64,000 nt of DNA from Clostridiaceae bacterium (GTDB lineage Bacteria > Bacillota > Clostridia > DSM-8532), in contig JAAYNA010000111.1 in assembly GCA_012521105.1 (NCBI GenBank), forward strand, positions 1 through 64,000. The letters are read 5' to 3'. Positions 1 through 64,000 of this stretch are shown piece after piece. A program made the translations under genes and the position numbers. Under the pieces are notes generated by a model. It had not been told where the DNA came from. It saw only the letters and a program-made list of their open reading frames with translations, and searched no databases. The stretch's first letter is position 1. Each line of letters opens with the position of its first letter.

Positions 1-65
1 CAGAGGTTGTGTCACATATGTTTGACTTCTCTAGAAGGTAGCTGTAAGTTCTTATAAAAAACTTG

Positions 66-94
66 TTGACAAAACAGAAAATATTGAATAGTAT
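66..94 (+). promoter_or_regulatory. Sigma-A promoter for the trpB2 T-box transcript
   Basis: TTGACA at 66-71 and TAGTAT at 89-94 are separated by exactly 17 bases. The position, just before the T-box leader, fits a transcript that starts near 101. Confidence 0.7.
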
Positions 95-100
95 ATATAT

Positions 101-376
101 AATTTAATACATAAAACCTGTGATTGAGAGAAGTAGCATAAGCACTTTACCTATAGAGAGCCGCAGACGGTGGAATTGCGGCGGTAAAGCTTACTGTGAA
201 TGGGCTCATGAGGGCTATGCTGAAATGGAAGCAGAGTATGCAAGCCGGGAACTTCACCCGTTATCAAGGAAGCATGTATGTTAGTACATGATAATGAGGG
301 GCGCTTTATGCGCAATTTAGGTGGCACCGCAGAGATAATAGTCTTTGTCCTATATTTTGGATAAAGGCTTTTTTTA
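101..376 (+). promoter_or_regulatory. Tryptophan-specific T-box riboswitch
   Basis: A T-box leader that senses uncharged tRNA-Trp. Seen: the AGAGAGCC block of Stem I near 155, a specifier segment GAATGGGCTC whose UGG codon is at 201-203, and the T-box core GGTGGCACCGC at 320-330. A terminator follows, with arms at 340-350 and 359-369 and a T run at 369-375. UGG pairs with the CCA anticodon of tRNA-Trp. By family knowledge, uncharged tRNA-Trp stabilises the antiterminator and turns on the downstream gene. The leader closely resembles the one before the trp operon at 37738, so both loci should answer to the same signal. Confidence 0.93.
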
Positions 377-458
377 TTAGTATTTTACAGGACAGCTGAG
401 AAGGGTATTCACTTGGTGTTTTTATAAACCAAAAATAAAAATAGAAAGGATGAATAAG

Positions 459-1826
459 ATGACAAACATACCTTATAAGATTTATCTGTCAGAGAAGGAG
501 CTTCCCAAACATTGGTATAATTTGAAAGCAGTAATGAAAGAACTGCCTCCTCCGATGTTACACCCGGGCACACTGAAACCCTGTACAAAGGAGGATTTGA
601 CACCTTTATTCTGTGAAAAGCTGGCAGAACAGGAATTAAACACAGAAGATAAGTATATTGAAATTCCTGAAGGACTTATGAGTTTTTACAGAATGATTCG
701 TCCTTCACCGCTAATTCGCGCATACAACCTTGAGAAAGCATTGGGTACTCCGGCCGAGATTTACTACAAATTTGAAGGCACCAACACTTCAGGCTCACAC
801 AAGCTCAATTCGGCGGCTGCACAAGTTTATTATGCAAAAGAAGAGGGGATAACCACGCTGACCACCGAAACGGGTGCAGGGCAGTGGGGAACTGCTCTTG
901 CTATGGCCTGTTCATACTACGGCATTGATCTTCTAGTATACATGGTTAAAATTTCATCAGAACAAAAACCATACAGAAAAGCAGTTATTGAAACCTATGG
1001 CGGGAAGGTAATACCATCTCCTTCGGATACAACAGAAGTGGGCAGAAAAATCCTCGCTGAGAATCCCGAAACGGGAGGCTCTCTTGGCTGTGCTATTTCA
1101 GAGGCTATTGAAACAGCAATGAAAACTGAAAACTGCCGTTATGTTTTGGGAAGTGTATTAGACCATGTGTTGCTTCACCAGACAATAATAGGCATGGAAA
1201 CAAAAACAGCATGCGATAAATATGGTATAGAACCCGACATTATGATCGGATGTGTGGGAGGCGGCTCAAACTTTGGCGGGCTTATTGCACCTTTCATTGG
1301 TGACAGAATTGAAGGCAAGAATAATATTCAGTTTATAGGTGTTGAACCGGCATCCTGTCCGTCACTTACAAGGGGACGATATGCTTATGATTTTGGTGAT
1401 ACAGGTAAAACAAGCCCGCTATTGAAAATGTATACCCTCGGCTCAGGTTTTATTCCTTCTCCAAACCACGCGGGGGGCCTGAGATATCATGGTATGAGTC
1501 CAATCCTTTCAAAACTGTATCATGATGGTTATTTTGAAGCCCGAAGCGTTGAACAGACTAAGGTATTTGAAGCTGCAGTAAAATTTGCCCGCTGTGAAGG
1601 TATTCTGCCTGCCCCTGAGTCCTCTCATGCACTGAAAGTTGCAGTTGATGAAGCCATTAAGTGCAGAGAATCGGGTGAGAAAAAGACAATTATATTTGGT
1701 TTATCAGGTACCGGATATTTCGATTTGACTGCTTATATGAGTTATAACGACGGTTCTATGACAGACTATATTCCCACTGATGAAGATCTGGAGAAGGGGT
1801 TTGCAACCCTGCCAAAAGTGGATTAA
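459..1826 (+). CDS. trpB2: TrpB2-type tryptophan synthase beta chain
   Basis: PLP-dependent enzyme of the TrpB2 subgroup, predicted to join indole and serine into tryptophan. It is about 455 residues, longer than ordinary TrpB (about 395), with the N-terminal extension usual for TrpB2. The PLP lysine sits in GSHKLN near residue 115 and the glycine-rich phosphate loop GCVGGGSN near residue 270. An in-frame ATG at 450 directly abuts the AAAGG site (445-449); the ATG at 459 has 9-base spacing and is preferred. A Trp T-box precedes it and no other trp gene adjoins it; the canonical trpB lies in the operon at 42706. TrpB2 proteins generally do not pair tightly with TrpA, so this copy may salvage free indole (inference). 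Confidence 0.9.
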   Translation: MTNIPYKIYLSEKELPKHWYNLKAVMKELPPPMLHPGTLKPCTKEDLTPLFCEKLAEQELNTEDKYIEIPEGLMSFYRMIRPSPLIRAYNLEKALGTPAEIYYKFEGTNTSGSHKLNSAAAQVYYAKEEGITTLTTETGAGQWGTALAMACSYYGIDLLVYMVKISSEQKPYRKAVIETYGGKVIPSPSDTTEVGRKILAENPETGGSLGCAISEAIETAMKTENCRYVLGSVLDHVLLHQTIIGMETKTACDKYGIEPDIMIGCVGGGSNFGGLIAPFIGDRIEGKNNIQFIGVEPASCPSLTRGRYAYDFGDTGKTSPLLKMYTLGSGFIPSPNHAGGLRYHGMSPILSKLYHDGYFEARSVEQTKVFEAAVKFARCEGILPAPESSHALKVAVDEAIKCRESGEKKTIIFGLSGTGYFDLTAYMSYNDGSMTDYIPTDEDLEKGFATLPKVD

Positions 1827-1868
1827 AAAATAAAAGGCGGAAGGTATATTAACGCGTCAACCTTCCGC
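1823..1868. terminator. Convergent terminator between trpB2 and spore photoproduct lyase gene
   Basis: Arms GCGGAAGGT (1837-1845) and ACCTTCCGC (1860-1868) form a 9-bp perfect stem with a 14-base loop. Read on the minus strand it is followed by a T-rich tail (1836 down to 1823), so it mainly ends the minus-strand operon. The lyase stop codon (1857-1859) lies in the loop. Confidence 0.75.
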
Positions 1869-2903
1869 TTCCTTCCAAATATATATTTTCTCATAAGGCA
1901 TGTACTTCGATATGATACCGCAGGCAGATGATATTATTGAGTCGGACAGCTTCCTGCCATAATGGTAAACACCATTGTCATATTCATAAGGGTACTGAGT
2001 TATTGCCGAATCAGGCCTGTTTTTCCTCATTCTTTTTAAGTAGTCGCGAGAAATTCTGAATACTCCAAGCCCCACATCAATTACCCTGTCTGCCGGAATT
2101 CTGGTGAAAGTTATATCCACCAATTCATTAAAAGATGAAAGCCAGTCCTTTGAGTATATAATCGGATCAAAGCAAATTCTGACTCGAAAGCCTTTATCAA
2201 TTGCTTTTTTAATGCATGTTATCCTTTGCCTTAAAGGTGGTGTGTTGTGTTCAAAGCTTTTCTGCACTGTTTCGGGTGACAGGGTCCAGGCAAGAATTAC
2301 GTTTTCTGAGGGTTTTAAATTTTCAATTGCCTTAAAGTTAGAGCTTTTTGTACGCACTTCAATGGTAAGCCCGGAGTGGCGCTCTGCAAAAGAGGTCCAT
2401 TCCTGCACAAAGCCCAGTTTTTGTTCTAGCGCCAGCAGATCTGTATCATAAGAAAGACATAAATAAACAGGGTGATTTTGGAGTATTTTTTCTACCTGTT
2501 CAAAGTAATCTTCAATATTCACAAATACCACTATGTTCGCAGACGAATACATTCCCTGCAAAAAACAGTATTCACAGTCATAAATGCAGTTCATAACAAG
2601 TGTTGTGTAGTAAAAATGGTTGTTACCAAAGTCCTGACAGACAGGAGCCCCTTTATATAAAAAGTTATCGTTCTTTTTTGCGAGGATCAGTGAAGGCGAT
2701 TTTTTCTGCATAGAAAAACTCTGGTTGCTTCTTGAGAAAACGTCCTTATAATGATTTATTTCTATTATCCCGGACTTAGGAAACCGGGACAGGATCTTTA
2801 CCGTATTGGGATGATTTATAATGTCTCTTTCAACATATATATGGGAAAAAGCCCGATTATACAAATCTCTTTTTAAGCTTTTCAAAGTATTTCTTCCCTT
2901 CAT
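1857..2903 (-). CDS. splB: Spore photoproduct lyase family radical SAM protein
   Basis: Predicted to repair the spore photoproduct (a 5-thyminyl-dihydrothymine lesion) during germination, by radical SAM chemistry. The iron-sulfur ligands form a CX3CX2C motif, CIYDCEYC, at residues 106-113; that spacing and the roughly 348-residue length match the SPL family. The start is uncertain. ATG 2903 overlaps the upstream gene by 47 bases and has no clear ribosome binding site. A TTG at 2885 lies about 10 bases after an AAGGGA. It is the last gene of a tight minus-strand cluster with glgC, glgD and a nucleosidase-like gene. The gene supports a spore-forming host. Confidence 0.88.
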   Translation of the reverse strand: MKGRNTLKSLKRDLYNRAFSHIYVERDIINHPNTVKILSRFPKSGIIEINHYKDVFSRSNQSFSMQKKSPSLILAKKNDNFLYKGAPVCQDFGNNHFYYTTLVMNCIYDCEYCFLQGMYSSANIVVFVNIEDYFEQVEKILQNHPVYLCLSYDTDLLALEQKLGFVQEWTSFAERHSGLTIEVRTKSSNFKAIENLKPSENVILAWTLSPETVQKSFEHNTPPLRQRITCIKKAIDKGFRVRICFDPIIYSKDWLSSFNELVDITFTRIPADRVIDVGLGVFRISRDYLKRMRKNRPDSAITQYPYEYDNGVYHYGRKLSDSIISSACGIISKYMPYEKIYIWKEAEG

Positions 2904-3705
2904 TTTTTGATTTGCATGGTTCTTTCAAATTTTCAACCAAAAACTGTTTTAATTCGATGGTGAAGCTACCATACTGAACTTTGTGGTATAACATTACCTG
3001 ATTCAGTTGATGCTGCATAGAAACGGTTAATTTTAACGCTTCGGATGTTTGTTTTAACAAAGACTTTTCTTCAACCGAAAAAATATCCTGTTTATCAGGC
3101 AACCTATTATGGATTTGTGTCACCCAGTTGAAAACCGGGGCAGCGTTAACTGCTACCAGCTCGGATACTTTTTCCTGGCTTAATTGTTCACCGGTTTTGT
3201 AGTCAGACACGATTTTAAAGAAGAACATTTGATGAGGCTGGAAAAATAAAGCTCCTGAATGGAACACTCCCGAAGCCTCCATATCTGTAACAGCAATGCC
3301 AGATTCGGCTTTGCTCCCTTCACATTTATTTATTACCGGTACTGGGCTTGTAGTGACAGTACCCTCAATAAAAGAGTGCTTAAAGAGCATATCCGGATAA
3401 TAGGTTTTATATGTACTCAGATCAACAATTTTATTACAAAGAATAAGAGCGCCTTTTTTCAGATCCGGGTTATCTGTTCCGCAAATTCCTATATTAACAA
3501 GGATATCTCCCGAGTCCGGGTTATGTACCGAGCACAGTGAAGTTACGCCTATAGCGGCATTGATGGGCCCGGTTCCTGTAATAAGCAAATTAATTAAACC
3601 ATTTGAAAAGAATTGAAACCCATTAATATCCTGATGTCTTTTTAAACCAAAATATTCAATTACAGGTTTTGCTTCACAGTGAAGTGCTGTAAATATATTA
3701 ATCAT
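2857..3705 (-). CDS. Nucleoside phosphorylase superfamily protein (MTA/SAH nucleosidase-like)
   Basis: The N-terminal part (about residues 1-195) resembles 5'-methylthioadenosine/S-adenosylhomocysteine nucleosidases and related phosphorylases. An ALHCEAKP segment near residue 8 holds the early Glu, there is a GTGP loop near residue 44, and a DMEASG motif near residue 142 matches the DMEGAA-type motif that binds the ribose and carries the catalytic Asp. The remaining 85-90 residues form a charged, helix-rich C-terminal extension not found in the compact nucleosidases (about 230 residues). The substrate is unknown. It starts 4 bases after the glgD stop and runs 47 bases into the lyase frame, so all are probably co-transcribed. 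Confidence 0.7.
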   Translation of the reverse strand: MINIFTALHCEAKPVIEYFGLKRHQDINGFQFFSNGLINLLITGTGPINAAIGVTSLCSVHNPDSGDILVNIGICGTDNPDLKKGALILCNKIVDLSTYKTYYPDMLFKHSFIEGTVTTSPVPVINKCEGSKAESGIAVTDMEASGVFHSGALFFQPHQMFFFKIVSDYKTGEQLSQEKVSELVAVNAAPVFNWVTQIHNRLPDKQDIFSVEEKSLLKQTSEALKLTVSMQHQLNQVMLYHKVQYGSFTIELKQFLVENLKEPCKSKNEGKKYFEKLKKRFV

Positions 3706-3709
3706 TTTT

Positions 3710-4831
3710 TTACACTACCACGCTTTTGCCCACTACTAAAGGCCAGTTCTTATCTCCTTTCAACTGCTTATCTGCTGTTATTATAACACTTTTGTCCAGG
3801 ATACAGTTATCAAGAAATGTATTTTCACAAACCACCGAGTCCTGCATTATAATACTGTTTTTTATTACAGCACCTCTTTTAACCTTTACACCTCTGAACA
3901 ATATGCTGTTTTCCACATGACCTTCGATAATGCAGCCATCTGCAACGATTGAGTTTTTCACTACCGCTTCGTCGTTATATTTAGCCGGCGGTTCATCCTT
4001 TACCTTTGTAAAAATCCTGCCGTTTTTCTCAAAAAGCTCGTGGCGCACCGATGGGTTCAATAGCTCCATATTTGTTCTGTAGTAAAGCTGTATATTACAT
4101 AAAGGCCTCCAGTAACCAGTGAATTCATAGGCGTAAAGGCGTAACTCATTAACCTTCTTAACAAGTATATCCCTGACAAACTCATAATACCCATGGGCAG
4201 CACTGTCTTCAAGAAGGGATATCAATAGCTTGCGCTTGATGATGTAAACTCCCATCGATGCGAAGTCGCTTTTCGGATTCAGAGGTTTCTCCTGCAGGTT
4301 TGTTATCCGCTGGTCGCTGTCCTGTTCAACAATTCCAAGATTACAAAGGTATTCCCGCGGGAAGTCCTTCATGTACCGGCAGGCGATGGTAATGTCGGCA
4401 TCCTTGTCTACATGCTGTTTCAACATATCTGTATAATTCATATTGTAAATGGCATATCCCTGATTTATCAGTACAAATTCTTCGTTGCTCCGGTTCAAAA
4501 ATGTAAGATTGCTGTACATTGCATCAGCATTACCCTTGTACCAGCCTGTTCCATATTCCGATAAATAAGGGGGAAGAATAAACAGACCATCGTTTTTTCT
4601 GTCCAAATCCCATTCCTTTCCCGAACCAAGGTGATCCATCAGCGAGTGGAAGTTGTACTGGGTTGGTATGCCCACATTGCGTATTCCCGAATTTATCATG
4701 TTTGAAAGGGCGAAATCAATGGCACGGTATTTTCCACCGAAAGGGACGGCTGAAATAGAACGTTCTGCTGATAACTCCTTCAGACGGTTGTTTTTACCAC
4801 CCGTCAGTATAATACCCATCATATTATACAT
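3710..4831 (-). CDS. glgD: GlgD subunit of ADP-glucose pyrophosphorylase
   Basis: Non-catalytic or regulatory partner of GlgC in bacterial glycogen synthesis. It has an N-terminal nucleotidyltransferase fold with the block [19 protein letters not shown] and WDLDRK motifs, then a C-terminal left-handed beta helix of hexapeptide-like repeats (about residues 265-365). The GlgC-type signature GGAGSRL is replaced by GGKNNRL, as expected for GlgD. Of several possible starts, ATG 4831 has the best spacing (8 bases) to a GGGAG site and overlaps the glgC stop by 8 bases, which implies translational coupling. A GTG at 4840 would give the longest reading. Confidence 0.93.
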
Positions 4832-6104
4832 TACCATCACTCCCTTTCAACAAAGCATACCCTGATGGAATATCAGTGAGTGGGAAGTCGCCGGGTAATA
4901 TATGATTGTCAATAACAACATTGCAACCAATAGCTATATTATCGGGCACTATGGTATTGGAGCCGATTACAGTAATTTTTGATTGATATATTTTGCTGTT
5001 GAAAATGTTGTCGGCATATTCCCCTACGCCGCTATTAACACCTGAACCAATGGTTGTTTTTTCTCCAACAATTGTGCAGTTAAGGTAAGAGCCATGTTTT
5101 ATGGTGCTGTTTGACATAATTATACAATTTTCAATATTAGCATTTTCTTCAATAGTAACTCCAGAAAAAATAACAGAGTTCCTTACATTTCCGAAAACCA
5201 TACAACCTTCCGCAATAATGGATCTCGATACATATCCGTTTTCACCAATATAATGTGCGGGTTTTATCGGATTAGGCGTATAAATTTTCCAGTTTGGATC
5301 AAACAGATTAAATTGAGGAACACGGGTAATCAAATCCATATTGGATTCATAGTAAGCCTGTATGGTTCCTACATCCCTCCAATAACCGGAGAAAGTGTAT
5401 GCCCAAAGGTTCTTACCATCCTTAAGAAGTTTTGGGATCACATTTTTTCCGAAATCATGGTCGGACTTGTCATCGTGGTGGTCTTCAATCAGGCATTCTT
5501 TCAGGACGTTCAGATTGAATATGTAAACGCCCATTGATGCAAGATTACTCTTTGGTTCTGGTGGCTTTTCCTCAAAGCCGTATATTTTACCTTCATCAGT
5601 CGCATGAATAATACCGTAACGATGCGCTTCTTCAACAGGAACCTCAATTGCTGATATGGTAACATCTGCGTTGTTCTTCTTATGAAAGTCCAGCATCATG
5701 GAGTAATTCATCTTGTAAACATGATCCCCCGAAAGAATTATTACATACTTCGGATTCTGTTCTTCAATATAATGCATATTCTGGTATACTGCATCGGCAG
5801 TACCTGAATACCATTCTCTCTTAAGCTGTTTTGTGAAAGGAGACAAAATGGTGACTCCGCCATTCATTCTGTCCATATCCCAGGGCTTGCCAATCCCGAT
5901 ATGATGATTAAGCTGCAGCGGCCTGTATTGGGTAAGAACACCTACCGTATCAATGCCTGAATTAATGCAGTTGCTTAATGAAAAATCTATAATACGATAT
6001 TTTCCACCATACATCACAGCGGGTTTGGCTATAAGCTTTGTTAAGACACCAAGCCTGCTTCCCGCTCCTCCGGCCAGAATAAGGGCAATAATTTCCTTAA
6101 CCAT
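4824..6104 (-). CDS. glgC: Glucose-1-phosphate adenylyltransferase catalytic subunit
   Basis: Makes ADP-glucose from ATP and glucose-1-phosphate, the committed step of glycogen synthesis. Seen: the nucleotide loop LAGGAGSRL near residue 10, [15 protein letters not shown], the sugar-binding GTADAVYQN near residue 103 and [10 protein letters not shown] near residue 180, then a C-terminal beta-helix domain with hexapeptide repeats. The 426-residue length is normal. An AGGAGG site 5 bases before ATG 6104 fixes the start. It is first in the minus-strand cluster glgC-glgD-nucleosidase-splB. No glycogen synthase or branching enzyme gene lies in the window. Confidence 0.96.
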
Positions 6105-6695
6105 CAGTTCCTCCTGTATAGCGTTATATTTTGCACATTTATGATAAATTATTAGTAATCCACTTAATATTAGAATGCCCTTCTTTCATAAAATTAAATG
6201 TCATGCCATTATTTGTAAAAATGTGTTCTGATAACAGATATTCCTGAAAAGTGCAAACTGCCGGGCATTAAAATATAAACTGCTGATTATGCAAAAAATG
6301 GCATTACCTGTTCCTGACGCACGCGCTTAATTCCGCTGTACCTTACAATAGGGAAAGCAAGTGAAATGATAAAACGCCCGCCTGATAAGAATGGCGGACG
6401 AAAATGCAGGCAGAGTATCCAACATAAACTGATATCCTGCTAATTTACTACACATTTAAAATTTATAGTTGACTATAATAATCCTTTATTTAATAACTAT
6501 GTTATTTTTTGATAGGTTAAAGACTTATTTCCACTAGAATTTTTTAATGTTTTTGTAAAACTAATTGGGGATGGAATTTACTTTTTCAAATGCGTATCAC
6601 GGAATAAATGCAAAAAATTAATTTTTCGTTGATTTTGCTGGATATTATTTGTATAATTATAATAGTCAAAGAAAGTCAAAGTCGGAGGTTGCAAT
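6105..6695. other. Divergent intergenic region between glgC and the CbpA-like gene
   Basis: About 590 bases without a credible reading frame. It must hold the minus-strand glgC promoter, which I could not place, and it contains the plus-strand promoter at 6629-6657. A short GC-rich dyad at 6375-6400 (CGCCCGCC and GGCGGACG, one mismatch) lacks a T run and has no obvious role. Confidence 0.5.
6629..6657 (+). promoter_or_regulatory. Promoter of the CbpA-like / clpB unit
   Basis: TTGATT at 6629-6634, a 17-base spacer and a perfect TATAAT at 6652-6657, 39 bases before the start codon. No CIRCE dyad is present, so HrcA control is not indicated here. Confidence 0.65.
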
Positions 6696-7616
6696 ATGCA
6701 GTACAAAGACTATTACAAAATATTGGGAGTTAATAAGAATGCATCCCAGGATGATATAAAAAAGGCCTACAGGAAGCTTGCCAAGAAATATCATCCCGAT
6801 GCTAACCCCGGTGATAAGAAAGCCGAAGAAAGGTTTAAAGAGATTAGTGAAGCCTATGAGGTGTTAGGAGATAAAGACAAAAGAAAAAAATACGATCAAT
6901 TTGGAACCATGAACTTTCAAAATGGAATGAACTTTGATCCATCCCAGTTTGGAAATTTTGAATTCAGAAGAAGTCATAATGGATTCAGTGACTTTTTTAA
7001 TATGTTTTTTGGCGATGGTGGTATTGATCTGAATGATTTGTTCGGAACAGGGACAAGATACAAAGGTTTCGGTACAGGCTTTTCAGGAACCCACTCAATG
7101 CGGGGGGATGATATAGAGGCAGAAATGGTTATTACTCCTGAAGAAGGTCTTGAAGGTGTTGAAAAGACTTTTACCATCAGAACCGGCGAGGGTGCTAAAA
7201 CTCTTTCGGTAAAAATACCCAGGGGTATTCCCGAAGGAGGTAAAATAAAGCTGTCGGGGCAGGGTAAACCTGGTATTGGGGGAGGCCCGAGCGGAGATTT
7301 GTATATCACCATTAAATTCAGAGAAGGAAAATACAAACTGGAGGGTAATAACCTGATTAAAAGGGCAGAGATTTACCCATGGACAGCAGCTCTTGGCGGA
7401 GAAGTAAAGATTGAGGCACCCGACGGTTTAATACAGGTAAAAATACCAGCAGGTATACAAACAGATCAGAAAATAAGGGTGCCCAGGCAGGGTTATGGTA
7501 AAACCAAAGAGAGCAGGGGCGATCTGTTTATCTTGATAAAGATTGTTAATCCCCGCCATTTAACAAGTGAACAGAAAAAGCTGTATGAAAAACTTAAGGC
7601 TACTGAAACTACTTAA
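6696..7616 (+). CDS. CbpA-like J-domain co-chaperone
   Basis: Type II Hsp40-like protein of 306 residues. The J domain (about 1-70) contains the HPD motif that stimulates DnaK ATPase. A Gly/Phe-rich linker (about 75-135) follows, then two beta-rich substrate-binding domains. The CxxCxGxG zinc finger present in DnaJ (28010) is absent. An AGTCGGAGG site precedes ATG. It lies 49 bases upstream of clpB, so it may feed substrates to the DnaK-ClpB disaggregation pathway (inference from context). Confidence 0.92.
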
Positions 7617-7665
7617 TAACAGATGTTAATATACTAAACCGTGTTTTGAAAGGAGAATAAAGGAG

Positions 7666-10272
7666 ATGAACTTTGAGAAATTTACCGATAAAGCACAGGA
7701 GGCTGTAGTTGACGCCCAACAGCGGGCACTTAAACTTGATCATCAGCAGGTGGATGTAGAACACCTGCATGCGGCGCTGCTGGAGCAGGAGGATGGGCTT
7801 ATACCAAGATTACTTGAAATGAGTGGTGTTAATACTTCGAGATTAAAGCAGGAGCTTGAACATGAGCTGGACAGGCTCCCAAAAGTATACGGCACAAATG
7901 TGAACCAGGTTTATGCCACAAGGCGTTTTAACCAGGTACTTATTAAAGCAGAAGATGAGGCAAAAAAGTTTAAAGATGAATATGTCAGTGTGGAACATAT
8001 TTACCTTGTGATATTAAACGAGAAGAATTCACCCTCAGGCAGGCTTCTGGCAAAACATCAGGTTGACAGGGAAAAACTGCTTTCAGCTCTGTCCAGGGTA
8101 AGGGGAAATGAAAGGGTAACAAGCAAGAATCCCGAAGAAGGCTACCAGGCTTTACAGAAGTATGGAAGGGATCTTGTTGAACTTGCAAGGGCTGGAAAGC
8201 TGGATCCGGTTATTGGAAGAGATCAGGAAATCCGGCGGGTAATACGGATCCTTTCACGAAGAACAAAAAACAACCCGGTTTTAATTGGAGAGCCGGGTGT
8301 TGGAAAGACTGCAGTAGTTGAAGGCCTTGCCCAAAGAATATTAAGGGGTGATGTTCCCGAAGGATTAAGGGACAAAACCATTTTTGCCCTTGACATGGGT
8401 GCACTTATTGCAGGAGCAAAATTCCGCGGTGAATTCGAGGAACGGTTAAAGGCCGTTCTTAAAGAAATAACCAAATCTGAAGGCAGGATAATCCTGTTTA
8501 TAGACGAGCTGCACACAATTGTGGGAGCAGGCAGGACCGATGGTGCCATGGATGCAGGAAACATCCTGAAACCTATGCTTGCGAGGGGTGAGCTCCATTG
8601 TATCGGGGCAACAACCCTTGATGAGTACAGGAAATATATAGAAAAAGATGCAGCGCTGGAAAGAAGGTTTCAAACTGTGCTGGTGGATCAGCCCACCGTT
8701 GAAGACACAATTTCTATTTTAAGAGGGCTTAAGGAAAGGTATGAAATTCACCATGGAGTGCGTATTACAGATAATGCAATCATTGCCTGTGCTGTTTTAT
8801 CCGACCGGTATATCTCTGACAGATTCCTGCCCGATAAAGCAATTGACTTAATGGACGAAGCAGCTTCAATGCTGAGAATGGAAATTGACAGCATGCCTTA
8901 TGAACTTGATGAAATAAACAGAAAAATAATGCAGTATGAAATTGAACAGCAGGTACTGAGTAAGGAAACAGACAGGAATTCAATTGATAGAAAGAATCAG
9001 CTAGGTCTGGAAATACAGAGGCTTAAACAGGAAGCCGATACAATGAAAGCCCAGTGGGAAATGGAGAAAAGTTTTATAAAAAGGGAAAAGGAATTGAAAG
9101 AAGAAATTGAAAATGTAAAACGCGAAATTGAAAATGCTGAAAGGGTATATGACCTGGAAACCCTTGCAAAACTAAAGCATGGGCGGTTGCCTGAACTTGA
9201 AAAAGAGCTGGATGAGTATAATAAACGCCAGAATTCACTGGACAGACAGCTTTTAAAAGAAGAGGTAACCGAACAGGAAATAGCTGAAATTATTGCAAAA
9301 TGGACGGGGATTCCGGTTACAAAGCTTGTTGAAGAGGAAAAACAGAAACTTTTAAACCTTGAAAAAACACTTCAAAAACGCGTAATTGGACAGGACGAGG
9401 CAGTTATAGCAGTATCCGATGCCGTACTGCGTGCAAGGGCAGGCCTTAAAGATTTTAACAGGCCTATCGGTTCATTTATTTTTTTAGGACCCACCGGGGT
9501 GGGAAAAACAGAGCTTGCAAAAACATTATCCGAGGCATTGTTTGACAGCGAAGAAAACCTTGTCCGAATTGATATGAGTGAATATATGGAGAAACACTCG
9601 GTTGCAAGGTTAATAGGGGCACCTCCCGGCTACGTGGGGTACGAAGAGGGTGGTCAATTGACTGAAGCTGTCAGAAGGAAACCCTATTCGGTGATTTTGT
9701 TTGACGAAATTGAAAAAGCCCACCCGGATGTATTTAATGTTCTTCTTCAACTTCTGGATGACGGACGCCTGACCGACAGCCAGGGGCGTACAGTAAACTT
9801 TAAAAATGCTGTAATTATAATGACAAGCAATATTGGAAGCGAGATACTTCTTGAAAGTATAACAGAAAATGGTGAATTTTCTGATAAAGTTAAGGATATG
9901 GTAATGGATAGTTTGAAAAACTATTTCAGACCTGAATTTTTAAACCGCGTGGATGATATAGTATTATTTAAACCTCTCGGTAAAAAGGAAATGTACGGTA
10001 TTATTGAACTGATTTTGGATGAATTACGTGAAAGACTTAAAGACAGAAACATAAGTTTGAATGCAACAGATGATGCCAAAGAAATAATACTGGAAAAGGC
10101 ATATTCACCTTCCTATGGTGCCCGCCCACTGAGAAGGTTCATTCAAAAGGTAGTTGAAACCGATTTGGGCAAGAAAATAATTGCGGGAGAAATATACGAA
10201 GGTACTAAAGCGATAATTGATGCAGATAAAGATAAAGGTGAGCTTTTTGTAAGAGTGCACGAGGAAGATTAG
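7666..10272 (+). CDS. clpB: ATP-dependent disaggregase ClpB
   Basis: Hexameric AAA+ chaperone that pulls polypeptides out of aggregates together with DnaK. Domain order: Clp N domain (about 1-150), first AAA module with Walker A GEPGVGKT near residue 206, a coiled-coil middle domain (about 410-530) that distinguishes ClpB from ClpA and ClpC, and a second AAA module with Walker A GPTGVGKT near residue 608 and a YVGYEEGG pore loop near residue 655. The 868-residue length is typical. An AAAGGAG site lies 5 bases before ATG. It follows the CbpA-like gene on the same strand. Confidence 0.97.
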
Positions 10273-10348
10273 CTTAATGCTTTACAGATATTTTGTACAG
10301 GTACTGTTCAATGCCGAAAACAAGAGCCTCATTTGAAAGAACTTTATT

Positions 10349-10377
10349 TTGCTAAAAGCTTCCTTCCATTGTATAAT
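10349..10377 (+). promoter_or_regulatory. Candidate promoter for cdd-era
   Basis: TTGCTA at 10349-10354, 17 bases, TATAAT at 10372-10377. A second possible pair (TTGTCT 10404-10409, TAAAAT 10427-10432, also 17 apart) lies nearer to cdd. Either or both could be used. Confidence 0.5.
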
Positions 10378-10498
10378 AGCTCTTTTGCGAAATAAACGGG
10401 GTGTTGTCTGTCTTAAAGTTTTATAATAAAATAGTAGTCGGAAAATAAATGTAATATTTTATTTCTGCTATGTTAATGCAGGGGAGCGAAACCAAATA

Positions 10499-10894
10499 AT
10501 GGATTATTATGACTTGGTAAAAAAAGCAATGAAAGCAAAAGAGAATGCCTACGCCCCATATTCAGGCTTTCGTGTCGGAGCTTGTGTTAAGACACAGGAT
10601 GGCAGAATTTATACCGGCTGCAATATTGAAAATTCATCCTTCGGTGCAACCATCTGTGCAGAGCGTACAGCAATAGTAAAGGCTATATCCGAGGGAGAAA
10701 CCAAAATAAGTGCAATTGCAATTACCAGTGACAGTGATGGATTAACATACCCATGCGGAATTTGCCGTCAGGTTATATCTGAATTTAGAAGCGATAATAC
10801 AAAAATTATTTGCAGCAATAAAAAAGGGGAATATAAAATATATGAGATAAATGATATTTTACCGCATGCTTTTACTAAGGAAGACATGGGATAA
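10499..10894 (+). CDS. cdd: Cytidine deaminase
   Basis: Small tetrameric zinc enzyme of pyrimidine salvage that deaminates cytidine and deoxycytidine. The zinc and proton-shuttle motif CAERTA is near residue 53 and the second zinc motif PCGICRQ near residue 87; the substrate-binding NIEN is near residue 42. The 131-residue length is standard for the homotetramer type. It is directly upstream of era, a neighbour pair common in Firmicutes. Confidence 0.96.
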   Translation: MDYYDLVKKAMKAKENAYAPYSGFRVGACVKTQDGRIYTGCNIENSSFGATICAERTAIVKAISEGETKISAIAITSDSDGLTYPCGICRQVISEFRSDNTKIICSNKKGEYKIYEINDILPHAFTKEDMG

Positions 10895-10952
10895 CCAAAA
10901 AACCTCCTGGAGAAAATGGCTGTGTAAAAAAGGGGTATGAAAGGAGCTAAAT

Positions 10953-11843
10953 ATGGCTTTTCGTTCGGGATTTGTAACTATTATTGGAAGACCTAATGTT
11001 GGTAAATCGACACTATTAAATCTGTTGACCGGTGAAAAAATTGCGATCATTTCCAATAAGCCTCAAACAACGAGGAATACAATAAGAACAATTGTTACCA
11101 CCGAAGATTACCAGGTGGTTTTTATTGATACGCCGGGAATACACCGCCCAAAAAACAAATTGGGTGATTACATGCATAAGTCAGCGGTATCAACCCTTGA
11201 TGATGTTGATGTAATTCTGTATATTGTTGAGGCCACCGACAAAACCATTGGGCAGGGTGATATGAGAATAATAGAACTGTTAAAAAAATCAGAAACACCG
11301 GTTATCCTGCTGATTAATAAAATAGATCTGGTAGATAAGCGCAACATATTGCCGCTTATTGATGAATACAGCAAGGCGATGAACTTTGAACATATTATAC
11401 CGATAAGTGCCCTTGATGCGGAAACAAAGGAATTGGTACTGGATGAAACAGTAAAACTGCTTCCTGAAGGCCCTGCCTTTTTCCCTGAAGATATGCTGAC
11501 CGATCAGCAGGAAAGAGTATTAGTTCAGGAGATAATTCGGGAGAAAATACTACATCTTATCAGTGATGAAATTCCTCATGGAGTAGGTGTTGAAGTCATA
11601 CTTTTTAAAGAAAAACCCGAAAAAGAATTAATTGAGATTCACGCCAATATTTATTGTGAAAAGGAAAGCCATAAGGGAATTATTATTGGAAAAAACGGGG
11701 ATATGCTCAAAAAAATTGGTACTTATGCAAGGCAGGACGCTGAAAAACTGCTTGGTTCAAAAATATTTTTAAAGCTCTGGGTGAAAACCAGGGAGGATTG
11801 GCGGAACAGTGATTACGTACTAAGGGAGCTTGGGTACAAGTAA
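10953..11843 (+). CDS. era: Ribosome assembly GTPase Era
   Basis: GTPase that binds the 3' end of 16S rRNA during small-subunit maturation. The G domain shows GRPNVGKST (G1, about residue 11), DTPG (G3, about 59) and NKID (G4, about 121). The C-terminal KH domain contains GKNGDMLKKIG near residue 247. The 296-residue length is typical. An AAAGGAG site lies 7 bases before ATG. Confidence 0.97.
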   Translation: MAFRSGFVTIIGRPNVGKSTLLNLLTGEKIAIISNKPQTTRNTIRTIVTTEDYQVVFIDTPGIHRPKNKLGDYMHKSAVSTLDDVDVILYIVEATDKTIGQGDMRIIELLKKSETPVILLINKIDLVDKRNILPLIDEYSKAMNFEHIIPISALDAETKELVLDETVKLLPEGPAFFPEDMLTDQQERVLVQEIIREKILHLISDEIPHGVGVEVILFKEKPEKELIEIHANIYCEKESHKGIIIGKNGDMLKKIGTYARQDAEKLLGSKIFLKLWVKTREDWRNSDYVLRELGYK

Positions 11844-11934
11844 GAAATTTTTGAAATTTAAGTTTTCACCCCTTGTATTAAAGCGTAATGCAATGATATA
11901 CTTTAAATAAGCGCAAACATTATCAGGATATACG

Positions 11935-11957
11935 AGCGTCTCTGCTTGTGAGACGCT
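11935..11957 (+). terminator. Weak stem-loop after era
   Basis: AGCGTCTC (11935-11942) and GAGACGCT (11950-11957) form an 8-bp perfect stem with a 7-base loop, followed only by TATTTG. It could be a weak terminator of the cdd-era transcript or a leader structure of the next gene. Confidence 0.4.
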
Positions 11958-11998
11958 TATTTGCTGTAAAAAAACTGCACCAGTACGGGAGAAGACAA

Positions 11999-13483
11999 AT
12001 GAATAAAATTGGATTTGATAATGACAAATACATTTTCCTTCAATCTCAGAAAATTCTAGAACGAATCAAGCTTTTCGGGGGTAAGCTTTATCTTGAATTT
12101 GGGGGCAAGCTGTTTGATGATTATCATGCTTCCAGAGTGCTGCCCGGATTTAAACCCGACAGCAAGGTTAAAATGCTGTTGCAGCTGAAAAATAAGGCAG
12201 AAATTATTATAACAATCAATGCCGATGATATAGAAAAAAATAAGCGCAGGGGAGATCTGGGCATAACATATGATCTCGATGTATTGCGTTTGATTGATGC
12301 CTTCAGGGATATCGGACTTTACGTTGGCAGTGTTGTAATAACACATTACCGTTCCCAGGCAACTGCCGATTTATTCCAAAAGCGCCTTGAAGCTCTTGGT
12401 ATCAAAGTTTACAGGCATTATCCCATTCCCGATTACCCGTCGAACATACCACTTATTGTAAGCGATGACGGATTTGGCAAAAATGATTACATTGAAACCA
12501 TTCGTTCCCTAGTGGTTGTTACTGCTCCCGGACCTGGAAGCGGGAAAATGGCAACTTGTCTTTCCCAGCTTTACCATGAATACAAACGCGGTATCCGGGC
12601 AGGGTATGCAAAGTTTGAAACATTTCCAATATGGAATCTTCCCTTGAAACATCCGGTTAACCTTGCCTATGAGGCTGCTACAACCGACCTGGATGATGTT
12701 AATATGATTGATCCTTTCCACCTTGAAGCATACGGTGTAACATCGGTGAACTATAACAGAGACATAGAGATATTCCCTGTATTGAATGCCATGTTTGAAA
12801 AAATAGCGGGTAAATCGCCATATAAAAGCCCTACAGATATGAGTGTCAATATGGCGGGGTACTGTATTACCGATGATGAGGCAGTATGCAGGGCGTCCGA
12901 GCAGGAAATAATACGGCGGTATTATAATACACGTTGCTCATTACGTCAGGGCATGTCAGAACGGGAAGAAGTGTATAAGCTGGAGTTATTAATGAACCAG
13001 TTGGGAATTTCATCAAAAGACAGGCCGGTTGTTGATGCTGCGTTAAAACGAGCAGAGGCTACCGGTGGTCCTGCAGTAGCCCTTCAACTGAACGATGGCA
13101 GGATAATTACCGGGAAGACATCGGATTTACTGGGAGCATCTGCTGCACTTCTATTGAATGCATTGAAAGAACTGGGAGGCATTCAGCACGAAATTCACCT
13201 TATATCTCCTATTATTATTGAACCAATACAGGTATTGAAAACCAGGCATATGGGAAACCAAAACCCCAGGCTACATACTGATGAAGTATTAATAGCCTTA
13301 TCCATTTGCGCGGCTACAAACCCGACAGCGGCGCTTGCAATGCAGCAGCTGCCAAAGCTTAAAGGATGTGAGGCTCATTCAACAGTAATATTATCCAGGG
13401 TGGATGAGAATGTATTTCAAAAACTAGGTGTTAACATAACGTGTGAACCTCAGTATCAGACTAAAAAACTTTATCATAGATAA
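11999..13483 (+). CDS. DUF1846 family protein
   Basis: A 494-residue conserved protein of the DUF1846 family, widespread in Firmicutes and without a settled function known to me. It contains a glycine-rich loop GPGSGKM near residue 183, reminiscent of a P-loop but not a classic Walker A; no membrane segment or signal peptide is visible. The longest frame opens at 11948, inside the stem-loop region. ATG 11999 is 6 bases after GGGAGA and gives the family's usual length. No functional link to the neighbouring era and recO genes is evident. Confidence 0.85.
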   Translation: MNKIGFDNDKYIFLQSQKILERIKLFGGKLYLEFGGKLFDDYHASRVLPGFKPDSKVKMLLQLKNKAEIIITINADDIEKNKRRGDLGITYDLDVLRLIDAFRDIGLYVGSVVITHYRSQATADLFQKRLEALGIKVYRHYPIPDYPSNIPLIVSDDGFGKNDYIETIRSLVVVTAPGPGSGKMATCLSQLYHEYKRGIRAGYAKFETFPIWNLPLKHPVNLAYEAATTDLDDVNMIDPFHLEAYGVTSVNYNRDIEIFPVLNAMFEKIAGKSPYKSPTDMSVNMAGYCITDDEAVCRASEQEIIRRYYNTRCSLRQGMSEREEVYKLELLMNQLGISSKDRPVVDAALKRAEATGGPAVALQLNDGRIITGKTSDLLGASAALLLNALKELGGIQHEIHLISPIIIEPIQVLKTRHMGNQNPRLHTDEVLIALSICAATNPTAALAMQQLPKLKGCEAHSTVILSRVDENVFQKLGVNITCEPQYQTKKLYHR

Positions 13484-13639
13484 AAGCAATGATGGTGTGA
13501 ACCCTCAACAAACCATTATGCCCTGACTATATGGCTTTTGACTATTTATTACATATGGATTTGGCTTGAATTGGTATACATAAACCAAATGACGGGGCGA
13601 AAAATACATATATAGTATCTATTTGTTGAGGGGGATAAT

Positions 13640-13828
13640 ATGTTGAAAGATATAGCATGGCAAATGTTTAAAAAAACAGGTAATATAGAGTATTTTTTGC
13701 AGTATAAAAGTTTAGACAGGAAAAAATCGGATTTCAATACATTCAATACAGAGGCAGCTTCCGATATTGTTTTGGATGGTGAAAAATGTCGTATGTCAAA
13801 ACCAGAGGAATGGTTGTCCGGGAAGTAA
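13640..13828 (+). CDS. yqzL: YqzL family small protein
   Basis: A 62-residue protein whose first 25 residues (MLKDIAWQMFKKTGNIEYFL) match the small YqzL family found just upstream of recO in Bacilli and Clostridia. The function is unknown. A strong GAGGGGGA site precedes ATG. The C-terminal half is longer than in YqzL proteins I recall and overlaps recO by 43 bases in another frame, which suggests translational coupling. Confidence 0.75.
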   Translation: MLKDIAWQMFKKTGNIEYFLQYKSLDRKKSDFNTFNTEAASDIVLDGEKCRMSKPEEWLSGK

Positions 13829-14541
13829 AGGTTGGGGATTATGATAAGATTCTTACGGTAGTTACCGAGGATTTAGGAAAAATTTCGGTTTCGGCAAGAG
13901 GGGTTAGACGCAGCGGTAATCGTTACTCTGCCGGAACTCAGATTTTTTCATACTGTGATTGGGTTCTATACAGGGGAAAAAATACATATATATTGAATTC
14001 TTGTGAGATTATCAACTCTTTCTATGAAATAAGGCAGGATATGACTATGTTAACATATGCCGCTCATATGCTGCAGCTGTTTCATGACACTACATACGAG
14101 AATCAGCCTGCAAAAGACAGGCTGACGGTTTTGATATACGCACTGAAAAATCTTTTACAGGACAATAGAACCCCTTCTCTTATTACCCGTGTTTTTGCAT
14201 TAAAAACTGTTCAGTTGATGGGCTTTGTACCTTTTCTTTCGGGCTGCTGTTTATGTGGTACCAGGGAAATAGATGATATTTATTTTAGTTTTGATCGCTG
14301 TGGATTTGTTTGTGAAAAATGCAATACAGGACTTAAAAATGTTATCCAGGTAAAAGCAGGTACTGCAAAAGCCTTGATTTATGTGCTATGTGCAGAACCA
14401 CGTAAAGCATTTGGATTCGAACTTTCACCCGATGTTTTGAAAAATTTCACAGAAATTGTTGACCGATATGTTGACGACAGATTAGAGAAAAAGTACAGCA
14501 AAATGAATTTTTTCCAGGAAGTGCAGGAGAACAGCAGATAG
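13786..14541 (+). CDS. recO: DNA repair protein RecO
   Basis: Recombination mediator that works with RecF and RecR to load RecA on gapped DNA. An N-terminal OB fold (about 1-80) includes the conserved RGMVVREV start and LGKISVSARGVR. The helical C-terminal domain carries a zinc-finger-like CxxC pair, CCLCG near residue 155 and CEKC near residue 179. The 251 residues are normal. It lies directly after yqzL, an arrangement conserved in Firmicutes. Confidence 0.95.
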   Translation: MSYVKTRGMVVREVKVGDYDKILTVVTEDLGKISVSARGVRRSGNRYSAGTQIFSYCDWVLYRGKNTYILNSCEIINSFYEIRQDMTMLTYAAHMLQLFHDTTYENQPAKDRLTVLIYALKNLLQDNRTPSLITRVFALKTVQLMGFVPFLSGCCLCGTREIDDIYFSFDRCGFVCEKCNTGLKNVIQVKAGTAKALIYVLCAEPRKAFGFELSPDVLKNFTEIVDRYVDDRLEKKYSKMNFFQEVQENSR

Positions 14542-14726
14542 CGTAAGTTATTTGAAATACTCTATAAACTATGAAAAGAAGTTGTTTTTTACAGGTACTG
14601 TGCATCTCCCGAATCAAACGCTTCCTTTGCAAGAACTGTGTTATTCAGCTGGGGAAGCCGAAACTTGCAAAAATACCAGGAAAAAATCCTGCAATAAATT
14701 GACATTGTCACAAAAGAAACAGGCAC

Positions 14727-14755
14727 TTGTATTAAATATTTGTTTATGTTAAAAT
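14727..14755 (+). promoter_or_regulatory. Candidate secG promoter
   Basis: TTGTAT at 14727-14732 and TAAAAT at 14750-14755 with a 17-base spacer, 47 bases before the secG start. The -35 match is modest. Confidence 0.35.
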
Positions 14756-14801
14756 TAATAACGCTGGGTTTAAATGATACAGATTTAATGGAGGGTTAAT
14801 A

Positions 14802-15035
14802 ATGGAGATTATTGTCAATATTTTGCATATAATAATTTCAATTGCAATAATTGCTATTGTTTTGTTGCAGTCCGGACGTTCTGCCGGTGTTAGTGGTGCT
14901 ATTGCTGGTGGCGCTGAAACCTTTTTTGGAAAGCACAAGGGTCGCACTATTGATGCAATGTTAAGTAAATACACAAAATTTGCAGTAGTATTATTTCTAT
15001 TAACATCCATTATTTTAACATTGTTATTGAAATAA
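14802..15035 (+). CDS. secG: Preprotein translocase subunit SecG
   Basis: Small integral membrane subunit of the SecYEG channel. The 77-residue chain has two hydrophobic helices (about 3-22 and 53-75) joined by a Gly-rich loop with the typical GAIAGGAETFFGK segment. A GGAGG site stands before ATG. In many Firmicutes secG is followed by rnr and smpB; here uvrB follows after 144 bases. Confidence 0.93.
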   Translation: MEIIVNILHIIISIAIIAIVLLQSGRSAGVSGAIAGGAETFFGKHKGRTIDAMLSKYTKFAVVLFLLTSIILTLLLK

Positions 15036-15179
15036 AATCTTGTAATTTATGCAATATGAGAAACGCGGTCAGGACTGTGCATGCTTTTTGGTATGTATGG
15101 TCTTTTTGTTTATTAGCGCCTTGAAATTTCCTGCATAATCAAAACATTTAAAAATCAATGAAAGAAAAGAAGGTCAAAT

Positions 15180-17165
15180 ATGCCTGAATTCAGAATAAAA
15201 TCCGATTATAAGCCTTCGGGAGATCAACCCGGAGCAATAGATAAACTGGTAGATTCAATTAATAGAGGGAATACCCATCAAACCCTTCTTGGTGTTACAG
15301 GATCGGGTAAGACCTTTACAATAGCTAATGTAATAGAAAGAGTGCAAAAACCAACGCTGGTAATTGCCCATAACAAAACTCTTGCCGCACAGCTGTGCTC
15401 AGAATTCCGTGAGTTTTTTCCCGATAATGCGGTGGAGTATTTTGTAAGCTATTATGATTACTATCAGCCCGAAGCATATGTTCCTGCTACCGACACTTAT
15501 ATTGAAAAAGACTCCTCAATAAATGATGAAATTGATAATTTAAGGCACTCGGCAACGGCGGCATTATTTGAAAGAAGAGATGTTATTATTGTTGCCAGTG
15601 TTTCATGTATATATGGCCTTGGTGACCCCGAAGATTACACCGATTTAATGGTATCTTTAAGACCAGGTATGCAAAAGGACAGGGATGAAGTTATAAAAGA
15701 GCTTGTAGACATTCAATATACACGTAATGAAATTGATTTCAGAAGAGGGACATTCAGAGTAAAAGGGGATGTATTGGATATTTACCCCGCTTCATCCTCG
15801 GGTACAATAATAAGAGTGGAGTTTTTTGGAGATGAGATAGACAGGCTTACCGAAGTGGACCCTCTTACAGGTGAAATTATAGGAACACGAACATATTTCG
15901 CTGTATTTCCCGCATCCCACTATGCTACCACGAGGGCAAAGATGGAGGTTGCAATTAAATCGATAGAACAGGAACTGGAAGAAAGGTTGAAATATTTCAG
16001 GGAGAATAACAAGCTTCTGGAAGCCCAGAGATTGGAGCAAAGGACCAGGTATGATCTGGAAATGATGCGTGAGATAGGTTTTTGCTCAGGGATAGAAAAC
16101 TACTCCCGCCACATTAGTGGCAGAAAACCTGGAAGCGCACCATATACCCTTCTTGATTATTTTCCGAAGGATTTTCTTGTAGTAATTGACGAGTCCCATG
16201 TAACCGTTCCACAGATTGGCGCAATGTATAATGGGGACCGGTCAAGGAAAGAAACCCTGGTGGAATATGGATTCCGACTTCCGTCAGCTTTCGACAACAG
16301 GCCTCTTATGTTTTCAGAGTTTGAACAAAAGATTAATCAGGTTATTTATGTAAGTGCAACACCGGGAAAATACGAAAAAGAAAAATCTGCAGTTATTGTT
16401 GAACAGATTATCAGGCCAACAGGACTGGTTGATCCTGAAGTTGTTGTAAAACCGGTTAAGGGCCAGGTTGACGATTTAATGGAAGAAATCAGAATCAGGG
16501 TTGAGCGGAATGAGCGGGTTCTGGTAACTACTCTTACAAAAAGGATGGCAGAGGACTTGACCCAGTATCTTTCGGATGTTGGAATAAAAGTACGTTACCT
16601 TCATTCGGATATCGATACCATTGAGCGCATGGAAATAATAAGGGATTTACGGTTGGGTGAATTTGATGTTCTGGTTGGAATTAATCTTCTCAGAGAAGGT
16701 CTTGATTTGCCTGAAGTCTCGCTTGTTGCAATCCTTGATGCCGACAAGGAGGGCTTTTTACGCTCTGAAACTTCCCTGATACAAACCATTGGAAGAGCTG
16801 CAAGAAATGTAAACGGGAAGGTTATTATGTATGCTGAATCTGTAACAAATTCAATGGAAAAGGCCATCAGTGAAACCAACAGAAGAAGGCATATTCAGAT
16901 GGAATACAACAAAAAAATGGGAATTACACCAAGAACAATTCAAAAAAGCATACATGATACCCTTGAAACCTTAAAGGTTGCTGAAGATGAAAAAGAATTT
17001 ATTATTGATCATGATAATATTCCTGTAGAAAAAATGATAGAAGAGCTGACAGCTGAGATGAGGGCTGCTGCAAAAGAGTTGGAGTTTGAAAAAGCTGCAA
17101 TGCTGAGAGATCGGATTAATGATTTAAAGAAAAAACTTAATGAAGAAAAAACAGTTAAATTTTAG
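15180..17165 (+). CDS. uvrB: UvrABC excinuclease subunit B
   Basis: DNA damage verification helicase of nucleotide excision repair. Walker A GVTGSGKT near residue 39, the tyrosine-rich beta-hairpin [10 protein letters not shown] near residue 93 that inserts between strands, DESH near residue 338, helicase motif QTIGRAARN near residue 537, and a C-terminal UVR domain (about 620-655) that contacts UvrC. The 661-residue length is standard. An AGAAAAGAAGG site precedes ATG. I found no LexA-type dyad in the 144 bases upstream. Confidence 0.97.
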
Positions 17166-17209
17166 TATTCACCAGGCATGCAAACACATAAAAATGACAG
17201 GAGAGAAAA

Positions 17210-17330
17210 ATGAGAATTTCTTTACTTCAGGATACATTCACAGTTCATGGCTTGATTTTTAAGTAATGAACGCATTGAGTTTGTAAACGATATAGCGCAC
17301 AGAATAGAAGAAAGTGTTACCTTAATTTAA
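17210..17330 (+). pseudogene. Frameshifted mini-ORF, unknown
   Basis: An ATG at 17210 with a good AGGAGAG site opens an 18-codon frame (MRISLLQDTFTVHG...) that stops at 17266 just after a run of five T. Removing one T would fuse it to the frame ending at 17330 (...SNERIEFVNDIAHRI...), giving 39 residues. I do not recognise it. It may be the relic of a small gene, or chance. Confidence 0.3.
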
Positions 17331-17445
17331 CAATATTCTGCGTTTTTTGAATATAGATTTATCAAGTGTTAAAGTTGCTATAATTTGACAGGTCATATTT
17401 AGAAAACATTAACTTTATAAGTAGCATTGGGTAATTGTATGTTAA

Positions 17446-17572
17446 GGCCCCCTTAGGAGGTTGGACAAATTGTATAAAAATGTAATACAATTTGTTAAGG
17501 GGGAATGGCATGTGAGCAAAAAACTAAAAATGTATTAGAAAAAGCAAGCTAGTGTCAAATTTTTAAGGGGCC
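17446..17572. mobile_element. Remnant of an insertion sequence, IS3/IS150-like ends
   Basis: GGCCCCCTTA at 17446-17455 and TAAGGGGCC at 17564-17572 are near-perfect inverted repeats bounding 127 bases. The left end continues as GGAGGTTGGACAAA and the inverted right end as AAAATTTGACAC, both reminiscent of IS150-type ends (assignment by pattern memory only). Inside are a second dyad (ACAAATTGTAT 17465-17475, ATACAATTTGT 17485-17495) flanked by CCCCCTTA/TAAGGGGG, and a 15-codon frame from ATG 17505. No transposase remains and no clear target duplication is visible. Confidence 0.45.
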
Positions 17573-17606
17573 AAAGCATTGTAAAGATATACAGGAAGGT
17601 AAAATA

Positions 17607-18326
17607 ATGATACAAAATGTTTCTTTATCATGGGAAGGTTTTCTTACAAAGGAAATAATTGAAATGTTAAAAAATATAGAAGAGAAAATTGGTGAAAATT
17701 ACACGCCTTCAAAAGACAAAATTTTGAGGTTTTTATCTACTGACTTAGACAGTATGAAGGTATGTATATTAGGACAAGACGTATATTACCAGCCAAACGT
17801 TGCAACTGGTAGGTCATTTGAAGTGGGTGGATTAAATAGTTGGAGTACTCCATTTACTCAAGTTTCATTAAAAAACATTATTAGATTAATACATAAAAAC
17901 TATAACAATATTACTAACTATGAAGATATTAAAAAATTTTCTGAAATAGTCAAAGAAATTGAAGCAAACAAGTTTCCTATTCTTCCTCCTAATGAGTATT
18001 TTTCTTCATTAGAGCAACAAGGGGTACTATTTCTTAATTCATATTTTACATGTGAGATAGGAAAACCTAATAGCCACAGAAATATATGGTTGCAGTTTTC
18101 AATAAAACTATTAGATTATATTTCTAATAGAAAATCTGATTTAATATGGTTTCTTTGGGGTAATGAAGCAATTTCGAAAAAGCAGTATATTACTAATGGG
18201 AAATTTTACGAGAGCCGTCACCCTATGCTATGTTCAAAACAATATCCAAACGATTTTTTAAAATCGAATTGTTTTAAAGATACTATGAATATAATTAATT
18301 GGTTAGGACTACCATCGAGATGTTAG
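17607..18326 (+). CDS. Divergent family 1-like uracil-DNA glycosylase
   Basis: Predicted to excise uracil from DNA. At 239 residues it fits the family. Recognisable blocks are GQDVYY near residue 56 (canonical GQDPYH, catalytic Asp kept), GRSFEV with the uracil-stacking Phe, QGVLFLN with the base-recognition Asn, and SRHPMLCS in place of HPSPLS with the catalytic His kept. Pro to Val and His to Tyr in the water-activating loop, and the changed minor-groove loop, mark it as divergent. Codon use is clearly more AT-rich than in neighbours and an IS-like scar lies just upstream, which suggests horizontal acquisition. A decayed relative follows directly downstream. Confidence 0.8.
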   Translation: MIQNVSLSWEGFLTKEIIEMLKNIEEKIGENYTPSKDKILRFLSTDLDSMKVCILGQDVYYQPNVATGRSFEVGGLNSWSTPFTQVSLKNIIRLIHKNYNNITNYEDIKKFSEIVKEIEANKFPILPPNEYFSSLEQQGVLFLNSYFTCEIGKPNSHRNIWLQFSIKLLDYISNRKSDLIWFLWGNEAISKKQYITNGKFYESRHPMLCSKQYPNDFLKSNCFKDTMNIINWLGLPSRC

Positions 18327-18386
18327 TTTATATAAAGTACACACATAAAAAATATATCAGATATCATTAGTAGATGTTTTAGAGGA

Positions 18387-18958
18387 GTGTTATCATATAA
18401 TAATTATCACCATATCAGTCACGATCCATACCCTGAGAAGGGAATAGCAACCGGCAGGGCCTTTGAAGTTGGCGGTTTAAAGTCCTGGGAACAACCCTTC
18501 AGACAGGTTTCTCTCAAAAATATTATTCGATTGATTCATAAAAGCTATAATAATATAACAAGATATGAGGATATTCCTTCATTTACCGAAATAAAAAAAG
18601 AGATAAAAGCAGGCAGATTTCCCATACTTCCGTTGACAAGCTGTTCGTGTCGTGGGAAAAACAGGGTGTCCTGCTGTTGAATACATCTTTCAGCTGTACT
18701 CCAAATAGTCCTGAAAGCCATGCATTACTATGGCAGGATTTTTCCCGCCAGCTCATAGGATACATATCGGATAGATACGACCTTTATTGGTTTCTATGGG
18801 GAAAACACGCCTTAAGCATGAAACCGCTGATTAATAAGGGAAAGTTCTTCATATCAAGGCACCCAATGCTTTGCTCTTCCAAATATGACGATGATTTCCT
18901 GAAGTCAGACTGTTTTATTAAAACAAAACACATAATAAACTGGCTCCGAACAATTTAA
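18387..18958 (+). pseudogene. Truncated, frameshifted second uracil-DNA glycosylase
   Basis: Two overlapping frames together match the intact gene just upstream. Frame one (18387 to about 18632) carries HDPYP, GIATGRAFEVGG, VSLKNIIRLIHK and FPILP. The match then moves to another frame (about 18636-18958) with WEKQGVLLLNT, WFLWGKHALS and SRHPMLCSS. One lost base near 18630-18636 explains the switch. The first 45-50 residues found in the intact copy have no counterpart, and the LGQ before the catalytic Asp reads ISH. Base composition looks like the host's, so this may be the older resident copy. Confidence 0.8.
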
Positions 18959-19102
18959 TATATTTAAACGGTATACTAAAATACAAAACAATTTCTTCCG
19001 CTGTTTAATCGAATAATTTTGTAACGCTTCGGTTAATTTAAGAACATCGGCATTCAACATATAAATAAAATTTAATGCCATGGCTTAAATTACATCAGGG
19101 TG

Positions 19103-19145
19103 GTTCCGTACGTTTTCAGATAACATATAATAAACGTTTCGGAAC
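19103..19145 (+). repeat. Imperfect inverted repeat upstream of spoIVB
   Basis: GTTCCG (19103-19108) plus CGTTT (19111-19115) pair with AAACG (19132-19136) plus CGGAAC (19140-19145), with a small internal loop. No T run follows. It could be a leader hairpin or an operator; I could not place a sporulation promoter with confidence. Confidence 0.35.
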
Positions 19146-19176
19146 TGCGGGATGTACCTGAACTGGAGCGTGTGAT

Positions 19177-20448
19177 ATGATATTTAAGAAAGAGAATTCT
19201 TTTTTCAGGCTTAGTCTTCTTATTTTTATTGTCATAACATCATTGTATCTTTCCCTGATAGCATTTACGCCAAGCCAAATGACGGTTTTGGCCGGAGAAG
19301 TATACCGGGTCGAGTTTTTCTCACCCTTTAGATTGCAATTGTCAGCTGAAACCAGTGGAATACAGGTTGAGAGGCTGGGTATTGGAAACAGAACATCTGT
19401 TTTCTCAATGCCATATACGCTGAAAGGGACCCAGTATGGACAGAACAAGGTCCAGCTTAGTCTGTTTGGCCTGGTTCCGGTTAAAGATATTAATGTCAAT
19501 GTTATTCCTGCCAGAGAGCTGATTGTTTGCGGCAATACCGTTGGAATCAGGCTGTACATCAAGGGGATTCTTGTAGTGGGAGTGTCGGGCGTTCTGACTT
19601 CAGACGGGAATGAGGTAATACCCGTTAAAGATGCCGGCCTTGAACCTGGTGATTTCATTATAGCAGTGAACAATAAGGAAATAGAAAAGATAACTGATTT
19701 ATCGAAAATAATTAATGAATCTGGGGAGAAAGCAGTTTCAATAAGGTTTATTCATGACAGCCAGGTAAAGGAAGCCAGGGTTACCCCGGTACAAAGTGCT
19801 GAAGATGGAAAATACAGGATTGGAATATGGGTTAGGGACAGTACGGCCGGAATTGGAACTTTAACTTATATCGAAGAGGAAACAGGTAAGTTTGGGGCTT
19901 TAGGCCATGGAATTACCGATATTGATACAGGAATTATGATGCCTGTTAAAAACGGGGAATTGCTGAAATCTTCGGTATATGGTATCAGAAAAGGGCTTCA
20001 GGGTACTCCGGGCGAATTGCAGGGGGATTTTCTCAAAAGCCCGGAGGTGATAGGGGAAATATATTGGAATACAGCCTTCGGAGTTTTCGGCAGAATAAAT
20101 AAAAATATTCTGTCCAACCTGAAGGGCAGGAAGTATCCCGTTGGAACCAGAAGCATGGTGAAGGAAGGCCCGGCGACTATTCTATCTAATATACAAGGAG
20201 AGGAAGTTGAAGAATTTTCTGTTGAAATTCAAAAGATCGCCAGAAAAAATCTTTCGGGTCCTAAAAGCATGATAATAAAAATCACAGATCCAAGGCTCTT
20301 GAATGAAACAGGAGGAATTATTCAGGGAATGTCCGGAAGTCCGATTATCCAGAACGGGAGAATAATAGGAGCCATTACCCATGTACTTGTAAATGATCCC
20401 ACAAGGGGTTATGGAATTTTTATAGAAACCATGCTGGGTATGAATTAA
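19177..20448 (+). CDS. spoIVB: SpoIVB sporulation signalling serine peptidase
   Basis: Forespore-secreted S55 peptidase which, by family knowledge, triggers pro-sigma-K processing. The 423-residue chain has one N-terminal membrane segment (about 12-30), a PDZ domain (about 115-200) with the phrase GLEPGDFI, and the S55 catalytic domain with LGHGITD near residue 245 (His) and QGMSGSPII near residue 387 (Ser). A GGAG site lies upstream of ATG. In most endospore formers this gene sits beside recN and spo0A; here the neighbours are the glycosylase patch and lepA. Confidence 0.95.
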   Translation: MIFKKENSFFRLSLLIFIVITSLYLSLIAFTPSQMTVLAGEVYRVEFFSPFRLQLSAETSGIQVERLGIGNRTSVFSMPYTLKGTQYGQNKVQLSLFGLVPVKDINVNVIPARELIVCGNTVGIRLYIKGILVVGVSGVLTSDGNEVIPVKDAGLEPGDFIIAVNNKEIEKITDLSKIINESGEKAVSIRFIHDSQVKEARVTPVQSAEDGKYRIGIWVRDSTAGIGTLTYIEEETGKFGALGHGITDIDTGIMMPVKNGELLKSSVYGIRKGLQGTPGELQGDFLKSPEVIGEIYWNTAFGVFGRINKNILSNLKGRKYPVGTRSMVKEGPATILSNIQGEEVEEFSVEIQKIARKNLSGPKSMIIKITDPRLLNETGGIIQGMSGSPIIQNGRIIGAITHVLVNDPTRGYGIFIETMLGMN

Positions 20449-20544
20449 CCCTATTGCTGTTGCATATTTCATTCAAAGATAATACCGGTTTATCTCCCGC
20501 AGAGTTTATATGCATTGAATAAAACCCAGCGTTTCCTCCGGGTC

Positions 20545-20560
20545 ATCGGTTTGAACCGAT
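20545..20560. repeat. 16-base palindrome upstream of lepA
   Basis: ATCGGTT-TG-AACCGAT is a perfect 7-2-7 dyad located 25 bases before an extended -10 element at 20585-20593. The geometry would suit a dimeric regulator, but no candidate is identified. Confidence 0.35.
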
Positions 20561-20584
20561 ATCTATACAAAAGTTTAATTACTA

Positions 20585-20593
20585 TGGTATAAT
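20585..20593 (+). promoter_or_regulatory. Extended -10 element before lepA
   Basis: TGGTATAAT is a perfect extended -10 (TGnTATAAT). No good -35 lies at the expected distance. It precedes lepA by about 135 bases. Confidence 0.4.
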
Positions 20594-20727
20594 TCATAAG
20601 TAATATTCTGTCACCACAGGCGGTAATATAAAATTCCCCGCCTTGTTGAAACAGCGTGTTGAAATTGTTAAGTAATTTTCTCAGCTGTTAAAAATCCGAA
20701 TAATAGAAGTGAGGTTTCAGGAGTTAA

Positions 20728-22539
20728 ATGCCAGGAGAGAGAAAAATAAACATAAGGAATTTTTGTATTATAGCTCATATTGATCACGGAAAATCAACAT
20801 TGGCTGACAGATTGCTTGAAAAAACCGGTGTTCTGACAGAAAGAGAAATGGAATCACAGGTTCTGGATACAATGGATCTAGAACGTGAACGGGGTATTAC
20901 AATAAAAGCCCAGGCCTCCAGGATGATATACAGGGCAAAGGACGGCCGGGAATATATTCTTAATCTTATAGATACACCAGGCCATGTTGATTTTAATTAC
21001 GAAGTATCAAGAAGTATTGCTGCCTGTGAAGGCGCAATATTGGTTGTTGATGCATCCCAGGGTATTGAGGCTCAAACTTTGGCTAATGTCTACCTTGCAC
21101 TGGAACATAATCTTGAAATTATCCCGGTTATTAACAAAATAGATTTGCCCGGTGCAAGGCCTGATGATGTAAAGCGCGAGATAGAGGACATTATAGGTCT
21201 TGATTGTAGTGATGCTCCGCTTATCTCTGCAAAAAACGGGGTTAATATTGAAGCCGTTCTTGAAAAAATAGTTGAAATAATTCCACCACCTTCAGGCGAC
21301 GAAGAATCGCCCCTTCGTGCTTTAATTTTTGATTCTCTTTACGATAATTATAAAGGAGTTATAGCACATGTAAGGGTTAAGGAAGGAAGCGTTAAGCCAG
21401 GTCAGGAAATTTACCTGATGCATACCAAAAAGAAATTTACAGTTACCGAACTGGGCTATTTCCGTCCGGGGGGCTTAATACCTGCTGATGCGCTGTATGC
21501 AGGCGATGTAGGTTTTATATGTGCAAGCATTAAAAATGTGGCAGATACTCGGGTAGGGGATACCATAACACTGTCGTCAAATCCTGCAGAAGAGCCACTG
21601 CCTGGATATCAAAAGGCTATTCCGATGGTTTTTTGCGGTATCTACCCGGCAGATGGTTCGAAATATACCGATTTGCGTGATGCCCTTGAAAAGTTGCAAT
21701 TAAACGATGCCTCTCTGCTATATGAGGCGGAAACCTCAGCTGCTTTGGGCTTTGGGTTCAGATGTGGTTTTTTAGGTTTGTTGCATATGGAGATAATCCA
21801 GGAGAGGCTGGAACGCGAATATAACCTTGATCTGGTAACTACAGCCCCAAGCGTTATATACCGTATAACAAAAGTGAACGGTGAGGTTTTGATGATAGAC
21901 AACCCAACAAATATGCCCGAACCAGGTTCCATTGAAATGATGGAAGAGCCCATAGTAAAAGCTTCAATTATGACTCCTCCCGAGTTTGTGGGCAGTATTA
22001 TGGAACTGTGCCAGGACCGCAGAGGTGATTATATTGGAATGGAATACATTGAGGGCAACAGGGCGGTTTTAACCTACGATATGCCGTTAAATGAAATAGT
22101 ATATGACTTTTTTGACGCATTAAAATCCCGTTCAAAAGGATATGCTTCCTTTGATTATGAGTTTAAAGGGTATAAAGAGTCGGATCTGGTTAAACTCGAT
22201 ATCCGCCTGAACGGCGAAGTTGTTGATGCGTTATCCTTTATTGTTCATGAAAGCAAAGCTTATGCAAGGGGAAGAAAAATTGCAGAAAAGCTTAAGGAGA
22301 CCATTCCCAGGCAGATGTTTGAAATTCCAATACAGGCCTGCATAGGCTCCAAGATTATTGCAAGAGAAACAGTGAAGGCTTATAGAAAAGATGTTCTTGC
22401 CAAATGCTATGGCGGAGATATTACAAGGAAGAAGAAACTGCTTGAAAAACAGAAGGAAGGTAAAAAGCGTATGCGTCAGGTGGGGAGCGTGGAAATTCCG
22501 CAGGAAGCTTTCATGAGTGTACTAAAACTTGATACATAG
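20728..22539 (+). CDS. lepA: Elongation factor 4 (LepA)
   Basis: Ribosome-bound translational GTPase. GTP motifs are AHIDHGKST near residue 16, the switch region ERERGITIK near residue 52, DTPGHVDF near residue 80 and NKID near residue 135. EF-G-like domains follow, but domain IV is replaced by the LepA-specific C-terminal domain with [15 protein letters not shown] and the closing [13 protein letters not shown]. The 603 residues are standard. hemW starts 11 bases after its stop, so the two are co-transcribed. Confidence 0.98.
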
Positions 22540-22550
22540 GCGATGGAGAA

Positions 22551-23693
22551 ATGTTACATGAAACTATAGGAATATATATTCATATACCTTTCTGCATTAA
22601 GAAATGCAATTATTGCGACTTCCCGTCACTTCCTGGCATGGATGACTGCTTTGAGGATTATACCAATGCAGTGTGCAGGGAAATTGAGAAAGCAGCCAGT
22701 GATCATTCAAACAAACTGGCAGATTCGGTTTTCTTTGGAGGAGGGACCCCATCGGTCCTTCCTGCAAGATACATTTCAAAAATAATAGATGCTTTGTCTA
22801 AAGGTTTTAAAATCTCGGAAAATGCAGAGATATCAATCGAAGTTAACCCTGGAACGATATCACAGGAAAAGGTGATGGTTTACAGGGAACTTGATTTTAA
22901 CCGTATAAGCATTGGGTTTCAGTCTGCAAACAACAGCCTGTTGAAGCTAATGGGCAGGATTCATACTAAAGAAATGTTTGAGGAATGTGTGGATCGGGTA
23001 AAGAAGTGCGGATTTAAAAACATAAGTGCCGACATTATATTTGGTATCCCTGAACAGACTATGAAAGACTTTCAGGAAACCGTTGAGCTGGCTCTTCAAA
23101 AGGGGGTAACCCATGTTTCCTGCTACAGTCTGAAACTCGAAGAAGGTACGCGCTGGTATGAACTGAATGAAAAGGGTGAGTTGCCTTTGGTAAATGAAGA
23201 TTTGGAAAGAGAAATGTATTATTGGGCAATAAACAGACTTAAGGATTCAGGCTTTATCCATTATGAAATTTCTAATTTTGCAAAGCCCGGGTTTCAATCG
23301 CAGCATAATTTAAAGTACTGGACTGACAAGCCTTATCTTGGCTTTGGAGCCGCTGCCCACTCATATATGAACAATATTAGATATTCGAACATTGAAAACC
23401 CTGTTGAATATATTAAAAGAATCAATGAAGGGAAAGCTGCTGTTGACATGAGTGAACCTGTTGGTCTGGACGAAAAACTTTCCGAAAGATTTATTCTGGG
23501 ATTAAGGCTGATTGAAGGGGTTAACATAAAACACCTGGAGAAGGAGTTTGGCAATGAAGCTGTGCAAAAATATAATGAAAAAATAAATATGCTGATAAAG
23601 AAAAATCTTATCTGTTTGGAAGGCGACATGCTAAAGTTAACAAACTCCGGGCTGGATTTTGCCAATCTGGTTTGGCTGGAATTCATTACGTAA
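22551..23693 (+). CDS. hemW: Radical SAM protein HemW
   Basis: HemN-like radical SAM protein; HemW is regarded as a heme chaperone rather than a coproporphyrinogen oxidase. The iron-sulfur motif CIKKCNYCDF at about residues 16-25 follows YIHIPFC, and the SAM-site phrase FGGGTPS is near residue 63. A C-terminal HemN domain follows. The 380 residues are usual. Its place between lepA and hrcA is the conserved Firmicute order. The start has a close GGAG (2 bases), so it is slightly uncertain. Confidence 0.94.
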   Translation: MLHETIGIYIHIPFCIKKCNYCDFPSLPGMDDCFEDYTNAVCREIEKAASDHSNKLADSVFFGGGTPSVLPARYISKIIDALSKGFKISENAEISIEVNPGTISQEKVMVYRELDFNRISIGFQSANNSLLKLMGRIHTKEMFEECVDRVKKCGFKNISADIIFGIPEQTMKDFQETVELALQKGVTHVSCYSLKLEEGTRWYELNEKGELPLVNEDLEREMYYWAINRLKDSGFIHYEISNFAKPGFQSQHNLKYWTDKPYLGFGAAAHSYMNNIRYSNIENPVEYIKRINEGKAAVDMSEPVGLDEKLSERFILGLRLIEGVNIKHLEKEFGNEAVQKYNEKINMLIKKNLICLEGDMLKLTNSGLDFANLVWLEFIT

Positions 23694-23856
23694 CATAAAG
23701 CCTTGGCAGCTTTGGTAAAGCCGTCAGGGCCTTTTAATGTTCAGAAGTTTCAGGAGAAATTTATAAGTATTCAAGGCTGTCATATTTTGCAAGTTACCAT
23801 TCGAAGCATTCATGCTTCTTAATTATTTGAAAGAAAAAAGAAAACAAACCAACCTC

Positions 23857-23885
23857 TTGACAAAAGACAGGTAGGGTGGTATTTT
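23857..23885 (+). promoter_or_regulatory. Promoter of the hrcA-grpE-dnaK operon
   Basis: TTGACA at 23857-23862, a 17-base spacer, and TATTTT at 23880-23885. The CIRCE dyad begins 12 bases downstream, where HrcA would block initiation. Confidence 0.75.
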
Positions 23886-23896
23886 TAATATAGCGT

Positions 23897-23923
23897 TTAG
23901 CACTCGATTGAAGAGAGTGCTAA
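23897..23923. promoter_or_regulatory. CIRCE operator
   Basis: TTAGCACTC, 9 bases, GAGTGCTAA: a perfect match to the CIRCE consensus, the HrcA binding site. It is the only CIRCE I found in the window. It lies about 200 bases before hrcA, in a gene-free stretch of 427 bases where I see no other feature. Confidence 0.97.
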
Positions 23924-24120
23924 CAACCGCTACAGAGGTTTTTCTCATTGAATGATATAAACTTACAAAGTATTAATAGATTTTAATGGGTATATTATTT
24001 TAATAGGTATGGAATTTGCTTCAGATTGTAAATAAATGATTATTTGCGGTTTCACTGTAGTATACAATAGTTTTATTTGGTTGTACGGTTCACGAGCTAT
24101 TGTATGGAGGTGAGGTTACG

Positions 24121-25170
24121 TTGTGGGATGAAGGATTAAGTGAGCGCAAGATGCAGATTTTAAGAACACTTGTCGATGATTATATAAAAACCGCACAGCC
24201 AGTGGGATCGAGAACCATTTCAAGGAAAAATGAACTTGGTCTCAGTTCTGCTACTATACGAAATGAAATGGCTGATTTGGAAGAAATGGGCTATATTTCA
24301 CAGCCCCATACTTCAGCCGGTAGAGTTCCCTCCGATAAGGGCTACCGGTTTTATGTCGATCATCTGATGCAGGTTCAGGCACTGAGAATAGACGAGGTAA
24401 GGCAAATCAAGGATGCAATTGAACGTAAGATAAATGAAATAAACACACTAATTCGACGTGCCTCCGATATAATATCCATGATTACAGGATATGCCTCAAT
24501 AGCGCTTTCTCCGAGTTTAACAAAAGCAGCACTTAAATCGGTGCAGGTGCTACCGGTGGATGAGAAAAAGATCCTGATAATTGTTGTAACCAGTACAGGT
24601 GCTGTGAGGAACCAGGTTGTCCGTATTGGTTTCGAAGCAAGTCAGGATGTACTCACAGTGCTTACTAATTATTTACAGGAAAAGCTAAACGGGCTTACAA
24701 TTGAGAATATTGAGTTTCCTTCTGCACATGACATACAAAGAGAAACAGGCATTCCAAAAGAAGTGGCGGTTCATGTTATTGAAGGTTTGAAAAGATGTAT
24801 GCAGGATATTGAAGATTCCGAGCTTATCATGAACGGTATTACAAATTTACTGAATCACCCTGAGTTCAGTGATTTAATAAAAGTAAAGGAATTATTTGAG
24901 TTGTTTAATGAACAGCATACTATAAAATCACTAATGAATTCTGCCATGAAAAAGCAGGGTCTTAATGTTCAGATTGGTACAGAAAATGAACACGAGGTTA
25001 TGCGCGACTGCAGCCTGGTAACCGCGGTTTATAGCCTCGGTGATACCGAATTGGGTACCCTTGGTATATTAGGACCCACAAGGATGTATTATTCCAGGGT
25101 TATTTCTGCTATGAATTATATCAGAAAGTTAATAAATAACGAGATAATCAGAATAATAAATGATGAATAA
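24121..25170 (+). CDS. hrcA: Heat-inducible transcription repressor HrcA
   Basis: Binds CIRCE to repress heat-shock genes and needs GroEL for activity in studied species. An N-terminal winged helix (about 1-75) carries SERKMQILRTLVDDY and the recognition region SSATIRNEMADLEEMGYISQPHTSAGR; a dimerisation/GAF-like core follows. The frame is open from TTG 24100, but the TTG at 24121 lies 5 bases after GGAGGTGAGG and gives the usual N-terminus and a 349-residue protein, so it is preferred. First gene of the operon. Confidence 0.94.
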   Translation: MWDEGLSERKMQILRTLVDDYIKTAQPVGSRTISRKNELGLSSATIRNEMADLEEMGYISQPHTSAGRVPSDKGYRFYVDHLMQVQALRIDEVRQIKDAIERKINEINTLIRRASDIISMITGYASIALSPSLTKAALKSVQVLPVDEKKILIIVVTSTGAVRNQVVRIGFEASQDVLTVLTNYLQEKLNGLTIENIEFPSAHDIQRETGIPKEVAVHVIEGLKRCMQDIEDSELIMNGITNLLNHPEFSDLIKVKELFELFNEQHTIKSLMNSAMKKQGLNVQIGTENEHEVMRDCSLVTAVYSLGDTELGTLGILGPTRMYYSRVISAMNYIRKLINNEIIRIINDE

Positions 25171-25209
25171 TTTTGTTCTAATATGGATTTAATGGAAGGA
25201 TGGAACCCG

Positions 25210-25875
25210 ATGAATCAGAATAAGACAGATGATAAAAAGCTTGATAAGACTGAAGATGTTTCAAAGGAAAATTTAGGGATGGAAGGCAGCGCAGACGAAA
25301 AAAACCATAAGGCAGCTGACAGAGTGGAAGAAAAAAACGACAAAACAACTGAAAAAACAGGAGACAGCGAAAAAGTTTCTGAAAACAACCAGGATGATAA
25401 CGCCAAAAGTGAAATAAATGGGCAGGAAGAAAGCCAATCAGATCAAAATGAAAAGGAAATAAATGAATTGAAGGAACAAATCCAAAGGCTCGCCGCAGAG
25501 TTTGATAATTATAAGAAAAGAACAAGGAAAGAAAAAGAAAGGATTTATGCCTCTTCAATTGCGGACGTTGTATCTGCTTTTCTTCCGGTTGTAGACAATA
25601 TTGAAAGAGCATTGCAGGCTTCCGAAGGAAGCGATGAGAGTATAAGGAATGGTGTTATAATGATTCACAGACAGATAATGGAAGTTCTGTCCAATCTAGG
25701 GGTTAAGCCTATTGAAACAAAAGGGCAAAAATTTAACCCGGATTTTCATGAGGCTGTAATGCATATTGAGGATGAAAACTATGGAGAAAACGAAATAGTA
25801 GAAGAGTTTCTTAAAGGGTATATATATAATGATGAAACTGTTATTCGTCATTCTGTTGTAAAAGTAGCTAATTAA
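25210..25875 (+). CDS. grpE: Nucleotide exchange factor GrpE
   Basis: Releases ADP from DnaK. A long, very acidic and lysine-rich disordered N-terminus (about 1-80) leads into the paired coiled coil (about 80-130, LKEQIQRLAAEFDNYKKR) and the C-terminal beta domain with GQKFNPDFHEAV and KGYIYNDETVIRHSVVKV. ATG 25210 follows AAGGATGG at good spacing; upstream ATGs at 25183 and 25192 lack one. It lies between hrcA and dnaK under CIRCE control. Confidence 0.94.
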   Translation: MNQNKTDDKKLDKTEDVSKENLGMEGSADEKNHKAADRVEEKNDKTTEKTGDSEKVSENNQDDNAKSEINGQEESQSDQNEKEINELKEQIQRLAAEFDNYKKRTRKEKERIYASSIADVVSAFLPVVDNIERALQASEGSDESIRNGVIMIHRQIMEVLSNLGVKPIETKGQKFNPDFHEAVMHIEDENYGENEIVEEFLKGYIYNDETVIRHSVVKVAN

Positions 25876-25906
25876 TAGACTTTCTTTGACCTTTAAATAT
25901 ATATAG

Positions 25907-27784
<1,878 letters not shown>

Positions 27785-27846
27785 TTATAAAGTATGACAA
27801 AGAAACGGGAGAGCATTATTAAGTTATAATGACAGAAACAGGGTAT

Positions 27847-27874
27847 ACGAGTCAAAGGCATTCCTTTGACTCGT
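27847..27874 (+). terminator. 12-bp stem-loop between dnaK and dnaJ
   Basis: ACGAGTCAAAGG (27847-27858) and CCTTTGACTCGT (27863-27874) form a perfect 12-bp stem with a 4-base loop. The following TGCTGTG is not a T run, so it may be an RNA processing or stabilising hairpin, or a leaky terminator that lowers dnaJ relative to dnaK. Confidence 0.65.
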
Positions 27875-27935
27875 TGCTGTGATATGGACTATTTACATTA
27901 TTCCGAAACTTTAAACAAACGGGGAATTGTATTAG

Positions 27936-27964
27936 TTGAAGGTGTTTTTCAAGTATGGTATAAT
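27936..27964 (+). promoter_or_regulatory. Separate dnaJ promoter
   Basis: TTGAAG at 27936-27941, 17 bases, TATAAT at 27959-27964 with a TG extension just before it. It lies after the hairpin and 46 bases before dnaJ, so dnaJ-prmA-rsmE can be transcribed without heat induction. Confidence 0.7.
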
Positions 27965-28009
27965 CTTGAAGTTACTTTGGTAGTAAAACAGCTGTGGGGG
28001 TTGGTTTAA

Positions 28010-29143
28010 TTGGCTGAAAAAAGAGATTATTATGAAGTGCTGGGAGTAAGCCACAATGCTGATGAAACAGAGTTAAAAAAGGCATACCGAAAACTTGCCA
28101 AGCAATACCATCCGGATATGAATCCTAATAATAAAGAAGCTGAAGCCAAATTTAAAGAGATTAATGAAGCCTATGCGGTTTTAAGCGACCCCCAAAAAAG
28201 GCAGCAATATGACAGATTTGGTCATTCTGGCCTTAATGGGACCGGTTTTGAAGGTTTCAGTGGTTTTGGAGGCTTTGATTTTGGTTTCGAAGATATTTTC
28301 GATACTTTTTTTGGAGGTTCGCCCTTCGGAAGAAGTACGAGGAGAAGGTCGGGACCGCAACGAGGCTCCGATTTAAAATACACGCTTGAAATCAGCTTTA
28401 CTGAGGCTGCTTTTGGAGCAACAAAAGAGATCAATATCAGCAGAATGCAATTATGCCATGTCTGTGGTGGCTCAGGAGCAAAGCCCGGTACGACACCTGA
28501 AACATGCAAGCACTGTAATGGTTCAGGTCAGATCAGGCATGTACAGTCTACCCCTTTTGGACAAATGGTGAATATGCGGACTTGTGACGTTTGTCGTGGC
28601 GAGGGAACAGTAATAACCGATCCATGTGGTGAATGCCGTGGAAACGGAAGAGTTCAGAAAACTTCCAGGATTAGTATAAAAATACCTGCAGGCATTGACA
28701 ATGGACAGACTATATCCTTGCGCGGGGAAGGGGAGCCTGGCATGAGAGGTGGCCCGCCCGGAGACTTATATGTCAATATAAGGGTTAAGCCACATCCCAT
28801 TTTCACAAGAGACGGGTTTAATGTGATATGTGAAATACCCATTACCTTTACCCAGGCAGCCTTAGGTGCCGAATTGGAGATTCCTACCCTTGAAGGTACC
28901 ATGAAATACAACATACCCGAAGGCACGCAGACGGGAACGGTTTTCCGACTGAAAAACAAAGGCATTAAACATTTACGATCCAATGCGAAAGGTGATCAGT
29001 TTATTAAAGTTACTGTAGAAGTGCCAACAAAGCTTTCTGCGAAGCAGAAGGAGCTGTTAAAGCAGTTTGCAGAGATTAGTGGGGATGAAGTCTTTCAGCA
29101 AAGAAAAACTTTCTTTAAAAAAATGAAGGATTTGTTCCAATAA
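28010..29143 (+). CDS. dnaJ: Chaperone DnaJ
   Basis: Type I Hsp40. J domain with HPD near residue 33, a Gly/Phe region (about 75-115), then four CxxCxGxG zinc-binding repeats ([32 protein letters not shown]; about residues 147-215) and C-terminal substrate-binding domains. 377 residues. The start is TTG 28010 with a GGGGG site upstream; no ATG exists at this position. Confidence 0.98.
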
Positions 29144-29188
29144 TAAACTCGTGTAGAATTATTCACAGGTGTGAGAAGGAGTATTCTT

Positions 29189-30115
29189 GTGGAGTGGTTG
29201 GAAGTAGCAGTTACCGTAGAACCTGAATTTCAGGAAACAGTATCCCAGATTTTGCTTGACCAGGGAATTCAAGGGTTGGAAATAGTGGATCCCGAAGCTT
29301 TCAAGCAAGTTCTTCATGAAAACAGGTATCTTGATTATGCTGATGATGGTTTAATTGAAAAGTACGGCGATAAGGTTATTATCAGGGCTTACTTCAGTTC
29401 GGAGCATAACGCTGAGGTTCTAAAAACGAGGCTTCATGAAGAATTTCACAGGTATCTGAATCGGATACCTGAATGTGAATTTAACATGCGCGATGATTCT
29501 GAATGGAAGGATAACTGGAAAAAGCATTATAAGACTTTCAAAATATCAAAAAGGGTTGTTATCAAGCCAACGTGGGAAGATTATTCCCACGCAGATAATG
29601 AAGTAATTGTTGAGCTTGAGCCTGGAATGGCCTTTGGAACCGGCTCTCATGAAACAACAAGGATGTGTGCCTCTTTTCTTGATGAACTTGTAAAGGGTAA
29701 TGAGCGTGTTTTAGATTTAGGCTGTGGCACTGGAATCTTGGGGATAATTGCTGCGAAACTTGGAGCAGGGGAAGTAACCTGCGTCGACATAGACGATGCA
29801 GCATACCGTGCTTGTTGTGAAAACGTCTTACAGAACCATGTTTCAGATGTGGTACGTGTAATCCATGGAGAGTTAAGGGACATAGAAATAAGAAAATTCG
29901 ATATTATAGTAATTAATATCATTGCAGATATAATCCTGTCATTGCTGCCAGATTTAAAAAAATACAGCAGTGCCGGTACAAATATACTTTTATCGGGTAT
30001 TATTTCCGACAGGCGTAATGAAGTTGTAGAGGCTATAGAAGAGCATGGTTATCGTTTAATTCAGGAAAAAAAGGATGGCGAGTGGGTGGCAATGCGGATA
30101 TGCACAGGTTTTTAG
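29189..30115 (+). CDS. prmA: Ribosomal protein L11 methyltransferase
   Basis: SAM-dependent trimethylation of L11. The N-terminal substrate domain is followed by a Rossmann methyltransferase with LDLGCGTGILGI near residue 172 and the NIIADI motif near residue 240 (family NPPW/NI-type motif). The longest frame begins at GTG 29171, but GTG 29189 is 7 bases after AGAAGGAG and gives the usual N-terminus EWLEV, so it is chosen (308 residues). rsmE overlaps its 3' end by 16 bases. The target, L11 (rplK), is encoded at 45985. Confidence 0.94.
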   Translation: MEWLEVAVTVEPEFQETVSQILLDQGIQGLEIVDPEAFKQVLHENRYLDYADDGLIEKYGDKVIIRAYFSSEHNAEVLKTRLHEEFHRYLNRIPECEFNMRDDSEWKDNWKKHYKTFKISKRVVIKPTWEDYSHADNEVIVELEPGMAFGTGSHETTRMCASFLDELVKGNERVLDLGCGTGILGIIAAKLGAGEVTCVDIDDAAYRACCENVLQNHVSDVVRVIHGELRDIEIRKFDIIVINIIADIILSLLPDLKKYSSAGTNILLSGIISDRRNEVVEAIEEHGYRLIQEKKDGEWVAMRICTGF

Positions 30116-30873
30116 TTTCACCCGATTCAATAAAAGATGATACCGTATACATTTCAGGAGAAGATTTAAAACACATGGTTCAAGTTCTCAGGTTTAAAGC
30201 CGGGGATCAATTACTGGTCTTTGATGGTACAGGTTTTGAACATGAAGTTGAGCTTATTTCGATTGAAAAAAATAAGGCCATAGGGCAAATAATTAAAACC
30301 TTTAAACCCAACACCGAACCCAGGACAAGGGTTATCCTGTTTCAGGGAATGCCAAAGTCTGATAAAATGGAATGGATTATTCAGAAAACAGTGGAGTTGG
30401 GAGTGTACCAGATAATCCCAATGTTTACAAGGTATTCTGTAGTCCGCAGTAAAAGCAAAAATACTGACGGAAAACTGGAAAGATGGAACAGAATTTCCCG
30501 GGAAGCATGTAAACAATCGGGGCGTGTTGTTATTCCCGAGGTTAAAAAACCACTGGAATATAACCAGGCTTTGGAAGCCTGGAACAGTATGGCTTTAAAT
30601 GAGTCCAATGGCTTGTCAATTCCGGTTTTCTTATATGAAAATGAATCTGAAAAATGTTTGAAAGATTTGCTTAAATGTTATAATATTAATTGTGTTAAAG
30701 CCATAGGCGTTTTTATTGGGCCTGAGGGTGGTTTTTCAGAAGAAGAAATTAACCTTGCGAAAAATTATGATATTATTCCTGTGGGGTTGGGTAAAAGAAT
30801 TCTACGAACCGAAACTGCTTCAATAGCAGCCTTATCTATCATCATGTACGAAATGGGAGAGTTTGACTTATGA
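30100..30873 (+). CDS. rsmE: 16S rRNA m3U1498 methyltransferase RsmE
   Basis: SPOUT-class methyltransferase for U1498 of 16S rRNA. An N-terminal PUA-like domain starts with HRFLVSPD; the C-terminal trefoil-knot domain contains QKTVELGV, IGPEGGFSEEE near residue 213 and LGKRILRTETA near residue 238, all family signatures. ATG 30100 gives the usual MHRFLV start; a GTG at 30082 is further inside prmA. The stop overlaps the next gene's ATG (ATGA type). Confidence 0.95.
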   Translation: MHRFLVSPDSIKDDTVYISGEDLKHMVQVLRFKAGDQLLVFDGTGFEHEVELISIEKNKAIGQIIKTFKPNTEPRTRVILFQGMPKSDKMEWIIQKTVELGVYQIIPMFTRYSVVRSKSKNTDGKLERWNRISREACKQSGRVVIPEVKKPLEYNQALEAWNSMALNESNGLSIPVFLYENESEKCLKDLLKCYNINCVKAIGVFIGPEGGFSEEEINLAKNYDIIPVGLGKRILRTETASIAALSIIMYEMGEFDL

Positions 30874-31241
30874 CGAATATTTCGTTTGTTATAGTAGATG
30901 ACGCTATTTTTATGAGGACACTTATTCGTAAAATGATAGAGCAGGTTGAAGGATATACTGTGCTTGCTGAAGCCTCTAATGGAAAAGAAGCAATAGAAGC
31001 TGCACGGAAATATCAACCTGATATTATGACTTTGGATATAACCATGCCTGAAATGGATGGAATAAAAGCTTTGCCACTAATTTTGAAAGCAAGCCCCAAA
31101 ACTCGGGTGATAGTCGTTTCAGCAATGGGGCAGCAGTCAATGGTTATCGATGCCATAAGACATGGTGCAAAAGACTTTATTGTTAAGCCTTTTGAAAAAT
31201 ATAGAGTTTATCAGACCATAAATAACGTATTGGCGTTTTAA
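30870..31241 (+). CDS. Stand-alone CheY-like response regulator
   Basis: A 123-residue single receiver domain with no output domain. The acidic pair VDD (about 9-11), phosphoacceptor Asp in LDITMPEMDG near residue 54, the switch Ser in VVSAMG near residue 82 and Lys in VKPF near residue 104 are all present, so it can be phosphorylated. The partner kinase is not in the window; a CheX-like protein that might act on such receivers is encoded at 52244. It is coupled to rsmE by a 4-base overlap. Confidence 0.9.
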   Translation: MTNISFVIVDDAIFMRTLIRKMIEQVEGYTVLAEASNGKEAIEAARKYQPDIMTLDITMPEMDGIKALPLILKASPKTRVIVVSAMGQQSMVIDAIRHGAKDFIVKPFEKYRVYQTINNVLAF

Positions 31242-31305
31242 TCAGATGTGCTCTTTTTGGCGTATTTAAGCACCCGAGAATGTTTAGGGCTCTGGAGGAT
31301 ATGAC

Positions 31306-32184
31306 ATGATTAGAAGTATGACCGGGTACGGTTATTATAAGTACCAGGATGACTTGGTATGCATGGATGTTGAGATAAAAACAGTAAACCATAGATATTG
31401 TGATATATATATACGAATGCCCAGACAATTAAGTTGTTTTGAAGATAAAGTGCGTTCATTGATTATGAATCGTATATACAGGGGTAAGGTGGATGTTTTT
31501 CTAAACTGGGAGAACCTTGGTGAAGGAGTTAAAAAGGTTATACTTGATAAAAATCTTGCCCTGGAATATTATAATGCAATGAGTAAATTGGCAGAGGAAC
31601 TTCAGTTAAGGGATGATATTTCTTCTTTATCCCTGGCAAGATTTCCTGAAATCCTCAGAATCGAGAAGAAAGAGGAGAACTCGGAAGAGGTCTGGTCTAT
31701 CTTAGAACAGGCAGTTAACAAGGCATTAGACGTTTTAATTGAAATGCGCGAAGCCGAGGGAGAAAAACTAAAAGCAAGCCTCGTTGACATTTGTAATAAT
31801 ATAGAAAACTACAGATTAAAGATAAAGGAACGCGAACCTTTAGTTGTTGATGAATATAAAGAGAAGCTCACAGCCAGAATTCAGGAATTAATGACCGGTG
31901 ATGTTGTAGATCAATCACGCCTTGCAATGGAAGTAGCAATATTTGCTGATAAATGCAGCATTGATGAAGAACTGGTACGCTTAAAAAGTCACATAGACCA
32001 GTTCATGGATATTCTGACCATGGAAGGGCCGGTAGGTAGAAAGCTGGATTTCCTGCTTCAGGAAATGAACCGGGAAGTAAATACCATAGGGGCAAAAGCA
32101 AATGATTTAAATATTACAAAAAATGTTATTGAATTAAAGAGCGAAATTGAAAAAATAAGAGAACAAATACAAAATGTCGAATGA
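31306..32184 (+). CDS. yicC: YicC/YloC family endoribonuclease
   Basis: Conserved protein of 292 residues beginning IRSMTGYG with the EIKTVNHRYCDI block, and a C-terminal DUF1732 region ending MNREVNTIGAKANDLNIT. Members have been described as metal-dependent endoribonucleases. GGAGG precedes ATG. It heads the yicC-remA-gmk-rpoZ cluster, an order conserved across Firmicutes. Confidence 0.92.
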   Translation: MIRSMTGYGYYKYQDDLVCMDVEIKTVNHRYCDIYIRMPRQLSCFEDKVRSLIMNRIYRGKVDVFLNWENLGEGVKKVILDKNLALEYYNAMSKLAEELQLRDDISSLSLARFPEILRIEKKEENSEEVWSILEQAVNKALDVLIEMREAEGEKLKASLVDICNNIENYRLKIKEREPLVVDEYKEKLTARIQELMTGDVVDQSRLAMEVAIFADKCSIDEELVRLKSHIDQFMDILTMEGPVGRKLDFLLQEMNREVNTIGAKANDLNITKNVIELKSEIEKIREQIQNVE

Positions 32185-32219
32185 TTGATAATAACCTCGG
32201 CAATATGGAGGAGTAAGAT

Positions 32220-32504
32220 ATGAGATTAATAAATGTCGGTTTTGGAAATATTGTTGCTGCCAATAGAATTGTTGCTATTGTAAGTCCTGAATCAGCACCT
32301 ATAAAAAGAATCATTCAGGAAGCCAGAGAACGCAGTATGCTGATTGATGCAACCTACGGCAGAAGAACCCGCGCAGTAATTGTAACAGACAGTGATCATA
32401 TTATTCTTTCGGCAGTTCAGCCTGAAACGGTTGCTCACAGGCTTGGGGGCAAGGCAATTAATAATGCAATTATTGATGAGGTCGAGCAGGAGGTTAATGA
32501 ATGA
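32220..32504 (+). CDS. remA: Extracellular matrix regulator RemA (DUF370)
   Basis: Small DNA-binding protein of 94 residues. In Bacillus, RemA activates biofilm matrix genes and assembles as rings on DNA. Here the family core [27 protein letters not shown] and [13 protein letters not shown] is intact. GGAGGAG before ATG. It overlaps gmk by 4 bases. Confidence 0.94.
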
Positions 32505-33076
32505 ATTCTGGTCTGCTGGTTGTAGTGTCCGGGCCTGCGGGGGTCGGAAAAGGAACCGTTGTTTCTCTTGCACGGGAAAGAAACAAGGATATTGTTTTTT
32601 CTGTTTCGGCAACTTCGCGATGCCCAAGACCCGGGGAAACAGATGGTGTGAATTATTTCTTTGTCTCCCGCGAAAGGTTTTTGGAGATGATACGGGAGGA
32701 TGCTCTGCTGGAATGGGTTGAGTATTGTGGTAATTATTATGGTACACCCAAAATGTATATTGAACAGGAGTTAAAAAAAGGTCATATTGTTCTCCTTGAA
32801 ATTGAAGTTGAAGGTGCACATAATGTAAAAAAACAATATCCCGACTGCATTTCGGTATTTATTACACCACCAAACCTTGAAGAATTAAGGCAGCGTATAA
32901 TAAAGCGAGGAACCGAGCCTCCTGAAGTTATAGAGAGGCGTATGGAAAGAGCAATAAAAGAGATGGAACACCTTGATAAATACGATTATGTAATTAAAAA
33001 TGAATCGGTGGAAGATTCGGCAAATCAATTACTTGAGATTATTGAAAAGGAACGTAATCGATTAAATAATAAATAA
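32501..33076 (+). CDS. gmk: Guanylate kinase
   Basis: Phosphorylates GMP to GDP. P-loop [10 protein letters not shown] near residue 9 (the more usual form is SGPSGAGKGT), the GMP-binding [17 protein letters not shown] (about 37-54), and the LID region [16 protein letters not shown]. 191 residues. ATG overlaps the remA stop; rpoZ follows after 21 bases. Confidence 0.96.
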
Positions 33077-33097
33077 ATGTATAAGGAGTGATAATGG

Positions 33098-33310
33098 GTG
33101 ATAAAACCGTCAATAGCTGAGCTTTTGGAAAAGGTTGAAAACCGTTATGTTTTAGTTAACGTAGCTGCTAAAAGAGCGCGGATGCTTAACGAAGGAACAC
33201 AGCCTTTAACTGCTAAAACCTTCGATAAGGATGTTGCTACAGCAATAAATGAAATAAATGAGGGAAAGATCAAATATAGAAGAATAAAACGATCAAGTGA
33301 TACACAATAG
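33098..33310 (+). CDS. rpoZ: RNA polymerase omega subunit
   Basis: 70-residue subunit that helps assemble the beta' subunit. It keeps the family core NRYVLVNVAAKRAR and the later KTFDKDVATAINEINEGKI. GTG start at 33098, 9 bases after AAGGAG; the nearby ATG at 33094 is out of frame. Confidence 0.93.
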   Translation: MIKPSIAELLEKVENRYVLVNVAAKRARMLNEGTQPLTAKTFDKDVATAINEINEGKIKYRRIKRSSDTQ

Positions 33311-33340
33311 TATTTAAGATATTATCGGGAGGAAGAATAT

Positions 33341-34732
33341 ATGGCTTTTGAAAAAACAATGGAAAAAATAGTCGCCTTATCAAAAAACAGAGGGTTCATT
33401 TTTCAAGGCTCGGAGATTTATGATGGTTTAGCAAATACATGGGATTATGGACCTCTGGGTGTGGAACTTAAGAATAATGTAAAAAAACTATGGTGGAAAA
33501 AATTTATCCAGGAAAATCCTTATAATGTTGGGCTGGATTCGGCAATATTAATGAACCCTATGGTTTGGGTTGCTTCAGGCCACGTAGGTGGATTTTCAGA
33601 TCCCCTTACCGATTGCCGCAACTGTAAAACCAGGCACCGGGCCGATAATCTTATTGAAGACTGGAACAAAGAAAACAATGTTGAAATGATAGTTGACGGA
33701 ATGAGCAACGAAGCTCTCTCAGAATATATTGTGAATAATGAAATACCATGTCCGAACTGCGGGAAAAAAGACTTTACCGCTGTCAGACAATTTAATCTTA
33801 TGTTCAAAACCTTTCAGGGTGTTACCGAAGATTCTAAAAACGAAATATACCTTCGGCCCGAAACAGCCCAGGGAATATTTGTAAATTTCAAGAATGTTCA
33901 AAGATCTACCAGGAAAAAGCTTCCATTTGGAATTGGACAAATTGGTAAGTCCTTTAGGAACGAAATAACTCCTGGTAATTTTATTTTCCGGACACGGGAA
34001 TTTGAGCAGATGGAACTGGAATTCTTCTGTGAGCCAGGCAAGGATATGGAATGGTTTATATACTGGAAAGAATTCTGCCGTAATTGGTTACTGTCATTAA
34101 ATATCAAGGAAGAAAACATTCGAATGAGAGATCACTCAAAAGAAGAACTCAGCCATTACAGTAAGGCAACTACCGATATAGAGTATAAGTTCCCGTTCGG
34201 TTGGGGCGAGTTATGGGGAATTGCCAACAGGACCGATTTTGACCTGAAACAGCATATGGAGCATTCAAAAGAAGATATGAGTTATTTTGACCCAATAACA
34301 AACGAAAAATATATACCTTATTGCGTGGAACCCTCAGTTGGTGTTGACAGAGTAACACTGGCATTTCTGTGCGAAGCTTACGATGAGGAAGAAGTAAGCG
34401 AGGGCGATACCCGTACGGTATTACGTTTTCATCCCGCTCTGGCTCCGGTTAAAATTGCAGTTCTGCCCCTGTCAAAAAAGCTTAGGGACCATGCATTTAA
34501 GATTTATGAAGAACTGATTAAATATTATAACTGCGAATATGATGACACCGGAAGTATTGGAAAGCGTTACCGCCGCCAGGACGAAATTGGTACTCCCTAT
34601 TGTATTACCTTTGACTTTGAATCGGTTGATGATAAAAAAGTAACAATCCGGGAAAGAGATTCAATGGAACAAATAAGAATACCCATTGAAGACTTAGGGG
34701 GTTATTTTGCAGATAAGTTTGTCTTACCCTAA
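33341..34732 (+). CDS. glyQS: Glycyl-tRNA synthetase, homodimeric class II
   Basis: Charges tRNA-Gly. The 463-residue single-chain type. Motif 1 region with [18 protein letters not shown], motif 2 [21 protein letters not shown] near residue 206, motif 3 [13 protein letters not shown] near residue 336, and a C-terminal anticodon-binding domain. A CxxC pair (CRNCKTRH near 95 and CPNCGKKD near 143) could bind zinc. No glycine T-box is visible in the 30 bases upstream. Confidence 0.97.
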
Positions 34733-34920
34733 AGCCCTTATATATATTTTAAGTTTTTATTAGTTTACAGTAAATCTTTCTTATGTTATTATTGTTAATT
34801 GGATATATTTAGCTTTATCAGGAAACGAATGGAACGGTGAGCCAGCAAATGGCAATACTTACCTTACATAAGGGCGTAATAAAAACTTCTATATAGAGGA
34901 GTTTTAGGAGGGAATATTAT

Positions 34921-37548
34921 ATGGCGAAATATGTGTATCTATTTAGTGAGGGTAACGCTTCAATGAGAGAACTACTTGGGGGTAAGGGCGCAAACCTTGC
35001 TGAGATGACAAGTCTTGGCCTTCCTGTGCCGAGAGGTTTCACAATCACTACCGAAGCATGTACACGTTTTTATCAGGACGGAAAGGTAATTGCGAAGGAA
35101 ATAGAGGATGAAATATATGCAAGCCTTTCAAAAACTGAGGAAATAGTAGGCAAGAAATTCGGTGATCCTTCAAATCCTTTTCTTGTATCTGTGCGCTCTG
35201 GTGCGAGAGCATCAATGCCTGGTATGATGGATACCATTTTGAATCTTGGCTTGAATGATGAAGTGGTTGAAGGACTGGCAAATTTAACTCAAAACCCACG
35301 TTTTGCATACGACAGCTACAGGCGTTTTATTATGATGTTTTCCGATGTTGTTATGGAAATCGAAAGAGCAAAATTTGATAAATTAATGGATGAAATGAAA
35401 GAGAAAAAAGGTGTTACCGCTGACACCGGCCTGGATGCAGATGATTTGAAAAAGCTTGTCCATCAGTTTAAAGAGCTGTATTTAGAAGAAATGGGTGAGC
35501 CTTTCCCACAAGACCCCAAAGTTCAGCTAATGGAGGCAGTTAAAGCTGTATTTCGCTCATGGGAAAACGAAAGAGCAGTTGTATACAGAAGACTTAATGA
35601 TATTCCCTCTGACTGGGGAACAGCAGTAAATGTCCAGGAAATGGTATATGGTAATATGGGTGAAGATTCGGGTACAGGAGTTGCATTTACAAGAGACCCA
35701 TCTACCGGTGAGAAAAAGCTCTATGGTGAATTCCTGATGAATGCTCAGGGTGAGGATGTTGTTGCGGGTATCAGGACCCCTCAGCCAATTGATACATTAA
35801 AAGAGATAAATCCCGAAGCATATAACCAGTTTGTTGAAATTGCTAAAAAGCTCGAGGATCACTACCGTGACATGCAGGATATGGAGTTTACAATAGAACG
35901 CGGAAAGCTTTTTATGCTTCAGACAAGAAACGGAAAAAGAACTGCTCAGGCAGCATTAAAGATTGCAGTTGATCTTGTAAATGAAAATATGATAACAAAA
36001 GAAGAAGCTTTGCTGAAAGTTGATCCAAAGCAACTGGATACGCTTCTTCACCCACAGTTTGAACCTAAGGCATTAAAAGCTGCGAAACCCATTGCCAGGG
36101 GTCTGGCTGCATCTCCGGGTGCTGCTACAGGCAGGATCTATTTTACTGCAGAAGACGCTACAAAGGCTTCTAATAAAGGAGAACAGGTGATACTTGTTCG
36201 TGTCGAAACATCCCCTGAGGACATCGAAGGAATGCACGTTTCTCAGGGTATTTTAACAGGCCGTGGCGGAATGACTTCCCACGCAGCTGTTGTTGCAAGA
36301 GGTATGGGCAGATGCTGCGTTGCCGGATGCAGTGATATTATAATAAACGAAGAAGAAGGATATTTTATTGATAAAAACGGAAACAGATTTAAAGAAGGAG
36401 ACTGGATTTCTCTTGACGGTTCTACCGGTAATGTATATGGTGAACAATTGCCAACAGTACCTCCTGAAATGACAGGATATTTTGAAATTCTGATGCAGTG
36501 GGCCGATGAAGTCCGGGCTTTGAAAATAAGGACTAATGCCGATACTCCTAAAGACGCAGAACAGGCTTTGAATTTTGGTGCTGAAGGTATTGGGTTATGC
36601 CGTACCGAGCATATGTTCTTTGACAGCGAAAGAATTGGTGCAATGAGAGAAATGATCGTAGCCCGCACAGAAGAGCAGAGAAGAAAGGCTCTTGATAAGC
36701 TGCTGCCAATGCAAAGGGCAGATTTTGAAGAGCTGTTCAGAGCAATGAAAGGATATCCTGTCACAATCCGTTTCCTTGATCCTCCGCTGCATGAGTTTCT
36801 GCCAAAGGAACAGGACGATATTGAAGCCCTGGCAAAAGAAATGGGAATACCATCTGATGAATTAAAGGCAATTGTTGCAGAGCTTCATGAATTTAATCCC
36901 ATGCTGGGTCACAGGGGATGCCGCTTGGCTGTTAGTTACCCTGAAATAGCTGAAATGCAAACAAGAGCGGTTATTGAAGCTGCTATAAATGTAAGCAGGG
37001 AAGGTCTGAATGTTATACCTGAAATAATGATTCCTTTAGTAGGCGATGTGAAAGAGCTGAAGTATGTTAAGGATGTTGTTGTTAAGATTGCTGACGAGAT
37101 TATTAAGGAATCAGGCGCAGAACTTAAGTACCTTGTTGGTACAATGATAGAGGTGCCACGTGCAGCAATTACCGCCGATGCGATAGCAAAAGAAGCTGAG
37201 TTTTTCTCCTTCGGAACCAACGATTTAACCCAGATGACCTTTGGTTTCAGCAGAGACGATGCAGGGAAATTCCTTGAAGAATACTATAATAAGAAGATTT
37301 ATGAGTTTGATCCCTTTGCAAGACTTGACCAGACAGGTGTAGGTGAACTTATAAGGGTTGCGGCTGAAAGAGGACGCAAGACCAGACCCGATATTAAAAT
37401 GGGTATATGTGGTGAACATGGAGGAGATCCTTCCTCAATTGAATTCTGCCATAATGCAGGCTTACAGTATGTTTCCTGTTCACCTTTCAGAGTGCCTATA
37501 GCAAGGCTGGCAGCTGCTCAGGCTCAGATAAGGAATCCAAGAAATTAA
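34921..37548 (+). CDS. ppdK: Pyruvate, phosphate dikinase
   Basis: Interconverts pyruvate, ATP and Pi with PEP, AMP and PPi; in Clostridia it often serves PPi-linked glycolysis. Order: ATP-grasp domain (about 1-340), swivelling phosphohistidine domain with GGMTSHAAVVARGMG (His about residue 454), and the PEP/pyruvate TIM barrel ending with GICGEHGGDP (catalytic Cys about residue 830). 875 residues, full length. TTAGGAGG before ATG; a terminator follows. Confidence 0.98.
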   Translation: MAKYVYLFSEGNASMRELLGGKGANLAEMTSLGLPVPRGFTITTEACTRFYQDGKVIAKEIEDEIYASLSKTEEIVGKKFGDPSNPFLVSVRSGARASMPGMMDTILNLGLNDEVVEGLANLTQNPRFAYDSYRRFIMMFSDVVMEIERAKFDKLMDEMKEKKGVTADTGLDADDLKKLVHQFKELYLEEMGEPFPQDPKVQLMEAVKAVFRSWENERAVVYRRLNDIPSDWGTAVNVQEMVYGNMGEDSGTGVAFTRDPSTGEKKLYGEFLMNAQGEDVVAGIRTPQPIDTLKEINPEAYNQFVEIAKKLEDHYRDMQDMEFTIERGKLFMLQTRNGKRTAQAALKIAVDLVNENMITKEEALLKVDPKQLDTLLHPQFEPKALKAAKPIARGLAASPGAATGRIYFTAEDATKASNKGEQVILVRVETSPEDIEGMHVSQGILTGRGGMTSHAAVVARGMGRCCVAGCSDIIINEEEGYFIDKNGNRFKEGDWISLDGSTGNVYGEQLPTVPPEMTGYFEILMQWADEVRALKIRTNADTPKDAEQALNFGAEGIGLCRTEHMFFDSERIGAMREMIVARTEEQRRKALDKLLPMQRADFEELFRAMKGYPVTIRFLDPPLHEFLPKEQDDIEALAKEMGIPSDELKAIVAELHEFNPMLGHRGCRLAVSYPEIAEMQTRAVIEAAINVSREGLNVIPEIMIPLVGDVKELKYVKDVVVKIADEIIKESGAELKYLVGTMIEVPRAAITADAIAKEAEFFSFGTNDLTQMTFGFSRDDAGKFLEEYYNKKIYEFDPFARLDQTGVGELIRVAAERGRKTRPDIKMGICGEHGGDPSSIEFCHNAGLQYVSCSPFRVPIARLAAAQAQIRNPRN

Positions 37549-37565
37549 TAAACTTTAAATACCAT

Positions 37566-37603
37566 AAGGGTACTGTCGTAAATATATTGACAGCGCCCTT
37601 TTT
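37566..37603 (+). terminator. Terminator after ppdK
   Basis: AAGGGTACTGTC (37566-37577) pairs with GACAGCGCCCTT (37589-37600) with a two-base weak point, followed by a short T run. Confidence 0.75.
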
Positions 37604-37702
37604 ACATTTAATTATCTGCTTGAAAAAACACCAAAGAGTGAATCAGGCAAAACCTCATGTGGTGCAACGGGACATTATCATAAACCAGTCAGAAAATTTT
37701 AA

Positions 37703-37731
37703 TTGACAAGGAAAATCAGATGTGCTACAAT
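37703..37731 (+). promoter_or_regulatory. Promoter of the trp operon
   Basis: TTGACA at 37703-37708 and TACAAT at 37726-37731 with a 17-base spacer, directly before the T-box leader. Confidence 0.8.
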
Positions 37732-37737
37732 CAAAAA

Positions 37738-38036
37738 AATGATTTAAGATGTGAAAAAAAGCAAATATTACATAAACCGCAGAGCAAGAGTAGTAAGAAT
37801 AATCACTTGCACTCAGAGAGCCGTGGTTGGTGAGATACGGCTGCAAGCTTATTCCGAATGGACTTGTGAGGGAAGCCCGAAATCGAAAGAAAGTAGGCGC
37901 TTACGGGGGGCCTGCCCGTTATCAGCTGGATGCATATGTTAGTATGCAAAAATGAGTGGGCGTAGAAATACGTCAATTTGGGTGGTACCGCAGAAGCTGG
38001 AGCTTTTGTCCCTTAGTTGGGATAAAAGCTTTTTTT
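37738..38036 (+). promoter_or_regulatory. Tryptophan-specific T-box riboswitch of the trp operon
   Basis: Same design as the leader at 101-376: AGAGAGCC near 37816, specifier segment GAATGGACTT with UGG at 37859-37861, T-box core GGGTGGTACCGC ending near 37992, and a terminator (AGCTTTTGTCCC 38001-38012, GGGATAAAAGCT 38019-38030, then T run). Uncharged tRNA-Trp is expected to switch on trpEGDCFBA. Confidence 0.95.
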
Positions 38037-38106
38037 ATACTCTATTTTGGATATACAGCGCGCTGTTATGATATAAAACTTATTAAATTTAAGAGGGGTG
38101 AAAACT

Positions 38107-39564
38107 GTGATAATTCCTGATTATAATGAAGTTGAGCAACTGGCAAAAGAATACAATATCATTCCGGTTTGCAAAGAAATTTATGCAGACATTACAACTC
38201 CCATAGCACTATTACAAAAGATTTCCAGTATAAGTGACAGGTACTATCTTTTTGAAAGCATTGAAGGCGGCGAGAAATTGGGTAGATACTCTTTTCTTGG
38301 TTTCAATCCTGTTGCAAGCGTTACATGTAAAAATGGAAAAATAATATTTGATGGTAAAGAGAAAAAAGTATTGAGTTCACCAGACCCCCTTGGAGAACTA
38401 AGGGCCTACCTTGCAAATTATAAGTCACCAAGGCTTAAAGGAATCCCCCCTTTTACAGGAGGTTTTGTAGGGTATTTTTCCTACAGCATGATAAAATATG
38501 CAGAACAGGTTTTAAAACTCAGGAGCAGTGAGTTCAATGATTTTGACCTTATGCTGTTTGAAAAGGTAATCGCCTATGATCATCTGAAGCAAAAGATTAA
38601 CATAATTGTAAACATGTCTACCGATAATATTGAAGCAAATTACAATAAAGCCCTTACCGATATTGATAAAATAGCCGGACTGATTACCAAACAGACAACG
38701 GTATCCAAATCCGGAATGGAAAGTAAACCATGTTTTACCTGTAATGTGTCCGAGGAAGAATATTGTGATATGGTTGAGAAAGCAAAAGAGTATATAAAAA
38801 ATGGAGAGGTATATCAGGTTGTACTTTCCAGACGTTTTGAAACCGAGTATAAAGACAGCCTTCTGAATGCATACCGTGTATTAAGGACAACTAATCCTTC
38901 ACCATACATGGTGTTTATGCAAAAGGACGATGTTCAGATTATCAGTACATCCCCTGAAACCCTGGTTAGATTACAAAATGGCAAATTAACAACCCTTCCG
39001 ATTGCCGGATCCAGGTCTCGTGGAAAGAATATTGAGGAGGATAAGGCACTGGAAAAGGAACTATTGGAAGATGAAAAGGAACTGGCAGAACATAATATGC
39101 TGGTTGACCTTGCCAGAAATGATTTGGGGAAAATATCTAAAAATTCAAGTGTGCATGTTTCAAATTACAAAATGATACAGCGATACTCAAAAGTTATGCA
39201 TATTACTTCAGAAGTGGAAAGTTATATAGAAGACGGAAAAGACGCCTTTGATGCGGTTGCGGCACTTCTGCCGGCAGGTACCCTGTCTGGAGCACCTAAA
39301 ATTAGTGCATGCGAAATTATTGAAGAGCTTGAGAAAGAACCCAGGGGAATATATGGTGGAGCGATAGGTTATATAGACTTTACGGGTAATATGGATATCT
39401 GTATTGCGATACGCATGGCAGTAAAGAAAAATGACAGGGTCTATATTCAGGCTGGTGGAGGAATTGTGGCAGACAGCATTCCTGAGAAGGAGTTTAAAGA
39501 ATCTGAAAACAAGGCCAAAGCCGTTATAGAGGCAATTATTAAAGCAAGCGAGGTGGAACAGTGA
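38107..39564 (+). CDS. trpE: Anthranilate synthase component I
   Basis: Converts chorismate and ammonia to anthranilate. The N-terminal regulatory region carries LFESIEGGEKLGRYSF (tryptophan-binding region). The C-terminal chorismate-binding domain has AGSRSRGKN, LVDLARNDLG, KVMHITSEVE, PAGTLSGAPK and GGGIVADS. The longest frame begins at GTG 38098, but that abuts the GAGGGG site; GTG 38107 has about 8-base spacing and is chosen. The chain looks fully active, which matters because its glutaminase partner does not. Confidence 0.95.
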   Translation: MIIPDYNEVEQLAKEYNIIPVCKEIYADITTPIALLQKISSISDRYYLFESIEGGEKLGRYSFLGFNPVASVTCKNGKIIFDGKEKKVLSSPDPLGELRAYLANYKSPRLKGIPPFTGGFVGYFSYSMIKYAEQVLKLRSSEFNDFDLMLFEKVIAYDHLKQKINIIVNMSTDNIEANYNKALTDIDKIAGLITKQTTVSKSGMESKPCFTCNVSEEEYCDMVEKAKEYIKNGEVYQVVLSRRFETEYKDSLLNAYRVLRTTNPSPYMVFMQKDDVQIISTSPETLVRLQNGKLTTLPIAGSRSRGKNIEEDKALEKELLEDEKELAEHNMLVDLARNDLGKISKNSSVHVSNYKMIQRYSKVMHITSEVESYIEDGKDAFDAVAALLPAGTLSGAPKISACEIIEELEKEPRGIYGGAIGYIDFTGNMDICIAIRMAVKKNDRVYIQAGGGIVADSIPEKEFKESENKAKAVIEAIIKASEVEQ

Positions 39565-40145
39565 TGATATTAATAATAGATAACTATGATAGTTTTACCT
39601 ATAACCTGGTGCAGCTTGCGAGAAACACCCGAAGGGATGTCAGAGTGATACGGAATGATGAGAAGACTGTTGAAGAAATAAGAAAGTTAAGTCCTTCCCA
39701 TATTATTATTTCATCAGGTTCAGGCCATCCAAAAAATGCCGGCATTTGCGAGGACATTATCAGATTAATGAAGGGAATGGTTCCCATTCTCGGTGTAGGT
39801 CTTGGCTGTCAGGCAATATGTGAGGTGTTTGGCGCTTCTATTGTTCCATCAAAGAGATTGATGCACGGAAAGCAAAGCAATATACATATTGCAAATGGAA
39901 GCAGTGTATTCAAAGGTCTTCCTCCCATAATACAGGCAGCACGGTACCACTCTCTGATGGTTAAGAAAGAGTCCCTTCCAGATGAACTTCTGGTGATTGC
40001 TGAAGCTGAAGAGGGCGAAGTAATGGGAGTGAAACACAGAGATTACGGGATATTCGGCCTTCAATTCAATCCCGAATCTATATTAACGCCACATGGAGCA
40101 GTCATAATAAGTAATTTTTTGCAGATTGGTGGTGAAGTATCATGA
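39564..40145 (+). CDS. trpG: TrpG-like anthranilate synthase component II, catalytic residues lost
   Basis: Class I glutamine amidotransferase fold that normally feeds ammonia to TrpE. Fold motifs are intact: IDNYDSFTYNL at the N-terminus, RLMHGK near 98 and RYHSL near 127. The catalytic parts are not. GVCLGHQ reads GVGLGCQ, so the nucleophile (residue 79) is Gly and the following His is Cys (82). FHPES reads FNPES, so the catalytic His is Asn (169), and only Glu 171 remains. SPGPG near residue 50 reads SSGSG. The frame is full length without stops. ATG 39564 overlaps the trpE stop; a GTG at 39561 is less well spaced. Confidence 0.93.
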   Translation: MILIIDNYDSFTYNLVQLARNTRRDVRVIRNDEKTVEEIRKLSPSHIIISSGSGHPKNAGICEDIIRLMKGMVPILGVGLGCQAICEVFGASIVPSKRLMHGKQSNIHIANGSSVFKGLPPIIQAARYHSLMVKKESLPDELLVIAEAEEGEVMGVKHRDYGIFGLQFNPESILTPHGAVIISNFLQIGGEVS

Positions 40146-41155
40146 TAAAGGAAGCAATTCAGAAATTATTGAACAGGGAAAATCTGTCTTTCGAAATGAC
40201 TAAGTCGGTAATGGATGAGATTATGAATGGAAAAGCGACAAATGCACAGATAGCATCCTTCATTACCGCCATGAGAATGAAGGGTGAAACCATAGATGAG
40301 ATCACAGCCTGTGCCACGATTATGCGAAAATGCGGCACAAAACTAAAATATGACGGTGATGTTCTGGATATTGTCGGTACCGGTGGTGATCAGTCGTACA
40401 CATTTAATATATCCACAGTTTCATCCTTTGTAATTTCAGCTGCAGGTGTGCCTGTAGCAAAGCACGGCAACAGGAGTGTCTCAAGCAAATGTGGCAGTGC
40501 CGATGTACTGGAAGCTTTAGGCGTGAAAATAGATATTCCACCTTCAAAGAGCGAAAAGATTTTGAAGGAAATAGGAATTTGCTTCATGTTTGCTGCCTAC
40601 TACCATCCCTCAATGAAATATGCCGCACCTGTAAGAAAAGAACTTGGGGTACGCACCATTTTCAATATTTTAGGGCCGCTTTCAAGCCCGGCAAATGCAA
40701 GCTTACAATTACTGGGCGTTTATGATGAGAACCTGGTAGAACCTCTTGCCCGGGTACTTTCAAACCTTGGTGTAAAAAAGGCCATGGTAGTGCATGGACA
40801 TGACGGCCTTGACGAAATATCCCTAACCACTTCCTCCACTGTCTGCGAGGTAAATAACGGGTATTTAAACAGCTTTTTTCTGGATCCCCGCCAGTTTGGC
40901 TTTGAATACTGCAAACCCGAAGATTTAATAGGTGGCGGTCCTGAGGAAAATGCTGAGATTACCAGGAAAATTTTAAGTGGCGAAAAAGGTCCCAAAAGAG
41001 ATATTGTACTTCTGAACTCTGCAGTCTGCCTGTATATGTTTTACAATAATATTACCATGAGAGAGTGTGTGAAAATGGCGCAGGATACAATTGACAGTGG
41101 CAGGGCAATGGAACAGTTAAACAAGTTTATAAAGTTATCCAACGAGGAGTATTAG
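40142..41155 (+). CDS. trpD: Anthranilate phosphoribosyltransferase
   Basis: Transfers phosphoribose from PRPP to anthranilate. GTGGDQ near residue 80, KHGNRSVSSKCGSADVLEALG (about 108-128) and RTIFNILGPL near residue 173 are the PRPP and anthranilate site signatures, and HGHDGLDE near residue 219 is the metal region. 337 residues, unfused to trpG. Overlaps trpG by 4 bases. Confidence 0.97.
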   Translation: MIKEAIQKLLNRENLSFEMTKSVMDEIMNGKATNAQIASFITAMRMKGETIDEITACATIMRKCGTKLKYDGDVLDIVGTGGDQSYTFNISTVSSFVISAAGVPVAKHGNRSVSSKCGSADVLEALGVKIDIPPSKSEKILKEIGICFMFAAYYHPSMKYAAPVRKELGVRTIFNILGPLSSPANASLQLLGVYDENLVEPLARVLSNLGVKKAMVVHGHDGLDEISLTTSSTVCEVNNGYLNSFFLDPRQFGFEYCKPEDLIGGGPEENAEITRKILSGEKGPKRDIVLLNSAVCLYMFYNNITMRECVKMAQDTIDSGRAMEQLNKFIKLSNEEY

Positions 41156-41173
41156 AAGAAGGTCGGTGGAAAT

Positions 41174-41998
41174 ATGATTCTTAAAGCCCTGGTACAATCC
41201 ACCACAATGAGGGTGGAAATGGCTAAAAAGAGAGTTTGTTTCGATGAGTTAAAACTTAAGGTTTTTTATAATGGAAAGGCTAAAAGGTTTCACAGTCGTG
41301 AAGACTTTGCTTTTGAAAAAAGCTTGAGGAGCAAAGGGATATCCTTCATATGTGAAGTAAAGAAAGCCTCACCGTCAAAGGGAATAATAGCTCAGGAATT
41401 CCCGTATCTGAAAATTGCAGATGATTATGAGAAAGCAGGAGCCGGTGCCATTTCGGTGCTGACAGAACCTGAGTACTTTAAAGGAAGCGATATTTATCTG
41501 AAAGAAATCAGTGAAATAGTAAGTATACCTGTGCTTCGTAAAGACTTTATCGTTGATGAGTATCAAATTTATGAATCAAAGCTTTTAGGTGCAGATGCGG
41601 TACTATTAATCTGTGCCCTTCTTGATACGGACGCTTTGAAAAAGTATATTAAAATATGTGATGAGCTTGGGCTTTCAGCTCTTGTAGAAGCCCATACCGA
41701 AAATGAAGTTAAATCAGCAGTTAAAGCAGGAGCAAGGGTAATTGGGGTGAATAACCGCAATTTAAAAACGTTTCAGGTTGATATTCAAAACTGCATAAAT
41801 TTAAGGCAGCTGGTTCCTGAGAGTATCATCTATGTTGCAGAGAGCGGCATTCAAACACCGGAGGACATATCAATGCTTGAAAATGCAGGGGTCGATGCGG
41901 TGTTGATTGGTGAAGCCCTTATGAAAAGTGAGGATAAAAAAGCCATGCTGTTAAGACTAATGGGTGAAAAAAATGAACCACGCCTCGGGGGTGGATAA
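41174..41998 (+). CDS. trpC: Indole-3-glycerol phosphate synthase
   Basis: TIM-barrel enzyme that closes the indole ring. Catalytic residues are visible in EVKKASPSKG (about 60-69, Glu and Lys), VLRKDFI (about 118, Lys), LVEAHT (about 173, Glu), GVNNRNL (about 195, Asn) and AESGI (about 225, Glu and Ser). 274 residues, not fused to trpF. ATG with a GGTGG site; trpF begins 1-2 bases after its stop. Confidence 0.96.
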   Translation: MILKALVQSTTMRVEMAKKRVCFDELKLKVFYNGKAKRFHSREDFAFEKSLRSKGISFICEVKKASPSKGIIAQEFPYLKIADDYEKAGAGAISVLTEPEYFKGSDIYLKEISEIVSIPVLRKDFIVDEYQIYESKLLGADAVLLICALLDTDALKKYIKICDELGLSALVEAHTENEVKSAVKAGARVIGVNNRNLKTFQVDIQNCINLRQLVPESIIYVAESGIQTPEDISMLENAGVDAVLIGEALMKSEDKKAMLLRLMGEKNEPRLGGG

Positions 41999-41999
41999 G

Positions 42000-42617
42000 G
42001 TGGCCAAGATCAAAATATGCGGATTAACAAGGGAACAGGATATAGATACGGTAAATACCGTTCTTCCTGATTATATTGGCTTTGTTTTTGCCAGAAGTAA
42101 AAGACAGATTGATGAGAACAGGGCAAAAGAGCTTAAAAATTGTTTGAACCCTCTCATAAAAGCTGTAGGAGTATTTGTTAACGAAGAAATTGAAAAGATC
42201 ATTAAGTTATGCAGCCTGCAGATGATTGACATGGTGCAGCTGCATGGCGATGAAAATGAGGATTACATAAGACTACTTAAAAAATATGTTACAAATAAAG
42301 TCATCAAGGCAGTAAGGGTTAAAGAGCCGGGAGATATAAAAAAAGCTATGAATTATCCCTGCGATTACCTGCTGTTAGATGCGTATCATGAGAAAGATTA
42401 CGGTGGTACCGGAAAGACCTTTGACTGGTCTATGATTCCAGCCATTAACAAGCCATTTTTTCTTGCAGGGGGTATTAATCCGGGCAATGTGGTGCACGCA
42501 ATAATGCACCACAACCCATACTGTATTGATGTAAGCAGCGGGGTTGAGACCAATGGGTATAAAGATCCGGGGAAAATAATGGAGATTGTGGCTATTACAA
42601 GACAATTAAATAAATAA
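42000..42617 (+). CDS. trpF: Phosphoribosylanthranilate isomerase
   Basis: TIM-barrel Amadori isomerase between TrpD and TrpC. Catalytic Cys in KIKICGLTR (about residue 7) and Asp in LLDAYHEKDYGGTGKTFDW (about residue 126). GTG 42000 gives the family's usual N-terminus and follows a GGGGGTGG site; GTG 41964 and ATG 41973 are longer alternatives that would overlap trpC. About 205 residues. Confidence 0.92.
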   Translation: MAKIKICGLTREQDIDTVNTVLPDYIGFVFARSKRQIDENRAKELKNCLNPLIKAVGVFVNEEIEKIIKLCSLQMIDMVQLHGDENEDYIRLLKKYVTNKVIKAVRVKEPGDIKKAMNYPCDYLLLDAYHEKDYGGTGKTFDWSMIPAINKPFFLAGGINPGNVVHAIMHHNPYCIDVSSGVETNGYKDPGKIMEIVAITRQLNK

Positions 42618-42705
42618 ACAATAGATGAGCGATGGTAAAAAATCCTGTGGTAAGTTTTGCAGGAATTTTAAAGCTTATCAAAAATCAAAAGAGGAGGATA
42701 ATGAA

Positions 42706-43890
42706 TTGGTAAAGGGAAGATTTGGAATTCATGGCGGACAGTATATTCCAGAGACCTTAATGAATGCGGTTATTGAGCTTGAAGAAGCGTATAACAGGTT
42801 AAAGGATGATGCTGAATTCAAAGAAGAGCTCAACAGCTTATTGATGAATTATGCAGGAAGGCCATCACCGCTATATTATGCGAAAAAGATGACTCAAGAC
42901 CTGGGTGGGGCGAAGGTTTACCTCAAAAGAGAGGATCTGAACCATACAGGTTCCCATAAAATTAATAATGTGCTGGGACAGGTGCTCCTTGCAAAATACA
43001 TGGGAAAAACACGGGTGATTGCCGAAACAGGAGCCGGACAGCACGGGGTTGCTACCGCAACTGCCGCTGCGCTTATGGGAATGGAATGCGAAATATTCAT
43101 GGGCAAGGAAGATACAGATCGCCAGGCGCTTAATGTTTTCCGCATGAAACTACTTGGTGCAAAAGTTCATGTGGTGACAAGCGGTACACAAACACTGAAA
43201 GATGCGGTGAATGAAACACTCCGTGAATGGAGCAGGCGTGCCGATGATACCCATTATGTGCTGGGATCTGTAATGGGACCGCATCCGTTTCCAACCATTG
43301 TTCGTGATTTTCAAAAAGTTATAGGCTGTGAAGTCAGAAAGCAGATACTTGAAATGGAGGGCAGGCTACCTGACGCTCTGGTCGCATGCGTTGGAGGAGG
43401 CAGTAATGCAATAGGCCTGTTTTATGACTTTATTGAAGATCGGGATATCCGTCTTATTGGTTGTGAGGCTGCAGGCCATGGAATTGATACAGATAAGAAT
43501 GCCGCAACAATAACCACCGGAACTGTAGGGATTTTTCATGGTATGAAGTCCTACTTCTGTCAGGACGAGTATGGGCAGATAGCACCTGTTTACTCCATTT
43601 CAGCAGGGCTTGATTATCCCGGGGTAGGACCTGAGCATGCTTATCTGCATGACACCGGCAGGGCAGAGTATGTAGCAGTTACAGACAATGAAGCTGTAGA
43701 GGCATTTGAATACCTGTCCCGTATAGAAGGTATAATTCCGGCAATTGAAAGTGCCCACGCTGTTGCTTATGCCAGGAAACTTGCACCAACGATGGGGAAG
43801 GAACAGATTCTTGTAGTTGGGCTTTCGGGCAGAGGGGATAAGGATGTGGCTGCAATTGCACGATACAGGGGGGTAGATATCTATGAATAA
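42706..43890 (+). CDS. trpB: Tryptophan synthase beta chain (TrpB1)
   Basis: Canonical TrpA partner that makes tryptophan from indole and serine. PLP lysine in HTGSHKINN near residue 85, ETGAGQHG near residue 108, the phosphate loop CVGGGSNA near residue 230 and LSGRGDKD near the C-terminus. The frame is open from ATG 42625, but TTG 42706 lies 8 bases after a perfect GAGGAGG site and gives the usual start [15 protein letters not shown] and a 394-residue protein. trpA overlaps the last 8 bases. A second, TrpB2-type gene is at 459. Confidence 0.96.
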
Positions 43891-44659
43891 TATAAATAAC
43901 GCATTTACAAATGGAAAGGCTTTTATTCCGTTTATAACCGCGGGCGATCCTTCGATTGAAATCACCGAACAGTTGGTGCTGCAAATGGCCGAGGCAGGAG
44001 CCGACCTAATTGAACTGGGAATTCCATTTTCCGATCCTGTTGCCGAAGGCGAGGTAATTCAGGGTGCAAACATACGTGCTTTGTCGGGTGGAGTAACTGT
44101 TGATAGAATATTTGAAATGGTAAAGCGTATTCGCTGTAAATGTACGGTTCCTATAGCCTTTATGACATACGTAAATCCGGTATTCTGTTATGGTCCCGAA
44201 AAATTTATCAGAAATTGCAAGGAGGCCGGTGTTGACGGACTTATTATTCCTGATTTACCTTATGAAGAAAAAGGGGAAATAATGCCTTTTTGTACGAAGT
44301 ATGGAATCAATCTGATTTCAATGATCGCACCCACCTCGAAAAACCGGATAAGAATGATAGCAAAAGAGGCTAAAGGGTTCATTTATTGCGTATCGTCGAT
44401 GGGTGTGACTGGTGTAAGAGAGAATATCGGTGATGAAGCCAGGGAAATGGTGGAGCTTGTAAAAACTGTTAATGATATTCCCTGTGCTATTGGTTTTGGT
44501 GTTTCAACTCCTGAGCAGGCTGTAAAAATGACTAAGTTTGCCGACGGTGTAATTGTAGGAAGTGCAATTGTTAAAATTGTAGAGAAATACGGCTCAGAGT
44601 GTGTGCCCTATGTTGTGGAATATGTTCGTACAATGAAAAATGCTATTAAAACAATGTAA
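43883..44659 (+). CDS. trpA: Tryptophan synthase alpha chain
   Basis: Cleaves indole-3-glycerol phosphate and channels indole to TrpB. Catalytic Glu in [11 protein letters not shown] near residue 46. The second acidic residue, normally Asp in ADGP, is Glu here (PVAEGEV near residue 56), a conservative change I believe occurs in other Firmicutes. The phosphate site includes [10 protein letters not shown] and VGSAIV. 258 residues. Last gene of the trp operon; I see no strong terminator in the following 100 bases. Confidence 0.95.
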
Positions 44660-44740
44660 AGTAATAGCGAAAGCGAAGATAGCGCTGATTGTTTTACAGA
44701 TAAAAATATGTTATAATAAATTATTGCCAAAGTTGGTGTA

Positions 44741-44769
44741 TTGACAGTGGTTTTAAAATATGCTAAACT
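44741..44769 (+). promoter_or_regulatory. Promoter of the rpmG-secE-nusG-ribosomal protein operon
   Basis: TTGACA at 44741-44746, 17 bases, TAAACT at 44764-44769; rpmG begins 120 bases later. Confidence 0.7.
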
Positions 44770-44888
44770 AAAACCTGCTTTGCAAATAAGGCTTTTTTTA
44801 TGCATGGAAATTTTATGCATGAGTAATATGCCTTTACACAATTAACTAATAATATACATTTGGACCAGATAAATAAGGGGTGTAGAAA

Positions 44889-45038
44889 ATGAGAGTTAAA
44901 ATTACCTTGGCTTGTACTGAATGTAAACAAAGAAATTATGACAGTATGAAGAATAAGAAAAATGATCCGGATAGACTCGAAATGAATAAATATTGTAAGT
45001 TTTGCCGGAAACATACCTTGCATAAAGAAACTAGATAA
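44889..45038 (+). CDS. rpmG: 50S ribosomal protein L33
   Basis: A short gene of 49 residues read directly from the sequence: begins [17 protein letters not shown] and ends [13 protein letters not shown]. Two CxxC pairs (CTEC near residue 9 and CKFC near residue 36) mark the zinc-binding form of L33. A GGGGT site precedes ATG. Its place before secE-nusG is the common bacterial order. Confidence 0.95.
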
Positions 45039-45090
45039 TGGCAGGCACTTATTCTTGCATGCAGTAAATCATAGTTAGGAGATGTTTTTA

Positions 45091-45306
45091 ATGGCTGAAC
45101 AGGTACAGAAAAAGCCTAGTGTCTATAAAAGGTTTGTAAAATTTGTTAAAGAAGTTCGCAGTGAACTGAAAAAGGTTATTTGGCCTACAAGAAGCCAATT
45201 AATTAGCTATACACTTACTGTGATTGTTATATGCCTTTTAGTGGGTGCCGTAATCTGGCTTTTTGACGCCCTTTTTGGTTTTTTATATGCACTTGTGTTT
45301 GCTTAA
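45091..45306 (+). CDS. secE: Preprotein translocase subunit SecE
   Basis: Single-span SecE of 71 residues. A basic amphipathic segment FVKEVRSELKKVIWPTR (about 17-34) is followed by one transmembrane helix (about 39-68). ATG 45091 is 9 bases after AGGAG; the ATG at 45082 abuts the site. Upstream of nusG as in most bacteria. Confidence 0.95.
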   Translation: MAEQVQKKPSVYKRFVKFVKEVRSELKKVIWPTRSQLISYTLTVIVICLLVGAVIWLFDALFGFLYALVFA

Positions 45307-45362
45307 AAACGGGGCAGATGCAGAGTTAAAAAAGGAGGGCAGGAGCTAGTCTCCGTATAGTA

Positions 45363-45884
45363 ATGGCTGAAGAAGCATATTGGTATGTTGTGCATACCTA
45401 TTCGGGTTATGAAAATAAAGTAAAAGCGAATCTGGAGAAAATCATTGAGAATAACCCCCATCTTCAGGATTTTATCCATGATATTGTTGTTCCGATGGAG
45501 GAACAGATAGAAATAAAGGATGGGAAAAAGAAGGCAACGCTAAAGAAGGTTTTTCCAGGATACGTACTTGTTAAGATGATAATCACCGACGAGTCATGGT
45601 ATGTCGTACGTAACATCAGAGGGGTTACCGGTTTTGTTGGTCCAGGTTCAAAACCTGTTCCGTTGTCTGAAGAAGAGATCCGAGCAATGGGAGTGGAACA
45701 GGTTGAAACGGTTGTTGATTATGAAATTGGTGACAGCGTAAGGGTTATAGAAGGACCTTTGGAAAGCTTTATCGGTACTGTTGAAGAGATTAGCATGGAC
45801 AGGAAAAAGGTTCGTGTCCTGGTTTCAATGTTTGGGCGTGAAACTCCGGTAGAGCTTGAATTTACACAAATTCAAAAACTGTAA
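45363..45884 (+). CDS. nusG: Transcription elongation factor NusG
   Basis: Binds RNA polymerase and modulates pausing and termination. NGN domain starts [15 protein letters not shown] and includes [12 protein letters not shown] domain (about 122-173) with [21 protein letters not shown]. 173 residues. GGAGG upstream of ATG. Confidence 0.97.
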
Positions 45885-45943
45885 CTGTAACTAATTAATT
45901 TGAAATCTATATTCCACATAATAATGTGGATGTTTAGATATAC

Positions 45944-45967
45944 ACTGCCAAAAAGGCAGTAATTTTT
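45944..45967 (+). terminator. Attenuator-like terminator before rplK
   Basis: ACTGCC (45944-45949), a 5-A loop, GGCAGT (45955-45960), then AATTTTT: a compact intrinsic terminator that ends 17 bases before rplK. A second hairpin (TCCACAT 45913-45919, ATGTGGA 45924-45930) lies just upstream. Since rplK must be expressed, this is likely a partial terminator or regulated attenuator. Confidence 0.6.
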
Positions 45968-45984
45968 CTGGGAGGTGGATTATT

Positions 45985-46410
45985 ATGGCAAAAAAAGTAA
46001 TAGGCTATATAAAGCTCCAAATACCTGCAGGAAAGGCTACACCTGCTCCACCGGTTGGACCAGCTTTAGGACAACATGGTGTTAACATTATGGGTTTCTG
46101 TAAGGAATTCAACGAGAGAACGGCAAAAGATGCCGGGCTGATCATTCCGGTTGTTATTACAGTTTATGCAGACAGATCTTTTACTTTTGTAACAAAAACA
46201 CCGCCTGCTGCTGTTCTTATTAAAAGAGCATGTAAGATTGAAAAAGGCTCTGGTGTTCCGCAGCGCGATAAAGTAGCAAAACTTTCAAAAGAAGATCTGA
46301 AAAAGATTGCTGAAATTAAAATGCCCGATTTAAATGCGGCAAATCTTGAAGCAGCAATGAGAATGGTAGCTGGAACTGCCAGAAGTATGGGCGTTGTTAT
46401 TGAAGACTGA
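45985..46410 (+). CDS. rplK: 50S ribosomal protein L11
   Basis: Part of the GTPase-associated centre. Starts [33 protein letters not shown], the L11 signature; the C-terminal rRNA-binding domain ends with [13 protein letters not shown]. 141 residues. GGGAGGTGG precedes ATG. Substrate of PrmA (29189). Confidence 0.98.
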
Positions 46411-46474
46411 TTACTGTCTTACAACGTGGGAGGGAGTAAATCCCGAGTATTATACCACAAAGGAGTGATAGGAT

Positions 46475-47173
46475 ATGAAAAAAAGAGGTAAAAAATATCT
46501 TGAAAGCGCAAAGCTTGTAGATAGAGCGATACTATATGAACCTAAAGAAGCCTTTGAAATTGTACAAAAAGCAGCAAGGGCTAAGTTTGATGAAACAGTG
46601 GAAGTTCATGTTCGTTTAGGTGTTGACTCCCGTCACGCCGATCAACAGGTAAGGGGTGCTGTTGTTCTTCCCCATGGAACTGGTAGAACCGTTAGGGTTT
46701 TAGTCTTTGCAAAGGGTGAAAAAGCAACAGAAGCAGAAAATGCCGGCGCTGATTATGTTGGTGCTGAAGACCTGGTAGAAAAAATACAAAAAGAGAACTG
46801 GTTTGATTTTGATGTTGTTGTTGCAACTCCGGATATGATGGGTGTTGTAGGACGCCTTGGACGTCTTTTGGGACCCAAAGGCTTAATGCCAAACCCAAAA
46901 GCCGGTACTGTTACTATGGACGTAGCAAAGGCTATTGCCGACATCAAAGCCGGTAAAATTGAATACCGCCTTGATAAAACAAACATCGTTCACTGCCCCA
47001 TTGGAAAAGTTTCCTTTGGCACAGAGAAACTGCTTGACAATTTCCGTACTTTAATGGATGCGCTAATTAAGGCGAAACCGGCAGCGGCTAAGGGTCAGTA
47101 TTTGAGAAGCGTTGTTATATCTTCAACAATGGGCCCCGGTATAAAAATCAACCAGCAGAAGGTATTAGACTAA
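46475..47173 (+). CDS. rplA: 50S ribosomal protein L1
   Basis: L1-stalk protein of 232 residues with the [26 protein letters not shown] block near residue 120 and the closing [17 protein letters not shown] precedes ATG. It may also act as a translational repressor of the rplK-rplA unit, as in other bacteria. Confidence 0.98.
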
Positions 47174-47239
47174 AAAGTTCTTTACAAACTATATTTTATG
47201 TAGTAGAATAACATTTGTTTGTAAAACAGAATACAAACC

Positions 47240-47360
47240 ATAGACAGCAGGAACCTTAATGGTGTAACGTATATCATCCTGCCGAGGTGAAAGTGTAAAA
47301 GGGTTTATGTAATATCACCCTCTGTATGTCTGTGGTTATCCATAATACAGAGGGTTTTTA
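47240..47360 (+). promoter_or_regulatory. Ribosomal L10 leader RNA with terminator
   Basis: The segment AGACAGCAGGAACC...CCTGCCGAGGTGAAAG (47243-47294) fits the L10 leader fold bound by L10(L12)4. An 11-bp terminator stem follows (ACCCTCTGTAT 47317-47327, ATACAGAGGGT 47345-47355) with a T run. Free L10 is expected to favour termination before rplJ. Confidence 0.8.
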
Positions 47361-47416
47361 TATACGCTCTTAACACCTGATTGGCAGGTGCAGTAATTAG
47401 CAAGGAGGTGCAACAG

Positions 47417-47953
47417 GTGGCAAGTGAAAAAATCCTTAACTTAAAAAAGGCTAAAGTGGAAGAACTTTCGCAGAAAATGAAAGAAGCAAAGTCTTTTGTT
47501 TTAGCAGATTACAGAGGATTAACCGTTGAACAGGATACTCAGTTAAGAAGAGAAATGCGTGAAGCTGGTGTTGAGTACACTGTAATAAAGAACTCAATCA
47601 TCAGATTTGCAGCAAAGGAGAATGGCTATGATGGGCTTGACGAATATTTGGTAGGACCTACAGCTATGGCAATTAGTATGGAGGATCCGGTAGCACCATC
47701 AAAGTTATTATCAAAATTTGCCAAGCAATATGACAAGCTTGAAATTAAAGCCGGTGTTGTAGAAGGTAATATTCTTGACATCAATGGCATTAAATCCATT
47801 GCAAGCCTTCCTTCAAGGGAGGAACTGATGGCAAAGGTTGTTGGTGGTTTAGCAGGTCCATTGTATGGAATCGTAAATGTTCTGAATGCAAATATTCGTG
47901 GTTTGGCAGTGGCATTGAATGCTATTGCAGAGAAAAAGCAAGCTGAAGCTTAA
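47417..47953 (+). CDS. rplJ: 50S ribosomal protein L10
   Basis: Anchors L7/L12 dimers to the ribosome. The N-terminal rRNA-binding domain has VLADYRGLTVEQDTQLR and VIKNSI; the C-terminal helix that binds L12 ends in the Ala/Gln-rich tail. The frame is open from 47381, but GTG 47417 lies 8 bases after AAGGAGG and gives the usual start ASEKILNLKK (178 residues). Confidence 0.95.
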   Translation: MASEKILNLKKAKVEELSQKMKEAKSFVLADYRGLTVEQDTQLRREMREAGVEYTVIKNSIIRFAAKENGYDGLDEYLVGPTAMAISMEDPVAPSKLLSKFAKQYDKLEIKAGVVEGNILDINGIKSIASLPSREELMAKVVGGLAGPLYGIVNVLNANIRGLAVALNAIAEKKQAEA

Positions 47954-47981
47954 TTAGAATTATAATTTGGAGGTTATTATA

Positions 47982-48365
47982 ATGAGTGAAAAAATTACAA
48001 ATTTAATTGAAGAAATTAAAGGTTTAACCGTTCTTGAACTTTCTGAATTAGTAAAAGCACTTGAAGAAGAATTTGGAGTTTCTGCTGCAGCTCCTGTAGC
48101 TGTTGCTGCTGCTCCTGCAGCTGGTGGTGCAGATGCTGCTCCTGCAGAAGAGAAGACAGAATTTGATGTTATTCTGAAGGACGTCGGTGCAGAAAAGATT
48201 AAGGTTATTAAGGTTGTACGTGAATTGACAGGCCTTGGCCTTAAAGAAGCAAAAGAACTTGTTGACAAGGCACCTTCCACTGTTAAAGAAGGAGTTTCCA
48301 AGGAAGATGCAGATGCAATGGTTGCTAAATTCAAGGAAGTTGGAGCTACCTGCGAATTGAAGTAA
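47982..48365 (+). CDS. rplL: 50S ribosomal protein L7/L12
   Basis: Stalk protein that recruits translation factors. N-terminal dimerisation segment, Ala/Pro-rich hinge (about 38-55), and C-terminal domain with [21 protein letters not shown]. The frame opens at TTG 47967 inside the ribosome site; ATG 47982 ([11 protein letters not shown]) is preferred. 127 residues. A strong terminator follows and rpoB is not next. Confidence 0.97.
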
Positions 48366-48382
48366 TTGTCTATAAACTTAAA

Positions 48383-48409
48383 AACCCGCATTTATATGCG
48401 GGTTTTTTT
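48383..48409 (+). terminator. Terminator after rplL
   Basis: AACCCGCAT (48383-48391), loop TTAT, ATGCGGGTT (48396-48404) followed by a run of seven or more T. Textbook intrinsic terminator. Confidence 0.95.
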
Positions 48410-48647
48410 GTGAAATGAGGTATAATTTTAAGAATGCAAGTTTTGATTTTAGAACTTGCATTTATTTATTATAGATGATAAGATATTTTAAACTGTTTTT
48501 CAGAGCGTGAAAGGATGGAAAAAACATATTTGCCGATTATATATCCGGTACTCTGTTTTAAATGGTTTCCTTAAAATATGGTTTTGAAGCCATAAATGAG
48601 CTGTTTTCAGGTACAATATATATAATTATAAGTAGAATGGTGAAAAT

Positions 48648-49955
48648 ATGGTGGATAATTTGAAGATCAATGATGTGGGACATCTGGAAATAGGCGGTTG
48701 CGATTCAGTTGAACTTGTAAAGAAATATGGAACACCGCTGTATGTTATGGATGAAATGGTTATTCGCAATAACTGCAGAATATTCAAAAACGCAATTGAT
48801 AAATATTATGACGGTAATGGTCTGGCATTATATGCAAGTAAAGCATTCTGTACAATTGCCGCGTGCAAAATTGCAGAACAGGAAGGTCTTGGGCTTGATG
48901 TAGTATCGGGCGGTGAATTGTACACCGCAATAAAAGCAGGCTTCCCAATGGAAAAGGTGTATTTTCACGGTAATAATAAAAGCCTTGATGAAATCGAAAT
49001 GGGTATAGACCATGATGTGGGCCGTTTTGTAGTTGACAATGAAACTGAGCTGTACAATATTGAGAGAATTGCAGCCAGTAAGGGTAAAAAAGTGAAAATA
49101 CTGTTTCGGGTAAAGCCTGGTGTAGATGCCCATACACACCGGTTTATTCTGACAGGGCAAATTGATTCAAAATTTGGTGTGGCTCTTGAAAATGGCGAAG
49201 CCCATGCACTCATTGAGAAAGCTTCCAGAATGAAAAATATAGAAGTGGTTGGAGTTCACTGCCACATTGGTTCCCAGATATTTGAACTTGAACCCTTTGA
49301 ACTCGCAGCCGGGATTTTACTGAATTTTATTGCAGAAGTAAGGGATAAGCTTGGTATTCAACTGACCGAACTGAATCTTGGCGGAGGTTTCGGGGTTAAA
49401 TACACCGAAAAGGATGAATCCCTGGAATATGAGCTATTTGTGGAATCGGTTTCAAAAGCGATTAAAAGAATATGTAAAGAAAAGAACTTAAATAATATCT
49501 TTATCCTGATGGAACCTGGGAGGTCCATTGTAGCTCCGGCAGGAATAACGCTGTACCGGGTGGGAAATATTAAGGAAATAAAGGGCGTTAGAAAATATAT
49601 CCTAATTGATGGGGGAATGTGCGATAATCCCCGGTATGCCTTGTATAATGCTGAGTATACGGCATTACTTGCTAATAAACCGAACAGTCCAAAGACCGAA
49701 ATAGTTACTATAGCCGGGAAATGCTGCGAATCGGGCGATCTTATAGCAAAAGATATAAAAATGCCTGAAGCTCAGCCCGGTGACATTTTGGCAGTACTTG
49801 CAACAGGAGCGTATAATTACTCAATGGCTATGAATTATAACAGAATAGGCAAGCCACCCGTTGTTCTGGTGAAAAACGGTAAAGATCGTCTTATTGTAAA
49901 GCGTGAAGATTATGATGATGTAATCCGTAATGATTTAGTTCCTGACGACTTGTAG
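48648..49955 (+). CDS. lysA: Diaminopimelate decarboxylase
   Basis: PLP enzyme for the last step of lysine synthesis. PLP lysine in ALYASKAF near residue 64, HGNNKS near residue 104, GVHCHIGSQ near residue 201, the phosphate loop LGGGFG near residue 244, and the active-site Cys in AGKCCESGD near residue 363. 435 residues. No lysine riboswitch is visible in the 240 bases upstream. Confidence 0.96.
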   Translation: MVDNLKINDVGHLEIGGCDSVELVKKYGTPLYVMDEMVIRNNCRIFKNAIDKYYDGNGLALYASKAFCTIAACKIAEQEGLGLDVVSGGELYTAIKAGFPMEKVYFHGNNKSLDEIEMGIDHDVGRFVVDNETELYNIERIAASKGKKVKILFRVKPGVDAHTHRFILTGQIDSKFGVALENGEAHALIEKASRMKNIEVVGVHCHIGSQIFELEPFELAAGILLNFIAEVRDKLGIQLTELNLGGGFGVKYTEKDESLEYELFVESVSKAIKRICKEKNLNNIFILMEPGRSIVAPAGITLYRVGNIKEIKGVRKYILIDGGMCDNPRYALYNAEYTALLANKPNSPKTEIVTIAGKCCESGDLIAKDIKMPEAQPGDILAVLATGAYNYSMAMNYNRIGKPPVVLVKNGKDRLIVKREDYDDVIRNDLVPDDL

Positions 49956-49996
49956 AAGACTTTTTGCTTGCTATTGTAATATACAATCAGTTCTAA

Positions 49997-50048
49997 TTAA
50001 ACTGCATTCCTGAAGATTTTTGATGAAATGACATGGAATGCAGTTTAA
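49997..50048. repeat. 14-bp perfect inverted repeat between lysA and der
   Basis: TTAAACTGCATTCC (49997-50010) and GGAATGCAGTTTAA (50035-50048) are exact reverse complements with a 24-base loop. No T run follows on either strand. It may end the lysA transcript by a non-canonical hairpin, or be a small repeat element. Confidence 0.6.
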
Positions 50049-50125
50049 CTATTATATAATAAATATTTAGACAGGGATAATTGGGGATGGCGTGGAAAAT
50101 AATGTAAACGAACAGTACTAAAACG

Positions 50126-50154
50126 TTGACAGAGTTCTGCCAAACGTTTATCAT
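50126..50154 (+). promoter_or_regulatory. Promoter of der-plsY
   Basis: TTGACA at 50126-50131, 17 bases, TATCAT at 50149-50154. Expected start near 50161, which favours the downstream TTG start of der. Confidence 0.6.
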
Positions 50155-50189
50155 AGTATGAGGAATTTTTTATGTCGGAGGCTGAGAAT

Positions 50190-51512
50190 TTGTCAAAACC
50201 CGTTGTAGCAATAGTAGGAAGACCTAATGTTGGTAAATCGACATTATTCAACTATATAACAGGGCGAAGAATATCAATAACTGAAGATACACCGGGGATA
50301 ACCAGGGACAGAATATATGCCGAAGCAGAATGGCGGGGCAGAAAGTTTACGCTTATTGATACCGGCGGAATAGAGCCCTTTACCGGAGATTATATAAAAA
50401 GGATGATGCTTCGTCAGGCAGAACTGGCTGTGGAAACCGCTGATGTTATTATTTTCCTGTTGGATATGAAAACAGGCTTAACTTCTGCCGATGATGATGT
50501 GGCAGTCATGCTTAGAAAATCTGAAAAGCCGATAATTGTTGCTGTTAACAAGGCTGACAATGTTGGTGAACTTCCGCCCGAGGCATATGAGTTTTATAAT
50601 TTGGGCATGGGTGAAATTTATCCCATATCATCAATACATGGGCTTGGTATTGGAGATTTGCTTGATGCTGTATACGAATACTTCCCTGAAGAATTACATG
50701 ATGAACAGGAAGAAGATGTTGTTAATGTTGCTGTTATAGGAAAGCCCAATGTAGGGAAGTCATCTCTTATAAACTGCATATTAGGTGAAGAGCGGGTGAT
50801 TGTAAGTAATATACCCGGAACTACAAGGGACGCAATAGACACTCTGGTGGAACGCAATGGAAAGACATATAATTTTATTGACACTGCCGGCATTCGAAGA
50901 AAAAGCAGAATAGAGGAGAATATTGAAAGATACAGTGTAATTCGTTCCTGGACAGCTGTTGACAGAGCAGATGTCTGCATAATCATGATTGATGCGAATG
51001 ATGGTGTTACAGAACAGGATACGAAAATAGCAGGCTATGCCCATGAGCAGGGCAAGGCCTGTATAATTACGGTAAATAAATGGGACACTGTTGAAAAAGA
51101 AACCGGAACACTTGAAAAAATGAGAAAAGATATTCTTCAGAAGCTTGAATTCATGAATTATGCTCCTGTAGTATTTATTTCTGCCAAGACAGGGCAAAGG
51201 GTTGAAAGATTGTTTGAACTTGTGGATTTTGTTTTTGATCAGGCATCATTCCGAATACAAACAGGAATGCTTAATGATGTGCTTAATGAAGCCCTGGCTA
51301 TGGTCCAACCTCCTTCGGATAAAGGTAAACGCCTTAAAATATATTACATGACTCAGGTAGGTATAAGACCGCCAAAGTTTGTTTTGTTTGTTAATGATGT
51401 GAATTTAATGCATTTTTCTTATGAAAGATATATAATGAATACTTTAAGAACTAATTTTGGTTTTGAAGGTACACCTATTCAGTTTATTCTTAGAGAAAAA
51501 AAGCAAGAATAG
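50190..51512 (+). CDS. der: Ribosome biogenesis GTPase Der (EngA)
   Basis: Double-GTPase needed for 50S assembly. First G domain: GRPNVGKST near residue 10, DTGG, NKAD; second: GKPNVGKSS near residue 182, DTAG, NKWD; then a KH-like C-terminal domain with RPPKFVLFVND. TTG 50190 is preferred (SKPVVAIVGRPN start, CGGAGG about 10 bases upstream, promoter placement). ATG 50172 is an alternative. About 440 residues. Confidence 0.95.
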   Translation: MSKPVVAIVGRPNVGKSTLFNYITGRRISITEDTPGITRDRIYAEAEWRGRKFTLIDTGGIEPFTGDYIKRMMLRQAELAVETADVIIFLLDMKTGLTSADDDVAVMLRKSEKPIIVAVNKADNVGELPPEAYEFYNLGMGEIYPISSIHGLGIGDLLDAVYEYFPEELHDEQEEDVVNVAVIGKPNVGKSSLINCILGEERVIVSNIPGTTRDAIDTLVERNGKTYNFIDTAGIRRKSRIEENIERYSVIRSWTAVDRADVCIIMIDANDGVTEQDTKIAGYAHEQGKACIITVNKWDTVEKETGTLEKMRKDILQKLEFMNYAPVVFISAKTGQRVERLFELVDFVFDQASFRIQTGMLNDVLNEALAMVQPPSDKGKRLKIYYMTQVGIRPPKFVLFVNDVNLMHFSYERYIMNTLRTNFGFEGTPIQFILREKKQE

Positions 51513-51537
51513 TGTATGAAAGCAGGGGAATATTTCA

Positions 51538-52149
51538 ATGCTCATTAAAACTGCTTTATGCGTAGTTATTGGTTATTTATTGGGTAGTCTGAATGGCTCA
51601 CTCGTTGTAGGGAAGTTGTTTTATAATAAAGATGTGAGAATGCATGGCAGTGGAAATGCGGGCGCTACAAATACCCTCCGAACGTTAGGGAAAGCCGCTG
51701 CTGTTGCTGTTTCAGTACTTGATATACTAAAGGGAATTCTTGCATGTATTATAGGCCAGCTGATTATTGGACACATAGACAACTATGGTTATGTTGGAAT
51801 GTATGCTGCAGGTTTTGCTGCAGTTTTAGGCCATAACTGGCCGATATTTTTTGGGTTTAAGGGCGGTAAGGGTGTGTTAACAACATTTGCAGTAATTCTG
51901 TATATAAGTCCTTTTCCTGCACTTATATGTCTTGTTGTATTCATAATAGTAGTTGCATTAACTAAATATGTTTCTCTTGGTTCAATGATTGCAGCAATTT
52001 CCTGGCCTGTTGTATCAACTCTGTTTGATTTACCTGTTGTATTGATATTTACAGGCATAATTATGGTTGTGCTGATAATAGTCCGTCACAGAGACAATAT
52101 TATCAGATTAATTAATCATACCGAGAAAAAAATAAGTTTTAAAAAGTAA
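51538..52149 (+). CDS. plsY: Glycerol-3-phosphate acyltransferase PlsY
   Basis: Integral membrane enzyme using acyl-phosphate to make lysophosphatidate. Motifs GYLLGSLNGSLVVGK near residue 12, GSGNAGATNTLRTLGK near residue 37, and GHNWPIFFGFKGGKGV near residue 100 are the family's three conserved loops; five or so hydrophobic segments. 203 residues. 25 bases after der, the usual neighbour. Confidence 0.96.
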   Translation: MLIKTALCVVIGYLLGSLNGSLVVGKLFYNKDVRMHGSGNAGATNTLRTLGKAAAVAVSVLDILKGILACIIGQLIIGHIDNYGYVGMYAAGFAAVLGHNWPIFFGFKGGKGVLTTFAVILYISPFPALICLVVFIIVVALTKYVSLGSMIAAISWPVVSTLFDLPVVLIFTGIIMVVLIIVRHRDNIIRLINHTEKKISFKK

Positions 52150-52243
52150 ATAAAAACAAAAAATTATTAATGTGGGGGGGCAAGAATTTAGATTTTATAA
52201 AGAATGTTCCGATGAATTAATAAGATAAGTAAGTGGGGGAAAT

Positions 52244-52726
52244 ATGAAGGTTGATTATATCAATCCCGTTTTGATTGCGTCAAGTAAAATATTAAAGGCC
52301 CTTTTGCAGGAAGATGTTATATTGGGAAGATTGTCACTTTCTGACAGCCATAACCTCAGAGACAGCATGGCAATTATTTTGTGGATGAGTGGGGATTTTG
52401 AAGGACGTTTCGTATTTGCAATAAAACGTAAAGTTGCATTATATATCGCCAGCGTAATGATGGGAGAAGAGATTTCCGAGCTTAATGATATGGCAAAAAG
52501 TGCTGTCGCAGAAATGGCCACTATGATTCTTGGCAGGACGGGTATTATTTTTTCAGAAAGAGGTATTGATGTTAAAATCAGCTATCCCACATTAGTTGAA
52601 GGAGATTGCGTCTACATATCAACTCTAAGTCAAAGAAAACGCACCATAATTAACATCCCTTTAATTATGAGCCGGGGTTATGTAATTGACATAAAAATTG
52701 AAAGCGGAGATTTAATCCGCGAATAA
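52244..52726 (+). CDS. CheX-like chemotaxis phosphatase family protein, catalytic Asn absent
   Basis: A 160-residue protein with the CheC/CheX fold pattern: VDYINPVLIASSKILK at the N-terminus, an alternating strand region, a long helix DMAKSAVAEMATMILG (about 82-98), and the closing beta segment. Known CheX phosphatases use an ExxN pair on this helix; here the Glu remains but the Asn position is Thr (EMAT), and the following GN reads GR. It may bind a phosphorylated receiver without efficient dephosphorylation, or use another chemistry. No chemotaxis genes adjoin it; a lone CheY-like receiver is at 30870. Confidence 0.8.
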   Translation: MKVDYINPVLIASSKILKALLQEDVILGRLSLSDSHNLRDSMAIILWMSGDFEGRFVFAIKRKVALYIASVMMGEEISELNDMAKSAVAEMATMILGRTGIIFSERGIDVKISYPTLVEGDCVYISTLSQRKRTIINIPLIMSRGYVIDIKIESGDLIRE

Positions 52727-52748
52727 ACTTGATAGGGGAGTATTAACA

Positions 52749-54158
52749 ATGGAAAATGGATGGATTATTGCTTTGTATTTTTCGGGGATAGCTGCGTGTC
52801 TTGGCATAGCTACATCTCTAAAAATTAAGGTTAGGATTTTTCAAAAGCATTTGATGCCCACTTCAATGCTTGCCGGTACTATAGGGTTCATAGCCCTGCA
52901 GCTTGCAAGATATGTTTTTGGATGGCTTGATGAGGAAACACTGCGCCGGATCCAGCATGAGCTGGGTTATTTAGTGTCTCATCTGATGGCGATCGGGTTC
53001 ATAGCTCTGGCTTTAAAAGACAGGAATAAAAAGAGAAATACCGATATAGTCAATACTGGTTATGCTATTGTGAAGACATATATGGTTCAGGGGATTATTG
53101 GATTAGCTGTCTCTTTGCTTTTGGTAAAGTTTGTTTATCCTGATTTATTTCCTCCGTTAGGTATGATGTTACCGTTAGGTTTTGCCCAGGGTCCGGGGCA
53201 GGCAGTGAACGTAGGAATTAAATGGGAAGAGGCCGGTTTTACCGACGGAGCAAATATTGGTCTTGCTATTGCAAATTTTGGATTTTTATGGGCTTTAATT
53301 GGTGGGGTTCCTTTTCTTAACTTCCTGCTTAAAAGAGTATATAAAAACCAGAAAAAATACAGCATTCATGAAGTGAAAGACATGGAGCTTGAAAAATATA
53401 CAAAGCGTACCATTTCAATTCCCAAAAGCACACATATTGATGATTTGACCATTCAGCTTCTTCTCATAGGCTCAGCTTATCTGGTGACTTATCTGTTAAT
53501 ATGGGGGCTGTCACAGATTCTGTTTCCCCTAGGAACATTTGGGGAGACGGTCTCAGAAATGCTGTGGGGATTTAATTTTGTTATTGGAACTGTAGTAGCT
53601 TTGGTAGCACGTACCTTTATGGATAAATTGCGGGTTAAACGGGTTATTCGTCATAACTATGCTGATAACTACTTGCTTCAAAGAATCTCATCAGCAGCTT
53701 TTGATTTTATGATTACAGCTTCACTTGCGGCTGTTTCAATAAGCGTTTTAAGAGAAAACCTGATACCTATTCTAATTATTACAACAGTGGGCGGTCTTTC
53801 CATGATGGTTTACTGCTATTACTTAGGAAAAATGATCTATAAGGACGAGCAGCTGGAACATATTATAGCGTTATATGGTATGTGGACAGGAACAATAACG
53901 ACAGGTATAGCATTGCTTAGGGAGATTGATCCATATTCAAAATCCAGAGTGCCCGAGAACCTTGTGTTAGGCAGTGGGTTTGCCATATTTGTAGGGTTTC
54001 CGTTAATGTTTATACTGGCTTTACCATTGCAGGGTTTTAAACTGAATCAGCCGGTATATTATTTCTGGACCTTTGTCGCGATGATAGCAATGGATATTTT
54101 GATGACCATTTTATTGTACCTGAACAGGCCTGGAAAAAAACAGAAAGTTAAAAACTGA
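52749..54158 (+). CDS. GltS-type sodium/glutamate symporter family protein
   Basis: Polytopic membrane protein of 469 residues with about ten or more hydrophobic segments arranged in two halves. The first half carries GFAQGPGQAVNVG near residue 144 (the GxxQGxGQ-type motif of GltS carriers) and the second a GTITTGIALLREIDP segment near residue 380. Substrate cannot be fixed; sodium-coupled glutamate uptake is the family's role. It is 22 bases after the CheX-like gene and ends at a shared terminator. Confidence 0.75.
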   Translation: MENGWIIALYFSGIAACLGIATSLKIKVRIFQKHLMPTSMLAGTIGFIALQLARYVFGWLDEETLRRIQHELGYLVSHLMAIGFIALALKDRNKKRNTDIVNTGYAIVKTYMVQGIIGLAVSLLLVKFVYPDLFPPLGMMLPLGFAQGPGQAVNVGIKWEEAGFTDGANIGLAIANFGFLWALIGGVPFLNFLLKRVYKNQKKYSIHEVKDMELEKYTKRTISIPKSTHIDDLTIQLLLIGSAYLVTYLLIWGLSQILFPLGTFGETVSEMLWGFNFVIGTVVALVARTFMDKLRVKRVIRHNYADNYLLQRISSAAFDFMITASLAAVSISVLRENLIPILIITTVGGLSMMVYCYYLGKMIYKDEQLEHIIALYGMWTGTITTGIALLREIDPYSKSRVPENLVLGSGFAIFVGFPLMFILALPLQGFKLNQPVYYFWTFVAMIAMDILMTILLYLNRPGKKQKVKN

Positions 54159-54197
54159 TTTTTTATTGCGTATGTTTGTTATAAATTTGTTATAAAA

Positions 54198-54224
54198 AAG
54201 AGAGGGCTATTAGCCCTCTTTTTC
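54198..54224. terminator. Bidirectional terminator between gltS-like gene and bactofilin gene
   Basis: AGAGGGCT (54201-54208), loop ATT, AGCCCTCT (54212-54219), with T run to the right on the plus strand and A run to the left, serving both converging genes. The bactofilin stop lies in the hairpin. Confidence 0.9.
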
Positions 54225-54635
54225 TTCTACGATATTGTTATAGGGTTTACTTTTTTTAAAGTCCAGTTTCTTTTTTCTGTTTTTATCTTCGTCAGAAGGA
54301 GGATCAATCATTTTGCAATTTCCTTCAAAGACAGCGCCTTCATCGGCTACAAGGCTATGTATTTCAACATCTCCCTTCAGGCGGGCAGTTGATTCGAGGT
54401 GAAGATTATTCTTAGCGTAAATATTTCCGGTAACAGTACCTGCCAGAATCATATTTTCACACCATATATTCCCTGTAACAACTGCATTAACCAGAACAGT
54501 AATATCACCTGCGACTTTGATATCGCCCTCCAGCCGTCCTTCCACTTTGACAGAGCTATTAGATTCAATATTTCCTGTAATGGTTGTATGTTCTCCAATA
54601 ATTGTATCCATTACTGCATTGTTTCGCTTTTTCAT
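54210..54635 (-). CDS. Bactofilin (polymer-forming cytoskeletal protein)
   Basis: 141 residues with the bactofilin beta-helix core (about 8-105): IIGEHTTITGNIES, VKVEGRLEGDI and repeated short hydrophobic rungs, followed by a charged disordered tail. Bactofilins polymerise at the membrane and often position cell-wall enzymes. ATG 54635 follows GGAGG; a longer frame to 54653 lacks it. It starts 25 bases after the M23 peptidase gene stop, the gene pairing typical for bactofilins. Confidence 0.92.
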   Translation of the reverse strand: MKKRNNAVMDTIIGEHTTITGNIESNSSVKVEGRLEGDIKVAGDITVLVNAVVTGNIWCENMILAGTVTGNIYAKNNLHLESTARLKGDVEIHSLVADEGAVFEGNCKMIDPPSDEDKNRKKKLDFKKSKPYNNIVEEKEG

Positions 54636-54659
54636 AATTACCAGCCTCCACAACTTCTT

Positions 54660-55607
54660 TTAATTTTTTCCTGTACCAATAAATATTGTCGGATCTATGG
54701 GTTTTCCATTTAACAATATTTCAAAATGTAAATGGGGTCCTGTGGTAACTCCGGTATCCCCAACCTCTGCTATCTTTTCTCCAACTTTAACTTTCTGCCA
54801 TTTCCTTACAAGAACCTTGGAACAATGAGCATACCTTGTTACCAGACCATTACCATGGTCAATGTCCACAAGATATCCGTAACCACCGTTTTTTCCTGCT
54901 GCAATAACGGTACCTGATGCAGCTGCATAAATTGGATTTCCCTTTTTGCCACCAATATCTACCCCGGTATGGGGCTGATATCTTTTATACACGGGATGAA
55001 GCCTGTTCCCATAACCAGACTCTATAATACCTTCTGTGGGCCAAAAGGTGGGTAAACTATTAAGGTAATTCTCAAGCTCAGCTTTTTTATCAGTCAACTC
55101 AGCAAAAAGCTGGTCTTCCTTATTGTCAGTATCTTCAAAGAAGTTCAGCAATGCTCTTAATTCAGATATTTTTCCTACAAAGGATATTGTAGGATTAGTC
55201 TCAATAGATGAACGGCTGATTGTAAGTGTTCTTATTTCCTTATCTATATAATTATTTATTATATTTTGAATCTGATAATTAAACTCCTCTAGTTTATCTG
55301 TGGTTATTTTATCAAGACTTTCTATTTCAGATATAATAGATATATTTTGCATTGCGATGTTTTGCTGTTCAACAAGAAAAGAATTTAAGGCCATGTATTC
55401 TTCCCTCAGTTCCTGGTTTTCCCTTATAACATAGGCAAGGCTTAATGAAAGGAAGCTTATTACCAGTACAAAAAACGCTATCGTAAAGAGCAATTTTAAG
55501 AAAGGGCGGGTTGTTTTCCAGGTTTTAATCTTGTTCGAATTGTGGGGGACTATCATTAAAGATACATATTTCTTAGTTCTAGGTGCTTTTCCTCTTCTTT
55601 TCTTCAT
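54660..55607 (-). CDS. Membrane-anchored M23 family metallopeptidase
   Basis: Predicted peptidoglycan endopeptidase. A basic N-terminus, one transmembrane helix (about residues 37-60), a periplasm-facing coiled-coil stretch (about 62-185), then the M23/LytM domain (about 190-310) with HTGVDIGG (zinc His and Asp) and GPHLHFEI. All zinc ligands are present. ATG 55607 follows AAAGGTGG; upstream ATG 55640 is less well placed. About 315 residues. Upstream of and probably co-transcribed with bactofilin, consistent with scaffold-guided wall cutting. Confidence 0.93.
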   Translation of the reverse strand: MKKRRGKAPRTKKYVSLMIVPHNSNKIKTWKTTRPFLKLLFTIAFFVLVISFLSLSLAYVIRENQELREEYMALNSFLVEQQNIAMQNISIISEIESLDKITTDKLEEFNYQIQNIINNYIDKEIRTLTISRSSIETNPTISFVGKISELRALLNFFEDTDNKEDQLFAELTDKKAELENYLNSLPTFWPTEGIIESGYGNRLHPVYKRYQPHTGVDIGGKKGNPIYAAASGTVIAAGKNGGYGYLVDIDHGNGLVTRYAHCSKVLVRKWQKVKVGEKIAEVGDTGVTTGPHLHFEILLNGKPIDPTIFIGTGKN

Positions 55608-55892
55608 ATTTCCACCTTTGTTTATTTTTTCAGAAATCATAAAATCTCTATCTACTTATGATTCCTTAATATGAGAATTTTATTTTTGATTATTTAAACT
55701 TTATGATAAGCCATAGTGTAACTTCATGCGTTCCTTATACCAGAATTGCTACGAACGCCTGCAATATAGTAGTTCAGCAATACAATTGGTATAGTAATAA
55801 TTACATAACTGTTTCTATTATAATACAAAATTATTTCAAAATGAAGATTAAAATCGAATTATATTAGTTTACCTTACCATCAGTCGAATATA

Positions 55893-56230
55893 TAACGATA
55901 CTCAAAAATATCCCACCTCTTACAGGTGACGGGTAACTATTTCCCACCTCCAAACATTGAACACCAGAACCTGAATCCAGCGATTATAGGTACAGCCCAC
56001 CCAGCTATAGGGGCAGACGATCCTGTCTGTCCTGATTCTTTACAGGTATGCTCAAAATCTACGTCAAACGTGCATAAAAAGCGGGTGTTAAATACTCTCA
56101 GCATATAACCTGCCAGTTAAACTGCTTAATTCTTCTTTCCATCGCTCCCATAATTTTTTGCACTTTCTGACTTCGATACTCAACCGAAACCTGCAACTTC
56201 ATTCTACCTCTAACAGGTGGTTGCGCATCT
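55893..56230. repeat. Decayed CRISPR repeats
   Basis: Copies related to the better repeats at 56499 and 56562. The clearest is 56029-56058 (23 of 30 positions as in the 56562 copy, including TTTACAGGTA and CTCAAAAT). Weaker ones centre on ACAGGT at 55922-55927, ATAGGT at 55986-55991 (64 bases on) and ACAGGT at 56213-56218, and isolated repeat tails such as GATACTCAAAAAT lie near 55897. Spacing is irregular, as expected of an old array that has lost units. Confidence 0.4.
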
Positions 56231-56498
56231 ATTTTCCATAACAGGCAGCAAGTTATAGGCATATTATAACATATTTATCGTAAATTCTACCATATATTAT
56301 ATTAAATTTCAATTTATTATAGGCAGATAAAGCTCATTTTCAATATGAAGTAGTGATAAAGCTGTAAAATTCCTCTTTTCTGCAGGTAGACTAAGAATTT
56401 GACACTAACAACAATCATCCTTTTGCAGAGCTTCAATTTCTGAAATAGAAAGAATCTAAACACCTTCTTGGATATTTCGGCTTTAGTTGTATTACTTC

Positions 56499-56591
56499 GT
56501 TTCAATCCCTACAGGTAAGCTAAAAACCCGGACCCACGGCTTAGAAGGCCGTTGGGTTGCAGTTTCAATTCCTTACAGGTAAACTCAAAAT
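56499..56591. CRISPR. Relict CRISPR unit: two repeats and one spacer
   Basis: Repeat one (56499-56527) and repeat two (56562-56591) share GTTTCAAT at the left, CTTACAGGTAA or CTACAGGTAA in the middle and a CTCAAAA-like or CTAAAAA-like right end; about 29-30 bases each. This matches the GTTTCAATTCC-type repeats of clostridial type I arrays. The 34-base spacer (56528-56561) gives a 63-base period, normal for CRISPR. No cas gene is in the window. The repeats differ from each other at several positions, so the unit is decaying. Confidence 0.6.
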
Positions 56592-56777
56592 TAAATCTTT
56601 ACTTTGATAAAAATGATAATACAGATAACCTGTCCTATCACTTAATATTTTCTATCATTAAAAGCTTCAAATGACCTGCAGTGTCGAAAATAAAGAATTT
56701 GTGTATATATACTTAAAATGTTATATTTAGATTATAAATTCAACTTGGGCTGATGTGTGAGAAAGGGAGTGAAACAG

Positions 56778-57926
56778 GTGATCATCCAAAGTAAAAGGGT
56801 ATTCATTTCGGGTCAGTTTGTCCCGGCTCAAATTCATGTTGATAAAGACAAAATTATAAAAATTTCACCACATGGAGCATTAATTCCCGATGCAGACTAT
56901 GATAGCAAATTAATAGTACCGGGGTTTATTGATATACATACTCATGGAATGAGTGGATATTCCGCCGATGAACCTTCTCAGGAAGGTCTGATTAACTGGC
57001 TTAAAGCCCTTCCTTCTGAGGGAGTGACAGCTTTTCTGCCCACAACCACAACACAAAGCAGGGAAACTACAATAGAATCATTGAAGAATATTTCCATCGT
57101 AAGAAAACAAAGACATACCGGTGCGGAAATCATAGGTGTGCATCTTGAAGGCCCTTTTCTCGACAACAACTACAGGGGAATGCACAAAAAAGAACATCTT
57201 AGAGTTCCTTCTGTTGAAGAATTTATGGAATATCAGAAAATATCTGATAACTTGATAAAATATATCACAATTGCCTGTGAACACGATGATGACTATTCAC
57301 TCATCCGATATGCCAGCCGGAATGGAGCTACAGTATCCATAGGCCACAGTGGGGCAGGTTTTGAAAATGCAATTCTTGCATTGGCAAATGGAGCATCTTC
57401 CTTTACACACAGTTTTAATGCCATGAGAGCACTGCACCATCGTGAACCGGGTGTGGTGGGCGCGCTAATGAACACCAATGCTTATGCAGAGGTAATAGCA
57501 GACGGGTATCATGTTCATCCGGGCGTCGTAAAAATTCTGTTTAATGCAAAAGGCAACAGAAATATTATTCTGGTAACTGATTCCATTGGTGTAAAAGGAC
57601 TTCCCGAAGGTATATACGATATATCAAATGTTAAGGTATGGCTGGACAAGCATGGAACTGCACGAATTTTCGGTACCGACACTATAGCAGGCAGTTCATT
57701 AAAGATGAACGAAGGAATTCGGTTTCTTGTTGGCTGTGCATCTGTTTCTGTTGAAAATGCAATTCTTGCTGCAACGTTAAATCCCGCAAAGGCTCTGGGC
57801 ATCGAAAACCGAAAGGGTCAGATTAAGTTCGGAAACGATGCTGATCTTGTGATTCTTAATGACGATTTTAGCGTAATAGCCACATATTGCATGGGTGTAA
57901 AGGTTTACTGCAATAATAACTGTTAG
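56778..57926 (+). CDS. nagA: N-acetylglucosamine-6-phosphate deacetylase
   Basis: Amidohydrolase that frees glucosamine-6-phosphate in amino-sugar recycling. HTHG near residue 55 (metal His pair), HLEGPF near residue 124 (metal Glu), GHS near residue 190, the second metal His in THSFNAM near residue 210, and catalytic Asp in LVTDS near residue 267. The frame opens at GTG 56757, but GTG 56778 lies 8 bases after AAGGGAG and gives the usual start IIQSKRVF (382 residues). nagB is not adjacent. Confidence 0.93.
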   Translation: MIIQSKRVFISGQFVPAQIHVDKDKIIKISPHGALIPDADYDSKLIVPGFIDIHTHGMSGYSADEPSQEGLINWLKALPSEGVTAFLPTTTTQSRETTIESLKNISIVRKQRHTGAEIIGVHLEGPFLDNNYRGMHKKEHLRVPSVEEFMEYQKISDNLIKYITIACEHDDDYSLIRYASRNGATVSIGHSGAGFENAILALANGASSFTHSFNAMRALHHREPGVVGALMNTNAYAEVIADGYHVHPGVVKILFNAKGNRNIILVTDSIGVKGLPEGIYDISNVKVWLDKHGTARIFGTDTIAGSSLKMNEGIRFLVGCASVSVENAILAATLNPAKALGIENRKGQIKFGNDADLVILNDDFSVIATYCMGVKVYCNNNC

Positions 57927-58180
57927 CAGGAAAATGCACCTGACCGGAAGTGAATCAATGTGTAATTTTAATCAACACAATCTCACCGGCTGCAGAAGTA
58001 TTCTATGAGAAACTGCAGCTGAAAGCAATTTATGAGAGAATTTTTATAATAACTGGGTAAATGTAAAGGTGAGGCTATGTGAAAAACATGGTAATGTTAG
58101 CGATAATAGCAATTTGTTAGATTGCGAATTTGCTGGTATTATAGATATATATACTGACAGCAGGGGAATTGGATCGAATT

Positions 58181-60814
58181 ATGAAAAAACTGGTGATAGG
58201 GATTTTGGCACATGTAGATGCCGGTAAAACAACTTTATCCGAGAGTTTACTATATTTGAGCGGCAGGATTAGGAAACTTGGAAGGGTGGACAAAAAGGAC
58301 GCCTTTTTAGATAATTTTGAGCTGGAAAGGGCACGGGGAATCACGATTTTTTCAAAGCAGGCGGTATTCAAAGTAGATGATCTGCAGATTACCCTGTTAG
58401 ATACACCCGGACATGTGGACTTTTCAACCGAAATGGAAAGAACGCTCCAGGTGTTGGATTATGCAATTTTAGTAATAAGCGGGTCGGACGGTATACAGGG
58501 GCATACCAAAACTCTTTGGCGTCTGCTTGACATCTACCGGATACCTGTTTTTTTATTTGTCAATAAAATGGATCTTAATAGAATGGATAAAGGCAGACTG
58601 ATAAGCGAACTAAAGAAACAGTTATCCGATCGGTGCATAGAATTCGGACAGACCGATACGGAATTCTTTTACGACCAGTTGGCCATGTGTGATGAAGGAT
58701 TAATGGAAGCCTTTTTAGAAACAGGTCATATAGAGACATCAAAGATCAAAAAAGCTATCAAAAAACGCAAAGTATTTCCATGTTTTTTTGGTTCAGCTTT
58801 AAAACTGGATGGTGTTGAAGCCTTTATGCGTGGCATTGTGAAGTATGCTGAAATTCCATCCTATTCGAAAAAATTTGGTGCCAGAGTATTTAAAATTGGC
58901 AGGGATGAAAAGGGAAACCGTCTTACCTATATGAAAATAACAGGTGGAAAGCTGAAGGTAAGAGATGTTATCAGTAATGGGTGGGAAGAAAAAATTACTC
59001 AGATCCGAATTTATTCCGGACAAAAATATGAAGCGGTAAATGAAGTAAAAGCAGGAACTGTTTGCGCGGTTACAGGCCTCAGCATGACCAAACCCGGGGA
59101 AGGGTTGGGTGAAGAAAAAGCTGTATATGCACCCGTTCTGGAGCCTGTGTTGTCTTACCGTATTATACTTCCCGAAGATTGTGACCCGAGGATGATACTT
59201 CCTAAGCTAAGGGAGATAGAAGAAGAGGAACCGGAGCTTCGTATCCTTTGGAATGAGCATCTTAAGGAAATTCAGGTTCAAATAATGGGTGAAGTACAGC
59301 TTGAAATCCTTCAAAGCTTGATAAAAAACCGGTTCGGTATAGATGTGTCCTTTGATTCAGGCAGGGTTGTATATAAAGAAACCATTGCAAACACTGTGGA
59401 AGGTGTTGGGCACTTTGAACCTTTACGGCATTACGCTGAGGTTCATCTTTTAATGGAACCCGCAGAGCGGGGAAGCGGCCTTACATTTGCTGTAGACTGC
59501 AGTGACGATGTGTTGGCCAGGAACTGGAAAAACCTTGTTTTATCCCATTTAAAGGAAAAAGTTCATATAGGAGTTCTTACAGGAGCACCAATTACAGACA
59601 TGAAAATAACACTGGTATCAGGAAGGGCACATAATAAACATACCGAAGGCGGTGATTTCAGGGAAGCCACTTACCGTGCTGTGCGACAGGGGTTAAAGGA
59701 AGCAGAGTCTATATTGCTGGAGCCATATTATGCCTTTCAGCTTGAAATTCCGGAGAAAATGGTAGGGCGTGCTATGGCAGACATCGAAAGATTGCATGGC
59801 ACATGTAAAATTTCACAAATCAGTGATGATATAGCAATTCTTACCGGCAGTGCTCCTGTTTCAACCTTTCAGAACTATCAGAAAGATGTTACAGCATACA
59901 CAAAGGGACAGGGACGACTGTTTTGTACGCTAAAGGGGTATGAACCCTGCCATAATGCTGAGGAAGTGATAGAGGCTATTGGCTACGATTCAGAGAAAGA
60001 TGTAGAAAACCCAACAGGTTCCATATTCTGTGCAAATGGTACCGGTTTTGTGGTCAGTTGGGATAAAGTTAAAGACTATATGCATGTGGAAAGCTACTTA
60101 AAGTCGAAGAATAATTCACTGGAAGATGCAAATGAGAATCGTAACCTGTTCAATCCTGAAAAATGGATTACTCCTGATGAGGTTGATAAAATCCTTGAAA
60201 AAACTTTTTTTGCGAACCAGGGGAAAAAAAACTTATGGCAAAGAAGAAAATCTGCTACCGAGGAAAATTACAGCCAGGCTGTTTACATAGGCAGGCCTAA
60301 AGAAATTAAAGAAGAATATCTTCTTGTAGATGGTTATAATATTATCTTTGCATGGCCCGAATTAAAAGATTTGGCAAATGAAAACATGGACAGCGCAAAG
60401 TCAAAGCTGCTTGATTGCCTTAGTAAATTTCAAAGCGTTGAAAGATGTAAGATTATCGTAGTATTTGATGCTTACCGCGTTCAGGGGCATCCTGAAGAAG
60501 TTATAGAATATGATGATCTCTATGTAGTATATACCAGGGAAGCTCAAACAGCAGACCAGTACATTGAAAAGTTTGCTCACGACAATCGGAAGAGATTCGA
60601 TATAACTGTTGCAACATCAGACGGTTTACAACAGGTTATTATCAGAGGTGAAGGATGTGCTCTGATGTCAGCAGCAGAACTCAGAGAAAAAGTAAAAATG
60701 ACGAACGAAAGTGTTATTCAATCCTTTAGAGAAAAACAGACAGTAGACCGTAATTACCTGATGGATACACTGCCTGATGAAACCAGGCAACAAATACGGA
60801 AACTCTTTGACTAA
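58181..60814 (+). CDS. Tet(M)-like translational GTPase fused to a YacP/Rae1-type NYN nuclease domain
   Basis: 877 residues in two parts. Residues about 1-690 follow the EF-G/Tet(M) plan: GILAHVDAGKTT (G1), RARGITIF (G2), DTPGHVDF (G3), NKMD (G4), then domains II-V ending in LKGYEP. The domain IV loop reads AHNKHTEGGDF where Tet(M) has its SPVST-containing loop, so classical tetracycline protection is doubtful. Residues about 713-860 form a NYN/PIN-like domain with all four acidic motifs: LVDGYNII (Asp about 717), VFDAYRV, TADQYIE and TVATSD. This resembles YacP/Rae1, a ribosome-dependent endoribonuclease that cuts mRNA in the A site. ATG 58181 fits the family start MKKLVIGILAH; TTG 58169 is the longest. 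Confidence 0.88.
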   Translation: MKKLVIGILAHVDAGKTTLSESLLYLSGRIRKLGRVDKKDAFLDNFELERARGITIFSKQAVFKVDDLQITLLDTPGHVDFSTEMERTLQVLDYAILVISGSDGIQGHTKTLWRLLDIYRIPVFLFVNKMDLNRMDKGRLISELKKQLSDRCIEFGQTDTEFFYDQLAMCDEGLMEAFLETGHIETSKIKKAIKKRKVFPCFFGSALKLDGVEAFMRGIVKYAEIPSYSKKFGARVFKIGRDEKGNRLTYMKITGGKLKVRDVISNGWEEKITQIRIYSGQKYEAVNEVKAGTVCAVTGLSMTKPGEGLGEEKAVYAPVLEPVLSYRIILPEDCDPRMILPKLREIEEEEPELRILWNEHLKEIQVQIMGEVQLEILQSLIKNRFGIDVSFDSGRVVYKETIANTVEGVGHFEPLRHYAEVHLLMEPAERGSGLTFAVDCSDDVLARNWKNLVLSHLKEKVHIGVLTGAPITDMKITLVSGRAHNKHTEGGDFREATYRAVRQGLKEAESILLEPYYAFQLEIPEKMVGRAMADIERLHGTCKISQISDDIAILTGSAPVSTFQNYQKDVTAYTKGQGRLFCTLKGYEPCHNAEEVIEAIGYDSEKDVENPTGSIFCANGTGFVVSWDKVKDYMHVESYLKSKNNSLEDANENRNLFNPEKWITPDEVDKILEKTFFANQGKKNLWQRRKSATEENYSQAVYIGRPKEIKEEYLLVDGYNIIFAWPELKDLANENMDSAKSKLLDCLSKFQSVERCKIIVVFDAYRVQGHPEEVIEYDDLYVVYTREAQTADQYIEKFAHDNRKRFDITVATSDGLQQVIIRGEGCALMSAAELREKVKMTNESVIQSFREKQTVDRNYLMDTLPDETRQQIRKLFD

Positions 60815-60839
60815 CTTTTCTATTTCATTATTTATCCAT

Positions 60840-61334
60840 TTATGTCTTTCCAATCCCATGCCCTGCTATTTCCTTGAATTTTTTGAACTCTTCGAGAACC
60901 CCGGGGTGTGTTTCGAAAAATCCATTCAGTAAATCTATATTTTTCATTGTATTTTTACTGATGCTGTGCTCAATAAGTTCTGTTTCCAAAAGAAGATTTT
61001 CGGTTATCCCAATATTTTGTAAAAATTTTTCAATGACATTGTGCCTGTCAAGCAGGAATTTGCCGTATTTTTTTCCATCTTCGGTAAGAAAGATAATGCC
61101 GTACTTTTGGTAATCTACAAGTCCAAGCGCTGCAAGCTTCTGAACCATTTTTGTTGCAGAGGAAGGCTTAACATTCAGAAGCCTGGAAAGAGTGTTTATT
61201 CTTATATAACCTTCCTTTTCCATATTTCTGTATATCATTTCCAAATAATCTTCCATACCCGAAGTTAGTGATTTATCTTCCTGGTTTAATAACTGGTATC
61301 CCCGAACGGTATAGAACCTGTCATTTTTGCTCAT
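60840..61334 (-). CDS. DtxR/MntR family metal-dependent repressor
   Basis: 164 residues. A winged helix (about 25-85) with the recognition helix PSSATKMVQKLAALGLV, then the metal-sensing dimerisation domain. MntR-type ligands are all visible: Asp and Glu in MEDYLEMIY, His and Glu in RHNVIEKF, and Glu, Glu, His in ETELIEH. There is no SH3-like third domain, and a roughly 26-residue N-terminal extension precedes the helix-turn-helix. It diverges from feoA-feoB, so iron-responsive control is likely, though ligand set alone would also allow manganese. AAAGAGGTG site before ATG. Confidence 0.9.
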   Translation of the reverse strand: MSKNDRFYTVRGYQLLNQEDKSLTSGMEDYLEMIYRNMEKEGYIRINTLSRLLNVKPSSATKMVQKLAALGLVDYQKYGIIFLTEDGKKYGKFLLDRHNVIEKFLQNIGITENLLLETELIEHSISKNTMKNIDLLNGFFETHPGVLEEFKKFKEIAGHGIGKT

Positions 61335-61419
61335 ATTTACACCTCTTTGGTACTAATAAAAAATTATTTATACAAAACCTTATTCGTAACATCAGGCTTT
61401 TATGTTTCATATATTAGTC

Positions 61420-61449
61420 TTGAATAATAAATTTAGACGCCACTAAATT
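61420..61449 (+). promoter_or_regulatory. feoAB promoter with overlapping metalloregulator-type operator
   Basis: TTGAAT at 61420-61425 and TAAATT at 61444-61449 (18-base spacer) form a plausible promoter. AATTTAG (61430-61436), 6 bases, CTAAATT (61443-61449) is a perfect dyad of 20 bases that covers the spacer and -10. The outline TTTAG-N6-CTAAA resembles DtxR/IdeR/MntR boxes (TTAGG...CCTAA-type). The adjacent regulator is the obvious candidate ligand. Confidence 0.6.
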
Positions 61450-61478
61450 ATATGAAAGCGTACCAGGAGGTGTTGGAT

Positions 61479-61718
61479 ATGAATGATAAAACCATTCCTT
61501 TAAAATGTTTGCCACTGGGGAAAAAGGCAAAAGTGAAACTGCTTATATCAGATGGAATTATTCGAAGAAGAATGCTGGACCTTGGGTTGATACCTGACAC
61601 AATTGTTGAAGCCGTCCAAAAAAGTCCTTCGGGTGATCCGACAGCTTATTATATCCGCGGAGCAGTAATGGCCTTGCGTTCAGAAGAAGCGGATAAAATT
61701 CTTGTAGAAATGACTTAA
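61479..61718 (+). CDS. feoA: Ferrous iron transport protein FeoA
   Basis: 79-residue SH3-like protein that assists FeoB. Core motif RRRMLDLGLIPDTIVEAVQKSPSGDP is typical. The frame opens at ATG 61452, but ATG 61479 lies 8 bases after CCAGGAGG and is preferred. feoB begins 32 bases downstream. Confidence 0.93.
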   Translation: MNDKTIPLKCLPLGKKAKVKLLISDGIIRRRMLDLGLIPDTIVEAVQKSPSGDPTAYYIRGAVMALRSEEADKILVEMT

Positions 61719-61750
61719 ACTTGAATCATTCTAAAGGAGGATTATTAAAA

Positions 61751-63901
61751 ATGGGGCTTACAAACCAGTCTACCGGTGCAGGCGTATTGCAGAATGAATT
61801 GAAACTTGAGCGGGTTACACCTGACGACAAAGTAATAGCACTTTCAGGAAACCCAAATGTGGGAAAAAGTACGGTTTTCAACAGTTTAACCGGTTTGAAC
61901 CAGCATACGGGGAACTGGCCTGGGAAAACCGTTACAAATGCCCAGGGAAAATACAGACATAAGGACAGAAATTTTATTATGGTGGATATTCCCGGTACTT
62001 ATTCACTCATGGCTAACTCTGTGGAAGAGGAAATTGCAAGAGATTTTGTATGTTTTGGAGATCCGGATGCAGTTGTTGTGGTTACCGATGCCACCTGCCT
62101 TGAGAGAAACTTGAATCTGGTCCTTCAGACACTTGAAATTACCGATAGGGTTGTAGTTTGCGTAAACCTGATCGATGAAGCAAAAAGAAAAAAGATCAGC
62201 ATAAATTGTGAAGAACTGTCCAAACGCCTTGGTGTACCTGCTATTCCCACAAATGCGCGCAGTAAAAAAGGCCTTAACGAGTTAATGGATGCAGTTTACG
62301 CTGTAGCAAACAAAGAAATCCCGCTAAACCCAATAAAAATTACATACGACGAAGCGATTGAACAGGCCATAAAAATGTTACAGCCTAAAATCTGGCAGAT
62401 GATAGATGGCAAAATTAATAACCGCTGGGTTGCGTTAAAGCTGCTGGATGGTGATGAAACCATTTTAAATTCTATAAACAAATACCTTGGTTTTGACCTG
62501 TTAAATGATATTGAATTGCTTGATCTGTTAAATAAAGCAAAACTATACCTTACTGAAAATGGTATTGAACCTGAACAACTGCGTGACAAAATAGTATCCC
62601 GGCTGGTAACGGTTGCTGAGGAATTAAGCCGTGATACTGTTACATTCGAAAACAAACAATATAATGGTATGGACAGAAAAATTGACAGTATTCTGACCTC
62701 AAAAGTTTTCGGGCTGCCTATTATGCTTGCCCTGTTGGCTTTTGTTTTCTGGTTGACTATTGAAGGTGCAAACTTGCCTTCCAGTCTCTTGGCTGATTTT
62801 CTGTTCGGGATTGAGGAAAAGCTGTCGAAGCTTTTTATCTCTTTTAATTCTCCGGTATGGCTTCATGATATATTGGTTCTTGGAATATTCCGTACTCTTG
62901 CGTGGGTGGTCTCGGTAATGCTGCCACCAATGGCAATTTTCTTCCCCCTGTTTACACTCCTTGAGGACTTAGGGTATCTTCCAAGGGTGGCTTTTAACCT
63001 GGACAATTTTTTCAAGAAGGCATGTGCTCATGGAAAACAGGCTTTGACCATGTGTATGGGCTTTGGCTGTAATGCTGCAGGGGTTATAGGATGTAGAATT
63101 ATCGATTCCCCAAGAGAACGCATGATTGCAATACTGACGAATAATTTCGTGCCCTGTAACGGGCGATTCCCAACGCTTATTGCAATGAGTATTATTTTTA
63201 TCGGCGGTGCGGTTGGGGGAGCTTTTCAGTCTGTAGTTTCAACTCTTGCTGTCACAGGTGTTGTCCTGATTGGTATATTAATGACCCTTTTGGTTTCAAA
63301 AATCCTTTCGAAAACTATTCTGAAGGGTATTCCATCTTCTTTTACCCTGGAACTGCCGCCCTACCGTAAGCCACAGATCGGACGTATTCTGGTACGCTCG
63401 ATATTCGACAGAACGCTGTTTGTTCTTGGGCGGGCTGTAGCAATTGCTGCCCCGGCCGGACTGGTTATATGGATTATGGCAAATATTACCGTTAACGATA
63501 TAAGCCTTCTGACATATGCTGCTGACTTTCTGGATCCCTTCGGGAGAATGTTGGGGATGGATGGTTATATTATAATGGCCTTTATTCTTGGATTGCCAGC
63601 AAATGAAATAGTTATTCCGATAATAATCATGAGTTACATGGCCTCGGGAACGATGCTGGAACTGGATGAGCTGGAAGACTTAAGGCAGCTTCTGGTAGCC
63701 AATGGCTGGACCTGGCTTACAGGATTGTGCGTTATGTTGTTTTCTCTGATGCATTTTCCGTGCGGTACTACCCTTTGGACTATAAAAAAAGAAACACAGA
63801 GCACGAAATGGACGTTTGCATCCTTTGCCATACCCACAATAGCTGGTATTGCAGTATGCTTTATTGTAGCAAACGCAGCACGTCTTCTTGGATTTGCCTA
63901 G
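61751..63901 (+). CDS. feoB: Ferrous iron transporter FeoB
   Basis: GTP-dependent Fe(II) importer of 717 residues. Cytosolic G domain with SGNPNVGKST near residue 34, HTGNWPGKTV (switch), DIPGTYSL (G3) and VNLIDE (G4-like), a helical GDI region (about 190-270), then about eight membrane segments with the Gate motifs, including MCMGFGCNAAGVIGCRI with conserved Cys and NNFVPCNGRFP. ATG 61751 follows AAAGGAGG; a frame to 61721 lacks a site. Confidence 0.97.
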   Translation: MGLTNQSTGAGVLQNELKLERVTPDDKVIALSGNPNVGKSTVFNSLTGLNQHTGNWPGKTVTNAQGKYRHKDRNFIMVDIPGTYSLMANSVEEEIARDFVCFGDPDAVVVVTDATCLERNLNLVLQTLEITDRVVVCVNLIDEAKRKKISINCEELSKRLGVPAIPTNARSKKGLNELMDAVYAVANKEIPLNPIKITYDEAIEQAIKMLQPKIWQMIDGKINNRWVALKLLDGDETILNSINKYLGFDLLNDIELLDLLNKAKLYLTENGIEPEQLRDKIVSRLVTVAEELSRDTVTFENKQYNGMDRKIDSILTSKVFGLPIMLALLAFVFWLTIEGANLPSSLLADFLFGIEEKLSKLFISFNSPVWLHDILVLGIFRTLAWVVSVMLPPMAIFFPLFTLLEDLGYLPRVAFNLDNFFKKACAHGKQALTMCMGFGCNAAGVIGCRIIDSPRERMIAILTNNFVPCNGRFPTLIAMSIIFIGGAVGGAFQSVVSTLAVTGVVLIGILMTLLVSKILSKTILKGIPSSFTLELPPYRKPQIGRILVRSIFDRTLFVLGRAVAIAAPAGLVIWIMANITVNDISLLTYAADFLDPFGRMLGMDGYIIMAFILGLPANEIVIPIIIMSYMASGTMLELDELEDLRQLLVANGWTWLTGLCVMLFSLMHFPCGTTLWTIKKETQSTKWTFASFAIPTIAGIAVCFIVANAARLLGFA

Positions 63902-63925
63902 CTTGTTTCATCATGAAAAATGTAA

Positions 63926-63965
63926 ATAAGCCGGAAGTATAATCCTGTCAAATCTTCCGGCTTAT
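63926..63965 (+). terminator. Stem-loop after feoB
   Basis: ATAAGCCGGAAG (63926-63937) and CTTCCGGCTTAT (63954-63965) form a perfect 12-bp stem with a 16-base loop, 25 bases after feoB. The T run is short, so termination is likely but not certain. Confidence 0.65.
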
Positions 63966-64000
63966 CCATTCTGCTATATGATTAATCTGTTATCCAACCT

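Follow-up and report, generated by a model that had tools for sequence, protein, structure and literature searches.

A spacer of a decayed CRISPR array whose most likely source is an attachment junction at tRNA-Arg(UCU)

In the 64,000-nucleotide stretch of DNA analysed here (the window, to which coordinates given without a contig refer), a degenerate CRISPR array holds a spacer that carries the anticodon arm of a tRNA-Arg(UCU). From what DNA was this spacer taken, and does it point at the host's own tRNA gene? The original prediction offered three origins: a phage-borne tRNA-Arg, an attachment (att) site, and self-targeting, which could have explained why the array decayed. The features of the locus are collected in Table 1.

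Table 1 Features of the decayed CRISPR locus in the window.
Feature	Coordinates	Strand	Remarks
Upstream CRISPR repeat (ATTTTGAGTTTACCTGTAAGGAATTGAAAC)	56562..56591	-	Best-preserved copy in the block; C185 repeat consensus matched at 26/30
CRISPR spacer, 34 nt	56528..56561	-	7 nt non-tRNA (56561-56555) + 27 nt tRNA-Arg(UCU) (56554-56528)
Downstream CRISPR repeat, 29 nt (GTTTTTAGCTTACCTGTAGGGATTGAAAC)	56499..56527	-	Copy of the C185/C115 repeat family
Heavily decayed repeats (probable)	56306-56335, 56369-56398, 56428-56459	-	Roughly in register, 60-70 bp steps
CRISPR leader remnant	56059..56190	-	5' of the repeat on the minus strand
Decayed repeat next to the leader, from a second, orthologous array	56029..56058	-	20-22/30; beside the leader remnant

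On the minus strand, the spacer (TGCAACCCAACGGCCTTCTAAGCCGTGGGTCCGG) reads TGCAACC followed by CAACGGCCTTCTAAGCCGTGGGTCCGG, the former being non-tRNA sequence and the latter running from tRNA position 25 through the anticodon arm and the variable loop. The arm itself, ACGGC-CTTCTAA-GCCGT, is found at 56552..56536, where it had been predicted, and is followed by GGGTCCGG. Spacer positions 8-34 were identical (27/27) to the host tRNA-Arg(UCU) gene, or 28 nt when one G of the repeat is counted. By an arithmetic estimate, the chance of a 27-mer match in 3.4 Mb on both strands is of the order of 1e-9; the claim that a match of about 25 bases would hardly arise by chance was thus borne out. The host gene lies at ~81380-81456 of contig C132 in the genome holding the window (G000), the match falls in the region of 81407, and ARAGORN called the gene a tRNA-Arg(TCT), directly after a tRNA-Gly(TCC). 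Indeed, when the 26-nt core of the spacer was searched in the genome with up to three mismatches, it was found at two places only, namely the spacer itself and C132:81407-81432. Spacer positions 1-7, however, were identical to the host gene at 1/7; the reading of the spacer as tRNA-Arg sequence therefore holds for 27 nt and fails for the first 7 nt, which the original prediction had left out.

The border between the two parts is sharp and lies at tRNA position 24/25. At its other end, the tRNA part stops in the variable loop/T stem, where the spacer ends, and the tRNA 3' end is beyond its reach. The variable loop in the spacer, GTCCGG (GGGTCCGG), has the same C in this genome and in the relative G018, whereas the nine other relatives compared have GTCAGG or GTCGGG; the shared C fits an element matched to the attB of this host. 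The two flanking repeats differ mutually at ~5/30 positions and the tRNA part shows 0/27 changes. At half the repeat divergence per copy, such an unchanged tRNA part has a probability of ~10%, and hence it gives no evidence of selection. The foreign ACCC of the spacer is complementary to the GGGT beside the anticodon stem (56534-56561), so that the hairpin is lengthened with one bulged A; the probability of this pairing by chance was estimated at a few percent.

If the six mismatches of the spacer were scattered point mutations, the probability that all of them fall in one terminal 7-mer would be 1e-5; hence, the seven bases are not mutational noise. Furthermore, AGAGC occupies positions 21-25 in 119/119 distinct viral tRNA-Arg(UCU) genes, intact according to ARAGORN, and the spacer has AACCC; the seven bases are therefore not a tRNA D arm. 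The remaining simple reading is that they would mark a junction of the tRNA 3' part with other DNA. Seven foreign nucleotides are too short to name a source.

The flanking repeats, on whose membership in some CRISPR family the original prediction depended, do belong to one, and the sequence between them is in this respect a CRISPR spacer. The same repeat family is found elsewhere in the genome: C185 has an intact array of it, it occurs where C115 starts, and C13 has one copy. The upstream repeat presumably supplies the 5' handle ATTGAAAC. Two of the three heavily decayed repeats gave 17-19/30 matches and the third was recognised by eye with an indel; singly they are weak, and the argument for them is their spacing. 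The leader remnant was aligned with the C185 leader at a score of 35 (best of 200 shuffles, 16) and with the C13 leader at a score of 25 (shuffles, 15). The leader lies 5' of the repeats ending ATTGAAAC at C185, at C13, in the window and in the same-genus genome G024; since this holds in every copy, the crRNA is read from the minus strand, with TGCAACC at its seed end. No leader was identified directly 5' of the repeat at 56562-56591, to the right of 56592. Another block of decayed array, with weak repeat-like copies, was observed at 55905-56058, on the left side of the leader remnant. The C13 locus (L042:5340-5433) consists of a leader and a single ATTGAAAC-family repeat with none further, that is, an empty or collapsed array.

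At the orthologous spot of G024, between M23-peptidase and nagA-like genes, there is an intact array of four repeats (L110:4893-5120, G024:C7) with an intact leader (L110 ~5121-5270, delimited by eye), and none of its three spacers is tRNA-like. The window array is accordingly a true CRISPR locus of some age, decayed in this genome, and the intact orthologue makes this decay look like ordinary erosion.

The genome has two CRISPR repeat families. One, GTTGAAATCTAACCAGAATGGAATGTAAAT, goes with a complete type I-B operon on C115 (cas6b-cas8b-cas7-cas5-cas3-cas4-cas1-cas2) and forms the array after it (C115 end, L053 16083-16442); the other, ATTGAAAC, is that of C185, the C115 start and C13. No adjoining cas genes were recognised at the ATTGAAAC-family arrays, and a single Cas1 was found in the genome.

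Junctions of the same kind were observed in viral sequences. Of the distinct viral sequences that contain the anticodon arm, 124 in all, five carried the 3' half only, and 16 further loci came to light with a pattern tuned for a base at position 24 other than that of the tRNA; the 3'-half-only copies at these 21 viral loci were not called tRNA by ARAGORN. The left homology of the viral halves ends 1-8 nt before CCTTCTAA (8 in L257 and 6 in L265, whose border is at the same base as that of the spacer, likewise 6), positions that are loosely informative, as the tuned pattern limits the possible borders and shows that such sites exist but measures no border distribution. At five of the halves (L265, L300, L302, L305 and L309), a frame for a phage integrase (PF00589 Phage_integrase, Pfam) lies within ~170 bp. 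The spacer, too, joins part of a tRNA 3' half to non-tRNA sequence, with the border where integrases cross over. In the Islander survey, a 3' tDNA fragment was left by 3760/3919 mapped islands, and the anticodon-centred site was used by 2083 islands (PMC4383910).

Taken together, these findings suggest, with a probability that we put at roughly 0.7, that the spacer stems from the attP (or attR) junction of a phage or element integrating into tRNA-Arg(UCU), with its seed and PAM on the foreign side. Elements that integrate into tRNA genes carry a copy of the tRNA 3' part, which restores the gene when they integrate. A temperate phage or integrative element would have used the host tRNA-Arg(UCU) gene as its attB, and anticodon-centred integration would place a junction between the element arm and the tRNA 3' half in both attP and attR. 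The spacer would have sampled 7 nt of the element arm and the first 27 nt of the tRNA copy. With the crRNA running 5'-TGCAACC..., the element side would hold both the PAM and the seven bases with which the seed begins. By type I seed rules, Cascade with this spacer would be expected to bind the free and the integrated element, if interference ever occurred, but not the intact host tRNA gene. Since Cascade would not find the intact gene, the spacer would be harmless to the host and tolerated, and the array would have eroded after its acquisition. The spacer is thus regarded as an essentially ordinary memory of foreign DNA, not as evidence of self-attack.

Several points stand against an att origin: the ACCC/GGGT complementarity, which it does not predict, the shortness of the foreign part, the end of the spacer short of the tRNA 3' end, and the lack of an element with this junction in any collection or relative searched. 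The 34-nt junction gave no match in IMG/VR with either exact or relaxed patterns, no protospacer was found in about 85,000 genomes (genome_contigs), and the spacer, with up to three mismatches, was absent from the relatives (391 genomes of the class, 32 of the family and 33 of the order). Searching the 34 bases, as had been proposed, was productive on the host side, where 27 nt match the tRNA-Arg(UCU) gene, but BLAST against phages and plasmids gave matches to the tRNA part only. An integrated element had also been looked for at the host tRNA-Arg locus; the site is unoccupied, and the genes downstream were read as rimP, nusA, a ylxR-like gene and infB. In the relative G025, a second tRNA 3' half on C108 was considered as an integration and proved to be an assembly overlap of contigs C49 and C108. 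In the part of the literature available to us, no description of a spacer across a tRNA attP junction was found, which is weak evidence of absence.

Elsewhere in the genome, a decayed tyrosine-recombinase fragment with one TAA stop (G000:C94:8984-9181, L315) lies ~300 bp from a tRNA-Trp (C94:8623-8695), and in the 3-kb locus L022 the 3' end of this tRNA-Trp was not found a second time. This fragment is possibly the scar of an old integration, and tRNA-integrating elements may have visited the genome.

Among the other origins, derivation from the host itself is unlikely. The spacer would then come from the host tRNA-Arg gene, or would be a chimeric prespacer or the product of a template switch, with its 5' end replaced or mutated, and toxic self-targeting would have led to the decay of the array. 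The 27-nt identity to the host gene, including the variable loop of the G000 type, agrees with this, and the pairing of the foreign ACCC with GGGT is what a hairpin-templated rewrite might leave; such a rewrite, however, must also leave an extra A at position 26. The mismatches are on the seed side only, which scattered drift would hardly produce (1e-5, as above), and drift that altered the repeats and spared the whole tRNA part leaves the 7-nt block unexplained. Self-targeting takes a match of seed and PAM in the own chromosome, and a crRNA with six of its seven seed-side bases mismatched should not target the host gene. Moreover, the sibling array in G024, intact and without this spacer, points to erosion in the lineage. 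The proposal that self-targeting caused the decay is accordingly not upheld. Still more doubtful is an origin in a whole tRNA-Arg(UCU) gene of a phage; the D arm of that gene would have to be unusual. Many phage tRNA-Arg genes exist, with exact matches of up to 24 nt to the anticodon arm, but these matches stop at spacer position 8, beyond which the D arm that lies 5' of the anticodon arm is missing from the spacer (AACCC vs AGAGC). Positions 22-24 are A, C and C in the spacer and G, A and G in all 119 viral genes. A pyrimidine at tRNA position 24 breaks the usual Y11-R24 pair. The phage-borne gene is thus disfavoured against the intact viral genes, and the att site, with its sharp border and the five viral halves beside Pfam-confirmed phage integrases, is the best supported of the options originally proposed.

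We also considered readings that leave the origin of the spacer aside. That the unit is a guide of another sort, either a regulatory one like the antitoxin CreA or the homing guide of a CRISPR-associated transposon directed at the tRNA, is very improbable. In favour of it are the mini-array, whose repeats are degenerate, and the partial match to tRNA-Arg(UCU), which the CreT of H. hispanica sequesters (PMC8501985). CreA, however, works through its seed, of which nt 1-5 and 7-11 pair with a neighbouring promoter (PMC8501985), and the seed pattern, with 0 or 1 mismatches, occurred nowhere in the window but in the spacer; nothing resembling creT came to notice in the general analysis. From a homing guide one would expect pairing of the seed with the target, which the spacer does not show. 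A TniQ search of the genome gave no match, an uninformative result because control genomes likewise gave none. It is equally hard to believe that the tRNA similarity is a decayed integration scar and not a CRISPR spacer: degenerate repeats would suit a scar, but the 34-nt spacing, the flanking repeats of one family, the further repeats roughly in register, the leader of the same family nearby and the intact array at the orthologous G024 locus all argue against it. The least credible reading is that the unit is kept for an effect of its crRNA on tRNA biology and not as a DNA-targeting memory; folded as a lengthened anticodon-arm hairpin of tRNA-Arg(UCU), the crRNA might, for instance, distract an anticodon nuclease from its substrate.

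The feature is real and of a known kind: a CRISPR spacer that in all likelihood derives from an attachment junction at tRNA-Arg(UCU). If the junction is true, immunity could be provided by a spacer 80% identical to the host's own tRNA gene without self-harm, with the seed and PAM on the foreign side. Such a seed-side rule can be tested on CRISPR databases by asking whether long tRNA matches of spacers always end on the seed side, and whether they do so at integrase crossover positions.

In comparison with known systems, the locus resembles type I ATTGAAAC arrays directed against temperate phages and integrative elements in its 30-nt repeats, 34-nt spacer, leader and foreign-derived sequence. 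Unlike with ordinary type I spacers, the protospacer would straddle the border between element and tRNA, most of the spacer equals a host gene, and the array is decayed. It also resembles the anticodon-centred attP/attR of tyrosine-integrase elements (Islander 'A' sites, PMC4383910), in which a 3' tRNA fragment starting in or just before the anticodon stem is joined to non-tRNA DNA; the five viral examples named above adjoin an integrase, whereas here a 34-nt copy lies inside a CRISPR array with no integrase nearby. With CreTA (PMC8501985), the locus shares a degenerate mini-array and the involvement of tRNA-Arg(UCU), but it has no seed match to a neighbouring promoter, and the tRNA similarity resides in the guide and not in a toxin RNA.
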